Shown here: in pieces, positions 1-64,000 of the stretch
Position numbering within the stretch: position 1 is the stretch's first letter
Layout: every line of letters starts with the position of its first letter
NCBI RefSeq assembly: GCF_900450765.1
Contig: NZ_UGGU01000003.1
Coordinates: 1,564,854-1,628,853, forward strand
Direction of reading: 5' to 3'
Length of the DNA stretch: 64,000 nt
Source: Fusobacterium necrogenes
GTDB lineage: Bacteria; Fusobacteriota; Fusobacteriia; Fusobacteriales; Fusobacteriaceae
Notes under the pieces: generated by a model
Database searches by the model: none
Told to the model about the DNA's origin: nothing
Seen by the model: the letters and a program-made list of their open reading frames with translations, nothing else
Position numbers and translations under genes: made by a program

Positions 1-455
1 AATATTTTTCCTATTCTATCTATTACCTCACTTTCTCTTAAAGAAAAAAGTAAAACTACTCCAAAATAGATTATTAAAAAAATATATTTAACTATTGAAC
101 TTTCATTTCCTATATAAGGAGTTATCATTACTTCAAATGCTGTTGCTCCAGTTCTTGGTATAGCTAAACAGGGGCCAATTGCTAAAATTAAAACTGTATT
201 AAAAATTCTACTAAAAATAGGAGAAACTTTATCTGAAAAGTGGTCTAATTCTGTTCCTGCAAATCCTGAAGCTATTATTCCCATTAATGGGAATCCTATT
301 CCTGTAATACAAAATCCTAAAGCTGCTAATTTCCAGTTATCTCCTACTATATATCCAACTGTTGGTGGAAATATTAAGTTTCCTGCTCCAAATAACATTG
401 CAAAAAGTGCAAATCCTGTTAATATAATATCCTTCGTTTTGTAAATTTTACTCAC
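1..455 (-). CDS. brnQ: Branched-chain amino acid carrier (LIVCS/BrnQ family), 3' end outside window
   Basis: N-terminal ~151 codons of a membrane carrier; the rest lies beyond the left edge. The translation carries the family signature GFALFAMLFGAGNLIFPP in the first helix, followed by further hydrophobic segments, as in Na+- or H+-coupled leucine/isoleucine/valine importers. The start is unclear. The only standard start codon in frame is GTG at 455-453, but the strong ribosome binding site (AAGGAG at 455-460) overlaps it. An ATT codon at 446-444 sits 8 bases after the site and may be the true start. A good promoter lies 75 bases upstream. Family assignment is confident; exact substrate is inferred. 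Confidence 0.85.
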   Translation of the reverse strand, partial: MSKIYKTKDIILTGFALFAMLFGAGNLIFPPTVGYIVGDNWKLAALGFCITGIGFPLMGIIASGFAGTELDHFSDKVSPIFSRIFNTVLILAIGPCLAIPRTGATAFEVMITPYIGNESSIVKYIFLIIYFGVVLLFSLRESEVIDRIGKI

Positions 456-530
456 TCCTTTTTTAACTAAAAATTTATAAACTATATAAAATTATTTTAT
501 ACTATTTTTTTAGACATAAATTACTTATAA

Positions 531-559
531 AGTATACCATTTTTTATAAAAAACGTCAA
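531..559 (-). promoter_or_regulatory. Sigma70-type promoter of brnQ
   Basis: On the minus strand TTGACG (559-554) and TATACT (536-531) are separated by exactly 17 bases. This predicts a leader of about 70 bases before the BrnQ start. Confidence 0.7.
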
Positions 560-709
560 TTTATATCTTAAATACAATATATTTTTATAAAAAAAGTTAA
601 ATAGCATTAAAAAACACTTTACTTAGTTCTCTTTTTTATAGTTTAGTAACTAAATAAAATATACCAAAAGATATATATATTTTTAAAATATATATTCTAT
701 GATATTAAT

Positions 710-904
710 ATGTTAAATTTTTTAACTCATGTCAAAAAACATTTTAACAATGATCATTTTCTTTATATCAAAGAGATTATTCAAAAATTTCTTACTAAAT
801 TAATTGTTCATATTCTTCCTAAAAACTTTAAAATGATTGGAAAACTTAGTATCTATTTAAGAAGAACTTCATATTTCAATATATCTACAAACTCAATTTG
901 CTGA
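710..904 (+). pseudogene. Decayed transposase fragment, IS91-like
   Basis: A 64-codon open stretch whose middle resembles the C-terminal region of IS91-type (Transposase_32) transposases: a segment of the form FLTKLIVHILPKNFKMIG followed by YLRRTS matches, from memory, the family pattern LIxHIPxKxFKMIRxYGxYxRR. The catalytic N-terminal part with its HUH and tyrosine motifs is absent, there is no ribosome binding site, and the flanks have no recognisable ends. It is therefore a relic, not a gene. It could be chance similarity in an AT-rich spacer; a translated database search would settle it. Confidence 0.4.
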
Positions 905-1001
905 AAAGAATATGGTTACTAGAGGTGATATAAAATCAGTTTTTTGTACTACTCATATTTTTATTTTTTATTAGAAAAATCAAATTATAATTTCATTAGA
1001 T

Positions 1002-1042
1002 AAAAAAAAAGCCAAAAGAATTAATTCCTCTGACTCTTTCTT
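1002..1042 (-). terminator. Intrinsic terminator after the rubrerythrin gene
   Basis: On the minus strand a long stem (AAAGAGTCAGAGGAATT pairing with AATTCTTTTGGCTTTTT, with several G-U pairs) runs into a T tract. Confidence 0.7.
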
Positions 1043-1100
1043 AATTATAAAAATAGTAAAACATTTAATAGTTTACTTATTTGATTTACCTCAAAATTTA

Positions 1101-1658
1101 TTATAATTTTTTTCCAAAATATCTTTCTAATAACCCTGTGAAAGCTCTTCCATGTCTTGCCTCGTCCTTCGCCATTTCATGAACTGTATCATGAATAGCA
1201 TCAAATCCTAGTTGTTTTGCTCTCTTAGCAATATCAAATTTTCCTGCAGTTGCTCCATATTCAGCTTCAACTCTTCTTGATAAATTCTCTTCAGTAGAAG
1301 TAGTTACACATTCTCCTAATAATTCTGCAAATTTAGCTGCATGCTCAGCTTCTTCAAAAGCAATTCTCTTATAAGCTTCTGCTACTTCTGGATATCCTTC
1401 TCTGTCAGCCACTCTTGACATTGCTAGGTACATTCCAACTTCTGTACACTCTCCTTCAAAATTAGCTCTTAATCCCATGATTATCTCTTCATCTCCACAA
1501 GCTAATCCTTCTCCAACTTTATGCTCAGTTGCCCAAACTCTTCCTTCTCCTTCTACTACTTCTTCCCATTTGTCTTTTCCAGCCTTACATACAGGACAAA
1601 CAGTTATCGCCTCATCAGTTATAATTTCTCCACAAACTTTACATCTCCATTTTGCCAC
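1101..1658 (-). CDS. Reverse rubrerythrin (rubredoxin domain first)
   Basis: 185-residue non-haem iron protein for detoxifying hydrogen peroxide and oxygen in the cytoplasm of anaerobes. The rubredoxin-type iron site comes first (Cys6, Cys9, Cys21, Cys24), followed by a four-helix ferritin-like diiron domain with [10 protein letters not shown] and [10 protein letters not shown] motifs. This order is the reverse of classical rubrerythrin and matches the clostridial oxygen-induced reverse rubrerythrins. Translation starts at GTG 1658-1656, ten or so bases after AAGGAGG. The gene stands alone with its own promoter and terminator. A palindrome over the promoter suggests repression, possibly by a PerR-like peroxide sensor; that is inference. 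Confidence 0.92.
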
Positions 1659-1735
1659 TTTAATTTCCTCCTTAAATTTCTTTTAATTTATTTCTATTTT
1701 ACTTTTTTGTAATCATTTCACTTTTACTACAGTAA

Positions 1736-1752
1736 TAATATACTATATATTA
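1736..1752 (-). promoter_or_regulatory. Palindrome over the rubrerythrin promoter, candidate operator
   Basis: Minus-strand TAATATA-TAG-TATATTA is a perfect 7+7 dyad with a 3-base centre that covers the -10 box. It vaguely resembles a PerR/Fur box, but AT-rich DNA gives chance dyads, so the assignment is tentative. Confidence 0.35.
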
Positions 1753-1765
1753 CTCTTTTTGTCAA
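1737..1765 (-). promoter_or_regulatory. Sigma70-type promoter of the rubrerythrin gene
   Basis: TTGACA (1765-1760) and TATATT (1742-1737) on the minus strand with a 17-base spacer. Confidence 0.75.
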
Positions 1766-1786
1766 GTATTTTTTTATTAATTTAAA

Positions 1787-2479
1787 TTATTTCCTTTTTA
1801 TCTGATGTCTCTGTGGTTGTAATATTACTTCTGTAATCACAGTTCCCTCTCTCTGAAACAAAATATTTTCTACAAAAGCTGCTACACATTCTGGGAGAAT
1901 ATAACTTTCTTCATCTTCTCCCTCTTTAAAATTTAATTTATCATAGAAAGGAGTTTTTGTTATATCTGGTAAGATAGAAATTACCTTTACTCCTGTTTTT
2001 CTTACTTCATCAAATAATCCCTTAGAAAAATGCACAAGCCCAGCCTTAGTAGCAGAGTATGCACAACCATATGTACTAGCTTTAGTAGCTGTAATAGATG
2101 ATATATTTATAACTGTTCCCTTTCTCTTTTTCAAATCTCTAAGAAGAAGCTGAGTTAAAATAAGAGGGGCTTCTAAATTAAGAGCTATCATCTTATGGAG
2201 TTTTGTAGGGTTTATCTCTTCATGAGGTCCAAAATATCCTACCCCTGCACAATTAATAAGTATATCTATATCCACTTCTTTTTTTAATTTTTTTACCATA
2301 TCCTCTATATTTTGATACTTTATAAGATCACAAACAATTGGGTAAAAATTTGAAGAATCTATATCAACCTTACTAAAATCTCTTCCCACTCCATAGACAC
2401 TATATCCTATATCTAACATCTTTTTTGATATAGCCAGTCCTATTCCAGACGTAGCCCCTGTTATCAATACTTTTTTCAT
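1787..2479 (-). CDS. Short-chain dehydrogenase/reductase (SDR)
   Basis: 230-residue Rossmann-fold oxidoreductase. The N-terminal TGATSGIGLA cofactor-binding loop, the CAGVG strand motif, the catalytic serine in NISSITA and the YSATK active-site pair are all present, so an active classical SDR is expected. An aspartate-free loop after the second strand with GRDFSK is compatible with NADP, but this is not decisive. Substrate is unknown. It is the last gene of a four-gene operon, starting 10 bases after the radical SAM gene, which suggests that it acts on a related product. Confidence 0.85.
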   Translation of the reverse strand: MKKVLITGATSGIGLAISKKMLDIGYSVYGVGRDFSKVDIDSSNFYPIVCDLIKYQNIEDMVKKLKKEVDIDILINCAGVGYFGPHEEINPTKLHKMIALNLEAPLILTQLLLRDLKKRKGTVINISSITATKASTYGCAYSATKAGLVHFSKGLFDEVRKTGVKVISILPDITKTPFYDKLNFKEGEDEESYILPECVAAFVENILFQREGTVITEVILQPQRHQIKRK

Positions 2480-2489
2480 CTTCTCTCCT

Positions 2490-3485
2490 CTATATAAATA
2501 TTTTGCTTTCCTCTACATATTCTAGTATCAATTTTTTCATATACTCTAACATCTTACTATTTTCATCTAATGGATAACTATATACCCCATCTTGACATTG
2601 GAAAGGATAATTTAATATCAATGAGTTTTTCCTATTATTTTTCATTCTCTTCATATACTCTTTAGATATTCTAAAAGTTCCAATACTTACATCTAAAATC
2701 TTTTTACTATCTATCTCTTTAAAAGTTTCTCTTACCATCTCTCCGTAGATTTCATAAAAATTCTCTATTTTTATCATAGGGTCAAAACAGATTCTTACAG
2801 TCCAACCACTATCTATTAAAGTTTTAGCTGATTTTACTCTCATCTCAAAAGGTACAGTACCTCTCTCATGTTCTTGAGCAAATTTCTTAGGAGATATTGT
2901 CCATGCTATTACAAAATTAGGATTAGGTTTTAAATCTTTAAATACCTTTATACTTGCACTTTTAGTACGTAACTCTATCTTGAGATTTTTATGCTTAGCT
3001 ACAAAATCATACCATCTCTTCACAAATCCTGTTACCTCTTCAAGAGCCATCAAGTCCGTATCATAAGAAATACAGATATACATAGATTTCTCTTTTAATA
3101 TCCTCTCTATCTCTTGAAACATATCTTCTAAATTTACAAAAATAACTATATTTCCAGAGGAATATACCCCTTGAAGATAACAGTATTCACAATCATATAC
3201 ACAATTTAAAATAGATGATGAGTAATAAAAATTCTCATTCCCAAAACTTTCACACACCTTTGCTCCCTCATAGAGATAATTTTCCTTTTTCACTGCTAAT
3301 ATTAGTTTAGGTGTCCTTTTTTGTAGTGAAAAATTTTGATTATTTTTAGAAAAAATCTCCTTATAATCATCTATCTCTACTATTTGAGAATTTGGAAATC
3401 TTTCAAAAATTTTTTTACTCTCCTCATACTCTTTTGCTTCCTTTTCAATATATATGTGAGAAAAACTTTTATTTAATAAATTCAT
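2490..3485 (-). CDS. SPL-family radical SAM protein (spore photoproduct lyase-like)
   Basis: 331 residues. Cys95, Cys99 and Cys102 form the CX3CX2C site for the [4Fe-4S] cluster that cleaves S-adenosylmethionine, in the context SSILNCVYDCEYCYLQG typical of the spore photoproduct lyase family. In Bacillus the family repairs the UV lesion spore photoproduct; fusobacteria do not sporulate, so the target here is unknown, perhaps another DNA lesion. It lies in an operon after a nucleosidase-like gene and a SUFU gene. The nucleosidase could remove adenosine-derived by-products of SAM cleavage; this link is inference. Confidence 0.82.
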   Translation of the reverse strand: MNLLNKSFSHIYIEKEAKEYEESKKIFERFPNSQIVEIDDYKEIFSKNNQNFSLQKRTPKLILAVKKENYLYEGAKVCESFGNENFYYSSSILNCVYDCEYCYLQGVYSSGNIVIFVNLEDMFQEIERILKEKSMYICISYDTDLMALEEVTGFVKRWYDFVAKHKNLKIELRTKSASIKVFKDLKPNPNFVIAWTISPKKFAQEHERGTVPFEMRVKSAKTLIDSGWTVRICFDPMIKIENFYEIYGEMVRETFKEIDSKKILDVSIGTFRISKEYMKRMKNNRKNSLILNYPFQCQDGVYSYPLDENSKMLEYMKKLILEYVEESKIFI

Positions 3486-3503
3486 CTATTAAAATTATCC
3501 TTT

Positions 3504-4160
3504 CTATATAATACTCTTTCTATTATAGTCAGTAATATCTGTTTTTAATTTTTTTAATAACTCTTCTACTTTTAACTTATTACTATCTATATTTTTTAAT
3601 TCATTATCAGTAGCACCTACTAACTCTACAAATTGTACCTTACCATTAGGTGTAGATATCTCTCCTGCCATATCAAGAGTCGTTACAAAACCTGTTATCT
3701 TAGATTTTTTATTAGAATCTATTCCCTCTTTTTGCCCTGTCCAAATATACTCATTAGGCTGGAATATCTCACCTGTTTCAAATACATATCTAGCTAACTC
3801 TTGTAATATGGAACAGATATTTTTTAGCTCCCTGTCCTTTATATCAAAGTCTCTTTTTTTTCTCTTTTTCTGTTCCTCTGTCATCTTCAATTTAAATGTA
3901 AGCTCAAAACCATATCCACTATACTCCATATCATCACTCTCTTTTTCATAGAGTTCACTAAAACCAAAAGTTACAAAGTGATAATATCCATCTCCTCTAA
4001 ATATACTTATTCCATCAAGAGGGTCATCTCCACCTAATCTTGATGAAACTTGAGCGTGGAAATGTATCTCCTCCTGCTTAGGATAAAGTTTTTTAAATCT
4101 TTTCTCTATTGCATCAAAACCAGCTGTATCAATTATCTCAAATTCGTTATTCTCTTTCAT
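3504..4160 (-). CDS. Suppressor-of-fused (SUFU) domain protein
   Basis: 218 residues matching the bacterial SUFU-like family: a central FGFSELYEKES strand region, the GYGFELTFKL core and a later ICSILQELARYVFETGE helix. The bacterial members have no defined biochemical role; some sit with toxin-immunity genes, but no toxin is seen here. No signal peptide or membrane segment, so cytoplasmic. Its ATG overlaps the stop of the upstream nucleosidase-like gene by four bases, indicating translational coupling within the operon. Confidence 0.75.
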   Translation of the reverse strand: MKENNEFEIIDTAGFDAIEKRFKKLYPKQEEIHFHAQVSSRLGGDDPLDGISIFRGDGYYHFVTFGFSELYEKESDDMEYSGYGFELTFKLKMTEEQKKRKKRDFDIKDRELKNICSILQELARYVFETGEIFQPNEYIWTGQKEGIDSNKKSKITGFVTTLDMAGEISTPNGKVQFVELVGATDNELKNIDSNKLKVEELLKKLKTDITDYNRKSII

Positions 4161-4972
4161 CTTATCTCCTTGATCTCCTCTAAGATTTTTTTACTATCTC
4201 TCTTATCTTTTATCTCTACATCTCTATATTTTTCCAAAATTTCATTTATATTTTTTCCTTGTAATTTATAATAAAGTAACAAGCTTTTTAATTCATTTTC
4301 CATAGTTGCTGTAAATCTAGCGTTTTTTATAAGTTCCTCTACCATATTTTTTTCTTCTAAAGTGAAATCCATCTCCTTTTCTACTTTAAATTTTTCTCTC
4401 TCTATCAACCAGTTATCTATCTGAGGAAGAGATTTTAAAATTAACTCCTCCACTTGGTTTTGCTCTACCTCTCTATCTAAATAATCAGATACTATCTTTA
4501 TAAAATTTAGTTGGTAACTTTGAAAAAAATATGTAGTAGCTTCAAAAAGACCTGCCCCCTCCATATCTACTAAATCTCCTACAACCTCATCTTCACAATA
4601 TACTAGGGTATTAAAACTCTCTAAGCTCCCTTCCTTAAAGGAATGATTAAACACCATATCTGGATAATAACTTTTCTCCAACTCTGAATTTATTATTTTA
4701 TTACATAGGACTATATCCCCTATACTATATTTTTCACTCTTAGCTCCACAGATTCCAATATTTAAAAATATGTCATCTTCATCTATCTCACTTTGGGAAA
4801 AAATATATGTCAAAGCTATTGCACTTTTTAAAATTCCTACTCCTGTTATTATCAAAGTAACTCTCTCATTTTTAAAAACTTGTAATTTTTTTATACCATT
4901 ATCTCTTTTTAAATTAAAATACTTTATAATAGGTTTTGCTTCTATTCCTAAAGCTACTGAAATATATATCAT
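4157..4972 (-). CDS. Nucleoside phosphorylase-like protein (MTA/SAH nucleosidase superfamily) with C-terminal extension
   Basis: 271 residues. The first ~190 residues look like a purine nucleosidase/phosphorylase fold: FLNIGICGA near residue 90, DMEGAGLFEA (the ribose-binding Met-Glu of this superfamily) and KIVSDYLD, where the aspartate corresponds to the catalytic acid of MTA/SAH nucleosidase. The last ~80 residues are a charged, mostly helical tail without a recognised domain. It heads the SUFU-SPL-SDR operon. A plausible role is handling nucleoside products, for example from SAM chemistry, but the substrate cannot be read from sequence. Confidence 0.75.
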   Translation of the reverse strand: MIYISVALGIEAKPIIKYFNLKRDNGIKKLQVFKNERVTLIITGVGILKSAIALTYIFSQSEIDEDDIFLNIGICGAKSEKYSIGDIVLCNKIINSELEKSYYPDMVFNHSFKEGSLESFNTLVYCEDEVVGDLVDMEGAGLFEATTYFFQSYQLNFIKIVSDYLDREVEQNQVEELILKSLPQIDNWLIEREKFKVEKEMDFTLEEKNMVEELIKNARFTATMENELKSLLLYYKLQGKNINEILEKYRDVEIKDKRDSKKILEEIKEIR

Positions 4973-5029
4973 CTTCTCTCCTCATTTTTTAAATTAATAG
5001 AAATACAATATATGTATTTGTACATTTTA

Positions 5030-5380
5030 CTAAATCAACTTCTTTAATATTTCAGTTACATGTTGCATTTCTTTTTCCAATTCAGGTCTTATATTATTTA
5101 TCTCTTCAAGTTTATTTTCTCTAGCTAAATTAACTATCTCATTTGAATATTGATATACCTTATTGAGGCCTAAATTACCAGCTACTCCTTTTAATGTATG
5201 AGCTATTTCTTCAATTTTTTTTACATCACTTCTATCTAATGCTATTTTTAAATCTTCAAAATTTTTATCTTCTGAAAATTTTTTTAAAAACTTTACATAA
5301 AATTCTATCATATCTCCAAATCTCGCTAAACTTCCATCAATATCTATATCTATTATTCCATTTAAATCTTTTAATTCCAT
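5030..5380 (-). CDS. Orphan histidine phosphotransfer (Hpt) protein
   Basis: 116 residues, essentially only an Hpt domain. His61 in IAHTLKGVAGNLG is the phosphorylated residue of multi-step phosphorelays. No kinase or receiver gene lies beside it, so partner proteins are elsewhere in the genome. Ribosome binding site AGGAGG precedes the ATG. The gene has its own promoter. It may be followed by the SUFU operon genes, about 57 bases downstream, without a visible terminator between them. Confidence 0.85.
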   Translation of the reverse strand: MELKDLNGIIDIDIDGSLARFGDMIEFYVKFLKKFSEDKNFEDLKIALDRSDVKKIEEIAHTLKGVAGNLGLNKVYQYSNEIVNLARENKLEEINNIRPELEKEMQHVTEILKKLI

Positions 5381-5415
5381 TTTCTTTCCTCCTATATCTA
5401 ACTTTTTACAATTAA

Positions 5416-5444
5416 AGTATATAATATTTATCTTTTTTTAGCAA
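5416..5444 (-). promoter_or_regulatory. Sigma70-type promoter of the Hpt gene
   Basis: TTGCTA (5444-5439) and TATACT (5421-5416) on the minus strand with a 17-base spacer. Confidence 0.65.
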
Positions 5445-5471
5445 CTTTATGAACTCCTTTTCCTAATATTA

Positions 5472-5503
5472 TAAAAGGGAGAAACTATAACTGGTTTCTC
5501 CCT
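5472..5503 (-). terminator. Intrinsic terminator of the riboflavin operon
   Basis: GGGAGAAAC and GTTTCTCCC form a strong stem with a short loop, followed on the minus strand by TTTTATAAT, just after the ribBA stop. Confidence 0.85.
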
Positions 5504-5519
5504 CACAGTATCCTCTATT

Positions 5520-6719
5520 TTAAATTTTTGTTAACATATGTCTCATTTTTTCTTTTTTAGTCTTCATATATTTCTCATTAGTCTCATTAAATCCTGTCTC
5601 TATAGCTTCTCTTCCTATTACCTTCATTCCATAATTTTCAAGAGCTTCTATTTTTGCTGGATTATTAGTCATTACTCTCACTGACTTCACTCCTAAAGCT
5701 TTTAACATTTGAACAGCTATCGCATAATCTCTCATATCTGGCTCAAATCCCAAAGCCACATTAGCCTCTACTGTATCAGCTCCTTGATCTTGAAGAGTAT
5801 ATGCTTTTAATTTATTTATAAGGCCTATTCCTCTTCCTTCTTGTCTTAAATAAAGAACTACTCCTTCTCCTTCTTCATCTACTCTTTTCATAGCTCTTTT
5901 CAATTGAGAGCCACAATCACATCTTAAAGAGCCTAAAATATCTCCTGTAAAACATTCAGAATGCAATCTAACTAAAACATTCTCTTTTCCTGCTACATCT
6001 CCTTTTACTAAAGCAATGTGTTCTTTTCCATCTAGATTATTATCAAATGCTACTATTTCAAAAATTCCAGATCCAGTAGGCATCTTAGCTCTTATCGCAA
6101 CCTCTACTAATTGATCATTCATCTTTATATATTTTTGTAAATCCTCAATAGAAATCATTTTCATATTTAATTCTTTAGCTAGCAATTGTAAATCATCAAA
6201 TCTAGCCATTGTTCCATCTTCTTTCATGATTTCACAACATAAACCCATTTGTTTAAGTCCAGCTAATCTCATTAAATCTACAGTTGCCTCTGTATGGCCA
6301 TTTCTGACGATTACTCCACCTTTTCTAGCCACTAATGGAAACATATGTCCTGGTCTTCTAAACTCATATGGCTTAACATTTTCATCTAAAGCTTTCATAG
6401 CTGTCAATGAACGCTCATAGGCCGATATCCCAGTTGTTGTATCTACATGATCTATTGATACAGTAAAAGCAGTGGAATGATTATCAGTATTATCATAACA
6501 CATTGGAGGTAGAGCTAATTTTTTAGCATACTCCTGTGTCATAGGCATACAAATTAATCCTTTTCCTACTGTTGCCATTAAATTTATATTTTCAGGAGTA
6601 GCAAACTCAGCTGCACAAACAAAATCTCCTTCATTTTCTCTATTTTCATCATCTACTACTATTATTACTTTACCAGCTCTTAATTCTTCAAGAGCATCTT
6701 CTATTCTATCCAACATCAC
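5520..6719 (-). CDS. ribBA: Bifunctional DHBP synthase / GTP cyclohydrolase II
   Basis: 399 residues. The first ~200 residues form 3,4-dihydroxy-2-butanone 4-phosphate synthase ([10 protein letters not shown] near the N-terminus, GHTEATVDL later). The rest forms GTP cyclohydrolase II, with the zinc cysteines in [20 protein letters not shown] and the RQEGRGIGL motif. It therefore makes both precursors of riboflavin, from ribulose 5-phosphate and from GTP. It is the last gene of the riboflavin operon, 11 bases after ribE, and is followed directly by the terminator. Confidence 0.97.
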
Positions 6720-6730
6720 AATTCACTCCT

Positions 6731-7381
6731 CTAAAAACCATTTTTTAGTAAAAACTCCATAGTAATTCCCTCATTCTCTTTAAAAGGTCCATCTTGAAAT
6801 TTTAAAAGTCTTTCAACATATTTTCCAACTAAATCAGTTTCGACATTTATATAATCTCCAACTCTTTTTTTCCCGAGCGTGATCATTTCTTGAGTATGAG
6901 GTATAAGTGAGACTCCAAAAGTCATATCTCCTAATTTCATTACAGTAAGACTTGCTCCATCGAGAGTGACTCTTCCTTTTTCAACTATGTATTTCATATA
7001 TTTTCTTTCTATCTCTATCTCATATATTTTAGCTATTCCTTCAGAAATAATTGCAACCACTCTTCCTTCACAATCTACATCTCCAGTTACTAAATGGCCT
7101 CCTAATGGTGTAGCTAAAGTTATTGACTTTTCCAAATTTACTTTATCTCCTACAGTTAACCTTTTAAGATTAGTTCTTTTTACTGTTTCATACATACAAT
7201 CAGCAGTAAAATAATCACTTCCTAACTTTGTCACTGTAAGACATGTCCCATTTGTTGCAATACTATCTCCAAGCTTTGCTTTCTCTAAGACTTTTTTACA
7301 CTTTATTTTTAATTTTAAAGATTTTTCTCCGCTTTCAATAGATAGAACTTCTCCCATCTCTTCTACTAATCCTGTAAAAAT
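6731..7381 (-). CDS. ribE: Riboflavin synthase alpha chain, probable ATT start
   Basis: Dismutates two 6,7-dimethyl-8-ribityllumazine molecules to riboflavin. Two homologous lumazine-binding barrels are visible (NGTCLTV and DGASLTV repeats). The first ATG in frame (7357) would remove the nearly invariant family N-terminus MFTGLVEE. Reading upstream gives ATT TTT ACA GGA TTA GTA GAA GAG ATG, that is (M)FTGLVEEM, and a TGA stop comes two codons before the ATT. AAGGAG at 7391-7396 lies 9 bases before the ATT but 33 bases before the ATG. I therefore place the start at ATT 7381-7379, giving 216 residues. Gap to ribD is 16 bases. Confidence 0.93.
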   Translation of the reverse strand: MFTGLVEEMGEVLSIESGEKSLKLKIKCKKVLEKAKLGDSIATNGTCLTVTKLGSDYFTADCMYETVKRTNLKRLTVGDKVNLEKSITLATPLGGHLVTGDVDCEGRVVAIISEGIAKIYEIEIERKYMKYIVEKGRVTLDGASLTVMKLGDMTFGVSLIPHTQEMITLGKKRVGDYINVETDLVGKYVERLLKFQDGPFKENEGITMEFLLKNGF

Positions 7382-7397
7382 AAGAAATCACTCCTTT

Positions 7398-8474
7398 CTA
7401 TCTATAAAACTCCATAGATACATTATCTCCATAACTATTTATTTTAACATTTTTCAATTCGATTCCATCAGCTATATTCTCCATAGAAAATCCTTTTATA
7501 AAAGGTATTGCATTTTCATCTCCAAGTATTTTAGGTGCAATAAATATTTCTCCACCATCTATTGCTCCCTCCTTAAAAGCTTTAGATATAAGATATCCTC
7601 CACCCTCTAGTAGTATTCCATCTATTCCAAGATCTCCAGTCTTTAATAAAATTTCTGATATTTTAAAATTTTTACCTTCAAAATAAATAACTTTTACTTT
7701 CTTATCTAAAAGTATCTTACTTTTTTTATTTTCTACATTTTTTTGTGATGTCAAAACTATACTTTTACCATCTTGAAAATTTACTATCTTACTCCCTAAT
7801 GGTATCTCTAAATTTGGATCCACTACTATTCTATATGGATCTCTTCCATTTTCTATTCTAGCTGTTAAACTTGGGTCATCTTTTAATACTGTATTAATAC
7901 CAACCATTATCCCCATATATTTACTTCGTAGTTTTTGTACTCTTTCTCTAGCTAATTCATTTGTAATCCATTTTGAGTCTCCAGTTTTTGTAGCTATTTT
8001 TCCATCTAATGTTATTCCACATTTTAAAAAAAGATATGACTTTTTTTCTACTATATACTTCATAAAAACTCTATTAAGCTCTTTTGCTTCTTGCTCTAAT
8101 ACTCCTGTTATTACTTCTATTCCAGCATCTTGGAGTATTTTTATTCCTCTTCCTGATACTAAAGGATTAGGATCAAGAGATGCAATAATACATCTCTTCA
8201 ATCCCATTTCTATTATTTTTTTAGCACATGGTGGAGTCTTTCCATAATGTGAACATGGTTCTAAAGTTACATAAATATCTGCTCCCACAGCTTTTTCTCC
8301 TGCCATCTCTAAAGCAAATACTTCTGCATGGGGTCCTCCATACTTCTTATGATATCCCTCTCCTACTATTATTCCATTTTTCACTACTACAGCTCCTACC
8401 AAAGGATTCGGATTTACAGCTCCCTCTCCAAGAGCAGCTAACTCTAATGCTCTTGCCATGTACTTTTCATCCAT
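7398..8474 (-). CDS. ribD: Bifunctional riboflavin deaminase/reductase
   Basis: 358 residues. The N-terminal zinc-dependent deaminase has HAEVFAL and PCSHYGKTPPC (zinc ligands and catalytic glutamate). The C-terminal reductase, from about residue 147, starts with LKCGITLDGKIATKTGDSKW. It performs the second and third steps of the GTP branch of riboflavin synthesis. It starts 4 bases after ribH, so the two are co-transcribed from the FMN-controlled promoter. Confidence 0.96.
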   Translation of the reverse strand: MDEKYMARALELAALGEGAVNPNPLVGAVVVKNGIIVGEGYHKKYGGPHAEVFALEMAGEKAVGADIYVTLEPCSHYGKTPPCAKKIIEMGLKRCIIASLDPNPLVSGRGIKILQDAGIEVITGVLEQEAKELNRVFMKYIVEKKSYLFLKCGITLDGKIATKTGDSKWITNELARERVQKLRSKYMGIMVGINTVLKDDPSLTARIENGRDPYRIVVDPNLEIPLGSKIVNFQDGKSIVLTSQKNVENKKSKILLDKKVKVIYFEGKNFKISEILLKTGDLGIDGILLEGGGYLISKAFKEGAIDGGEIFIAPKILGDENAIPFIKGFSMENIADGIELKNVKINSYGDNVSMEFYR

Positions 8475-8478
8475 AAAA

Positions 8479-8940
8479 CTACATCCCCTTTAATAAATTT
8501 ACCATTTCAATTGCTGTTATAGCTGCATCAAAACCTTTATTTCCAGCTTTTGTTCCAGCTCTTTCTATAGCCTCTTCAATGCTATTAGTTGTCAATACCC
8601 CAAATATTACTGGAATATTACTATTTAAGCTAACTGTTGCTACTCCTTTAGAGACCTCAGCACAGACATAATCAAAATGTGGTGTAGACCCTTTTATAAC
8701 TGCTCCTAAAGTTATTACCACATCATATTTCCCAGATTCTGCCATTTTCTTTGCTACAAGTGGAATTTCAAAAGCTCCTGGAACCCAAGCTAAATCTATG
8801 TTATCAGCTTCTACTTCATGTCTTAATAAAGCGTCCTCTGCCCCAGCAATAAGTTTAGATGTAATAAATTCATTAAATCTAGCTGCTACTATTCCTACTC
8901 TTAATTCTTTTCCTGTAAATTTCCCTTGTAATACTCTCAT
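8479..8940 (-). CDS. ribH: 6,7-dimethyl-8-ribityllumazine synthase
   Basis: 153 residues. Motifs [20 protein letters not shown] and [15 protein letters not shown] are those of lumazine synthase, which condenses the RibBA and RibD products in large hollow capsids. I chose ATG 8940 because AAGGAGG lies just before it and the family starts there. A longer reading frame to 9042 runs back into the riboswitch and is not real. It is the first gene of the riboflavin operon. Confidence 0.96.
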
Positions 8941-8966
8941 TTTTCCTCCTTGATTTCTCAGGACAA

Positions 8967-8991
8967 ATAAAAAACCCAGACTTATTCTGGG
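8967..8991 (-). terminator. Riboswitch-controlled terminator before ribH
   Basis: On the minus strand CCCAGA-ataag-TCTGGG runs into TTTTTTAT, between the FMN aptamer and the ribH ribosome binding site. This is the expression platform: FMN binding should favour termination. Confidence 0.85.
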
Positions 8992-9030
8992 CATGTAAAA
9001 AAGTATAAGATTCCTTATTAAAGATATCTT

Positions 9031-9150
9031 TTCTTCTTCCATCCAGACTATACTGTCGGTTTTGGAATCTCACCAAATCAGAATTTCAAAGAAACTCTCG
9101 TGGACTATAACCACCGGTCGGGAATTGCTTTCACTCACCCTGCCCTGAAG
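9031..9150 (-). promoter_or_regulatory. FMN riboswitch (RFN element)
   Basis: The minus strand shows the conserved RFN blocks in order: CTTCAGGGCAGGGTG, ATTCCCGACCGGTGG, AGTCCACGA, GGTGAGATTCC, ACCGACAGTATAGTC and GGATGGAAGAAGA. It binds FMN and controls the rib operon through the downstream terminator. Confidence 0.97.
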
Positions 9151-9175
9151 ATTAAATATTTATTATTATAGTTCA

Positions 9176-9204
9176 AGTATAATCTTATTCAATAAATTTG
9201 TCAA
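9176..9204 (-). promoter_or_regulatory. Promoter of the riboflavin operon
   Basis: TTGACA (9204-9199), 17 bases, TATACT (9181-9176) on the minus strand. Transcription would begin about 20 bases before the aptamer. Confidence 0.85.
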
Positions 9205-9391
9205 CTATTATTTTTTAATATAATTCTTCAATATATTCTTTTATTTTTCTAAGATAACTCCTATATATACAACAAAAACTTTTAATTATTTCTTTACTAA
9301 TCAAATGATTAAAAAATCTTTACTTGCTTTTTATTAATAAACAAAGTACACTTATTATGTAAAATTATTTTCAATTTATCAGGAGGAAAAT

Positions 9392-10705
9392 ATGGAAAAC
9401 AAAAAATCCAGCTTTCTTGGGTTAATACCTTTATTAATTTTTGTCATTATCTATTTAGGAACGGGAATCTTCCTACATTTTCAAAAGATAGAAATGGCTT
9501 TCTATCAATTACCCTCTCCAATTGCTATCTTTATTGGGTTAATATCAGCATTCACAATATTTAAAGGAACTATAAATGAAAAATTTAGTAATTTCCTTCA
9601 AGGATGTGGACATCAAGATATTATTACAATGTGCATAATATATCTTTTAGCTGGAGCTTTTGCTACTGTTACTAAAACAATGGGAGGAGTAGATGCAACC
9701 GTACATTTCGGCCTTACTCATGTATCTTCTCACTATATAGCTGCTGGATTATTTATTATATCTGCATTTATTTCAACAGCTACTGGCACATCAGTTGGTT
9801 CTATCGTTGCTATTACTCCTATAGCGATAGGTCTCTCTGAAAAAAGTGGTGTTTCTATGCCACTTATATTAGCTACTGTTTTGGGTGGTTCCATGTTTGG
9901 TGATAATCTTTCTATTATATCGGATACAACTATTGCCGCTACAAAAACTCAAGGAGTTGAAATGAAAGATAAATTTAGAGTTAATTTATATATAGCTGCC
10001 CCTTCTGCTATAATAACTATCATTTTACTTCTTATTTTTGGGCGTCCGGAAAGTATTCCTAATATAGAAATCCTTCCATACAATTTTTTAAAGATTCTTC
10101 CTTATGTAATTGTACTTCTATTGGCCATTATTGGTATAAATGTTTTTATAGTGTTGACATCAGGTATTATTTTATCGGGAATTATAGGATTTGTTTATGG
10201 AGATTTTTCATTTTTAACTTTTTCTAAAGAGATTTACAATGGGTTCACAAGTATGAATGAAATTTTCTTACTCTCGCTACTTACAGGTGGACTTGCTACA
10301 ATGACTACTAAGGCTGGTGGAATTCAATGGCTTATTGATCAAATTCAAAAATTTATAGTTGGACCTAAAAGTGCAAAAATAGGAATAGGCACCTTAGTAG
10401 CTTTAACTGATATAGCTGTTGCTAATAATACAGTTGCTATTATAATTAATGGTCCAATTGCTAAAAAAATTTCTGAAAAATACAATGTTGATCTAAGAGA
10501 AAGTGCAGCTATATTAGATATTTTTTCTTGCATTTTTCAAGGCTTTATTCCCTACGGAGCTCAAATGTTAATTCTCTTAGGATTCACAGCTGGTAAAGTT
10601 TCTCCATTAGATATCATTCCATTATTATGGTATCAAGGTTTACTATTTATTTGTACAATACTATTTATAATTTTCTCTTTCAATAATAGAATTTTTAATA
10701 AATGA
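9392..10705 (+). CDS. NhaC-family Na+/H+ antiporter
   Basis: 437-residue inner-membrane protein with about eleven hydrophobic segments. The FISTATGTSVGSIVAITPIA and LGGSMFGDNLSIISDTTIAA regions are typical of the NhaC family, whose members exchange Na+ for H+ or for paired organic acids. A clear AGGAGG precedes the ATG. A GNAT gene follows 26 bases downstream, probably on the same transcript. Without transport data the exact substrate (sodium, or an amino acid/amine exchange) stays open. Confidence 0.85.
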   Translation: MENKKSSFLGLIPLLIFVIIYLGTGIFLHFQKIEMAFYQLPSPIAIFIGLISAFTIFKGTINEKFSNFLQGCGHQDIITMCIIYLLAGAFATVTKTMGGVDATVHFGLTHVSSHYIAAGLFIISAFISTATGTSVGSIVAITPIAIGLSEKSGVSMPLILATVLGGSMFGDNLSIISDTTIAATKTQGVEMKDKFRVNLYIAAPSAIITIILLLIFGRPESIPNIEILPYNFLKILPYVIVLLLAIIGINVFIVLTSGIILSGIIGFVYGDFSFLTFSKEIYNGFTSMNEIFLLSLLTGGLATMTTKAGGIQWLIDQIQKFIVGPKSAKIGIGTLVALTDIAVANNTVAIIINGPIAKKISEKYNVDLRESAAILDIFSCIFQGFIPYGAQMLILLGFTAGKVSPLDIIPLLWYQGLLFICTILFIIFSFNNRIFNK

Positions 10706-10731
10706 AATACTTAAAAATGGAGGAATAAATC

Positions 10732-11208
10732 TTGAATATATTAATAAGAGAGGCTAAAATAAAGGATTTTGAAAAAATGAATTTACTTTTTGAAGAGTTA
10801 GATAAATACCACAGAATTAATTTACCACATATTTTTAAAAAAGCAAAGGTCATAGGAAGATCTTTAGAGCATATAGAAAATATGTGTAGAGATGAAAATA
10901 GTGAGATATTTGTAGCTGAGAGCGAAGGTCAATTATTAGGATTAGCAGAAGTAATAAAAAAGAAAAATACTCCATACCCTTTAAAAATAGATAGAGAGTG
11001 GATAGTTTTAGATACCATAATAGTCAAAAAGGAATATAGAGGAATGGGAATAGGTAATATGTTATTTGATACTATTCTAGATTGGACTAAAGAAAAAGGA
11101 ATTAATAGGATAGAAGTTAATGTATATGAATTTAATGAAAGTGCAATACTATTTTATGAAGGATTAGGATTTGAAAATTTTAGTAGAATCATGTATTTGG
11201 AGATATAA
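10732..11208 (+). CDS. GNAT-family N-acetyltransferase
   Basis: 158 residues with a GNAT fold: acetyl-CoA pyrophosphate loop around VKKEYRGMGIGNMLFD and the C-terminal NVYEFNESAILFYEGLGF helix, which resembles RimI-like and small-molecule acetylases. Translation starts at TTG 10732, ten bases after GGAGG. Substrate is unknown. It closes a two-gene unit with the NhaC antiporter and is followed by a terminator. Confidence 0.8.
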   Translation: MNILIREAKIKDFEKMNLLFEELDKYHRINLPHIFKKAKVIGRSLEHIENMCRDENSEIFVAESEGQLLGLAEVIKKKNTPYPLKIDREWIVLDTIIVKKEYRGMGIGNMLFDTILDWTKEKGINRIEVNVYEFNESAILFYEGLGFENFSRIMYLEI

Positions 11209-11214
11209 AAAATT

Positions 11215-11262
11215 AAAGGAAAATATACTTAGATAGTAATCTAAATAGATTTTCCTTTTTTA
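11215..11262. terminator. Intrinsic terminator between converging genes
   Basis: AAAGGAAAAT pairs with ATTTTCCTTT, enclosing an inner TTAGAT/ATCTAA stem; a T run follows on the plus strand and A-rich flanks allow use by the minus-strand DUF554 gene as well. Confidence 0.75.
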
Positions 11263-11263
11263 T

Positions 11264-11968
11264 TTAAATTATTAAACTAAATAATTTTGAACAAGGCCAA
11301 ATAAGAATAAGAGCTGGAAGTAGATTAATAGCACTTATATGTTTAATTTGTGCAATACTAAGTCCTAAGACAAAAGTAAGAATTCCTCCCACTGCAATAA
11401 AATCTTTCATCATATCAGGAGAAATAAAAGGAATTATAAATTGTGAAAGATAAAAAATGATTGTAAGGATAATAAATTGAGGAATAACAATTAAATTCAT
11501 AGGATAACCTAAAGTAGCAGCAAAGATAACAGAGGCAAAAATATCCATAACAGCTTTAGAAAGTAAAATAGTCATATCTCCAGTTATTCCTTCGTTAATA
11601 GCTCCAAATATATTAGTTCCACTAGCACAAAGAGTAACTGTAACAAGTAAATAAAAATGCATATAAGCCTCTTTATCTCCAGGAATATCAAAATTTAACT
11701 TATTTAAAATATTTTGGAAAAAATTTCGAATTTTTTTATCTAAGGATAAAATTTCTCCAAGTAAAGCTCCTAAAATAAGAGCTAAGATAACAGCAGGTAA
11801 AGAGTTAAGTTTAATCATAGAAACAATACCAATTAGAATGGCAGCTATACCAAAAATAATATTCATTGAATATTTAATGTGAGTTGGGATATGATTTTTA
11901 ATCATACTTCCAATATTTATTCCAATGAGAACACAACAACAATCAATAATAATTCCTTTAGGTAACAT
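11264..11968 (-). CDS. DUF554 family membrane protein
   Basis: 234 residues with seven or so hydrophobic segments and the DUF554 landmarks: IGINIGSMIKN near the start, LGALLGEILSLD, CASGTNIFGAINEG and VGGILTFVLGLSI. Function of the family (YdfK/YqgA type) is not established; it is an inner-membrane protein. Ribosome binding site AAGGAGG precedes the ATG. It is divergent from dnaE and has its own promoter. Confidence 0.88.
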   Translation of the reverse strand: MLPKGIIIDCCCVLIGINIGSMIKNHIPTHIKYSMNIIFGIAAILIGIVSMIKLNSLPAVILALILGALLGEILSLDKKIRNFFQNILNKLNFDIPGDKEAYMHFYLLVTVTLCASGTNIFGAINEGITGDMTILLSKAVMDIFASVIFAATLGYPMNLIVIPQFIILTIIFYLSQFIIPFISPDMMKDFIAVGGILTFVLGLSIAQIKHISAINLLPALILIWPCSKLFSLII

Positions 11969-11994
11969 AAAAAACCTCCTTAAAAAATTTTCTC

Positions 11995-12023
11995 ATTTTA
12001 ACATAAGAAGATAAAAAAATCAA
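11995..12023 (-). promoter_or_regulatory. Promoter of the DUF554 gene
   Basis: TTGATT (12023-12018), 17 bases, TAAAAT (12000-11995) on the minus strand. Confidence 0.6.
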
Positions 12024-12041
12024 GAGTAAAGAGAGGTTTTA

Positions 12042-12050
12042 TGGTATAAT
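12042..12050 (+). promoter_or_regulatory. Extended -10 promoter of dnaE
   Basis: TGGTATAAT gives a perfect -10 box with the TG extension, 25 bases before the dnaE start; the -35 region is weak, as expected for this promoter type. Confidence 0.6.
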
Positions 12051-12074
12051 TAAAAGAAAAAAGGAGGAGAAATT

Positions 12075-15000
12075 ATGATAAAAAACTTTGTACATCTACA
12101 TTTACACACTGAATATAGCCTCCTTGATGGAGTAGGAAAGATAGATGATTATTTAGATAGAGCCAAAGAGTTAGGAATGCAAGCTATAGCGATTACTGAC
12201 CATGGAAATCTTTTTGGAGCCTTAGAATTTTATAAAAAAGCAAGGAAAAAAGGGATAAAGCCAATAATAGGAATGGAAGCCTATGTTTGTGAAAGAGGAA
12301 TGGAAGATAAAGAGGGGAGAAACTTTCATTTAATCCTTTTAGCAAGAGATAATGAAGGGTATAAAAATCTTTTAAAGATAAGTTCAGAGAGTTTTATTAG
12401 AGGATTTTACTATAAACCAAGAGTAGATAAAGTATTTTTAAAAGAACATAGTGAAGGATTGATAGCCCTTTCAGCTTGTATGCAGGGGGAGATATCTAGA
12501 AGAATTTTAGATATGGAAAGTGAAGTTAAAATATCTAATGCAATAGATGAGTATGTAGATATTTTTGGAAGAGAGAATTTCTTCATAGAAGTACAAGCGA
12601 ATGGAATAAAAGAGCAATTTGAATTAAATGAAAAACTTTATGAAATAGCTAAGCAAAATAATTTAAAATTGGTAGCTACTAATGATACTCACTATGTAAA
12701 TGAAGGAGAACATACACTTCAAGATATTTTGATTTGTGTACAAACAGGAGCTAAACTTTCTGATGAAAAGAGAATGAGAATAGAAACTGAAGAGTTATTT
12801 TTAAAAAGTAGAGAGCAGGTATTAGGGCAACTTGGAGAGAAATATATAGAGGCAGTAGATAATACTATTGTTATAGCAGAGAGATGTAATGTAGATATAG
12901 AATTTGGACATTTTAAATTTCCAGATTATAAGATACCTACTTGTGTAAAAACTATTGAAGCTTTTTTAAGAAAGTTAGTATATTTAGGATTATCTAAGAG
13001 ATATTCTCATGGACTTACTAAAAGTATAGTAGAAAGAGTGGAGTATGAGCTTGGAATAATAGAGAAGATGGGATATGCTGGATATTTCGTAGTAGTGTGG
13101 GATTTTATAGATTTTGCCAGAAGAAAAAATATTCCAATAGGACCAGGGAGAGGTTCTGCTGCTGGAAGTTTGATAGCTTATGCTTTGGGAATAACTCAAC
13201 TAGACCCATTAAAATATAATCTAATTTTTGAAAGATTTTTAAATCCAGAGAGAATATCTATGCCAGATATAGATATAGATATTTGCCAAGAAAGACGTCA
13301 AGAGGTAATAGATTATGTTATAGAAAAATATGGAGCTGATAAGGTTGCACAAATTATTACCTTTGGAACAATGAAAGCTAGAGCAGCTATTCGTGATGTA
13401 GGAAGAGTACTTAATACTCCACTTAGCAAAATAGATGCAGTGGCGAAATTAGTCCCTTTTAATGCTACTATAAAGCAGACTTTAGAGGGAGTAGAGGAGT
13501 TTAGAAAACAGTATTTAGAAGATAGAGAGATACAAAAAGTTATAGATATTTCAGCTAAGATAGAGAATAAAGTAAGACATGCCTCTGTACATGCAGCAGG
13601 GATAGTAATTACAAAGGACCCACTTACTGATACAGTGCCACTTTATTGTGATACGAAAAATAAAGTAGTTTCTACTCAATATCAAATGAAAGAGCTAGAA
13701 GATTTAGGACTTTTAAAGATGGACTTTTTAGGGCTTAGAAATCTTACTAACTTACAGAGAACTATTGATTATATAAAAGAGGACTTAGGAGAAGAGATTA
13801 GATTAGAGGATATTCCACTAAATTCTAAAAAAGTATATGAATTGCTTTCTAGAGGGGATACATCTGGAGTATTCCAGATGGAGTCAGTGGGTATTAGAAA
13901 AATATTAGTAAAATTAAAACCTGATAAATTTGAAGATATCATTGCACTTTTAGCTCTATATAGACCTGGACCTCTTGGCTCTGGAATGGTAGATGACTTT
14001 ATCAATGGTAAGAATGGAACAACTGAGATAAAATATCCACATCCATCATTAGAGCAAACATTGAAGGAAACTTATGGGGTAATTTTATATCAAGAGCAGG
14101 TAATGAAGATAGCTAATATAATGGCTGGATACTCTTTAGGAGAAGCAGATTTATTAAGAAGAGCTATGGGGAAAAAGAATGTTCAAATAATGGAGGAGAA
14201 TAGAGAGAAATTTATTACTCGTTCAATAGAAAATGGTTATAGTGAAGAGAAAGCACAGGAGATGTTTGAACTTATAGATAAATTTGCTGGATATGGATTT
14301 AATAAATCTCACTCAGCAGCCTATGCTCTTATAGCTTATTGGACAGCTTATTTTAAAGCTCATTATATGAAGCATTATTATGCAGCACTTATGACATCAG
14401 AGATGGCACATATTGAAGATATAGCTTACTATGTAGATGATGCTAAAGTGCATAATTTGAAATTACATCTTCCAGATGTCAATAGAGCCACTTCTAAATT
14501 TATTGTAGATAAAACTGGAATTATATTTTCCTTAGCAGCTATAAAAAATGTAGGAGAGGGAGTGTCTGAAAAAATACTTGAAGAATATAATGAAAATGGA
14601 GAATATAAAAATTTAGAAAATTTTGTAGTGAGAACTAAAAAATATGGACTTAATAAAAAAGCATTGGAGTCTTTAATTTTAGCTGGAGCTTTAGATGGAC
14701 TTCCTGGAAATAGAAGACAAAAATTTGAATCAGTAGATAAGATAATCGATTATGCTAACAGAAAATTAAAGGAAGATGATATACAGCAGATGAATCTTTT
14801 TGGTGAAGCTAAATCTTCTTTAGGAGTATTTACACTACCTCAAGTAACAGAATACTCTTTGGATGAGTTATTATCTAAGGAAAAAGAGTATTTAGGATTT
14901 TATTTTAGTGCACATCCATTAGATAGTTATAGAAGACTTATAAAAGTATTTAGATTATCTTCTATCAATGAAATAAAAGAGGAAAAGACTACACAGATTT

Positions 15001-15491
15001 TAAAAACTTATGGAATATTAAGAGATGTAAAAAAAATAGTAACTAAAAATTCTGGACAGATAATGGGAGTTTTTGAGTTAGAAGATTATTATAACAAGAT
15101 TTCTTGTGTTCTTTTTCCTAAAGATTATGAGAGATATACTCATATACTTTTAGAAGGAAAACCTGTGTATATTGAAGGAAGCATACAGATAGATTATTTT
15201 AAAGGAACTGAGAATAAGAAACTTATAGTTAGAAAATTAAAGTTTTTAGATGATATAGTTAGAGAAAAAAATTTAAAATTGTATATTTTAATGATAGAAG
15301 AGGATAGAGAAAAATTTAGTAGACTTAAGGAGATTTTAAATAAATCAGTAGGAGAAACTCCTGTTTTCTTTGCTATTAAAGATAAAAATCATAAAGAGGT
15401 AAAGAAAAGTAAATATAGTATAACTCCAGATAAGATTTTTCTTGATGAAATAGTAGAATTGATGGGAGAAGAGAGGGCAACTATAAAATAA
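12075..15491 (+). CDS. dnaE: DNA polymerase III alpha subunit
   Basis: 1138 residues, the usual length of DnaE1. An N-terminal PHP domain begins HLHTEYSLLDG. The polymerase core has GPGRGSAAGSLIAY and PDIDIDICQERR, which holds the catalytic aspartates, then LYRPGPLGSG and GYGFNKSHSAAYA. A C-terminal OB fold and tail follow. It is the replicative polymerase subunit. Start ATG follows GGAGGAG. The next transcription unit (accB) has its own promoter 16 bases after the stop. Confidence 0.97.
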   Translation: MIKNFVHLHLHTEYSLLDGVGKIDDYLDRAKELGMQAIAITDHGNLFGALEFYKKARKKGIKPIIGMEAYVCERGMEDKEGRNFHLILLARDNEGYKNLLKISSESFIRGFYYKPRVDKVFLKEHSEGLIALSACMQGEISRRILDMESEVKISNAIDEYVDIFGRENFFIEVQANGIKEQFELNEKLYEIAKQNNLKLVATNDTHYVNEGEHTLQDILICVQTGAKLSDEKRMRIETEELFLKSREQVLGQLGEKYIEAVDNTIVIAERCNVDIEFGHFKFPDYKIPTCVKTIEAFLRKLVYLGLSKRYSHGLTKSIVERVEYELGIIEKMGYAGYFVVVWDFIDFARRKNIPIGPGRGSAAGSLIAYALGITQLDPLKYNLIFERFLNPERISMPDIDIDICQERRQEVIDYVIEKYGADKVAQIITFGTMKARAAIRDVGRVLNTPLSKIDAVAKLVPFNATIKQTLEGVEEFRKQYLEDREIQKVIDISAKIENKVRHASVHAAGIVITKDPLTDTVPLYCDTKNKVVSTQYQMKELEDLGLLKMDFLGLRNLTNLQRTIDYIKEDLGEEIRLEDIPLNSKKVYELLSRGDTSGVFQMESVGIRKILVKLKPDKFEDIIALLALYRPGPLGSGMVDDFINGKNGTTEIKYPHPSLEQTLKETYGVILYQEQVMKIANIMAGYSLGEADLLRRAMGKKNVQIMEENREKFITRSIENGYSEEKAQEMFELIDKFAGYGFNKSHSAAYALIAYWTAYFKAHYMKHYYAALMTSEMAHIEDIAYYVDDAKVHNLKLHLPDVNRATSKFIVDKTGIIFSLAAIKNVGEGVSEKILEEYNENGEYKNLENFVVRTKKYGLNKKALESLILAGALDGLPGNRRQKFESVDKIIDYANRKLKEDDIQQMNLFGEAKSSLGVFTLPQVTEYSLDELLSKEKEYLGFYFSAHPLDSYRRLIKVFRLSSINEIKEEKTTQILKTYGILRDVKKIVTKNSGQIMGVFELEDYYNKISCVLFPKDYERYTHILLEGKPVYIEGSIQIDYFKGTENKKLIVRKLKFLDDIVREKNLKLYILMIEEDREKFSRLKEILNKSVGETPVFFAIKDKNHKEVKKSKYSITPDKIFLDEIVELMGEERATIK

Positions 15492-15506
15492 CAGTAGTAA
15501 TTTTTA

Positions 15507-15535
15507 TTGAAATATAGACAAGTTAGTGGTAAAAT
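15507..15535 (+). promoter_or_regulatory. Promoter of the accB-accC operon
   Basis: TTGAAA (15507-15512), 17 bases, TAAAAT (15530-15535). Confidence 0.65.
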
Positions 15536-15562
15536 ATATAAATATTGTACAAGGAGGATTTT

Positions 15563-15988
15563 ATGAAAAGTGATATAAACACTATTGAAGAATTAATGAA
15601 AATTCTTCAAGAAAAAAAACTAACTGAGATATCGTATGAAACATCTGAAATAAAAATAAATATAAAAGGTTCTCTTATGACTACAAATGAACCTTTAGTT
15701 CCAAAAAAAACCGAATCTAAAAAAGAAAGTTTTGAAAAACTAGCAGAAACATCTAAAGATATAGTATCTGAACACATAGGAAGATATATCTATCTAAAAA
15801 AAGATGGAACACCCATAGTAAAAATAGGTCAAAAAATAGAAAAAGGTCAAGAACTTGGAAATGTTGTTGCTGTTGGAGTAGCTCTACCTGTAGTAGCTAA
15901 ATTTTCAGGTAAAATAGAAGATATATATATAGAAAATGGTAAGCCAGTAGATTATGGAAGACCATTAATAAAAGTTAAAATTTCATAG
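15563..15988 (+). CDS. accB: AccB-like biotin carboxyl carrier protein lacking the biotinyl lysine
   Basis: 141 residues, starting at ATG 15563 after AAGGAGG. The N-terminal helix region (residues 3-35) and the C-terminal hammerhead domain (about 70-141) match the carrier subunit of acetyl-CoA carboxylase, including [11 protein letters not shown] and [13 protein letters not shown]. In the family, the segment between KKGQ and SG holds EAMKM, whose lysine receives biotin. Here the segment of identical length reads VAVGV, so Gly105 replaces the lysine and the flanking Glu and Met are also lost. As written it cannot be biotinylated. It is followed 31 bases later by an intact accC. It may be a structural or regulatory paralogue, or the carboxylase may use another carrier. 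Confidence 0.82.
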
Positions 15989-16019
15989 TCATAATTCTTG
16001 GATTATCAGGAGGAAAAAT

Positions 16020-17366
16020 ATGTTTAAAAAGATACTTATTGCAAATAGAGGAGAGATTGCTGTAAGAATAGTAAGAGCAGCGAGAGAACTAGGAATAAAA
16101 ACTGTTGCTGTATATTCTGAAGCTGATAAGGAAAGTCTGCATGTAAAGCTTGCAGATGAAGCTGTATGTATAGGTGGAGTATCTAGTACAGAGTCTTATT
16201 TAAAAGTTCCTAATATAATCGCAGCAGCTGAAATAACAGGAGCAGATGCTATACATCCAGGATATGGATTTTTATCAGAAAATGCTAAGTTTGCGTCAAT
16301 ATGTGAGGAACATAATATTACGTTTATAGGTCCTAGACCTGAATGTATAACAAAAATGGGAGATAAAGCAACAGCTAGAGCAACCGCAATAGCTAATAAT
16401 GTTCCTCTCACTAATGGAACTGGAATAGTAAGAAGTATATCAGAAGCTAAAAAAGAAGTAAATGAAAGAATCAAATATCCAGTAATGATAAAAGCCACAG
16501 CTGGTGGTGGTGGAAAGGGTATGAGAATTGCCAGAAACGATGAAGAACTAGAATTAAATATAATCGCAGCTCAAACAGAAGCTGGAGCAGCTTTTGGGAA
16601 CCCAGATGTCTATATAGAAAAATTTGTAGAAAATCCTAGACATATAGAGATACAAATTTTAGGAGATAAGCATGGAAATGTTATCTATTTAGGTGAAAGA
16701 GACTGCTCTATTCAAAGAAGACATCAAAAACTTATAGAAGAAGCTCCCTCATTTTCATTACCTTTTGAAGTAAGAAAAGCTATGGGAGAAGCAGCAGTTA
16801 CACTAGCTAAAGCTATAAATTATGACTCTGCTGGAACATTAGAGTTTCTAGTAGATAAAGATAATAAGTTTTATTTTATGGAGATGAATACAAGAGTTCA
16901 AGTTGAACATACTGTAACTGAAATGGTAACAGGACTTGATATTATAAAACTACAAATTCAAATAGCTTATGGTGCGAAGTTAAATATTACACAAGATGAC
17001 ATCCAACTTTTTGGACATGCAATAGAATGTAGAATAAATGCTGAGGACCCTAATAATAACTTTTTACCATCACCAGGAGTGCTTACAAAGTATATAGTTC
17101 CTGGTGGAAATGGAGTAAGAGTTGATTCTCACTCATACCAAGGATATGAAATAAGCCCATACTACGACTCTATGATAGGAAAATTAATCACTTTTGGTAT
17201 TAATAGAGAAGAGGCTATTGCTAAAATGAAAAGAGCTTTAAAAGAGTATATAATTGAAGGAATAGATACAACTATACCTTTTCATTTAGAAGTATTAGAT
17301 AATGAACTTTATTTGACTGGAAAAACTTCAACAAATTTTATAGAAGAAAATTTTTCAAAAAAATAA
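16020..17366 (+). CDS. accC: Biotin carboxylase subunit of acetyl-CoA carboxylase
   Basis: 448 residues, the normal length. ATP-grasp features are complete: GGGGKGMR (glycine-rich loop), [15 protein letters not shown] and [14 protein letters not shown], with the conserved catalytic Arg and Glu residues. It carboxylates biotin held on a carrier protein using bicarbonate and ATP. The adjacent carrier gene lacks the biotin site, so AccC must find its substrate elsewhere or work on free or another carrier biotin. Co-transcribed with accB; the asp23 gene follows after 72 bases. Confidence 0.96.
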
Positions 17367-17438
17367 TTTTATAAGTAGTGGTTTTTTGTAAAAAAATTAA
17401 GTATAATATAAATAGAAGATTACACGGAGGTGTTACAA

Positions 17439-17813
17439 ATGAGCGAATTAGGAAATATTAGAATATCGGATGACGTAGTAAAAACTATAGCAGCTAAAGC
17501 AGCTTCTGATGTTGAAGGCGTTTATAAGTTAGCAGGAGGAGTTGCTGATGAAGTTAGTAAAATCTTAGGTAAAAAAAGACCTACAAATGGAGTAAAAGTA
17601 GAAGTAGGAGAAAAAGAATGTAGTATTGAAATATTTATTGTTATTGAATATGGATATCTCATCTCTGAAGTTGCTCATGATGTACAAAAATCAGTTCTAC
17701 AAGCTGTATCAGAACTAAGTGGTTTAAAAGTAGTAGAAGTAAATGTATATGTTCAAGATGTGAAAATTAAGGCTGAAGAGACTTCTGAAGAAGAGGAAGA
17801 TTTAGAGGTGTAA
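17439..17813 (+). CDS. Asp23/Gls24 family protein
   Basis: 124 residues of the Asp23 (DUF322) fold: GNIRISDDVVKTIAAKAASDVEGV at the start region and VNVYVQDVKI near the end, then an acidic tail. In Gram-positive bacteria such proteins form a membrane-associated envelope stress layer, and the YqhY member is encoded beside accBC and affects acetyl-CoA carboxylase. ATG 17439 follows GGAGG by 8 bases. A -10-like TATAAT at 17402-17407 may give it extra transcription. The next genes encode its likely membrane anchors. Confidence 0.9.
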   Translation: MSELGNIRISDDVVKTIAAKAASDVEGVYKLAGGVADEVSKILGKKRPTNGVKVEVGEKECSIEIFIVIEYGYLISEVAHDVQKSVLQAVSELSGLKVVEVNVYVQDVKIKAEETSEEEEDLEV

Positions 17814-17818
17814 CTCCC

Positions 17819-17842
17819 TAGAGGTGTTTAAAAGCACCTCTA
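17819..17842 (+). other. Hairpin between asp23 and amaP, possible attenuator or mRNA stabiliser
   Basis: AGAGGTG-tttaaaag-CACCTCT forms a 7-base-pair stem; the following TAATCTTTTATT is only a weak U tract, so partial termination or 3'-end protection is as likely as full termination. Confidence 0.5.
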
Positions 17843-17865
17843 ATCTTTTATTACAGGAGGTATTT

Positions 17866-18390
17866 ATGATAAAAAAAATTATTTTCTTCTTTGCATGGAT
17901 AGGAATATTTTTACTTTCTATAACAGGAATAGTATATGTAGTTATTCCAAAATATTTAGTACAATTTAATACCTATATAGGAACTTTAAGCTATGATATA
18001 ATAGTTCTCATCATATCTATAATATACTTTATAGTCTCAATATTAAAATTTTTATCTTTATTTGAAAAAAATAAAGATTATGAAATTAAAACTGAAGATG
18101 GAATAGTATATATTTCATCATCATCTGTTACTAGCTTTATAAGGGAGCTTTTAACTAAAGATAAGGAAATTTCTAATATAAGAGTAGAAACTTCTAAAAA
18201 GGGAAGAAAATTTAATATAAAAGTGAGATTAGATATGCTTTCTAACGGCAATATATCTGGTAAATCTTCTTCAATACAAAATGAAATAAAAAGTAAACTA
18301 GCTGATAAAATGGGATTAGAAGTAGGAACTATTGAAGTAAAAATATCTAAGCTAGCTGTAAAAGATACTGATAGTCAATTTGAAGAGTAG
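17866..18390 (+). CDS. AmaP-like membrane anchor for Asp23
   Basis: 174 residues. Two hydrophobic helices (about residues 5-28 and 42-68) precede a cytoplasmic domain with Asp23-like pattern (IRVETSKKGRKFNIKVRL). This is the layout of AmaP, the alkaline shock membrane anchor of staphylococci, which recruits Asp23. Start ATG 17866 follows AGGAGG. Flanked by Asp23 and DUF2273 genes, as in Firmicutes clusters. Confidence 0.75.
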   Translation: MIKKIIFFFAWIGIFLLSITGIVYVVIPKYLVQFNTYIGTLSYDIIVLIISIIYFIVSILKFLSLFEKNKDYEIKTEDGIVYISSSSVTSFIRELLTKDKEISNIRVETSKKGRKFNIKVRLDMLSNGNISGKSSSIQNEIKSKLADKMGLEVGTIEVKISKLAVKDTDSQFEE

Positions 18391-18402
18391 AGGTGAAAAT
18401 TT

Positions 18403-18624
18403 ATGTTAGAAGAAGTTTTAGCAAATCTTATCTACAATAGAAAAAGATATCTTTATGCTTTCATAGGATTTATAATGGCAGTCCTATTAGTAACAGTTGG
18501 AATTTTCGAAACAATATTTATATTACTAGTTACATTTATAGGATATTGCTTTGGAAGTCCTATGCTTGTTAAAAAAATAAAAAAAATAAAAAATATATTA
18601 TCTGAAAAATTAAATGAAGAGTAA
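18403..18624 (+). CDS. DUF2273 small membrane protein
   Basis: 73 residues with two adjacent transmembrane helices and a basic C-terminal tail (VKKIKKIKN). Members of DUF2273 occur with Asp23 and AmaP and probably join the same envelope-associated complex. It starts 12 bases after amaP and ends 12 bases before nusB. Confidence 0.75.
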   Translation: MLEEVLANLIYNRKRYLYAFIGFIMAVLLVTVGIFETIFILLVTFIGYCFGSPMLVKKIKKIKNILSEKLNEE

Positions 18625-18636
18625 GAAAGGAAAATA

Positions 18637-19035
18637 ATGAGTAGAAAAGTAGCAAGAGAAGAACTATTTAAATTAGTTTTTGAAAGTGAATTAAAAGAGG
18701 AAAATACAAAAGAAACACTAGAAAATTATTTAAAACGAGATGAAGCTTTAACTAATGAAAACGAATTAAAGTTTATAAAAAAATATATGAATGGAATGGC
18801 CATAAATAATGATAGAATATTAAAAACTATCAATGATAATATCACTGGTTGGAGTTTTGAAAGAATTGGAAATGTAGAAAAATCTCTATTAAAATGTTCT
18901 GTCTATGAGCTTTTATGTGAAACTACACCACATGAAATAGTTGTAAATGAAGTTGTAGAGCTTGCAAAACTCTACGGAGATGAAAAAACTTCTGAATTTG
19001 TAAATGGGATATTGGCTAAAATAATAAATAAGTAA
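18637..19035 (+). CDS. nusB: Transcription antitermination factor NusB
   Basis: 132-residue all-helical protein with NusB landmarks: SRKVAREELFKLVFE at the start, and HEIVVNEVVELAKLYGDEKTSEFVNGILAKI at the C-terminus. It binds boxA RNA with NusE (S10) during rRNA transcription. The order accB-accC-asp23-like-nusB matches the Bacillus accB-accC-yqhY-nusB arrangement. The operon ends here at a strong terminator. Confidence 0.93.
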   Translation: MSRKVAREELFKLVFESELKEENTKETLENYLKRDEALTNENELKFIKKYMNGMAINNDRILKTINDNITGWSFERIGNVEKSLLKCSVYELLCETTPHEIVVNEVVELAKLYGDEKTSEFVNGILAKIINK

Positions 19036-19037
19036 AT

Positions 19038-19072
19038 AAAAAAGTTGTTACATGAAATGTAACAACTTTTTT
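19038..19072 (+). terminator. Intrinsic terminator after nusB
   Basis: AAAGTTGTTACA-tgaaa-TGTAACAACTTTTTT: perfect 11-base-pair stem with T tract. Confidence 0.93.
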
Positions 19073-19157
19073 ATAAAATCAAAATTAGGCATAAATTAGT
19101 ACATTTATATGGCAATAATTGTAATATAAAAAACTATGTTAAATTGGAGGTAAAAAA

Positions 19158-20189
19158 ATGGTAAGTTTTAAAAATGACTATAGTGAGGGAGCATTACCAG
19201 TTATAATGGAGGCTCTTTTAAAAACTAACTTAGAACAAACAGTTGGATATGGAGAGGATGAATACACAACTAAGGGTATAGAAACTATAAAAAAGGCTAT
19301 AAATTTTAAAGATTGCTATGTACGTCTTTTAGTAGGAGGAACACAAACAAATCTTCTTACAATTTCTCATATTTTACGTCCATATGAAGCAGTAATAGCA
19401 GCAGATACAGGACATATCAGTGTACATGAAGCTGGTGCAATAGAAGCTACTGGACATAAAGTAATAGAGTTGGCAACTAATGGAGATGGAAAAATAAACT
19501 TAGATATGATAAAAAAAGCTTATGATATTCATAAAAATGATTTTCATATGGTAAAACCTAAGATGGTATATATATCTAATCCAACAGAATTAGGAACTCT
19601 TTATACAAAAGAGGAATTAATAAACATCTCTAATTATTGTAAAGAGGTAGGTATGTATCTATACCTTGATGGAGCAAGAATGGCGTCAGCATTAGCTTCT
19701 GAAAAAAATGATATAGAACTTACTGACTATCCTAAATATTGTGATGCTTTCTATATAGGAGGAACTAAATGTGGACTTTTATTTGGAGAGGCATTGGTAA
19801 TTACAAATAAAGAGTTAGCAGGAGGATTTTTCTGTAGTACAAAACAAAAGGGAGCTACTTTAGCAAAAGGAAGATTGTTAGGAATACAATTTGCAGAGTT
19901 ATTCCAAGGAGATAGATACTATCAAGTAGGAAAACATTCAAATGAGATGGCAGCTATGTTAAAAAAAGGAGTATTAGAGGCTGGATATAAATTGAAAGCA
20001 GATTCATATACTAATCAACAATTCTTTATACTTCCTAATAGAATAATAGATGAGATTGGGAAAAAATATAGATATGAATTTTGGGAAAAAATAGATGAAG
20101 AAACTTCAGCAATTAGATTAGTAACTTCTTGGGCTACAAAAGAGGAAGATGTAAAAGATTTTATAGAAGACTTAAAAAATATGAAATAA
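19158..20189 (+). CDS. Low-specificity threonine aldolase family enzyme
   Basis: 343-residue pyridoxal-phosphate enzyme of the beta-eliminating lyase/threonine aldolase class. Seen: SEGALPVIMEAL, GGTQTNLLT, the conserved ADTGHISVHEAGA, LYLDGARMASAL and the cofactor lysine in YIGGTKCGLLFGE. It probably splits L-threonine or allo-threonine to glycine and acetaldehyde. It has its own ribosome binding site (GGAGG) and stands alone between the nusB terminator and the copper promoter. Confidence 0.88.
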   Translation: MVSFKNDYSEGALPVIMEALLKTNLEQTVGYGEDEYTTKGIETIKKAINFKDCYVRLLVGGTQTNLLTISHILRPYEAVIAADTGHISVHEAGAIEATGHKVIELATNGDGKINLDMIKKAYDIHKNDFHMVKPKMVYISNPTELGTLYTKEELINISNYCKEVGMYLYLDGARMASALASEKNDIELTDYPKYCDAFYIGGTKCGLLFGEALVITNKELAGGFFCSTKQKGATLAKGRLLGIQFAELFQGDRYYQVGKHSNEMAAMLKKGVLEAGYKLKADSYTNQQFFILPNRIIDEIGKKYRYEFWEKIDEETSAIRLVTSWATKEEDVKDFIEDLKNMK

Positions 20190-20193
20190 AATA

Positions 20194-20222
20194 TTGACAA
20201 AAAAAGTAAAAAATAGTATTAT
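20194..20222 (+). promoter_or_regulatory. Promoter of copZ-copA
   Basis: TTGACA (20194-20199), 17 bases, TATTAT (20217-20222), directly upstream of the CsoR-type operator. Confidence 0.8.
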
Positions 20223-20225
20223 AGG

Positions 20226-20245
20226 TATAGGGGGGTACCCCTATA
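20226..20245 (+). promoter_or_regulatory. CsoR-type copper operator
   Basis: TATAGGGGGGTACCCCTATA contains 8-base arms TATAGGGG and CCCCTATA around GGTA. G/C tracts flanked by TATA-like arms are the hallmark of CsoR/RcnR-family operators. It lies at the transcription start of copZ, where a bound repressor would block initiation, and a CsoR-like gene is encoded 2.8 kb downstream. Confidence 0.8.
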
Positions 20246-20270
20246 TTTAATTTAAGTGGAGGTAATAATT

Positions 20271-20465
20271 ATGAAAAAAGTAATAAAAATAGATGGTATG
20301 GGTTGTCAACACTGTGTAAAAAGTGTAACTAATGCTTTAGAGAATGTATCTGGAGTAAAGATATTAGAGGTAAAAATTGGAGAAGCTACTGTGGAAATAG
20401 CTGAAGATTTTGATATGAGTATAATAGTTGAAGCTTTAGATGATGCAGGATATGAGGTAATCTAA
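20271..20465 (+). CDS. copZ: Copper chaperone CopZ-like HMA protein
   Basis: 64 residues forming one heavy-metal-associated domain with the metal motif GMGCQHC near residue 10. It should carry Cu(I) in the cytoplasm and deliver it to CopA. Start ATG 20271 follows GGAGG; its stop codon overlaps the copA start by one base (TAATG), so the two are translationally coupled. Confidence 0.92.
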
Positions 20466-22936
20466 TGACTAAAAAAAATTATCAACTTGGTGGGGTTACT
20501 TGCCAAGTATGTGTAAATAAGATAGAGAAGAAGCTCTCTAAATTAGAAGGAGTAAATGAAGCTGTTGTAAATTTTTCTAATGAAAAACTTATTGTAGATT
20601 ATGATGAAAAAGTATTAGAGAGTGAAAAGATAAAAGAGGTTGTAAAAAAACTTGGATATGAGATAGAAGAGATAAATGATTATAAAGAAGTAGAACTAGA
20701 TATCTCTGGAATTACTTGCCAAGTATGTGTAAATAAGATAGAGAAAAAAGTAGGAAAGTTAGAGGGAGTAAATGAAGTTGTTGTTAATCTAGCTAATAGT
20801 AGAGGAAAAGTAATCTATGATTCTGAAAAGATAAAACTTTCTGAAATACTAGAGGTTATAAAAAAACTTGGATATGATGGTAAGAAACATGAAGAGTTAG
20901 AAGAAGATAGCAGAGCTTTAGAAAATGAAAAGATTCTTAAAAGAGAGTTTTTAGAGTTTAAGTTGGCAATATTTTTCTCAGCAATTGTTTTCTATATATC
21001 TATGGGAACAATGGTAGGGCTTCCTGTTCCTAATATAATCTCTCCTGATAATAATCCTTTGAATTTTGCTTTGATTCAACTAGTATTAGCAATACCTGTA
21101 ATCTATATAGGTAGAAGATTTTATAGAGTGGGAATAAAGCAACTTATTATGAGAAGTCCCAGTATGGATTCATTGATAGCTACTGGTACAGGATCAGCTA
21201 TACTGTATAGTTTGTATGGTACATATAAAATTTATCAAGGAGATATTCACTATGCTCATGCACTCTACTATGAGTCTGGAGTAGTAATATTAGCTCTCAT
21301 CTTATTAGGAAAATATTTAGAAAATGTAAGTAAGGGAAAAACTTCTGAAGCTATTAAAAAGCTTATGAATTTAAAAAGTAAAAAAGCTACTCTTGTAAGA
21401 GATGGAAAATTTGTACAGGTAGATATAGAGGAAGTAGAGCTAAATGAGATAGTTTTAGTAAAGCCTGGAGAGAGTATCCCTGTAGATGGAGTAGTTGTAG
21501 ATGGCCAAAGTAGTGTAGATGAATCTATGCTTACAGGAGAGAGTATTCCAGTAGAAAAAAATATTGGAGATAAAGTTTTTGGAGCAAGTATCAATAAAAA
21601 TGGAACTTTACAAATAAAAGCTGAAGCTATAGGAAAAGATACAGTTATATCTAAGATAATTAAACTTGTAGAAAATGCTCAAGGAAGTAAGGCTCCAATT
21701 GCTAAGATAGCTGATAAGGTTTCAGGTTATTTTGTTCCAGTAGTAATGCTTATAGCCACAATAGCTGGTATAACTTGGTACTATTTAGGAAGCAGAGGAA
21801 TAGTTGAAATACATGAAGCACCATCTATCTTTGCTCTTACCATATTTGTAGCAGTTATGGTTATAGCTTGTCCATGCTCTTTAGGTCTTGCTACACCTAC
21901 GGCTATAATGGTAGGAACTGGAAGAGGAGCAGAATTAGGAGTACTTATTAAATCAGGAGAGGCTCTTGAAAAAGCTCATAAAGTTGACACAATAGTTTTT
22001 GATAAAACTGGAACACTTACTGTTGGAAAGCCAAAGATTACAGATATAATAGTTTTTAATGAAATGAGTGAAGATGAGATTTTAAAAATATCTGGAGCAT
22101 TGGAGGAGTATTCAGAACATCCATTAGGAGAAGCTATTGTGGAAGCTGTGAAAGAAAGAAAATTAGTATTTCCAAAAGTTAAAGATTTTAAATCTATAAC
22201 AGGAAAGGGAGTATCTGGTGTTATAGATGAGAAAAAAATATATATAGGAAATATTAAGCTTATGAAAGAGTTTGGTATAGAATTAGGAGATGAAAAAATC
22301 TTAGATGAATTAGCAAATCAAGGTAAAACACCAATGTATTTAGCAATAGATGGTAAACTTGCTGGAGTAATAGCAGTAGCAGATATTTTAAAAGATGAGG
22401 CTATTGAAACAATAAAAGAGTTACAAAAAAGAGGTTACCATGTTGGAATGATAACTGGAGATAATAAACTTACAGCTCAAGCTATTGGAAAACAAGTGGG
22501 AATAGATATAATCTTTGCTGAAGTAACTCCAGAAGAGAAGTATCTAAAGGTAAAAGAACTACAAGAGCAAGGAAAAAATGTAGCTATGGTAGGAGATGGA
22601 ATAAATGATTCTCCAGCTCTAGTCCAAGCTAACATAGGTATAGCTATTGGTGGTGGAACAGATATAGCTATGGAAAGTGCTGATATAGTTCTTATGAAGA
22701 AAAATTTAAAAAATGTGTTAGTGGCTATGGAATTAAGTCATGCAGTAATAAAAAATATAAAAGAGAATCTATTCTGGGCTTTTATTTATAATACAATAGG
22801 AATACCAGTGGCAGCTGGTGTATTATATCCTCTTACTGGGCATCTATTAAATCCTATGATAGCTGGAGCAGCTATGGCAATGAGTTCAGTTTCTGTTGTA
22901 ACTAATGCACTTAGATTAAAAAAATTCAAAAAATAA
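20465..22936 (+). CDS. copA: Copper-translocating P1B-type ATPase
   Basis: 823 residues. Two N-terminal HMA domains with identical CQVC metal sites are followed by eight membrane helices with the ion motif CPC (Cys469-Pro-Cys471), phosphorylation site DKTGTLT (Asp513), HP motif SEHPLGEAI and hinge [10 protein letters not shown]. It exports Cu(I) from the cytoplasm using ATP. The two HMA domains share a perfect 34-base repeat, pointing to recent duplication or gene conversion. Regulated with copZ by the CsoR-type operator and ends at a strong terminator. Confidence 0.97.
20496..20745 (+). repeat. Direct repeat inside copA (HMA domain duplication)
   Basis: Positions 20496-20529 and 20712-20745 are identical over 34 bases (both beginning TTACTTGCCAAGTATGTG). 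They encode the [11 protein letters not shown] part of each HMA domain. Confidence 0.9.
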
Positions 22937-22947
22937 TCTAAAAAGTT

Positions 22948-22997
22948 AAAGGTATTGAGCAAATTTTTTATTTTAAATTTGCAACAATACCTTTTTT
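22948..22997 (+). terminator. Intrinsic terminator after copA
   Basis: AAAGGTATTG pairs with CAATACCTTT with an inner GCAAATTT/AAATTTGC stem, followed by a T tract. Confidence 0.9.
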
Positions 22998-23008
22998 TAA
23001 TGTATAAT
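22979..23008 (+). promoter_or_regulatory. Promoter of the tandem CsoR gene and two-component operon
   Basis: TTGCAA (22979-22984), 18 bases, TATAAT (23003-23008). The -35 box lies inside the copA terminator stem. Confidence 0.6.
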
Positions 23009-23037
23009 ATATGTAGCATATTGTATAAGGTGGTAAA

Positions 23038-23613
23038 ATGGAAAATAAAGAGATGGAGATTCAAAGACATTGCTTATCTAATGAAAGTAGTTTTAGAAAA
23101 AATCTTATTTCAAGAATAAATAGAATAGCTGGACAATTGAGAGGAATAGAAAAAATGATGTTAAATCATGTAAAGTGTGATGAGATATTAAATCAAGTTT
23201 CCTCAGTAAAATCTGCTCTTAATGGAATAGCTAAAGTTGTATTAGAAGCACATTTAAGAAGTTGTGTAGTAGAAGAGATAAAATCTGGCTTTGAAAAACA
23301 AGCAACTTCAGAATTAATAGAAACTTTAAGTAAATTGATGGATAAAAATGGAAGTAGAACTCAAGAAAGTAACGATAATATAATAAGAAAAGTAGAAAAG
23401 CAGATAGAGAAAATAAAAGAATGTATAGAAAAAGATGAGTGCTGTAGTAGTATCTTAAAAGAGATAGCCATTATAAAAAACGAACTAGACAGTATGTCTA
23501 AAGTTATATTGGAAAGACATATAAAGAACTGTTTAGTGAGAGACATAAAACTTGGTTTCGAAGAAAAGATTGTAGATGATTTTTTATATACGATTAATAA
23601 AATGATAAAATAA
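23038..23613 (+). CDS. Tandem-domain CsoR/RcnR-family metal-responsive repressor
   Basis: 191 residues made of two complete CsoR (DUF156) units in one chain. Each has the Cu(I) ligand set with the spacing of CsoR: Cys47-His72-Cys76 and Cys136-His161-Cys165 (25 and 4 residues apart, as in Cys36-His61-Cys65 of Mycobacterium CsoR). Typical CsoR is a ~90-residue protein that assembles as a dimer of dimers; this fusion would give a pseudo-dimer. The operator before copZ is the obvious target. It leads an operon with a two-component system. Confidence 0.88.
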   Translation: MENKEMEIQRHCLSNESSFRKNLISRINRIAGQLRGIEKMMLNHVKCDEILNQVSSVKSALNGIAKVVLEAHLRSCVVEEIKSGFEKQATSELIETLSKLMDKNGSRTQESNDNIIRKVEKQIEKIKECIEKDECCSSILKEIAIIKNELDSMSKVILERHIKNCLVRDIKLGFEEKIVDDFLYTINKMIK

Positions 23614-23625
23614 CGGAGGGCAGAT

Positions 23626-24285
23626 ATGAAAAAGATTTTAGTAATAGATGACGAGTGGAAAATCAGAAAATTAATAAAAGATTATCTTATAAGAGAAGGA
23701 TACATGGTAGAAGAAGCTGGAGATGGAGAAGAGGGACTTGATAAATTTTTCTCTAATTCATATGATATTGTAATCCTTGATATTATGTTGCCAAAAATAG
23801 ATGGTTGGAGTGTTTGTAGAAAAATAAGAGAGGAGTCACAAGTACCTATTATTATGCTTACAGCTAGAGCAGATGAAAGTGATCAGCTTTTTGGATTTGA
23901 ACTTGAAACTGATGAATATATGGTGAAACCATTTAATCCTAAATTACTAGTAGCAAAGGTTAAAGCTTTATTAAGAAGAGATGGAAAAATAGTAGATAAA
24001 GGCCCATTAATATTTGGTAATTTATCAATAGATGGAATAAAAAGAGAAGTAAAACTAAAAGATGAAATATTAGATTTAACCCCTAAAGAATATGATTTAT
24101 TATATTTTTTTGTAGAAAATAAAGGAATTGCCCTCTCAAGAGAAAAAATTTTAAATTCTGTATGGGGCTGGGATTATTTTGGAGATTCTAGAACTGTTGA
24201 CACCCACATTAAGAGATTAAGAAAAAAAATAGGTGATAATTATGTACAGACTGTTAGAGGTTTTGGTTATAAATTTGAGGAGTAA
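23626..24285 (+). CDS. OmpR-family response regulator
   Basis: 219 residues. The receiver domain has the acidic pair DDE at 8-10, phosphoryl acceptor Asp52 (ILDIMLPKIDGW) and conserved Thr and Lys (MLTARADE, MVKPF). The C-terminal winged helix contains TVDTHIKRLRKKIG and the terminal VRGFGYKFEE. It is 12 bases after the tandem CsoR gene and 3 bases before its kinase. Its signal is unknown; being beside copper genes suggests metal or envelope stress, an inference. Confidence 0.93.
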   Translation: MKKILVIDDEWKIRKLIKDYLIREGYMVEEAGDGEEGLDKFFSNSYDIVILDIMLPKIDGWSVCRKIREESQVPIIMLTARADESDQLFGFELETDEYMVKPFNPKLLVAKVKALLRRDGKIVDKGPLIFGNLSIDGIKREVKLKDEILDLTPKEYDLLYFFVENKGIALSREKILNSVWGWDYFGDSRTVDTHIKRLRKKIGDNYVQTVRGFGYKFEE

Positions 24286-24288
24286 TAT

Positions 24289-25686
24289 ATGAAAATAAGA
24301 TGGAAACTATTTCTCTTAATGCTATGTATGGTATTGATGATAATAGGTGGGTTTGTTTTGACTAATACTGTCTATCTTGAAAGATTTTACCTAACTAACA
24401 AAAAAGAAAAGCTTATTCAAATGGGAAGGGTTATAACAGATCCTAATTATATAGTTGATTTTAGAAATTTAGAAATTCAAAACAACGCTGAAATATTAAT
24501 AAAAAAATGGGAACAAGTAGATAAGTACTTGCAAAAAAAACAACTCACTGAACAGGAAATAAATGAGATAAAGGAAAGTTTTAAGGGTGATGAGCCAATT
24601 TTTAAAACTGTTTCTTATGACGATTATAGAGGCAAAGTCCTAATTCTATTTATGCCATATAAATCAAATAGATATATTGAAATAATTACTCCTTTGAGTC
24701 TTATTCAAGAAGGATTAGACTTATCAACTAAATATCATCTACAATTAATAATCCTATCTTTCGTTATTGGTTCATCGATTGCATTTGTATTTTCCAAGGC
24801 TATGGTAAATCCTATACTTGAAATAAAAGAGATAACACAAAAAATAGCAATGTTAGATTTTTCTAGAAAATTTGAATCTGATAGAACAGATGAAATAGGA
24901 GAATTAGGAGAAGCTATCAATAAGATGGGAGAAACTCTTGAAAAAAATATTGCTGAATTAAATGAACTTAATAAAAAGTTAAGAGCTGATATTGAAAAAG
25001 AGAAAAACCTAGATAAATTACGAAAGGAATTTGTGGCTTGTGTAAGTCATGAACTGAAGACTCCTGTTGCTATAATTCAAGGATATGCACAAGGTTTACT
25101 TGAAAATGTAGCAACTGAAGAGGATAGAGATTTCTATTGTAATGTTATAATTGAAGAAAGTTACAAAATGGATAGCTTAGTAAAAGAACTACTACTAATC
25201 TCACAAATAGAAGCTGGATACTTTAAGATGCAAATGGAAAAAGTAACTATATCTTGTCTCATTAAAGATGTAATAGGAAAATATTCCCCAAAATTACATA
25301 AAATAATATATGAAAATAAAAATGATATTCTCATATTATGTGATGAAAAATATATAGATAGAGTCTTAGATAACTTAGTGTCTAATGCTATTAAATATAA
25401 AACTGGTAATTCGCCTATTCATATTAAAGTAGAGGAAAAAGAGGATAGCTGTATAGTTACTGTTAGTAATGAAAGCAATAATTTAGAAGAAAAAGACTTA
25501 GATACTATATGGAATCCTTTTGTTAGGCTTAATAGTGCAATAGGAAAGGAAGGACATGGACTTGGTTTAGCAATAGTAGCTGGTATCCTTGAAAATCATA
25601 AATGTAATTATGGTGTATATCTGTCAAATAAAAATATAGTGAATTTCTGGTTTGAATTAAGAAAATATAATGGTGAGGAAAATTGA
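24289..25686 (+). CDS. Membrane sensor histidine kinase
   Basis: 465 residues. Transmembrane helices lie near residues 8-28 and 150-170, around an extracytoplasmic sensor region of ~120 residues with no recognised domain. A HAMP linker, DHp domain with His254 in CVSHELKTPVA and an HATPase domain (DNLVSNAIKYK, then GHGLGLAIV) follow. It should phosphorylate the adjacent regulator. Its stop overlaps the next gene by four bases. Confidence 0.92.
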   Translation: MKIRWKLFLLMLCMVLMIIGGFVLTNTVYLERFYLTNKKEKLIQMGRVITDPNYIVDFRNLEIQNNAEILIKKWEQVDKYLQKKQLTEQEINEIKESFKGDEPIFKTVSYDDYRGKVLILFMPYKSNRYIEIITPLSLIQEGLDLSTKYHLQLIILSFVIGSSIAFVFSKAMVNPILEIKEITQKIAMLDFSRKFESDRTDEIGELGEAINKMGETLEKNIAELNELNKKLRADIEKEKNLDKLRKEFVACVSHELKTPVAIIQGYAQGLLENVATEEDRDFYCNVIIEESYKMDSLVKELLLISQIEAGYFKMQMEKVTISCLIKDVIGKYSPKLHKIIYENKNDILILCDEKYIDRVLDNLVSNAIKYKTGNSPIHIKVEEKEDSCIVTVSNESNNLEEKDLDTIWNPFVRLNSAIGKEGHGLGLAIVAGILENHKCNYGVYLSNKNIVNFWFELRKYNGEEN

Positions 25687-26339
25687 AAAAAAATAAGTAT
25701 TTCTATGATATAGAAAAAGTCTATTTTGAAAAAAAAGATGATATAGAAAAAAGATTAAAAGAATTTAAAGAAGTATGGGAGAATGGAGATAATAAAGATA
25801 TTCATGTAGAATTATCTTTTTGTATACTTACACCACAATCTAAGGCTATAAATGCTTGGAAAGCTATCTCAACCTTAAGAGATAATGGATTGCTTTTTAA
25901 TGGTTCAAAAGAAGAAATAGTCGAATATCTTAATATTGTAAGATTTAAAAACAATAAAGCAAAATATCTAATAGAGCTTAGAGAAAAAATGAAAGATGAA
26001 AAAGGAGAATTCATAACTAAAAATTTTTTTTCAAGCTTTGAGGATATGAAAGAAGCTAGAAAGTGGATAGTTAAAAATATAAAAGGAATGGCATTCAAAG
26101 AAGCTAGCCATTTTTTAAGAAATATAGGTTTTGGGAAAGAAATATCTATTTTAGATAGACATATCTTAAAAAATTTAGTGAAATTAGAAGTAATTGATGA
26201 AGTTCCTAAAAATATAACTCCAAAGCTTTACTTAGAAATTGAAGAAAAAATGAAAAAATATTGTCATTTTATAAATATTTCAATGGATAGTTTAGATTTA
26301 TTACTTTGGTATTTAGAAGCTGGCGAAATATTTAAATAA
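25683..26339 (+). CDS. ogg: Ogg2-type 8-oxoguanine DNA glycosylase/lyase
   Basis: 218 residues of the helix-hairpin-helix glycosylase superfamily, resembling archaeal-type Ogg2. The HhH and catalytic region reads KNIKGMAFKEASHFLRNIG followed by SILDRHILKNL, giving the expected lysine nucleophile and aspartate. It removes oxidised guanine and nicks the strand. It begins with TTG at 25683, overlapping the kinase stop (TTGA), with GAGG just upstream, so it is translated as part of the two-component operon; that pairing is unusual. Confidence 0.85.
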   Translation: MKKNKYFYDIEKVYFEKKDDIEKRLKEFKEVWENGDNKDIHVELSFCILTPQSKAINAWKAISTLRDNGLLFNGSKEEIVEYLNIVRFKNNKAKYLIELREKMKDEKGEFITKNFFSSFEDMKEARKWIVKNIKGMAFKEASHFLRNIGFGKEISILDRHILKNLVKLEVIDEVPKNITPKLYLEIEEKMKKYCHFINISMDSLDLLLWYLEAGEIFK

Positions 26340-26395
26340 GCCTTACAATTTTTCTATTTTTATATCTTAAATAGAAATCAATTATTAATTTCTTA

Positions 26396-26424
26396 TTGAT
26401 AAAATGCAGCATTTGAAGTATAAT
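26396..26424 (+). promoter_or_regulatory. Promoter of the YfcC carrier gene
   Basis: TTGATA (26396-26401), 17 bases, TATAAT (26419-26424). Confidence 0.7.
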
Positions 26425-26456
26425 AATTAAGATATAAAATTAATTAGGAGGTAAGG

Positions 26457-27959
26457 ATGAAAAAAAAATTCAACATACCAGATACGTATGTTATAATATT
26501 TTTTGTTGTAATTTTTGCAGCAATATTAACATATACTGTACCTATTGGAAAATTCCAAATGGAGAAGATAACTTATACAACTGAAACAGGAGTTGAAAAA
26601 ACAAGGACTGTTCCCATAGCCGGAAGTTTTTCATACGAGTTAAATGATCAGGGAGAACCATTAATAAAAGGAGTAAAATTTTTTGAACCTGGTGGTGAAG
26701 TTGGAATATCTAATTATATTTTTGAAGGAATAACAAGTGGAGACAAATGGGGAACAGCAGTTGGAGTAATTGCTTTCATTATAATAACTGGTGGAGCTTT
26801 TGGAATAATTTTAAGAACTAGAGCTGTAGAAGCTGGATTATTTAATCTTATTAAAAAGACTAAAGGTTCTGAATATCTTTTACTTCCAGTAGTATTTTTC
26901 TTTTTTTCACTAGGAGGTGCAGTATTTGGAATGGGTGAAGAGGCCATTCCATTTGCAATGATACTTATCCCCATAGTTATAGGAATGGGATATGATGCTA
27001 TAACTGGAATTATGATTACTTACATATCTACTCAAATAGGATTTGCTACTTCATGGATGAATCCTTTCAGCGTTGCTATAGCACAAGGAGTAGCTGGAAT
27101 TCCTGTTTTATCTGCAGCAGGTTTTAGAATAATCATGTGGATATTCTTCACTGCTTTAGGTATTACATTTACAATGATATATGCTAAAAAAGTGAAAGCT
27201 AATCCTCAATCTTCAATATCCTATGAATCAGATACTTATTATAGAAATGAATTCAATTTTTCTGACCATCAAGATCTGAAATTTGAAATTGGGCATAAAT
27301 TAGTTTTACTAGCTATAGCTTTAGGTATGGTCTGGATAATCTATGGAGTTATAAAATTTGGTTACTTTCTTCCTGAAATTGCTACTCAATTTGTAATTAT
27401 GGGAGTAATTGCTGGTATTATTGGAGTTATATTTAGGCTAGATAATATGAAAATAAATGATATAGCATCTTCGTTTAGAAAAGGTGCTGAGGATCTAATA
27501 GGTGCTGCATTAGTTGTCGGAATGGCCAAAGGAATTGTACTTGTCCTTGGAGGAGCAGATGCAGAAATACCTAGTGTCTTAAATACTGTTCTTAACTGGG
27601 TAGCAGAAAGTTTAAGCGGATTTCCTCCTGCAATTTGTGCTTGGGTCATGTATATATTTCAATCAATATTTAATTTTTTTGTTGTCTCTGGCTCAGGACA
27701 GGCAGCTCTTACTATGCCTATAATGGCTCCTCTATCAGATTTAGTAGGTGTGCCTAGACAGGTAGCTGTATTAGCTTTCCAATTAGGAGATGGCTTTACC
27801 AATTTAATAGTACCAACTTCTGGAATATTAATTGCTATATTAGGAATAGCTAAATTAGATTGGTTAGTATGGGCTAGATTTCAAATAAAATTTCAAGCAA
27901 TTTTATTCTTTTTTGGCTCATTATTTGTAATAGCTGCTGTACTAATAAATTTACAGTAG
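26457..27959 (+). CDS. YfcC-family carrier (basic amino acid/peptide-like permease)
   Basis: 500-residue protein with about twelve hydrophobic segments. It begins IPDTYVIIFFVVIFAAILTY and ends with a helix bundle, in the YfcC/AbgT-like ion-transporter superfamily. The GMGEEAIPFAMILIPI and SWMNPFSVAIAQGVAGIP stretches are typical. Members are proposed to move arginine/ornithine or other amino acids; no substrate can be assigned. AGGAGG precedes the ATG. A second member (45423-46973) is in this window beside a dipeptidase. Confidence 0.82.
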   Translation: MKKKFNIPDTYVIIFFVVIFAAILTYTVPIGKFQMEKITYTTETGVEKTRTVPIAGSFSYELNDQGEPLIKGVKFFEPGGEVGISNYIFEGITSGDKWGTAVGVIAFIIITGGAFGIILRTRAVEAGLFNLIKKTKGSEYLLLPVVFFFFSLGGAVFGMGEEAIPFAMILIPIVIGMGYDAITGIMITYISTQIGFATSWMNPFSVAIAQGVAGIPVLSAAGFRIIMWIFFTALGITFTMIYAKKVKANPQSSISYESDTYYRNEFNFSDHQDLKFEIGHKLVLLAIALGMVWIIYGVIKFGYFLPEIATQFVIMGVIAGIIGVIFRLDNMKINDIASSFRKGAEDLIGAALVVGMAKGIVLVLGGADAEIPSVLNTVLNWVAESLSGFPPAICAWVMYIFQSIFNFFVVSGSGQAALTMPIMAPLSDLVGVPRQVAVLAFQLGDGFTNLIVPTSGILIAILGIAKLDWLVWARFQIKFQAILFFFGSLFVIAAVLINLQ

Positions 27960-28012
27960 ATAGAAAAAGAATAATTTTTATTAAAAAATAAAATAATTTA
28001 AAAATCATAAAT

Positions 28013-28087
28013 AAAAAAAAGGAAAAAATTTACTATAGTTAACTCTATATAAGTAGTTATGACTAAAAGCAAATTTTTTCCTTTTAT
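28013..28087. terminator. Bidirectional terminator between the YfcC gene and hydG
   Basis: AAAAGGAAAAAATTT (28017-28031) pairs with AAATTTTTTCCTTTT (28071-28085). On the minus strand it ends in a strong T tract, serving hydG. Confidence 0.8.
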
Positions 28088-28153
28088 ATTATTAATAAGC
28101 CCATTTTAAAATTTCAGTCTAATAGTTGCAGAAATAATTTCTCTTTCAGATTA

Positions 28154-29557
28154 CTATACTGAAATATCTCTTTTTCCATTCTCAATATCTTTTAAAAATC
28201 CTTTTATTTTATTTTTAAAATTTTCATTTGGCATCTTTTCAATGGCCTCTAATATTGCTGTATCTCCAAGTTTTCTTAAATCTTCATTAGCATAATCTAG
28301 TAAAAACTCTTTTAATGTCATAAGGGCATTAGCTTCACACATTACATTTATTTTCCCACTCTTAGCTATCTCCATAAATCTATCTCCAGTTCTTCCTGAA
28401 CGATAACAAGCTGTACAATAACTTGGAATATATCCACTATTTATTAAACTTGCTAACATCTCCATTGGAGAACGATGATCTCCTACTTCAAATTGAGCAG
28501 TATTTTCATTTGCTTCAGAATATCCTCCTACACCTGTACAAGAACCTGTACTTACTTGAGATATCCCCAATTCAATTACTTCATCTCTAAATCCTGCTTC
28601 CTCCCTTGTAGATAAAATCATTCCTGTATATGGTACAGCAAGTCTTAATACAGCTACTAATCTCTTAAACTCTTCATCATTTACTAAATATGGATATTGA
28701 GCTAAAGTCACATTACTAGCCTCTCTTAATCTTGGAACTGATATTGTATGAGGCCCTACACCAGTAACTCTTTCTAACTCATTAGCATAAAGTATCATAG
28801 CTACTGTTTCATATTTATGTTCGTATAATCCATATAATACTCCTATACCGACATCATCTATTCCAGCTTCTCTAGCTCTGAACATAGCTGTTGTATGGTA
28901 GTAGTAATCTTTTTTAGGTCCAGATAAATGTAATTTTTCATAAGTAGGTTTGTGGAAAGACTCTTGGAAAAGAGTATAAGTTCCTATCTCAGCTTCTTTT
29001 AATTTTTTATAATTTTCAACAGTTGTAGCTGCTATATTGATATTTATTCTTCTTATATTTCCATTTTCAAATTTTATAGAGTATATATCCTTAATACATT
29101 GTAAAATATAATCTAAAGAACAATTGACTGGATCCTCCCCAGCTTCTAAAACTATTCTCTTATGTCCTAATTTTTCAAGAGCTTTAACTTCATTTATTAA
29201 CTCTTCTCTCGTTAATTTTTTTCTATTCAAATCTTCATTACAATGTTGATATCCACAATAAACACAATTATTTACACAATAGTTACTTACATAAAGTGGA
29301 GCAAACATAACTATTCTTTTTCCATAAATTTTTTCTTTTACTTGTTTAGCTACCTTAAACATCTTAGCTAATAGCTCTTTATCTTCAACATTTAGAAGAA
29401 TAGCTGCCTCTTCTGCAGTTATTCCTTCCGCTAGAGCTGCCTTTTGAATTATTTTTTCTACTTCATTTCTATTTTTTGCTTTTTCTTTGGCAAAACCTAA
29501 TATAGAATAAATTTTATCTGCATCTAAAAAATCAATATCATATTTCTCTTCTTTCAT
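28154..29557 (-). CDS. hydG: [FeFe]-hydrogenase maturase HydG (radical SAM tyrosine lyase)
   Basis: 467 residues, the normal length. The SAM cluster motif CX3CX2C is Cys94, Cys98 and Cys101 (NYCVNNCVYCGY). The second cluster near the C-terminus is marked by CTACYRSGRTGDRFM and a later MCEANALMT, which separates HydG from ThiH. It cleaves tyrosine to give CO and cyanide ligands for the H-cluster. hydE, hydF and the hydrogenase are not in this window. An extended -10 (TGATATAAT, 29612-29604) lies upstream, and the terminator at 28013 follows. Confidence 0.95.
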   Translation of the reverse strand: MKEEKYDIDFLDADKIYSILGFAKEKAKNRNEVEKIIQKAALAEGITAEEAAILLNVEDKELLAKMFKVAKQVKEKIYGKRIVMFAPLYVSNYCVNNCVYCGYQHCNEDLNRKKLTREELINEVKALEKLGHKRIVLEAGEDPVNCSLDYILQCIKDIYSIKFENGNIRRININIAATTVENYKKLKEAEIGTYTLFQESFHKPTYEKLHLSGPKKDYYYHTTAMFRAREAGIDDVGIGVLYGLYEHKYETVAMILYANELERVTGVGPHTISVPRLREASNVTLAQYPYLVNDEEFKRLVAVLRLAVPYTGMILSTREEAGFRDEVIELGISQVSTGSCTGVGGYSEANENTAQFEVGDHRSPMEMLASLINSGYIPSYCTACYRSGRTGDRFMEIAKSGKINVMCEANALMTLKEFLLDYANEDLRKLGDTAILEAIEKMPNENFKNKIKGFLKDIENGKRDISV

Positions 29558-29603
29558 TCCTCATCCTCCAATCAAAATTGACTTTTAAAGTAAATTAATT
29601 CTT

Positions 29604-29612
29604 ATTATATCA
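29604..29612 (-). promoter_or_regulatory. Extended -10 promoter of hydG
   Basis: Minus-strand TGATATAAT, about 50 bases before the hydG start; -35 region is weak. Confidence 0.5.
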
Positions 29613-29648
29613 TAATCTGAATAAAAAAGGTCATATTTTTTATTTTTT

Positions 29649-31151
29649 TTATCTATTTCTGAAGGATACAGCTTCCATAAGATGTTCTTTCTCAATATTT
29701 TCACTTCCTGCTAAGTCAGCAATTGTCCTTGCTACTTTTAAAATTTTATCATATCCCCTAGCTGAAATTTCCATTACTTGAATTACTCTTTTAAAATATT
29801 CCATATTCTCTTTTGATAACTTACAATATTTTTGAATTTGTTTTTGAGAGATAGTACCATTATATGCTCCCTCTCCATATCTTTTTCTCTGAATCTCTCT
29901 AGCTTTTAAAACTCTCTCTTTAATCTCTTTTGAACTCTCTCCAGACTTATAGGTCATAAGTTCTTCCTCTGTAAGTCTTCTCATCTCTACGTGCAAATCT
30001 ATTCTATCCATAATTGGTCCTGAGATTTTCTTCATATATTTATTTATCTCTGTTTGAGTACAGTTACACTTTCCATTGTCATCTAATAAAAATCCACAAG
30101 GACACGGGTTACTAGCTCCAATAAAAATGAAGTCTGTTTTAAATTCAACCCTATATTGAGCTCTTGAAATTGAAACTATTCCATCTTCTAAAGGTTGCCT
30201 CAAACTCTCTAGTACACTTCTTGAAAATTCAGCTAACTCATCTAAAAAAAGAACTCCCCCAGAAGCTAAACTTACCTCTCCCGGTATTACCTTTTTTCCT
30301 CCTCCTACTATAGCTACTGGAGTACTTGTATGATGTGGTGCTCTAAATGGAGGAATATCTATTATTGGTCTCTCTTCTGAAAGTTCACCTGCAATACTAT
30401 ATATCTTAGTACTATCTACTATTTCTTTTTCATTCAATGATGGTAATATAGTTGTTATTCTCTTGCATAACATTGTTTTTCCAGAGCCTGGACTTCCTAT
30501 CATAATTAAATTATGTTTACCTGCTGCTGCAATCTCTAAAGCTCTTTTCGCCATCGTCTGTCCTTTTACATCAGAAAAATCTAATTCTGGTCCTTCAATA
30601 GAAGGTATTATTTTCCTTTGTACATCTTTTACTATATTTTTAGATATAAACTCAGCCACATCTTGTAAATTTTTCACAGGTATTACCTCTACTCCTTTTA
30701 TCAAAGTAGCTTCTTGATAATTTTCTACTGGAAGTACTACCCCTTTATACCCTTTTTCTTTTGCAAAGATTACACTATTAAGCGCTCCTCTAACTCTTTT
30801 AATATCCCCGTTCAATGACAATTCTCCTAAAAATAGATAATGTTCTAATATATTATATCGATCTTTTAAAAAACCCATGGCCATCATTATACCAACAGCA
30901 ATAGGTAAATCAAAATGCGCTCCCTCTTTTTTTACACCAGCCGGAGATAAATTTATTATTATCTTTTTAGGTTCTAACTTAAAATTACTATTTTTTAAAG
31001 CAGTTCTTATTCTGTCTTTACTTTCTGAAATGGCTGTATCTCCCAAACCTATTATAGAAAAATTAGGAAGTCCATTACTTATATCTACTTCTACCTCTAC
31101 AAGAAATGATTCTATACCTATATAACTAGAACTCAAAACTTTTTTATTCAT
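29649..31151 (-). CDS. comM: YifB/ComM-family Mg-chelatase-like AAA+ ATPase
   Basis: 500 residues, the usual length. An N-terminal Lon-protease-like domain (VDISNGLPNFSIIGLGDTAISESKDRI) is followed by an AAA+ module with Walker A GSPGSGKT, Walker B GGVLFLDELAEF and a C-terminal Mg-chelatase-like domain. A four-cysteine zinc-like cluster, NPCPCGFLLDDNGKCNC, lies between. In transformable bacteria ComM helps branch migration during recombination of taken-up DNA. Here it is a single-gene unit, divergent from the thiD pair. Confidence 0.93.
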   Translation of the reverse strand: MNKKVLSSSYIGIESFLVEVEVDISNGLPNFSIIGLGDTAISESKDRIRTALKNSNFKLEPKKIIINLSPAGVKKEGAHFDLPIAVGIMMAMGFLKDRYNILEHYLFLGELSLNGDIKRVRGALNSVIFAKEKGYKGVVLPVENYQEATLIKGVEVIPVKNLQDVAEFISKNIVKDVQRKIIPSIEGPELDFSDVKGQTMAKRALEIAAAGKHNLIMIGSPGSGKTMLCKRITTILPSLNEKEIVDSTKIYSIAGELSEERPIIDIPPFRAPHHTSTPVAIVGGGKKVIPGEVSLASGGVLFLDELAEFSRSVLESLRQPLEDGIVSISRAQYRVEFKTDFIFIGASNPCPCGFLLDDNGKCNCTQTEINKYMKKISGPIMDRIDLHVEMRRLTEEELMTYKSGESSKEIKERVLKAREIQRKRYGEGAYNGTISQKQIQKYCKLSKENMEYFKRVIQVMEISARGYDKILKVARTIADLAGSENIEKEHLMEAVSFRNR

Positions 31152-31224
31152 ATTACCACTCTCCCCAAAAATATCATCTTAGTACAATTATACCATATTT
31201 AAATATTTATTCTACTCTTAGTAC

Positions 31225-31253
31225 TTGAAAAATACTCATACTTATAATATAAT
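31225..31253 (+). promoter_or_regulatory. Promoter of the unknown gene and thiD
   Basis: TTGAAA (31225-31230), 17 bases, TATAAT (31248-31253). Confidence 0.7.
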
Positions 31254-31287
31254 CAAGATAGTAAATTAATTAAAAGGAGATAAATAT

Positions 31288-31599
31288 ATGTTTTATAGTG
31301 TATTTTTTAAATTAAAAAATGAAAATGAGATTAAGAAAATTTTAAATTTTCTATCTAAAGAAGAAATTTTAGAAAAAATATACTTTCCTTATAAAAATAC
31401 TGGAAAATTTGACTTTAATAATACTACAATAAAAAAGGAAGAGTTGGAATTTTTTCAAATTATAGAAACAGGATTGCACTCTCCTGAAAACTATGATAAT
31501 GTAAAAAGATATATAAAAGAAACTCAACAGCTTGGAGAAAAATTTTTAAATGAAAAATTCCCTAACTACTATGCTAAAGATATTACAGAGGAGTTATAA
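31288..31599 (+). CDS. Uncharacterised 103-residue protein
   Basis: I do not recognise this protein. It is soluble, rich in Lys, Glu, Phe and Asn, without signal peptide, membrane segment, cysteine pair or known motif. It begins MFYSVFFKLKNENEIKKI and ends AKDITEEL. A good ribosome binding site (AAAGGAGAT) and a promoter support expression. Its stop overlaps the thiD start by one base (TAATG), so it is translationally coupled to thiD and may belong to the same process or regulate it; that is inference. Confidence 0.75.
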   Translation: MFYSVFFKLKNENEIKKILNFLSKEEILEKIYFPYKNTGKFDFNNTTIKKEELEFFQIIETGLHSPENYDNVKRYIKETQQLGEKFLNEKFPNYYAKDITEEL

Positions 31600-32402
31600 T
31601 GAAAAATGTTTTAACTATAGCTGGTTCTGATAGTAGTGGTGGAGCTGGAATTCAAGCAGATATTAAAACTATGGGGGCTTTGGGTGTACATGGTATGAGT
31701 GTTATCACAGCTGTTACTGCTCAAAACTCCCTTGGAGTACAAAAATCTTTCCCTCTTACTCCTGAAATTATTGGAGAACAACTAGAGTCTCTTTTCTCTG
31801 ATATAGAGATTGATGGAGTAAAGATAGGTATGGTTTCAGATGTAGAGATAATTAAAATTATTAGAGAAAAACTTTTAAAGTATTCTGCTAAAAATATTGT
31901 AATTGATACTGTTATGGTTTCTAAAAATGGTTATCATCTTCTTAAACCTGAAGCAGTAGAGGAATTAAAATCTCTTATCTCTATTAGTACCCTTGTTACT
32001 CCAAATATTCCAGAAACTGAAATATTAGCTGATATGAAAATAAAAACTCAAGAAGATATAAAAAAAGCTTGTATCAAAATTGCAAAACTTGGAGTAAAAG
32101 CTATCTTAATAAAGGGTGGACACAGTGATGAAAATAGTTGTACTGATACACTATACTTTGAAAATAGTTTTTATCACTACACTACACCTAGACTAGAAAA
32201 TAAAAATACTCATGGAACAGGTTGTACTCTTTCATCTGCTATCACAACTTTTTTAGCTAAAGAAAAAAGTATTCCAATTAGTGTAGAGCTTGGAAAAAAA
32301 TATATTACCAAAGCCATTGAAAACTCTTTTGACTTAGGTCATGGAATAGGGCCATTGGGACATTTTATTGAAATTTATAAGAAATTGAGCATCAAATATT
32401 AA
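31599..32402 (+). CDS. thiD: Hydroxymethylpyrimidine/phosphomethylpyrimidine kinase
   Basis: 267-residue ribokinase-fold enzyme phosphorylating HMP twice for thiamine synthesis or pyrimidine salvage. Motifs: TIAGSDSSGGAGIQADIKTM at the N-terminus, VIDTVMVSKNGY in the middle and NTHGTGCTLSSAI with the anion hole and catalytic aspartate region. No TPP riboswitch or other thi gene is adjacent. Coupled to the unknown upstream gene. Confidence 0.95.
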   Translation: MKNVLTIAGSDSSGGAGIQADIKTMGALGVHGMSVITAVTAQNSLGVQKSFPLTPEIIGEQLESLFSDIEIDGVKIGMVSDVEIIKIIREKLLKYSAKNIVIDTVMVSKNGYHLLKPEAVEELKSLISISTLVTPNIPETEILADMKIKTQEDIKKACIKIAKLGVKAILIKGGHSDENSCTDTLYFENSFYHYTTPRLENKNTHGTGCTLSSAITTFLAKEKSIPISVELGKKYITKAIENSFDLGHGIGPLGHFIEIYKKLSIKY

Positions 32403-32439
32403 AACAAATGAGCAATCCAATAAAAAAATATCAAAAAAT

Positions 32440-32478
32440 GAAAGAGTATATCTGAATATCTCTAGTATTCTTTTTTCT
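32440..32478 (+). terminator. Probable intrinsic terminator after thiD
   Basis: AAAGAGTAT pairs imperfectly (one G-U) with GTATTCTTT, followed by a T tract. Confidence 0.5.
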
Positions 32479-32525
32479 CCTCTTTACAAAAATTATCTAA
32501 AACTACAATTATAAATAATAAATTA

Positions 32526-32555
32526 AAAGCAGCCAAAATTGACTGCTTTTTTATT
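32526..32555 (-). terminator. Intrinsic terminator of the ATP synthase operon
   Basis: On the minus strand AAAAGCAG and CTGCTTTT form a stem with a TCAATTTTGG loop, followed by AATTTA; it overlaps the end of atpC. Confidence 0.75.
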
Positions 32556-32959
32556 TACAATAATTTCTCTGCAACATGTACTTTCATTAACGCTTTATGT
32601 AGATTTTTTTGAGTTAGAAGAATATCCTTATCTTCTTGAAGTTTATCAAGTTTTGCTTTAAGTTCTTCTACCTCTCTTTTAGCTCTCTCTACATCAAGCT
32701 GATCAGCTGGTATAGCTTCACTAGCTATAATAGTTACCACATTGTTAGAAATTTCTAATAATCCTTCTGAAACAAAGTATTTATCTTCTTTTCCATCAAG
32801 TCTTATTTTCATTTCTCCTGTACTAAGCCCAGCTATAAATGGAGAGTGATTAGGAAGTATTCCCATATCTCCTTCTGTTGTTCTTACAAGAACAAACTCA
32901 GCTTCTTGCTCAAGAACTTTCTCCTCATAAGTTACAACTTTTATTTTAAATGTAGCCAT
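32555..32959 (-). CDS. atpC: ATP synthase F1 subunit epsilon
   Basis: 134 residues: N-terminal beta-sandwich (LVRTTEGDMGILPNHSPFIAGLSTGEMKI region) and C-terminal helical pair. It couples rotation to the c ring and can inhibit ATP hydrolysis. Last gene of the ATP synthase operon, 2 bases after atpD, followed by a terminator. Confidence 0.96.
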   Translation of the reverse strand: MATFKIKVVTYEEKVLEQEAEFVLVRTTEGDMGILPNHSPFIAGLSTGEMKIRLDGKEDKYFVSEGLLEISNNVVTIIASEAIPADQLDVERAKREVEELKAKLDKLQEDKDILLTQKNLHKALMKVHVAEKLL

Positions 32960-32961
32960 AA

Positions 32962-34377
<1,416 letters not shown>

Positions 34378-34380
34378 TCA

Positions 34381-35232
34381 TTAATTTAAAGCTGCTGCTC
34401 CACCAACAATCTCTGTGATTTCTTGAGTGATTGCAGCTTGTCTTTCTCTATTGTACTTCAAGTTAAGCATTGTCATCATCTCTTCTGCATTTTCAGTTGC
34501 ATTCTTCATAGAGTTCTTTCTAGCTGAATGCTCACTTGCAGCATTATTTAATAGAGCTTGATAAATCTCAACATTTAAATATTTTGGAAGAAGAGCAGAT
34601 AAAATTGTTTCTGCATCTGGTTCAAAAATATATGAAGTATTTTCTTTAGCCTCTACTCTTTCTATTGGAATAAGTCTTTTAACTGTTAAATCACTTCTAA
34701 GAGCTGATACGAATTTATTATAAATTACATATACTTCATCAAAGATGTTTTCATAGTAGTAATCTACAATATTTTCACTGATCTCTTGAGCTTTTTTACC
34801 CATAGTTTCAGGAACAAGTTGTACATAACTTGCTTTTAAATCATAATTTCTCTTAGTACAGTAATCTCTTGCTTTCTTTCCGATAGCAATTACTGAAACC
34901 TCTTTTCCACTATTAGCTTTTCTAATCTTTTCTAACTCTTTTAGTGTTGCATGGTTAAAACTTCCACAAAGTCCTGTATCAGAAGTCATAACTATAACAC
35001 CAATCTTTTTAACTTCATCTCTTCCATCAAAAAGAGGGTGTCTTTCACTTTTTATTCCAGCTGCTATATTTGAAAGTATAGTTTGAATACTCTCAGCAAA
35101 TGGTCTAGATTTTACAACTAGAGCTGAAAATCTTTTAAATTTTGTAGTGGAAACTATTTCCATGGCTTTAGTAATTTGGTGAGTAGACTGAACACTTTTT
35201 ATTCTATTTTTTATCTCTTTAGCTCCAGCCAT
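34381..35232 (-). CDS. atpG: ATP synthase F1 subunit gamma
   Basis: 283 residues. The central shaft: N-terminal [20 protein letters not shown] and C-terminal [20 protein letters not shown] helices form the coiled coil inside the F1 head, with a Rossmann-like middle domain ([13 protein letters not shown]). 14 bases after atpA. Confidence 0.97.
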
Positions 35233-35246
35233 TCTCCCACCTCTTC

Positions 35247-36749
35247 CTAGTTAAAATTCTTTTTAAATGCGTTAATAGCATCTCCTAATTTAGCTTCAAT
35301 CTCTTTATCAAGAGCTTTTTTCTCTCTAATTTCATCAAGAATATTAGTTGTATTTTTTAATTCAGTTATTAATTCTGCTTCAAATCTTCTTACTTTATCT
35401 AATTCAACAGAATCTAAGTATCCATTGATTAATGCAAAGAATGATACTACTTGCTCTTCAACAGCATATGGTTTATATTGAGATTGCTTTAATACTTCCA
35501 TGATTCTGTGTCCTCTTTCTAGTTGAGCTTTTGTAGCTTTATCTAGGTCAGAACCAAATTGAGCAAATGTTAATAACTCATTGTATTGTGCTAATTCAAG
35601 TTTTACTTTAGCAGCAACTTGTTTCATAGCTTTTATTTGAGCAGACCCTCCAACCCTTGAAACTGAGATCCCTGCGTTGATAGCTGGTCTGAATCCAGAG
35701 TTAAATAATTGAGAATCTAGGAATATTTGTCCATCTGTAATTGAAATTACGTTTGTTGGAATATATGCAGATACATCTCCAGCTTGTGTTTCAATTATTG
35801 GTAGAGCTGTTATTGAACCTCCACCTAATTTATCAGATAGTTTTGCTGCTCTTTCAAGTAATCTTGAGTGTAAGTAGAATACGTCTCCTGGATAAGCTTC
35901 CCTTCCAGGTGGTCTCTTAAGTAATAGTGACATCTCTCTATAAGCCACTGCATGTTTTGAAAGGTCGTCATATATTATTAATACATGTTCACCTTTATCC
36001 ATGAAGTACTCTCCCATAGCTACTCCTGAGTATGGTGCCATATATTGTAATGGTGCAGCTTCTGATGCTGTAGCAGCAACGATAGTAGTGTACTCCATAG
36101 CTCCTGCATCTTCAAGCTTCTTATAAATTTGTGCTACAGTTGATCTTTTTTGTCCAATAGCAACATAGATACATTTTACCCCTGTTCCTTTTTGGTTGAT
36201 AATAGCATCAATAGCTATAGCAGTCTTTCCTGTTTGTCTATCTCCAATAATCAATTCTCTTTGTCCTCTTCCAATAGGTACCATTCCATCTATAGATTTA
36301 ATACCTGTTTGTAGCGGTTCAGATACAGGTTTTCTAGAGATAATTCCTGATGCTTTTCTCTCTATCTCCATATATTTTTCAGGTTTAATCTCACCTTTTC
36401 CATCAATTGGTTCTCCAAGGGCATTAACTACTCTTCCTAACATAGCTTCCCCTGCTGGAACTGAAACAACTCTTCCAGTAGCTTTAACTTCATCTCCTTC
36501 TTTAATTAGAGAGAAGTCTCCTAGAATAACGGCTCCAACGTTATCCTCTTCTAGGTTTAGTGCCATTCCCATTACTCCATGTGGGAACTCAAGAAGCTCT
36601 CCAGACATTGCACTGCTAAGTCCATAGATTCTTGCAATACCGTCTCCTACTTCTAATACTGAACCTGAAGTTTTTATATCAAGACTTTTTTTATAGTTCT
36701 CAATCTCATTTTTGATTATGCTGCTAATCTCTTCTGGTCTAATGTTCAA
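35247..36749 (-). CDS. atpA: ATP synthase F1 subunit alpha
   Basis: 500 residues. Non-catalytic nucleotide subunit with Walker [37 protein letters not shown] region (conserved) and the arginine finger area GSAQIKAM preceded by VSRVGGS. 27 bases after atpH. Confidence 0.98.
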
Positions 36750-36776
36750 CTGATTTACACCTCCTGTTACAAATCA

Positions 36777-37301
36777 TTATCTTTTCTTTATATTTTCTAG
36801 CTCTTTACGTATAGAACCATCTATTACAGTATCACCTATTCTAATGATACCTCCTCCTAAGATGCTCTTATCAACCTTTACAGCCAGTTTGACTTTTTTA
36901 CCAGTTTTCTTTTCTAAGTTTGCTATCAACTTAGTTTTTTGAGCTTCACTAGGTTCAACAGCAAAAGTAGTCTCTACATCTACTATCTGATTTTTTTCAT
37001 AATAAATTTTAAGATACTCAGCTGTTATATTTCTTATGTTTTCCATTCTTTTTTTATCTAAGATATAGAAAATTATATTTTCTATTGTCTCGTCAGAATT
37101 TTTAAACATCTCTTTTAAAACTCTTTTTTTCTCATCTAATTCAATTAGTGGATGAGTGATAAAAGTTTTAAATTCATTATCATTTTTATAAAGCTCCATC
37201 ATTTGATTTAAAGCTTCATATATCTCTTTTACTTTATCACTAGAAACTGCGATTTCATAGATAGCCTCTGCATATCTTCTTCCTACTTGGTTAGCTATCA
37301 T
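36777..37301 (-). CDS. atpH: ATP synthase F1 subunit delta
   Basis: 174 residues, OSCP/delta family: RRYAEAIYEIA at the N-terminus and KVDKSILGGGIIRIGDTVIDGSIR near the C-terminus. It joins the F1 head to the peripheral stalk. Start overlaps the atpF stop by four bases (ATGA). Confidence 0.96.
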   Translation of the reverse strand: MIANQVGRRYAEAIYEIAVSSDKVKEIYEALNQMMELYKNDNEFKTFITHPLIELDEKKRVLKEMFKNSDETIENIIFYILDKKRMENIRNITAEYLKIYYEKNQIVDVETTFAVEPSEAQKTKLIANLEKKTGKKVKLAVKVDKSILGGGIIRIGDTVIDGSIRKELENIKKR

Positions 37302-37804
37302 TTTTCTTCCCCTACCCCTTCTATAAACTCATCTATTAAGGTAGACTCGATTTTTGGATTTATTCTCTCTTCAATAAGTTTTTCAGCTAATTTAACTGCA
37401 AGAACTTTAACTTCCTCTTGTAATATCTCCTTAGCATCTGTTTTCATTTTAAGAGCTTCCATTTCTGCAGTTTTTATGATTTTTTCTCTTTGAGTTTTAG
37501 CCTCATTTAAGATACTTTCTCTTCTCTCATCTGCTTTTTTCTCAGCAGTTTTAAGAATTTCATTAGCTTCAATTTTAGCTTTTCTTAAAATTTCTTCAGA
37601 TTCTTTTTGAAGTTTTATAGCTGCTTTTTTATTTTCATCAGCTTCTCTTAAATCGCTAGTTATCTTTTCTTTTCTACTGTCTAACATTTTACCTAAAGGT
37701 TTTTTGAAATACTTGTTAAACACAAATACAAGTATAAAAAAGTTTATTATCTGCCAGAACATATTAATATCTACTGATACTACTGGCATTATAGTTGTCG
37801 CCAA
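37298..37804 (-). CDS. atpF: ATP synthase F0 subunit b
   Basis: 168 residues: one N-terminal membrane helix (INMFWQIINFFILVFVFN) followed by a long charged coiled coil that forms the peripheral stalk. A single b gene is present, so the stalk should be a homodimer. AAAGGAGG precedes the ATG. Confidence 0.96.
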   Translation of the reverse strand: MATTIMPVVSVDINMFWQIINFFILVFVFNKYFKKPLGKMLDSRKEKITSDLREADENKKAAIKLQKESEEILRKAKIEANEILKTAEKKADERRESILNEAKTQREKIIKTAEMEALKMKTDAKEILQEEVKVLAVKLAEKLIEERINPKIESTLIDEFIEGVGEEK

Positions 37805-37860
37805 ATTTTCTACCTCCTTTCCAGATGATAATCAGTTATTTTTTGTGACTGATTATAGGA

Positions 37861-39031
<1,171 letters not shown>

Positions 39032-39062
39032 TGACTATTTAACCTCCTTTCTTATCTTAATA

Positions 39063-39440
39063 TTACTTTAGGTTTTTATCCCTGACTTTAATAATTTTAT
39101 CAGAAAGAGCCATAAGCAAAATATTTACTTTTACACTTAAAAGCCCTAGTCCCGAACATATTATCATTGACAGCCCAAAAAATTTTGCCATCACTCCCAA
39201 GTAGACACCATATAGAGCATATCTTTGGATATATCCTAAGATACCTCTTTTATATGATCCCTGTTGCGTTACTACTATTTTTTTTACATCTAAACATAAT
39301 AAATAAAGTCCTAAAATGGATATTAGTGCTCCTGAAAACATACCAAAATAAATTTCTCTACTTCCAATAACTATTCCATAAATAAATATTATCAGAGCAG
39401 TTATTCCAGTCCTTTTAAATAAACTTTTTACTTTCTCCAC
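39063..39440 (-). CDS. atpI: ATP synthase subunit I (AtpI-like)
   Basis: 125 residues with four hydrophobic segments, in the position of AtpI, which in Na+-ATPases assists assembly of the c ring. Sequence is poorly conserved, so identity rests on topology and operon place. Translation starts at GTG 39440, six bases after AAGGTG. Confidence 0.8.
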   Translation of the reverse strand: MEKVKSLFKRTGITALIIFIYGIVIGSREIYFGMFSGALISILGLYLLCLDVKKIVVTQQGSYKRGILGYIQRYALYGVYLGVMAKFFGLSMIICSGLGLLSVKVNILLMALSDKIIKVRDKNLK

Positions 39441-39449
39441 TTAATCACC

Positions 39450-39668
39450 TTATTTTTTCATTATTGCTACATAGGCATTATAAAATCCACTTATAATCCC
39501 TACCATAACAAATATTATAAACAATATCGTACTTTTAAATAAATACTTCTCTATCAATTTATAGATAGCAATATATAAGAGTATATTTCCTACTATCAAA
39601 AAACCTAAATAACTCAATAAAGACAATGCATGTATTATATCTTTTGTAATCCATCTATCAAATTTCAT
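39450..39668 (-). CDS. atpZ: AtpZ-like membrane protein at the head of the ATP synthase operon
   Basis: 72 residues from ATG 39668, two membrane helices, resembling the F0F1-ATPase gene1/AtpZ family, which with AtpI forms a cation channel or chaperone. A longer frame to 39725 would lie inside the promoter and is rejected. No clear ribosome binding site is visible before either start, and the leader is only about 20 bases. First gene of the ten-gene operon; ends 9 bases before atpI. Confidence 0.72.
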   Translation of the reverse strand: MKFDRWITKDIIHALSLLSYLGFLIVGNILLYIAIYKLIEKYLFKSTILFIIFVMVGIISGFYNAYVAIMKK

Positions 39669-39696
39669 AATTTTACCATACACTTTACTATATATA

Positions 39697-39725
39697 ATTC
39701 TATAATATAAAATAAAAATAGTCAA
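39697..39725 (-). promoter_or_regulatory. Promoter of the ATP synthase operon
   Basis: TTGACT (39725-39720), 17 bases, TAGAAT (39702-39697) on the minus strand; predicted start around 39690. Confidence 0.65.
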
Positions 39726-39772
39726 ATTTATTCTTTTTTATTTTTTGTTTATTATTTTATTATAAATATTAT

Positions 39773-40480
39773 TTATTTTTTCAATAAGTAAATAGTTCTT
39801 CTTCCAGCAATTTTATCATTTATAACTTTTTTAACTATTTTAAATCCTATTACTTCACTACTTTTTTCTATCTCGATGTCTGTAAAAATCTTTTTAGAAT
39901 ATGTTTCTGTAAATTTATCCCAACTTCCACGAGAATTTTTTAAAAAATATGTAGCATCTATATAATCTACTCCTTCCTCTATCTCATGTTCCCAAATACA
40001 AGTTATATCTTTTCTATTGTCTACAAAAAGTCCTCCAGGAAACATCATATCCATAAACTCTCTATCCACTACATCAAAAATATAGATTCCTCCATTATTT
40101 AAAGAGTTAACCACACTCTCTAAGTGACTCTCTAATTCCTCTACTGAAACCATATGATTTACAGTATCAAATAGTGACACCATAATATCATATTTATACC
40201 CAGTATCAAATTCAACCATATCTCCTAAAAAAAGTCTAACTTCTCTATGTTTTAATTTTCTTTGAGCTATTTTTAACATCTCTTCTGACAAATCCATACC
40301 ATCACATTGATAGTTCTTTGTCATTCTTAGAAGTAATTCTCCTGTTCCACATCCTATATCTAAAAGAGTTTTTCCATTAGGTTGTCCCTCTTTTATTAAC
40401 TCTTCTACCTGTTTTTCCCAAGATCCATAGTCAGAAAATTCCATAAATTTATCATATAATTTTGAGAAAACTTTATACAT
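39773..40480 (-). CDS. Class I SAM-dependent methyltransferase
   Basis: 235 residues. Motif I LLDIGCGTGELLLRM binds SAM; CDGMDLSEEML and FDTVNHM follow in the usual order. Acceptor is unknown. The gene begins 14 bases after glmM and closes the lepB-glmM cluster, but nothing in the sequence ties it to peptidoglycan. Confidence 0.88.
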   Translation of the reverse strand: MYKVFSKLYDKFMEFSDYGSWEKQVEELIKEGQPNGKTLLDIGCGTGELLLRMTKNYQCDGMDLSEEMLKIAQRKLKHREVRLFLGDMVEFDTGYKYDIMVSLFDTVNHMVSVEELESHLESVVNSLNNGGIYIFDVVDREFMDMMFPGGLFVDNRKDITCIWEHEIEEGVDYIDATYFLKNSRGSWDKFTETYSKKIFTDIEIEKSSEVIGFKIVKKVINDKIAGRRTIYLLKK

Positions 40481-40494
40481 CTATCTCACCTTAA

Positions 40495-41850
40495 TTAAGC
40501 TAGCTCTTTCTTTACAACTTCAGCTATCTCATTTACAACTTTTTCTACCATATCCATCTCTTTCCCTTCTACCATCACTCTTACTAATGGCTCAGTTCCA
40601 GATGTTCTAACTAAAACTCTTCCTAATCCTTCCATCTCTTTCTCTTTTTGAGCTATAAAGTCTGTTATATTTTTGTTTTGATTCCAAATATTTTTCTTAC
40701 TATTATCTACAACTACATTTACTAATTTTTGTGGCCAATCTTTTATATCTCCTACCATCTCATCTAGATATTTTTTTTCATCTCTCAAAGCTTCAACTAA
40801 TTTTAAAGAAGTTAAAACTCCATCACCTGTTGTTGCATATTGTAATAATATAATATGTCCAGATTGCTCTCCACCAATAGCTACATCATGCTCTATCATC
40901 TTTTCAAGTACATATCTATCTCCTACATTAGCTCTAAGTAGCTCTATTCCATTTTCTTTTAAATAATTTTCAAATCCCATATTACTCATTACAGTTGTAA
41001 CAACTTTATTTCCTTTTAGCTCCCCTTTTCTTTTCATTCCCATAGCAAGAGTAGCTATTATTTTATCTCCATCAATTATATTTCCATGCCTATCTACAGC
41101 TATTAATCTATCTGCATCTCCATCATAAGCAAGACCTAAATCTGCCTCATATCCTACTACTACTTTTGTAAGAATTTCTGGATGAGTAGAACCACATCTT
41201 ACATTTATATTTGTTCCATTTGGAGCATCATTTATAAGTACTACCTCTGCTCCTAACGCTAAAAATACATCTTTAGCTATTCTATAAGCTGAACCATTAG
41301 CTGTATCTACAACTATTTTCATTCCTGAAAAATCTCCATTTACAGAAGCTAATAAATGGTCTCTGTATGAATAATATTCATCTTCTGCATATTTAAATTT
41401 CCCAACTTTATCCCCAGCAATTGGATTAACTAAAATAGTTGGATCATCCATAAGTCTTTCTATCTCTAATTCTACTTCATCAGGTAACTTATATCCGTTT
41501 CCAGCAAATATTTTTAATCCATTATCTTTAGCAGGATTATGAGACGCTGATATCATTATACCTGCATCTGCTTTCTTCGCTTTTGTTAAATAAGCTACTG
41601 CTGGAGTTGATATTACTCCTACAAAATCCACATATACTCCCATTGAAGTAAGCCCTGCAAGCATTGCTGACCTTAACATATATCCTGATATTCTTGTATC
41701 GCACCCCATAATTACTTTTATTTTCTTCTTATCTGGATTTTCCCTTTTTAAATAATATCCAAGAGCATATCCTAATCTTAAAGCTATATCCACAGTTAAC
41801 TCTCTATTTGCTTCCCCTCTTATTCCATCTGTTCCGAAGTATTTTCTCAT
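40495..41850 (-). CDS. glmM: Phosphoglucosamine mutase
   Basis: 451 residues from ATG 41850, where the family sequence MRKYFGTDGIRGEAN begins and GGAG lies 9 bases upstream; a longer frame into the previous gene is not used. The phosphoserine loop is MISASHNPAKDNG, the metal site is DGDADRL and the sugar/phosphate loops GGEQSGH and RTSGTEPLVRVM are intact. It converts glucosamine 6-phosphate to the 1-phosphate for cell-wall UDP-GlcNAc. Start overlaps the upstream stop by four bases. Confidence 0.97.
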   Translation of the reverse strand: MRKYFGTDGIRGEANRELTVDIALRLGYALGYYLKRENPDKKKIKVIMGCDTRISGYMLRSAMLAGLTSMGVYVDFVGVISTPAVAYLTKAKKADAGIMISASHNPAKDNGLKIFAGNGYKLPDEVELEIERLMDDPTILVNPIAGDKVGKFKYAEDEYYSYRDHLLASVNGDFSGMKIVVDTANGSAYRIAKDVFLALGAEVVLINDAPNGTNINVRCGSTHPEILTKVVVGYEADLGLAYDGDADRLIAVDRHGNIIDGDKIIATLAMGMKRKGELKGNKVVTTVMSNMGFENYLKENGIELLRANVGDRYVLEKMIEHDVAIGGEQSGHIILLQYATTGDGVLTSLKLVEALRDEKKYLDEMVGDIKDWPQKLVNVVVDNSKKNIWNQNKNITDFIAQKEKEMEGLGRVLVRTSGTEPLVRVMVEGKEMDMVEKVVNEIAEVVKKELA

Positions 41851-42362
41851 TCTATTCTGCTCCTTCTCAAATTTAACTTTTCTCCTATAAAGCCAGTAAT
41901 AATCCCAGCTCCTACTCCTATAATTAAAAAAATCCACACAAACCCCATAATAGACTTTGAATATAAAGAAACATTTCTAAACATAAGAAAATATACTACT
42001 ATGAGTTGAAATAGATTGTGTAGAAAAGCTGATAGCGAACTGATTGCTATCAATGAAAGATATTTTCTAAATTTATATAACCCTATCATAAATATAGTTG
42101 TCAAAGTCCCTGCAACAAAACTTATTATAAATCCAGGTGTAAATAATGTCCCTAACATTAATCCTTGAATAAAGATTCTAAGTAATATTAACTCAATAGC
42201 AAACTTAGAATCAAATTTTTCAAGGGCTACCAAAACAGCTATATTTGATAGCCCTATTTTCATCCAAGGAAATGGTTTTGGAATAAAGTTTTCTGCAAGG
42301 GAAAGATATAGTGCTACTAAAACAAATGCAGTTAAATATATCTCTCTTTTTTTATTTTCCAT
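41847..42362 (-). CDS. Gx transporter family membrane protein (HepS component-I-like)
   Basis: 171 residues with five to six hydrophobic segments and the family pattern PFPWMKIGLSNIAVLVAL followed by GTLFTPGFIISFVAGTL. Often annotated as heptaprenyl diphosphate synthase component I, though it looks like an ECF-type S component or related transporter. Its start overlaps the purB stop by one base and its stop overlaps glmM. Substrate unknown. Confidence 0.78.
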   Translation of the reverse strand: MENKKREIYLTAFVLVALYLSLAENFIPKPFPWMKIGLSNIAVLVALEKFDSKFAIELILLRIFIQGLMLGTLFTPGFIISFVAGTLTTIFMIGLYKFRKYLSLIAISSLSAFLHNLFQLIVVYFLMFRNVSLYSKSIMGFVWIFLIIGVGAGIITGFIGEKLNLRRSRIE

Positions 42363-43795
42363 TAAACCTTTAAAGTTGCTTTCATTCCTAATCTATTACT
42401 ATATTTTTCTAATATTGGCTTAACTTCTATATTTACAAATTCCTCTGTTTGCTCTGGAGCAAATCCAATAAAGTTTTTAGGGTCTAATATCTCTAATAAT
42501 CTATCTTTGTCTAAGTTAAAGTATTTATCATTGATTATTCTATCAATTAAATCATTGTCTTTTCCTTCAACTTTTACATTTTTTCCAGCTTCCATTGAGT
42601 GAACTCTTATTCTCTCGTGTAATTCTTGTCTATCTCCACCATTTTTTACGCACTCCATTATGATATACTCAGTTGACATAAATGGTAGCTCAGCCATAAT
42701 TCTTTTTTCTATCATTTTTGGATAAACAACTAATCCATCTAAAACATTTTTCCAAATGATTAATATAGCATCTACTGCTAAGAAAGCTTGTGGTAATGAT
42801 AATCTTTTATTAGCAGAATCATCTAATGTTCTTTCAAACCATTGAGTTGATGCTGTCATAGCTGTACTTTGTTGTAATGCTATTACAAATTTAGCTAATG
42901 ATGATATTCTCTCACTTCTCATTGGATTTCTCTTATAAGCCATCGCTGATGATCCAATTTGACTTTTTTCAAATGGTTCTTCTATCTCTTTTAAATGTTG
43001 TAAAAGTCTTAAATCATTTGTAAATTTATGAGCTGATTGAGCAATATTTACAAGTAAATTCATTACTTCAGAGTCAACTTTTCTATCATAAGTTTGACCT
43101 GTTACTAAAAATCTCTTATCAAATCCCATTTTCTCAGTTATTCTTCTATCTAACTCTTTTACTTTTTCAAAATCTCCATTAAATAACTCTTGGAAACTTG
43201 CTTGTGTTCCAGTAGTTCCCTTTACTCCTCTAAATCTTAAAGTGTTTTCTCTAAACTCTAACTCTTCTAAATCTAATAATAAACTTTGTAACCATAGTGT
43301 TGCTCTTTTTCCAACAGTAGTAAGTTGTGCTGCTTGGAAATGAGTAAATCCTAAAGTAGGTAAATCTTTATTTGCCATAGCAAATTTTGACATTTCAGAA
43401 ATTACATTTACTAATTTAGTTTTTATAATATCTAATCCATCTTTTATTTGAATTAAATCAGTATTATCTCCAACGTAGGCACTTGTTGCTCCTAAGTGGA
43501 TTATAGGCATAGCCTTTGGAGCTTGTGCTCCAAATGTATGTACGTGTGCCATTACATCGTGTCTAAACTCTGCTTCTTTTTTAGCTGCTAATTCATAATC
43601 AATATTATAGATATTAGCTTTCATCTCTTCAATTTGCTCATCAGTAATATTCAATCCAAGTTCCTTTTCTGCTTCAGCTAAAGCCACCCAAAGTTTTCTC
43701 CAAGTAGAAAACTTTTTGTCTGGAGAAAAGTTTTCTAACATTTCCTTTGAACTATATCTTTCTGCTAGAGGGTTTGAATAAATATTTGTTTCCAT
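42362..43795 (-). CDS. purB: Adenylosuccinate lyase
   Basis: 477 residues of the fumarase/aspartase superfamily; the signature [14 protein letters not shown] is present, with [14 protein letters not shown] and [11 protein letters not shown] loops. It acts twice in purine synthesis, in making AICAR and AMP, releasing fumarate. At 477 residues it belongs to the longer class. 68 bases separate it from rimI. Confidence 0.96.
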
Positions 43796-43863
43796 TTTTT
43801 ACCATCCTTTTTATACGTATTAGTTATTTTATAGATTTTTTGTGATTTAATTATGTATAATTT

Positions 43864-44286
43864 TTAAAAATTTTTTACCATTATAATAGCTGCTTCTTTT
43901 GTGTCAGGATAATAATTTTTTCTTTTTCCTACCTCTTCAAATCCACAACTTTTATAAAATTCTCTGGCACTATTGCTCTCTCTAACTTCTAAGAAAATAT
44001 TCCTTTTCATTTTTGAAATCTCATCTATTAAAATTTTTCCTATTCCCTGTCTTCTATATTCAACTAAAGTTCCTATCTTCATAATTTCTAAAGATTCACT
44101 ATTATCAAAAAGGATTATATATCCCTTTATTATATTTTTATCACTTACTGCTAATATTTGATACTTCTCTTTATCTGATATTATCTCTTCCAATTGATTT
44201 ATAGTATAGGCACTATTAGGAAAGCATTTTTTTTCTAATTCTTCTAATATTTTTACATCAATATCATAAACTATTCCCATCTTCAC
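43864..44286 (-). CDS. rimI: Ribosomal-protein alanine acetyltransferase RimI-like
   Basis: 140-residue GNAT enzyme. VEYRRQGIGKILIDEI forms the acetyl-CoA loop, and FLEVRESNSAREFYKSCGFEEVGKRKNYY is the strand-helix region characteristic of RimI, which acetylates the N-terminus of S18. 6 bases after lepB. Confidence 0.87.
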   Translation of the reverse strand: MKMGIVYDIDVKILEELEKKCFPNSAYTINQLEEIISDKEKYQILAVSDKNIIKGYIILFDNSESLEIMKIGTLVEYRRQGIGKILIDEISKMKRNIFLEVRESNSAREFYKSCGFEEVGKRKNYYPDTKEAAIIMVKNF

Positions 44287-44292
44287 TCCATA

Positions 44293-45231
44293 CTATTTTA
44301 AAAGTGATATTCTATTCAAAGGCCAAAATCTTACAAAAGCTTTTCCTTTTATTCTACTCTCTTTTACAAATCCCCACATTCTTGAATCATAGCTACCATT
44401 AGTATTATCTCCTAAAGCTAAATAATAATCTTCATCAGCTGTTACAGTAACTTTTTCTCCAGAAAGTATCTTTTCTACAGCTTTTGAATCATGAATAATA
44501 TCAAGTACCATCCCTGTTTTTTCTCCATTAACTCTAAATTCTAAATCTGGAAGTATTTGTGCTACTGCTCCTGGGTTATCTACTAATTGTTTTTGAACTT
44601 CAGCAACATCTACTGGTTTTCCACTCTTACTCCATGTATACTCACCATAATTAGCTCCAGGTATAACTTCTATTGTATCCCCTTTTTTAGGTATTATCCA
44701 GTAGTTATCCTCTCCTAATTGTCCTAAACTAGAGTACTCTCTTATATCTATTCTCTCATCATTAATATATAAGTGATTATCCCTTAAAAATACCTTTTCT
44801 CCTGGTAATCCCATTACTCTTTTAGTATATAAAACTTTATTTTGAATTGGCTCTTTAAACACTATTATTTCATTTCTCTCTGGCTTTCTAAATTTATAGA
44901 CTACCATATTCCCAAAGAGTCTATCCTTAGGCATTATAGTAGGTTCCATTGAACCTGTTGGCACTAAAAAATTTCCTAAATAAATTTTTTGAATAATTAA
45001 AACTAAAATAAGTGCTGTTCCAATACTTTCTATAAAAGCAATTGCTTTTTTAAAAAATATTCCTGAGCTTTTTCCTTCCCAACCCAACTTTAAAACCAGA
45101 TTGTCTGAAAATTTATCTCTATTAGTTTTTATAAAAGCTCCTATTTGTTTCTCTTTAACAAATAAAATTATAAATATTATTGTTATAATAATATAAAAAA
45201 TTCCATTCAATATTAATTTACTTTTTTCCAT
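44293..45231 (-). CDS. lepB: Signal peptidase I
   Basis: 312 residues. Two N-terminal membrane helices (about 8-25 and 62-85) anchor a periplasmic catalytic domain. The Ser of PTGSMEPTIMP is the nucleophile and the Lys of LYTKRVMGLPGEKV the base; GDNTNGSYDSRMWG is box E. An insertion of about 90 residues between the boxes, with GAVAQILPDL, is within the range for Gram-negatives. It removes signal peptides from exported proteins. First gene of its cluster. Confidence 0.95.
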   Translation of the reverse strand: MEKSKLILNGIFYIIITIIFIILFVKEKQIGAFIKTNRDKFSDNLVLKLGWEGKSSGIFFKKAIAFIESIGTALILVLIIQKIYLGNFLVPTGSMEPTIMPKDRLFGNMVVYKFRKPERNEIIVFKEPIQNKVLYTKRVMGLPGEKVFLRDNHLYINDERIDIREYSSLGQLGEDNYWIIPKKGDTIEVIPGANYGEYTWSKSGKPVDVAEVQKQLVDNPGAVAQILPDLEFRVNGEKTGMVLDIIHDSKAVEKILSGEKVTVTADEDYYLALGDNTNGSYDSRMWGFVKESRIKGKAFVRFWPLNRISLLK

Positions 45232-45369
45232 ATTTCACTCCATAAACCTTGATTAATATATATTTTATCATATTTTTTTAAAATTTACATTAAATTTTCA
45301 CCTCCCTTTGAAAAGATATTTTTTAGACTCACTTTTACTACAAAATGTTTTAAATTTTATTAAAATCAA

Positions 45370-45410
45370 AATAAAAATAGAGAGTCTATTTTTTCAAATA
45401 AAACTCTCTA
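45370..45410 (-). terminator. Intrinsic terminator after the second YfcC gene
   Basis: On the minus strand TAGAGAGT and ACTCTCTA form a stem followed by TTTTTATTTT. Confidence 0.8.
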
Positions 45411-45422
45411 CACTTTTCTTTA

Positions 45423-46973
45423 TTAAATTAATCCTAAAAATTGTGAAGCTGAAATTATTAAACAACCTATCGCTAACATTGGTAATAATATTTTCAATAC
45501 AAACTTTAAGTATCTATCATATGGTACATGGAATAATTCTAATGTCCCCATTGTACTTGCTCCAGGATAAATTCCACACATAAAATTAATCCCCACAGTA
45601 AATGCTGATATCAACATTACTTGCCCACCAGCAGCTCCAATATCTGAACCTTGAAAAAGTGCCATTGTTACAGCACCTAATATTGGCATTGTTATTCCTG
45701 CTACTCCACTTGTAGATTGTAAGAAAAATCCTATTCCTACATAAGCAGCCACTGTTGCTATTGAAAAAGCCCAAGATGGTATTCCTTGAAGAGCTGTTTG
45801 AATCCAATAAACAAATGTTACAGACATTCCTTCACTTTTACTTCCCATAAGTACAGATATACCATTAGCAACAGAAAGTACTAATATTACTCCTAATAAA
45901 TCCTTAGCACCATTTGCAAACTCTTTTACAAACTGCTCCTCTGGCATTCTATTTATTAATCCAATTAATATTGACCCTAATAAGAAAACAAAGGCAAATT
46001 CTCCAAAATACCAATCACCAAAAGGAGTGAAATGTTTAAAGCCACTTAAACTTCCTAATATAGGTATTGAAGCTATGAAATTAATAGGAGTATTTATAAC
46101 ATCTTGAAATGTTCTTCCACCATCTAATTCTATTACATACCAAGGCATATAACCTAATATTAGTAATATAATTATTCCAACTAATACCATAATCGACCAA
46201 AATCTTTTTTTAGTAAGTTCAGGTAATTCATGTCCCTCTTCATTTACTCTTGTATTTACTTCAATACCTGCCACTATTGATTTTTCTTTATCTTTTTTTA
46301 CAGTATTAGCATACTTTATAACATATACTACTCCCACTAGATATAAAGCTAAAAATATTACCATTCTTAAAATCATCCCGCTACCTAGAGAAAGCTCTGG
46401 ATTTCCTATTGCTCCAATTGCTGCTCCTACTGAAAATGGATTTACAACACTAGCCATATTCCCAGCTGTAGCTCCTATAAATAAAACTGCAAGTCCTGTC
46501 ATTACATCATAACCAGCTAATACAAATAATGGAACTATAACTATTGAAAATGCAGGAATCTCCTCCCAAAAACCAAAAACACTTCCAAATATAGCAAATA
46601 CAAACATTAAAATTGCTATAAGAGATGTCCCTGTATATCTTTTTAGTAATCCTCCTATTCCAGCATCTAAAGCTCCTACAGAATTAATTAATCCTAAAAA
46701 TGCTCCTGCCATAAGTATTGCTATACTTACTGCTCCAGCATTTTGGAAACCAGTTATTGGTGCCATAATAATATCCCAAAGCCCAGCTGGTTGTGCTCCT
46801 ACTCCTCTTATAATTTCTCCATTGCTATCAAATATTGCATTATAAATTACTTCTTGAATTCCATTCTCGTTTGTTACAACTATTGATTGAGGAACTATCC
46901 AGGTTAATACAGCAGTTATCAATAAAAATATAAAAACTATAGTATATGCACTTAGCATTTTCTTTTTATTCAT
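45423..46973 (-). CDS. YfcC-family carrier (second copy)
   Basis: 516 residues, about twelve membrane segments. GFWEEIPAFSIVIVPLFVLAGYD and NMASVVNPFSVGAAIGAIG align in kind with the member at 26457-27959, though the two proteins are clearly diverged. It starts 20 bases after a PepV-type dipeptidase gene, suggesting uptake of peptides or amino acids that the peptidase processes. Substrate cannot be read from sequence. Confidence 0.82.
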   Translation of the reverse strand: MNKKKMLSAYTIVFIFLLITAVLTWIVPQSIVVTNENGIQEVIYNAIFDSNGEIIRGVGAQPAGLWDIIMAPITGFQNAGAVSIAILMAGAFLGLINSVGALDAGIGGLLKRYTGTSLIAILMFVFAIFGSVFGFWEEIPAFSIVIVPLFVLAGYDVMTGLAVLFIGATAGNMASVVNPFSVGAAIGAIGNPELSLGSGMILRMVIFLALYLVGVVYVIKYANTVKKDKEKSIVAGIEVNTRVNEEGHELPELTKKRFWSIMVLVGIIILLILGYMPWYVIELDGGRTFQDVINTPINFIASIPILGSLSGFKHFTPFGDWYFGEFAFVFLLGSILIGLINRMPEEQFVKEFANGAKDLLGVILVLSVANGISVLMGSKSEGMSVTFVYWIQTALQGIPSWAFSIATVAAYVGIGFFLQSTSGVAGITMPILGAVTMALFQGSDIGAAGGQVMLISAFTVGINFMCGIYPGASTMGTLELFHVPYDRYLKFVLKILLPMLAIGCLIISASQFLGLI

Positions 46974-46993
46974 TTATATTCTCCATTCTAAAA

Positions 46994-48337
46994 TTATTTA
47001 TTAAACTTTTCAAAAGCTTTCATATAAATTTTCATAGCTTTCTTTATATCATCTAATATAATATACTCATTTGGTTGATGCTCAGTCTTAGGACTTCCTG
47101 GTAAAACACATCCAAAAGCTACACAATTATTCATAGCTCTAGCATATGTTGCTCCTCCACTTGCTACTGGTTGAGACTCCATATCTCCTGTAATTTCTTG
47201 ATAAGCACTCATTAAAGTTGTGATTAATTCAGAATCTAATGGCACATATATAGATTTTAAATAATCATACTGTGTATATTCAAATCCATACTCTTTAGCT
47301 TTTCTTGATAAAGTTTCTACTATTTTTTCTTTATCATAAGTTACAGGTATTCTCATATCTATCATTAATATTTCATTTTCTTCAGTAAATTCTATCTTAC
47401 CTACATTAAATTTTAATTCCCCTGAATGTTCATCTTTTACTACTCCAAAAATTGGTTCAGCAAAATCATATCCTATTAAATTTTCAGTTATAAATTTTCC
47501 TGATTTAGTTTCTTTTCCTAGTTTTGTAAGAGCATGCATATATCTATTAATAGCATTTATTCCAGTTTCTGCCACTTGTGCATGAACACTTTTTCCTACT
47601 ATCTCTATAACTTCATCTTTATCTTTAAATTCATAATTTAATTCTTCTAATACTTTTATTAATTCTTCACTTTTTGGCACTATAATATTTGATGGAACAG
47701 AGTTAAATGCATCTCCCCCTTTAAATACTAAACCGCTCTCATTTTTAGCTATAAGTTTACATTGTAACAATCCTTTTTCTGAATAAATTAATGGAAATTT
47801 CGAATCTGGAGTAAAGCCTACTGTGGGCATTTCCTCTTTTTCAACATACTTTGGCATATCTCTCCATAAATTTTCCTCATCTGTTCCAAATATAAATCTT
47901 ACTCTGTATTTTAATTTAAATCCACAATCTAAAAGTATTTTTAATGCATATATAGCAGCTAGAGTAGGTCCTTTATCATCTTGTGCTCCTCTTCCATAAT
48001 ATTTTCCATCTTTTATTACAGATTTAAAAGGGTCATTCTCCCATTTACTTAAATCTCCTGGTGGAACTACATCAAGATGTCCTAATACTCCTACTAATTT
48101 TTCTCCACTACCTATTTCAGCATATCCATAATATCCTTCTGAGTCAATATAAGTTCTAAAACCTAATTCTTTACAAATATCTATCATCTCTTCCAACACT
48201 TTTTGAATATTTTCTCCAAATGGATATTTAGTAGAATCTTCTTGATAATAACTTGGAATAGAAACTATTCTATCTAAATTATTTAAAAACTCTGAAAAAT
48301 TATTTTCTAGTTTTTCATAGTAATTATTATTATTCAT
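46994..48337 (-). CDS. pepV: PepV/Sapep-type M20 metallodipeptidase
   Basis: 447 residues. M20 metal motifs GVLGHLDVVPPGD and YYGRGAQDDKGP with FGTDEENLWRD are present; the lid domain lies in the middle. It hydrolyses dipeptides or related substrates in the cytoplasm, usually with Zn or Mn. Ends 20 bases before a YfcC-type carrier gene, forming a likely uptake-and-cleavage pair. Confidence 0.88.
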   Translation of the reverse strand: MNNNNYYEKLENNFSEFLNNLDRIVSIPSYYQEDSTKYPFGENIQKVLEEMIDICKELGFRTYIDSEGYYGYAEIGSGEKLVGVLGHLDVVPPGDLSKWENDPFKSVIKDGKYYGRGAQDDKGPTLAAIYALKILLDCGFKLKYRVRFIFGTDEENLWRDMPKYVEKEEMPTVGFTPDSKFPLIYSEKGLLQCKLIAKNESGLVFKGGDAFNSVPSNIIVPKSEELIKVLEELNYEFKDKDEVIEIVGKSVHAQVAETGINAINRYMHALTKLGKETKSGKFITENLIGYDFAEPIFGVVKDEHSGELKFNVGKIEFTEENEILMIDMRIPVTYDKEKIVETLSRKAKEYGFEYTQYDYLKSIYVPLDSELITTLMSAYQEITGDMESQPVASGGATYARAMNNCVAFGCVLPGSPKTEHQPNEYIILDDIKKAMKIYMKAFEKFNK

Positions 48338-48404
48338 CTTACTCTCCTTTTACTTTTTATAATTATTATATATTAATTATATAATATTTTAATTATTTTA
48401 GCTA

Positions 48405-48440
48405 GAAAAGAAAAAGGAGATGGAAATTACCATCTCCTAA
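48405..48440 (-). terminator. Intrinsic terminator after rplS
   Basis: AGGAGATGG-taattt-CCATCTCCT stem with TTTTTCTTTTC after it on the minus strand. Confidence 0.9.
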
Positions 48441-48444
48441 AAAA

Positions 48445-48795
48445 TTATTTTCTGATTTCTTTGATTCTTGCTTTTTTACCAGAAAGTCCTCTTAAATAGT
48501 AAAGTTTAGATCTTCTTACTCTTCCAACTTTTAATACTTCGATTTTATCGATCATTGGAGAGTTTACAGGGATTATTCTTTCTACTCCTACACCAGCAGT
48601 TACTTTTCTTATTGTGAAAGTTTTTGCAATTCCTCCACCATTTACTCTAATAACTACTCCTTCGAATAATTGAACTCTTTCTTTGTTTCCTTCTACAACT
48701 TTGTAGTATACTGCAATAGTATCTCCAGCTTTAAATTCAGGAATGTCATTTCTTAAGTAGCTTTGCTCTACTAATTGAATTAATTTTTCTTTCAT
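48445..48795 (-). CDS. rplS: 50S ribosomal protein L19
   Basis: 116 residues, normal length. [16 protein letters not shown] and [22 protein letters not shown] are the L19 signatures. It sits at the interface of the two ribosomal subunits. Usually found in rpsP-rimM-trmD-rplS; here it is a one-gene unit with its own promoter, downstream of the rRNA operon. Confidence 0.98.
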
Positions 48796-48864
48796 TTATT
48801 CTCCTCCTAAAGATATTCATTTAATTTATTTGCTATTAAAGCGGAATATCGAATTAACTTTAGT

Positions 48865-48893
48865 ATTTTATCATAATTCCTATAAAATGTCAA
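48865..48893 (-). promoter_or_regulatory. Promoter of rplS
   Basis: TTGACA (48893-48888), 17 bases, TAAAAT (48870-48865) on the minus strand; leader of about 65 bases. Confidence 0.75.
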
Positions 48894-48922
48894 GGTAAAA
48901 TAATTAACAAAAAATAAAAAAA

Positions 48923-48998
48923 TGGCGCTTCCTAATGGACTCGAACCATTGACACTGCGGTTAACAGCCGCATGCTCTACCGACTGAGCTAAGGAAGC
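48923..48998 (-). tRNA. tRNA-Asn (anticodon GTT)
   Basis: Minus-strand 76-base cloverleaf with acceptor GCTTCCT/AGGAAGC, anticodon stem TGCGG/CCGCA around CTGTTAA, TTCGAGT loop and encoded CCA end. Last element of the rRNA operon. Confidence 0.97.
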
Positions 48999-49011
48999 AC
49001 TCTTATTGAGA

Positions 49012-49129
49012 GCTTGGCAAGTTCCTATCCTCCCAGGAGGCTTCCCTCCAAGTACTTTCAGCGTTTACGGGCTTAACTTCCAGGTTCGGAATGTGTCTGG
49101 GTGTACCCCCGTAGCTCTTCTCACCAAGC
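49012..49129 (-). rRNA. rrf: 5S ribosomal RNA
   Basis: About 118 bases on the minus strand, with pairing ends GCTTGG/CCAAGC and the CCGAACCTGGAAGTTAAGCCC block of 5S rRNA. Ends are approximate. Confidence 0.97.
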
Positions 49130-49153
49130 TAATGTCTATTTACATAGGCATTT

Positions 49154-52241
<3,088 letters not shown>

Positions 52242-52256
52242 CAATGTCCATTAATT

Positions 52257-52333
52257 TGGTGGAGATAAGCGGGATCGAACCGCTGACCTACGCAGTGCAA
52301 GTGCGTCGCTCTCCCAAACTGAGCTATATCCCC
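52257..52333 (-). tRNA. tRNA-Ala (anticodon TGC)
   Basis: 77-base cloverleaf: acceptor GGGGATA/TATCTCC, anticodon loop CTTGCAC between ACGCA/TGCGT, encoded CCA. In the 16S-23S spacer. Confidence 0.97.
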
Positions 52334-52342
52334 ATATCTTTA

Positions 52343-52419
52343 TGGTGCGTTCGAGTGGACTTGAACCACCGACCTCACGCTTATCAGGCGTGTGCTCTAA
52401 CCAGCTGAGCTACGAACGC
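52343..52419 (-). tRNA. tRNA-Ile (anticodon GAT)
   Basis: 77-base cloverleaf: acceptor GCGTTCG/CGAACGC, anticodon loop CTGATAA between CACGC/GCGTG, encoded CCA. In the 16S-23S spacer. Confidence 0.97.
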
Positions 52420-52499
52420 TCATTCATCTCTTAAATAATAATGTTGCAGATTTATTAAATCTACATCTAATAATTTAGTCATTTGACTTACAATTATTG

Positions 52500-54145
<1,646 letters not shown>

Positions 54146-54180
54146 TCATCATTAGTCACGCTCTCTCGCGGACAAGATAT

Positions 54181-54209
54181 ATACTATCACAAATAATATT
54201 TTTCGTCAA
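54181..54209 (-). promoter_or_regulatory. Promoter of the rRNA operon
   Basis: TTGACG (54209-54204), 17 bases, TAGTAT (54186-54181) on the minus strand, about 125 bases before 16S. Confidence 0.75.
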
Positions 54210-54256
54210 TAGTTTTTTTGTTTTTATTTTATATTTTTTTTAAATTTTAAAAACAT

Positions 54257-54301
54257 CATAAAAATAAGGATAGCTCTTAATGAAAACTATCCTTATTTTT
54301 A
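54257..54301. terminator. Intrinsic terminator after nifU
   Basis: AAAAATAAGGATAG (54260-54273) pairs with CTATCCTTATTTTT (54287-54300), a 14-base-pair stem with T tracts on either strand. Confidence 0.9.
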
Positions 54302-54316
54302 CTCAAAAATTTTTAA

Positions 54317-54703
54317 CTATTCTTCTTTATCTTTTTCTTTCTTTGATAAATAATCATTAATAGCTAATTGTATAGCTTCCTCTGCTAAAACTGAACAATG
54401 CATCTTAACAGGAGGTAAACCACCTAACTCTTCTACAACTTTTTTATTCGTTAATTTTAGTGCCTCTTCTATTGATTTTCCTAATACTAAATCAGTTGAA
54501 ACAGATGAACTAGCTATAGCTGAAGCACAACCAAATGTTCTAAATTTAACATCTGTTATAATATCATCCTCAACCTTTATAAATATCTCCATTATATCTC
54601 CACAAGATGGATTTCCTACCTTTCCATATCCTGAAGGATTTTCAATAACTCCAACATTATGTGGATTCATAAAATGATCCATTACTTTTTCTGTATATTG
54701 CAT
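54317..54703 (-). CDS. nifU: Fe-S cluster assembly scaffold NifU/IscU-like
   Basis: 128 residues from ATG 54703, six bases after AAGGAG; a longer frame back into nifS is not real. The cluster ligand cysteines lie in GNPSCGDIMEI, FGCASAIASS and MHCSVLAEEAI, with the Asp of GDIMEI. Only the IscU-like N-terminal domain of NifU is present. It receives sulfur from the adjacent cysteine desulfurase. Confidence 0.95.
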   Translation of the reverse strand: MQYTEKVMDHFMNPHNVGVIENPSGYGKVGNPSCGDIMEIFIKVEDDIITDVKFRTFGCASAIASSSVSTDLVLGKSIEEALKLTNKKVVEELGGLPPVKMHCSVLAEEAIQLAINDYLSKKEKDKEE

Positions 54704-54734
54704 TTTTTTCTCCTTAAATTCCTTTAATTTAACA

Positions 54735-55907
54735 CTATTTACTTGCTTGATAAGCATTCCATAATGGAGATATCATTCTTAATTTTGCGATAATCTCCAC
54801 AACCGAATCAATTACATAATTTATCTCTTCCTTAGTATTGTATTTTCCAATACCAAACCTTATAGTTCCGTGAGCAAACTCTGGCTCTATTCCCATAGCT
54901 AATAGTACATGAGATGCTTGTAACTCATCAGATGAACAAGCAGAACCTGAACTTACCGCTATTCCTTTATAGCTTAAACTTAAAAGTATAGATTCCCCTT
55001 CAAGATATTTAAATGTTATACTTGAAGTTCCCGGTAATCTCCTAACATCTTTTGCATTTACTACTACTTCTGGAATTCTTTTAACAATTTCATCTTCAAG
55101 ATAATTTCTTAACTCTTCTTCTTTTTTCCACTCATCAGTCATATCTCTATAAGCTAACTCAAGAGCTTTAGCCATCCCAACTATTCCTGGAATATTTGAA
55201 GTTCCTGGTCTTCTTTTTTTCTCTTGTCCTCCACCAGTTAAAACTTTTCCAAATCTTACTCCATTTCTCCAAAATAATCCTGCTACTCCTTTTGGCCCAT
55301 AAAATTTATGTGCTGAAAATGACAAAAGATCTATTCCCATCTCTTTAGGTTTTATATCTAACTTTCCCATTGTTTGAACTGCATCTACATGGAATATTAT
55401 TCTATTTTCCTTAGCTATTTTTCCTATCTCTTCTATTGGTTGAAATGATCCAACTTCATTATTTGCATGCATTACAGTTATTAATATTGTATCATCTTTA
55501 ATAGCTGCTTTTAGAGCTTCTATATCTAAAACTCCATTATGATCTACTGGTATAGTAGTTACCTCATAGCCATCTTCGGCTAAATCTTTCAATGTATTCT
55601 TTACAGCTGGATGTTCTATCGGACTTGTTATTATATGTTTTCCTCTATTTTTATAAGCTCTAGCAATACCTCTTATAGCTAAGTTATCCGACTCACTTCC
55701 TGATGCGGTAAAAATAATTTCATCTGCTTCAGACCCTAAAAAGTTTGCTATACTCTGTCTCGACTCCATTAATGCTTTATTTGTTTCCTTACCAAACAGA
55801 TGTAGACTTGAAGAATTTCCATAAAATTCTGTTAAATATGGAACCATTGCTTCAAAAACTTCATTATCCATTTTAGTAGTCGCATTATTATCTAGATAAA
55901 CTTTCAT
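54735..55907 (-). CDS. nifS: Cysteine desulfurase (NifS/IscS-like)
   Basis: 390 residues. PLP lysine in SFSAHKFYGPKG, catalytic cysteine loop SSGSACSSDE, N-terminal YLDNNATTKMD. It takes sulfur from cysteine for Fe-S clusters and tRNA thiolation. The next gene, nifU, starts 31 bases after its stop on the same strand. Given the number of Fe-S enzymes here (HydG, SPL, Nth), this is likely the general Fe-S system. Confidence 0.96.
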   Translation of the reverse strand: MKVYLDNNATTKMDNEVFEAMVPYLTEFYGNSSSLHLFGKETNKALMESRQSIANFLGSEADEIIFTASGSESDNLAIRGIARAYKNRGKHIITSPIEHPAVKNTLKDLAEDGYEVTTIPVDHNGVLDIEALKAAIKDDTILITVMHANNEVGSFQPIEEIGKIAKENRIIFHVDAVQTMGKLDIKPKEMGIDLLSFSAHKFYGPKGVAGLFWRNGVRFGKVLTGGGQEKKRRPGTSNIPGIVGMAKALELAYRDMTDEWKKEEELRNYLEDEIVKRIPEVVVNAKDVRRLPGTSSITFKYLEGESILLSLSYKGIAVSSGSACSSDELQASHVLLAMGIEPEFAHGTIRFGIGKYNTKEEINYVIDSVVEIIAKLRMISPLWNAYQASK

Positions 55908-55950
55908 ATTTACCCTCTCCCTATAAAAATGACATTTCCTTACTATACAT

Positions 55951-55979
55951 GTTATACCATTCTTTAGTTAAATTGTCAA
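55951..55979 (-). promoter_or_regulatory. Promoter of nifS-nifU
   Basis: TTGACA (55979-55974), 17 bases, TATAAC (55956-55951) on the minus strand; the -35 box overlaps the nth stop codon region. Confidence 0.75.
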
Positions 55980-56623
55980 GAATTAATTAATTTCTTTTTT
56001 CCATATATGCAATACTCCGATATTTCACACTCTATACATTTAGGTCTTCTTGCCACACACTTATCCCTTCCTTGTAGTATCAAATAATGGGAAAAATCTA
56101 TCCAACTATTTTTAGGAACTATTTTCATTAAATCTTGTTCTATTTTTATAGGATCATCATTTTTAGTTAAACCTATTAAATTACTCAATCTTTTTACATG
56201 TGTATCAACAGTTATTCCATCAGCAAGTCCCCATATTTCTCCTCTGACAACATTCGCTGTCTTCCTTCCTACTCCTGCTAATTTTACAAGTTTTTCCATC
56301 TCTTGTGGAATTTCTCCATTATATTCATTTAACAATTGTTGACTACATAATTTTATATTTTTCGCTTTATTTCTATAAAAACCTGTACTTTTTATCATTT
56401 CCTCTATCTCTTCTAATGATAAATTTGCAAACTGCTGTGGAGTATTTATTTTTTTATACATTTCCTTTGTTACTATATTTACTCTTACATCAGTACACTG
56501 TGCCGATAATATTACTGCAACTAACAATTCAAATGGTGTATTATATTTTAAAGCACACTCTGGTTTTCCAAATTTTCTATTCAATATCTCTAAAATATTT
56601 TTTACTTTTTCTTTTTTCCTCAT
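55976..56623 (-). CDS. nth: Endonuclease III
   Basis: 215 residues. HhH motif KLAGVGRKTANVV with the catalytic lysine, VDTHVKRLSNLIGL with the catalytic aspartate and a C-terminal [4Fe-4S] site CVARRPKCIECEISEYC (CX6-7CX2CX5C spacing). It removes oxidised pyrimidines and nicks abasic sites. Its first 47 bases overlap the end of the upstream GNAT gene, an unusually long overlap, but the first residues RKKEKVKNILEIL fit the family. Confidence 0.95.
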   Translation of the reverse strand: MRKKEKVKNILEILNRKFGKPECALKYNTPFELLVAVILSAQCTDVRVNIVTKEMYKKINTPQQFANLSLEEIEEMIKSTGFYRNKAKNIKLCSQQLLNEYNGEIPQEMEKLVKLAGVGRKTANVVRGEIWGLADGITVDTHVKRLSNLIGLTKNDDPIKIEQDLMKIVPKNSWIDFSHYLILQGRDKCVARRPKCIECEISEYCIYGKKKLINS

Positions 56624-57119
56624 TTTTTACCTCTTGAATTATTTTTCTCTCATACAAAAGATGCTCTGCTCCCATATATTCTTTAATACCCTTATATACA
56701 AAAGCATTTTTCATAAAAATCTTTTTAGATATTTCATTTTCTTCAAGAATATAGGCACAAACTTTTTTTAATTGAGGTCTTTCAAACTTTAACTCTTCAA
56801 TACTGTAAAAGATAACAGATTCAGAATATCTCTTTCCTCGTATTTTACTTACTAAATAGATACTTATTGCAACTTTAGATTTCCCTATAATTTCAAATCT
56901 TACTGTTCCTAAAAATTCTCTTCCTAAACTTTCTATTGTATAAAATAAATAGCTAGGAGAATTTATAACAAATAAATACCATCTTCTATGAGCTTCCCAC
57001 TGCTCGATTTGCTTATTTGGGAAATATTTTCTTACATAATCTAAATGAATATATTTATAAATATTAGGAATATCCCTCTCTTCCATCTTTCTCAATATTA
57101 TATCCGTCAAAAAAATCAC
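56577..57119 (-). CDS. GNAT-family acetyltransferase
   Basis: 180 residues. LRKMEERDIPNIYKYI at the start and the LVSKIRGKRYSESVI acetyl-CoA loop indicate a RimJ/RimL-like GNAT, although the loop is less canonical (RGKRYS instead of RGxGxG). Substrate unknown. Starts 7 bases after tyrS and runs 47 bases into nth. Confidence 0.72.
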   Translation of the reverse strand: MIFLTDIILRKMEERDIPNIYKYIHLDYVRKYFPNKQIEQWEAHRRWYLFVINSPSYLFYTIESLGREFLGTVRFEIIGKSKVAISIYLVSKIRGKRYSESVIFYSIEELKFERPQLKKVCAYILEENEISKKIFMKNAFVYKGIKEYMGAEHLLYERKIIQEVKNEEKRKSKKYFRDIE

Positions 57120-57126
57120 CTTTTAA

Positions 57127-58350
57127 CTACTTCAAAATTACTCTATATATTTTTTTCTTTCCTATTTTTAATACAAAATTTCCATCTTTAAATAAATTTT
57201 CTGTAATCTTCATAGCAAAATCTGTGACTTTATTGTCTGCTACTGTTAAGCCATTCTGAGTTACAAGTTTTCTTCCTTCCCCTTTAGACTTTATAAATTT
57301 ATGCTCAACTAATAAATCTAAAAGCTCTGTTCCTAATTTTTCACTTGGAAAATCTACTGATGGCACATTACTCATATCTCCACCACCAAAAGCTCCCTCT
57401 GCTCCTTGTTGAGCTTTTAAAGCTTCCTCTTCTCCATGTATTAATTTTGTAACTTCATAAGCTAATATTTTCTTGGCTTGGTTAATTTTTGCTCCTTCTA
57501 ATGCTCCTAATCTTCTTACTTCATCCATTGGTAAGAATGTTAATAGTGCTAGACATTTTTCCACATCAGCATCTGCAACATTTCTCCAATATTGATAGAA
57601 TTCATATGGAGTAGTTTTAGCTGCATCTAGCCATAATGCTCCTTTTGCAGTTTTTCCCATTTTCTTACCTTCACTATTTGTAAGAAGTGTACATGTCATA
57701 GCAAAAGCTTGTTTTTGTTCTTTCTTTCTTATTAATTCTACTCCTGCTATCATATTTGACCATTGGTCATCTCCACCTAATTGCATAGTACATCCATGTT
57801 TTTTATTTAAAACTAAGAAGTCATATCCTTGCATAAGCATATAGTTGAACTCTAAGAAAGATAACCCTGCTTCCATTCTTTGTTTAAAACACTCAGCTGC
57901 AAGCATTCTATTTACAGAGAAATGTGCTCCAATATCTCTAATAAAATCAACATAGTTTAGTCCTAATAACCAATCAGCATTGTTTTCTAATATTGCTTTT
58001 CCTTCACTAAAATCTATAAATTTTTCCATTTGTTTTTTGATACAAGCTACATTGTGAGCTATTGTTTCCTTAGTCATCATCTGTCTCATATCAGTTCTTC
58101 CACTAGGGTCTCCTATCATAGCAGTTCCCCCACCAACTAAAGCAATTGGTCTGTGTCCAAATTTTTGCATATGTGCCATAAACATCATAGCTATAAAGTG
58201 TCCTACATGCAAGCTATCTGCTGTAGGATCAAATCCTATATAAAAAGTTATTTTTTCTTTTCTTAAAGCTTCTCTTATTTCATCTTCGTGTGTGAATTGT
58301 TTAATATATCCACGCTCTACTAATACATCTACTACACTCTCATTATTCAT
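57127..58350 (-). CDS. tyrS: Tyrosyl-tRNA synthetase
   Basis: 407 residues. Class I signatures HVGHF (HIGH) and [11 protein letters not shown] (KMSKS), tyrosine-site [24 protein letters not shown] region, and a C-terminal S4 RNA-binding domain. No T-box is visible in the 73-base gap from the metS-like gene; a weak -35/-10 pair (TTTAAA, 17 bases, TAAAAT) sits there. Followed by a GNAT gene and nth. Confidence 0.97.
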
Positions 58351-58423
58351 TTCATTTTCCTCTCTTAGTTTTATAAATATTCCCTAATATTTTATCATAA
58401 ATACTGATGTTTTTAAAGTTTTT

Positions 58424-58534
58424 TTAATTCTCTTCATTTTTTTCTTTTTTCAATGTTATGCCTATTGATATCAGAAGTCCTCCCCAAACTATTGTACATC
58501 CAAATATCATCATTATGACTGCACCTATATTCAT
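58424..58534 (-). CDS. MetS-like small subunit of an NSS transporter
   Basis: 36 residues: one membrane helix (VIMMIFGCTIVWGGLLISIG) and a charged tail ending EKNEEN. It resembles MetS, the small subunit needed by the Corynebacterium methionine/alanine NSS transporter MetP. AGGAGG lies before ATG 58534, and the gene starts 8 bases after the NSS transporter stop. The small length and position leave little doubt that it is translated and works with the carrier. Confidence 0.87.
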   Translation of the reverse strand: MNIGAVIMMIFGCTIVWGGLLISIGITLKKEKNEEN

Positions 58535-58542
58535 AATTCCTC

Positions 58543-60039
58543 CTAATCTCTATCAGATTTATTCTCCCACTTTTTTTTATAAAAAATTGTTGCAGAAACC
58601 ACCATTATTAGAATTGTTCCCCAACCAAAGACTAAACTTCCAACAGTTATACTCCTTATTCCTTTTATTAAATTAGTTATAACGGTTATTCCTAAAAGAA
58701 CAGGTGTTACATACTTTAATAAGATATCAAACCATTTTCCAACTCCAAAATCTGAATATTCATTTACTTCTATTCTTATTTTATCAATTCCATAATATTT
58801 ACACACTAAGATAGTTTCTATTAATCCAAGAGTTGCTATTATATAATTACCAACATGAGAATCTACAATATCCAAAATATAATTAAATCCTGCATAAGTT
58901 GAGAATGCTGCACTCCCTACTAATCCTAAAAAAGAAATTATTCCAACTAGTCTTTCTCTCGTCATTTTAAATTTATCTAATGCTCCAGTTGTAAAAGCTT
59001 CTAACATAGATATACTAGATGACAATCCAGCTATAAATAAGCAAAAGAAAAATACAAAACCTATTATTCCTTGTAAAAAAATATTAGTTGTTATTGTTGA
59101 TATAGCTATAGGAAAAGCTATAAATGCTATTCCAGCTCCATTTCCAAAAGAGTTAAAATTCACTCCAATATTATTAACTAAATATCCTAATGTTGAAAAT
59201 ACTGTTATTCCAGAAATTATATCAAATGATGCATTAGCTAATACAGTTATAAAAGAACTATTTACTATATCCCATTTTTTAGGAATATATGAACCATATG
59301 CTATCATAACTCCTACTGCTAATGTAGTTGAAAAAAATACTTGTGCATAAGCTGCTACCCAAATACTTGGATTTAATATAGCTTCAAAATTAGGAGTAAA
59401 TAGTGCATTAAGACCTACTACCGAGCCCTTTAATCTTAAAGAATTTATCATAAATACTAACATTAATCCCATAAGTAAAGGTGTAAATAATTTTGAACTT
59501 TTCTCTATTCCTGCAGATATGCCTTTTTTTACAATTATCCAGTTACCAAACCAAACTACAAGTATGAAACATAGCATATATTTACTTATTCCCGCTTTAA
59601 AATCAAATGGTCCACTGGCACTACCAGCTATCATTCCCATTAGCTTTCCAGGATCTGACATCCAATTCACAATACCAAAAGCATGTCCTAAAGACCACAC
59701 CATAAATACTACTGCCACTGAAATTATTGTACAATAAAACATCATTACCACTATTGGTATCATTACTTGTAACCATCCAAACCACTCAAAATTTTTCCCC
59801 AATGTTCTAAATGCTTTTGTAGATCCTCCTCTTACTTTTTTCCCAAGCTGATATTCTAATATCATAAGAGGTACTCCACAAGTAAAAAGTGCTACTATAT
59901 ATGGTAAAAAAAATGCTCCTCCACCATTTTTATATGCTTGAAATGGAAATCTCCATAAATTTCCTAAACCTATTGCTGCTCCTACAGCTGCATAAATAAA
60001 CCCTTTTCTACTATTCCATAACTCTCTAGTTTCTTCCAT
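58543..60039 (-). CDS. Neurotransmitter:sodium symporter (NSS/SNF family) amino-acid carrier
   Basis: 498 residues, about twelve helices. TM1 region AAVGAAIGLGNLWRFPF is the family signature with the unwound Na+/substrate site. Related bacterial proteins take up tryptophan (TnaT), leucine, tyrosine or methionine/alanine with Na+. It is preceded by a 34-residue leader peptide rich in Trp and Tyr and a terminator (60056-60092), suggesting an aromatic amino-acid carrier; a MetS-like subunit follows. Start ATG after GGGAGAGG. Confidence 0.9.
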   Translation of the reverse strand: MEETRELWNSRKGFIYAAVGAAIGLGNLWRFPFQAYKNGGGAFFLPYIVALFTCGVPLMILEYQLGKKVRGGSTKAFRTLGKNFEWFGWLQVMIPIVVMMFYCTIISVAVVFMVWSLGHAFGIVNWMSDPGKLMGMIAGSASGPFDFKAGISKYMLCFILVVWFGNWIIVKKGISAGIEKSSKLFTPLLMGLMLVFMINSLRLKGSVVGLNALFTPNFEAILNPSIWVAAYAQVFFSTTLAVGVMIAYGSYIPKKWDIVNSSFITVLANASFDIISGITVFSTLGYLVNNIGVNFNSFGNGAGIAFIAFPIAISTITTNIFLQGIIGFVFFFCLFIAGLSSSISMLEAFTTGALDKFKMTRERLVGIISFLGLVGSAAFSTYAGFNYILDIVDSHVGNYIIATLGLIETILVCKYYGIDKIRIEVNEYSDFGVGKWFDILLKYVTPVLLGITVITNLIKGIRSITVGSLVFGWGTILIMVVSATIFYKKKWENKSDRD

Positions 60040-60055
60040 ATTATCCTCTCCCTTG

Positions 60056-60092
60056 TTAAAAATAAAAAAAGCAGTCTGTTAGACTGCTTTTA
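60056..60092 (-). terminator. Terminator in the NSS transporter leader (attenuator)
   Basis: On the minus strand AAAAGCAGTCT-aac-AGACTGCTTTT, an 11-base-pair stem, runs into TTTTTTTATTTTT. It lies between the leader peptide and the transporter start, so unless overridden it stops transcription before the gene. Confidence 0.85.
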
Positions 60093-60122
60093 AAAAACTA
60101 TTAATTCTAATATCTCCTTTAT

Positions 60123-60140
60123 AAAGCAATAACTTGCTTT
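60123..60140 (-). other. Competing hairpin in the NSS leader
   Basis: AAAGCAA-gtta-TTGCTTT on the minus strand. Its 3' arm TTGCTTT can also pair with the 5' arm AAAAGCA of the terminator stem, giving a classical mutually exclusive pairing. Confidence 0.6.
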
Positions 60141-60154
60141 TTCAATTTTTAAAG

Positions 60155-60259
60155 TTACATAGATAGAGATATGTTATCAATAGACCAAAGCCAATATCTA
60201 ACACTTTTTAACTTATTATCCAATTTTTCTATGTAGCTCCACCAATATTGTACTTTCAT
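60155..60259 (-). CDS. Trp/Tyr-rich leader peptide of the NSS transporter
   Basis: 34 residues from ATG 60259, after AAAGGAGG. Four tryptophans and three tyrosines (QYWWSY near residue 6; RYWLW near residue 23) in such a short peptide is far above chance. It ends 14 bases before a hairpin that competes with a terminator. This is the layout of an amino-acid attenuation leader, or of a TnaC-like sensor of free tryptophan. Which signal turns the gene on is not clear from sequence. The longer frame back to 60355 crosses the promoter and is rejected. Confidence 0.8.
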   Translation of the reverse strand: MKVQYWWSYIEKLDNKLKSVRYWLWSIDNISLSM

Positions 60260-60293
60260 ATTGATAACCTCCTTTTTCCATAATCTTAGAATA

Positions 60294-60322
60294 AGTATAT
60301 TATAATTTTGTACAATTGTCAA
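60294..60322 (-). promoter_or_regulatory. Promoter of the leader-NSS transporter operon
   Basis: TTGACA (60322-60317), 17 bases, TATACT (60299-60294) on the minus strand. Confidence 0.85.
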
Positions 60323-60667
60323 TTGATTTTTCTTCTTTTTTTCCACTAGAATCAATATTTCAATATATACTCCTGCACCCTTTCCTAAAAAAGAGTATCG
60401 CTGTTAAAGAAAACTCTAAAGAATCCCTCTTATTATCTTCAAGTTATTTATTCAAATAATTTTAAATAACTCAAATATATCTTATTATAAAGATCAACAT
60501 AATATAATAATACATATCTATTCTTTTCCACTTTAAAATTACTATTTTTCTCATTTTTATAATCAAATTTAAATATATCTATCTTAGTGTATAACCTAGA
60601 TACTTAAAAAATTAGATAACTAACCTATAGTATAAAATTTTTTCATTTTTACTCAAAAAAAAAACTC
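60323..60667. other. Intergenic stretch, no gene seen
   Basis: About 345 AT-rich bases between the divergent NSS and MATE transcription units. Only a half-match to the MATE operator, TATAGTATA at 60626-60634, stands out. Confidence 0.5.
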
Positions 60668-60699
60668 TTGACTATATAGTATACTATACACCTTATACT
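60668..60699 (+). promoter_or_regulatory. MATE promoter with 20-base spacer and internal palindrome
   Basis: TTGACT (60668-60673) and TATACT (60694-60699) are 20 bases apart; the perfect palindrome TATAGTATACTATA (60675-60688) sits in the spacer. Over-long spacers with a central dyad are typical of MerR-family activated promoters. Confidence 0.6.
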
Positions 60700-60739
60700 C
60701 TATATTAGCAAATATATTTTAGGAGGTTTTTTATTTAAA

Positions 60740-62069
60740 ATGAGTAAAATTTCTTTAGGACATGAAAATACTAAAAAAATTTTTTTCAAGCTTGCTCTTC
60801 CAAGTGTTTTAGGATCTATACAGATGATGGTAGATGGTTTTTTTATAGCTAATACTGTAGGGGCTAATGGGCTTGCTGCTATAAATCTTTCTATGCCTGT
60901 TATTAATCTCTATATGAGTATAGCTATGATGATATGTGCAGGAGGAGCTGTATATACATCCATTGAATTAGGAAAAGGAAATAAAAAAAGAGCGAATGAA
61001 GTTTTTTCTTTTACTTTTTTTGTCTATATTGCTATTCTGAGAACACTAAGTATATTAGGAACAATTTTTATAGATAAAATAATCTATTTTTTAGGTGCTA
61101 GTAAAGAGTTAATTCCTTTAGTAAAACCATATCTTATAACTCTTTTAGTTTTAAATCTTCTATTTAATTTCCCTATATTCTCTGAAATGTTTGTCAAAAT
61201 TGGTGGACTTCCTAATTTTGTTTTTATCAGTGCTCTTATTTGTATAAGTGGAAATATATTAGGAGATTATATTTTAATAGTTCAAATGAATTTAGGAGTA
61301 TTTGGTGCTACATTAGCAACTGGAGTAGCTAATGGAACAGCTGGAGTTATTTTATTTACACGTTTTCTTAAAAATAGATGTGCTCTAACATTCACTTCTC
61401 CTAAAGGTAATAGATATCTATTAGGAAAAATTCTTTATAATGGAAGTTCTAAAATGTTAACTATTGTTTCAGCTGCTATTACTACTTATATTTTTAATTT
61501 GCTTCTTATGAAATATATAGGACCCCTTGGTGTATCAGCTCTAACAATCGTATTTTATGTTAATAATATCTTAAATATATGCCTTTATGGTTTAAATCAA
61601 GCACTACAACCTTTAGTTTCTTTTAATTTGGGAGCTAGAGAATTTGATAAAATAAAAGAAACGGTTAAAATAACTTTAATTTCTGGAGCTACTTTAGGAT
61701 TAATATGTTTTATTACTATGAAACTTAAAAGTGACTTTATTGTTAAACTTTTCTCTAAAGGAAATTCTGACTTAGAACTTTTAACTTTTGATGTTTTAAA
61801 TATTGTTACTTTTCAATATATAATATCTTTTATTAATGTTACTGCTATAGGTTTTCTAACTGCTTTAGAAAAACCATTTGAATCTATGTTAGTTTCATTT
61901 TTTAGATCTCTTGTATTTACAGTATCATATTTATTTATTCTTCCTATTTTTTGGAAATTCTGGGCTTTGGTTATCTATGCCAATAGGAGAACTATCTTGT
62001 ATATTTATAAGTATCCCTCTTATGTATTACTCATTCAATAAATCTAAAAAAAAATACTCTATTGAATAA
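60740..62069 (+). pseudogene. MATE-family multidrug transporter, frameshifted near the C-terminus
   Basis: The first ~410 codons encode a MATE carrier: MSKISLGHENTKKIFFKLALP start, VDGFFIANTVGANGLAAINL and the repeat-half GLNQALQPLVSFNLGAR. Near 61965 the frame shifts. The zero frame ends with 24 unrelated residues at 62041, while the +1 frame continues LWLSMPIGELSCIFISIPLM to a stop at 62069, the expected last MATE helix (W..xP..E pattern). This fits loss of two bases, for example in a G run after TGG at 61961. The product may be truncated but possibly partly active. Export of drugs or toxic compounds by Na+ or H+ exchange is the family role. Confidence 0.8.
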
Positions 62070-62105
62070 ACTACAATCTAAAAATTTTATCAAATATATA
62101 AAAAG

Positions 62106-62155
62106 CTCAAGAATATTTTATGATAAAGAAATAAAAATATTCTTGAACTATTTTT
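62106..62155. terminator. Intrinsic terminator after the MATE gene
   Basis: TCAAGAATATTTT (62107-62119) pairs with AAAATATTCTTGA (62134-62146), followed by a T tract on the plus strand; may also serve the minus-strand HAD gene. Confidence 0.75.
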
Positions 62156-62177
62156 TCAGATTATAGTAATCTGTTTT

Positions 62178-62828
62178 TTACCTCTCTAAATACTCTTTAA
62201 CTTCTAATAAACTGTCAAACTTTCTATAAGCCAATTTATTTTCTTCTTCAGTAAACTTTATAGTATCTTCTACCACAAAACATTTTATTTTAGCATTATT
62301 AGCTGCAGTAGCTCCCAATACTGAATCTTCTATAACTACAGCTTCTCCAGTTAAAACTCCCGTCTTTTCACAAGCCTTCAAAAAAATATCTGGAGCTGGT
62401 TTTCCATTTACCACTTCATCACCAAAAACCAATGTATCAAAGTATTCATATACTTTTGTCTCTTTTAACTGTCTCTCTGCACTTTCTTTCCTAGTAGAAG
62501 TTGCCACTACGCATTTCAAATCTCTCTCTTTTATATATTTTAATAGCTCTACTACCCCTCTTTTTAATTTGATTCCACCCTCAGATTTTATTATTTCTAA
62601 TTGAATCTCTTTTTTCTCATCTAAAATTTTTTTAGCCTTCTCTTCTCCTACTAGTTCTGCTAATATTCCTTGAGTTCTTTTAACAGTTCCACCCTTTATA
62701 TTACGTAATTTTTCCAATGTTATCCCTAATCCATATCTTTTGCTTACTTCAAACCAAGCTATATTAGCTACTCTCTCACTATCTAAAATCACACCATCCA
62801 TATCAAATATTATAAGTTTTAACTCCAT
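62178..62828 (-). CDS. HAD-family phosphatase/phosphomutase (beta-PGM-like)
   Basis: 216 residues. Motif I DMDGVILDSERVANIAW has the nucleophile Asp; VVATSTRKESAERQL is motif II and GKPAPDIFLKACE with VIEDSVLGATAA motifs III-IV. The helical cap after residue 15 puts it in the subfamily of beta-phosphoglucomutase and sugar phosphatases. Substrate is not identifiable. Stands alone next to eno. Confidence 0.88.
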   Translation of the reverse strand: MELKLIIFDMDGVILDSERVANIAWFEVSKRYGLGITLEKLRNIKGGTVKRTQGILAELVGEEKAKKILDEKKEIQLEIIKSEGGIKLKRGVVELLKYIKERDLKCVVATSTRKESAERQLKETKVYEYFDTLVFGDEVVNGKPAPDIFLKACEKTGVLTGEAVVIEDSVLGATAANNAKIKCFVVEDTIKFTEEENKLAYRKFDSLLEVKEYLER

Positions 62829-62883
62829 TTATCCTCCTAAGATTCCTTTCTCTATATTATATCATAATTTTTCTCAAAAAATA

Positions 62884-62914
62884 TAAAACCCCTCCTAGAA
62901 AAATCTAAGAGGGG
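62884..62914 (-). terminator. Intrinsic terminator after eno
   Basis: On the minus strand CCCCTCTTAG-attttt-CTAGGAGGGG with TTTTATATTTT following. Confidence 0.9.
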
Positions 62915-62932
62915 AATATTATATTTTTATAA

Positions 62933-64000
<1,068 letters not shown>

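Follow-up and report, generated by a model that had tools for sequence, protein, structure and literature searches.

A candidate tryptophan attenuator in front of a neurotransmitter:sodium symporter gene in Fusobacterium

In Fusobacterium necrogenes, a gene for a sodium symporter of the neurotransmitter:sodium symporter (NSS) family is preceded by a short open reading frame (ORF) and an intrinsic terminator, which raises the question of what this leader might sense and how it might control the transporter. The locus lies in a 64,000-nt stretch of DNA (the window; its genome is called G000 here), and all coordinates are window positions, on the minus strand unless stated. The parts of the locus are as follows.

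60294..60322, minus strand: sigma-70-type promoter TTGACA-17-TATACT, 11 of 12 consensus matches
60268..60272, minus strand: Shine-Dalgarno sequence (SD) GGAGG of the leader ORF, invariant in 11/11 relatives
60259..60268, minus strand: 5' arm of helix P1, GUUAUCAAUA, the spacer between SD and AUG, complementary to 60173-60182
60155..60259, minus strand: predicted leader ORF, 34 codons, MKVQYWWSYIEKLDNKLKSVRYWLWSIDNISLSM, with 4 Trp and 3 Tyr
60244..60250, minus strand: region 1 of G000, CAAUAUU, which can pair with the region 2 flank GAUAUUG and overlaps the tandem Trp codons by one base
60239..60244, minus strand: tandem Trp codons 6 and 7, in frame in 11/11 relatives
60187..60203, minus strand: region 2, the putative antiterminator strand, UGUUAGAU plus GCUUU, codons 19-25
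60173..60182, minus strand: 3' arm of P1, UAUUGAUAAC, codons 26-29
60077..60090, minus strand: region 4, the 5' arm and loop of the terminator, predicted to pair with region 2
60067..60091, minus strand: intrinsic terminator hairpin, 11 bp, followed by a U run
58543..60039, minus strand: NSS (SNF) sodium symporter, 498 aa, the putative regulated gene (PF00209, E 5.9e-84; NF037979)
58424..58534, minus strand: MetS-like NSS small subunit, 36 aa (NF033493)
57127..58350, minus strand: tyrS, tyrosine-tRNA ligase, the downstream neighbour (TIGR00234)

An earlier sequence-only reading of the window had proposed the promoter, the 34-residue ORF with its four Trp, three Tyr and strong ribosome binding site, and the 11-bp terminator upstream of the transporter start at 60039, and all three were borne out. 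The promoter ranked first among the 30 promoter-like sites of a 4-kb scan, a number that showed no overall excess over the 25.7 expected, and the terminator was the sole one in its 4-kb scan, where shuffles expect 0.8. Folding of the G000 leader alone gave weak evidence (z -1.93; 6 of 200 shuffles equally good). An Rfam scan of 57000-61500 at E<=5 returned five chance-level matches, none of them meaningful, and the T-box covariance model RF00230 had no match at the locus. A MatE-family transporter gene (60740-62041, plus strand) diverges from the leader.

Occurrence and conservation of the leader

The element was found in 11 of 98 Fusobacteriota genomes (model R2, E<=0.01). One divergent member, L130 in G030, which belongs to another genus, was found with the sequence-only model R1, and model R2, built with P1 and the helix between regions 1 and 2 (1:2), finds exactly the same 11 members; since ten members trained R1 and all eleven trained R2, L130 is the sole independent find by a model. 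All 11 relatives carry the promoter (10-12 of 12 matches, a 17-nt spacer, 17-27 nt upstream of the SD), in-frame tandem Trp codons and, between leader and gene, the terminator (-9.6 to -12.9 kcal/mol). The element precedes three unrelated transport genes, encoding an NSS symporter (six members), a substrate-binding protein of the SBP_bac_5 family (four) and one of PF04392 (one, in G030). Among the 12 genomes of the genus that were searched, G000-G005 have the leader upstream of an orthologous NSS transporter, 84-92% identical to the window's in G001-G005. In G007-G010 a homologous leader (the four b leaders) stands before a substrate-binding protein gene, assigned to SBP_bac_5 by Pfam in G010, to whose product the proteins of G007-G009 are 96-97% identical. 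The stretch upstream of the NSS orthologues of G008-G010 has no such leader, no close NSS orthologue was found in G007, and G006 (71% complete) and G011 showed neither the leader nor a close NSS orthologue.

A wider contig search gave 13 stretches, of which L091 (Fusobacterium mortiferum An814) was read and has the same element as G003; the other 12 are titled as other phyla. The leader-peptide matches L029, L032, L033, L034, L036 and L037 and the model matches L131-L134 showed no leader layout on reading and were discarded, the read set being drawn without L030, L031, L035 and the remaining weak R1 matches (E above 0.01). Seven other places with the SD motif (L051-L053, L064-L067) are, by appearance, other start sites or unrelated sequence. 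In a scan upstream of NSS genes 24 loci were read, two of which (L071 and L088) have a coding upstream stretch, and three further matches came without a locus. The scan upstream of PF04392 genes (30 loci) showed one leader of this kind, as well as a weak two-Trp ORF without a terminator in L174; its offsets near contig ends are uncorrected values. Paralogues of the SBP_bac_5 gene are many, and their upstream stretches were covered by the model searches.

The putative leader ORFs are 34-42 codons long, are open behind the SD in 11/11 and differ in length by whole codons. Each combines a short ORF and its SD with tandem Trp codons, as an attenuator of this kind would, with two such codons in G000-G003 and G030 and three in the other leaders. 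The distance from start to Trp codons varies by whole codons among the leaders, and the tandem Trp codons lie 34-35 nt from region 2 and 28-29 codons from the stop in 11/11. Most codon differences in the pairs compared (within the four b leaders, within G000-G003, and between G004 and G001) change the amino acid, which means that the peptide itself is not conserved. G005 retains the region 2 bases although compensating indels shift them to another reading frame. Conservation covers both an open frame carrying Trp codons and particular RNA segments. The leader of the NSS transporter is real. Leader and terminator are kept in the 11 genomes with the tandem Trp codons in frame, which supports the leader-attenuator layout of the sequence-only reading, and the comparison of homologous loci that it had proposed, which found leader ORF and Trp codons kept in all 11, did not refute an attenuator.

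Alternative pairings in the transcript

Two conserved complementarities had been overlooked in the sequence-only reading. The 5' arm and loop of the terminator (region 4) are complementary to leader codons 19-25, so that region 2 lies within the leader ORF, and the SD-AUG spacer is complementary to codons 26-29, which gives P1. The aligned leader stretch with the greatest complementarity to the region 4 of its own row is region 2. In a column-shuffle test on 7 of 10 rows (near-identical ones omitted), performed before L130 was found, 2 of 200 shuffles equalled this complementarity on the mean and 0 of 200 were as good in the worst row. When the leaders were taken singly, region 2 did not reach significance in the duplex test: region 4 had region 2 as its best partner in five of ten leaders (64 to 172 of 1000 shuffles equal), and the Trp-codon block in the other five (14 to 145 of 1000 equal). 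Across the alignment, 98.9% of cells are paired in helix 2:4 vs at most 44.4% when the strands are slid, and 99.3% in P1 plus 1:2 vs at most 50.7%.

In 7/11 leaders region 1 is the motif UCUAA[C/U] near the start codon (codons 2-5), which copies region 4 and could form 7 to 10 bp with region 2; three of the b leaders have a second, overlapping helix of 8 bp that is at least as long. G000-G003 are without this copy, and other bases ahead of their Trp codons can form 7-8 bp with the region 2 flank. L130 has A-U in place of a G-C pair, and the change is present in regions 1, 2 and 4 alike, so that 1:2 and 2:4 are both kept. Helices 2:4 and 1:2 are possible in 11/11 leaders, 2:4 being incompatible with the terminator and 1:2 with 2:4, with one shared compensatory change and modest statistics. 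Because this covariation is one event, shuffling is a weak control: P1 plus 1:2 is matched by 74 of 500 shuffles and 2:4 by 35 of 500. The P1 core of 8 bp is invariant in 11/11, and an invariant helix is no evidence either way on pairing; the longest P1 helix is 8-12 bp and exceeds the core in 6/11 leaders; that of L130 is 10 bp long and its end is changed. Two terminator pairs vary in both strands, a number reached by 143 of 500 shuffles, and the terminator's share of paired cells was reached by 0 of 500. Eleven related sequences are few, which is a weak point of the comparison.

Proposed tryptophan attenuation and its rivals

The explanation that we consider likely, on comparative grounds, is a ribosome-mediated tryptophan attenuator that is ON when charged tRNA-Trp is scarce. 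When there is no translation, or when the ribosome has already passed, P1 and 1:2 would form, region 4 would be free and the terminator would end transcription. When charged tRNA-Trp is short, a ribosome would wait at the tandem Trp codons and region 1 would be covered, directly in the short leaders and perhaps via a ribosome queued at the start codon in the long ones. The freed region 2 could then pair with region 4 before the 3' arm of the terminator is made, allowing read-through into the transporter gene. Trp uptake would be switched on by need, since the genus appears to be a Trp auxotroph: the trpE domain PF04715 was seen in 14 of 14 controls and in none of the 12 genomes of the genus, suggesting that the genus is probably unable to convert chorismate to Trp. 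An importer that Trp shortage turns on would suit a genus without trpE.

The effect of ribosome position was modelled by masking the ribosome footprint and folding the transcript to the terminator loop, with values given as expected 2:4 pairs at equilibrium, not kinetics. With a ribosome at the tandem Trp codons, 6.3 to 11.6 pairs are predicted in G000-G003 and G005, apart from 1.0 pairs when the shortest footprint is placed at the third Trp codon of G005, and 0.0 to 7.4 in G004, varying with footprint and codon. A lone Trp-stalled ribosome in the four b leaders and G030 gave 0 to 2.8 predicted pairs, with one value of 7.7; together with a start-codon ribosome, the Trp stall gave 9.1 to 10.6 in the b leaders, 5.6 to 12.1 in G004 and 2.9 to 6.9 in G030. 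A stop-codon ribosome is predicted to leave 1.4 to 9.4 pairs in G000-G003, 0 in G004, at most 2.9 in G005, 1.8 in the b leaders and 0.5 in G030. Ribosomes at both stop and start codons would leave 2.9 to 9.8 pairs in G000-G003, 2.7 to 12.1 in G004 and the b leaders, and about 0 in G005 and G030, and with no ribosome the models gave 10.3 pairs in G000, 5.2 in G005 and at most 0.5 elsewhere. A weak point of the tryptophan reading is that, in the models of the six long leaders (G004, the four b leaders and G030), one stalled ribosome is not dependably enough to free region 2; a queued start-codon ribosome would free it in all six, and with a stop-codon ribosome likewise in five of the six (not G030). 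The 2:4 pairing predicted for G000, and in part for G005, when no ribosome is present also counts against this reading.

The sequence-only reading had preferred a TnaC-like mechanism, in which read-through would be induced by a ribosome that free tryptophan arrests at the stop codon of the leader, and this preference rested on a hairpin, AAAGCAA/TTGCTTT, downstream of the ORF. The hairpin exists (60140-60134 / 60129-60123), but it is present in one of the 11 leaders, that of G000, and absent from the other ten relatives, and it was rejected as the antiterminator. The regular spacing of tandem Trp and stop codons (28-29 codons, 11/11) is what a nascent-chain sensor would need, and in the models a stop-codon ribosome leaves 2:4 paired in G000 and, at some footprints, in G001-G003. 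However, the peptide tails differ (SLSM, FLSM, YTSV, FIFIM) and none of the 11 leaders has the C-terminal Pro next to the stop that characterizes TnaC. The Trp residues sit 28 residues from the end, far deeper than in TnaC, where the depth is 12 residues. In seven leaders (G004, G005, the four b leaders and G030) the stop-stalled models predict no more than 2.9 pairs of 2:4, which argues against TnaC-like sensing there; in G000-G003, the window's genome among them, the models favour neither mechanism. Induction by plenty is also implausible because the genus is without trpE, where an importer so induced would make little sense. We regard the TnaC-like mechanism as quite improbable.

A metabolite-binding riboswitch or a protein-bound leader, in which the ORF is incidental, would suit the strong base conservation, SD-AUG spacer included, the region 2 of G005 kept in another frame, and the mostly nonsynonymous codon changes in the pairs compared. 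We give it a small chance, as the ORF is open behind the SD in 11/11 with whole-codon length differences and in-frame tandem TGG in all, there was no meaningful Rfam match at E<=5, and the conserved helices are few and mutually exclusive, unlike an aptamer core. The locus itself could suggest a tyrosine or general aromatic attenuator: Tyr codons are present at positions 5, 9 and 22 of the G000 leader, and tyrS lies downstream in G000 and, on visual inspection of the protein start, in G001-G004. Tyt1 is a tyrosine transporter of the NSS family in Fusobacterium, and together with the tyrS neighbour it points to Tyr as a possible substrate, against the tryptophan reading. Yet no Tyr codon is shared at one aligned place by all 11 leaders (G004 has one, and G030 has codons 2 and 30 only), and the element also precedes genes without tyrS in the stretch read, which makes a tyrosine signal very unlikely. 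Of the "aromatic" leader peptide of the sequence-only reading the Trp part stands and the Tyr part does not; it should read tryptophan, because tandem TGG is found in 11/11 and no Tyr codon is fixed.

The tryptophan attenuator might also read a queue of ribosomes rather than a single stall, as a cassette exchanged among NSS, SBP_bac_5 and PF04392 genes, a proposal about which we are doubtful. In the six long leaders the tandem Trp codons are at codons 11-15, roughly the distance that would let one further ribosome occupy the start codon behind the stalled one. This second ribosome would cover region 1 (codons 4-5, a copy of the terminator 5' arm).

Other leaders and known systems

Several further leaders were met in Fusobacteriota. 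The pattern WWW occurred at 14 places in 13 of the 98 genomes; on reading, L109-L111 and L113 are Trp leaders and L115 is not, and nine other places were set aside on the matched string alone (TTGGTGGTGG in another frame, or a Gly-rich start). In L109, L110 and L111 (from ~1500 on the leader strand; G040-G042), M(M/I)RFTWWWKNSISDQSNKLSGFAALS and a terminator-like hairpin stand before a trpE-like gene, as called by Pfam on L109, and this leader is a probable trp operon attenuator in a genus of Fusobacteriaceae other than Fusobacterium. L113 (from ~1500 on the reverse strand; G049) has the leader MTIRFTWWWQSRLHDLSNRQVNQVLPLFAVN and a terminator-like hairpin before a PF04392 substrate-binding protein (Pfam). 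In L086 and L087 (G033 and G030), short leaders MKKLNNNYQKNTSLVNTFSWCWC and MKKLNNNYKKNISSENTFSWCWC of the form MKKLNNNY...SWCWC were found ~180-260 nt before an NSS gene, followed by a strong terminator; these NSS genes are 71-72% identical to the window's, and the leaders are possibly a second, Trp/Cys type. Both the WWW leaders and the MKKLNNNY...SWCWC leaders look independent in sequence of the window's element. In L073 and L076, ~50-330 nt before an NSS gene, there is a conserved inverted repeat (CTACTGGC/GCCAGTAG in L076) with two terminator-like hairpins, and an SD-preceded short ORF overlaps a Tyr-rich stretch in another frame. T-boxes (RF00230, E<=0.001) were found in 20 of 98 Fusobacteriota genomes, two of them above the Rfam cut-off (L116 in G006, L117 in G033) and weaker in 18 more genomes; none was found in the 11 leader genomes at this threshold, with stricter filters and 20 candidates per genome, by which weak matches may be lost.

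Attenuation by a Trp leader peptide, as in E. coli trpL, is an old principle. Like trpL, the Fusobacterium element has a short leader ORF with tandem Trp codons in its early part, and predicted pairings, some ahead of an intrinsic terminator and some with it, that exclude one another. Unlike trpL, it precedes transport genes, not trp biosynthesis; its region 2 is part of the ORF, 34-35 nt beyond the Trp codons; in seven leaders region 1 comes ahead of these codons as a copy of the terminator 5' arm; and P1 would join the SD spacer to codons near the ORF end. With TnaC it shares a Trp-containing leader peptide before Trp-related genes, and it differs in having an intrinsic terminator and tandem Trp codons, with no conserved tail and no Pro before the stop.

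Three tandem Trp codons are described for the trp leader of C. glutamicum (PMC11995493). The uORFC motifs, such as uORFC-8-2 before cysS, are presented in PMC8632094 as leader-ORF attenuators inferred by comparison; the Fusobacterium element resembles uORFC-8-2 as a comparison-inferred leader-ORF attenuator with tandem regulatory codons, and differs from it in amino acid, phylum and structure. NSS transporters of the B. cereus group are controlled by T-boxes for Trp, Phe and Leu (PMC2494555). These T-boxes also represent amino-acid-responsive transcription attenuation of the same transporter family, whereas the Fusobacterium element would use a peptide and a ribosome, not direct tRNA binding.

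Among open-licence PMC papers, no report was found of this leader, of a Fusobacterium Trp attenuator or of a leader-peptide attenuator of an NSS gene; if the tryptophan reading is true, this would be the first Trp leader-peptide attenuator found, within that search, for a neurotransmitter:sodium symporter and for Fusobacterium. The leader-bearing bacteria seem unable to make tryptophan, and one leader before three unrelated transport genes offers a handle on the substrates that these carry. Compared with the known systems, the long-leader layout seems to want a second ribosome, and the phylum, the genes, the antiterminator strand within the ORF and a region 1 that copies the terminator arm are new, while the principle is the same.
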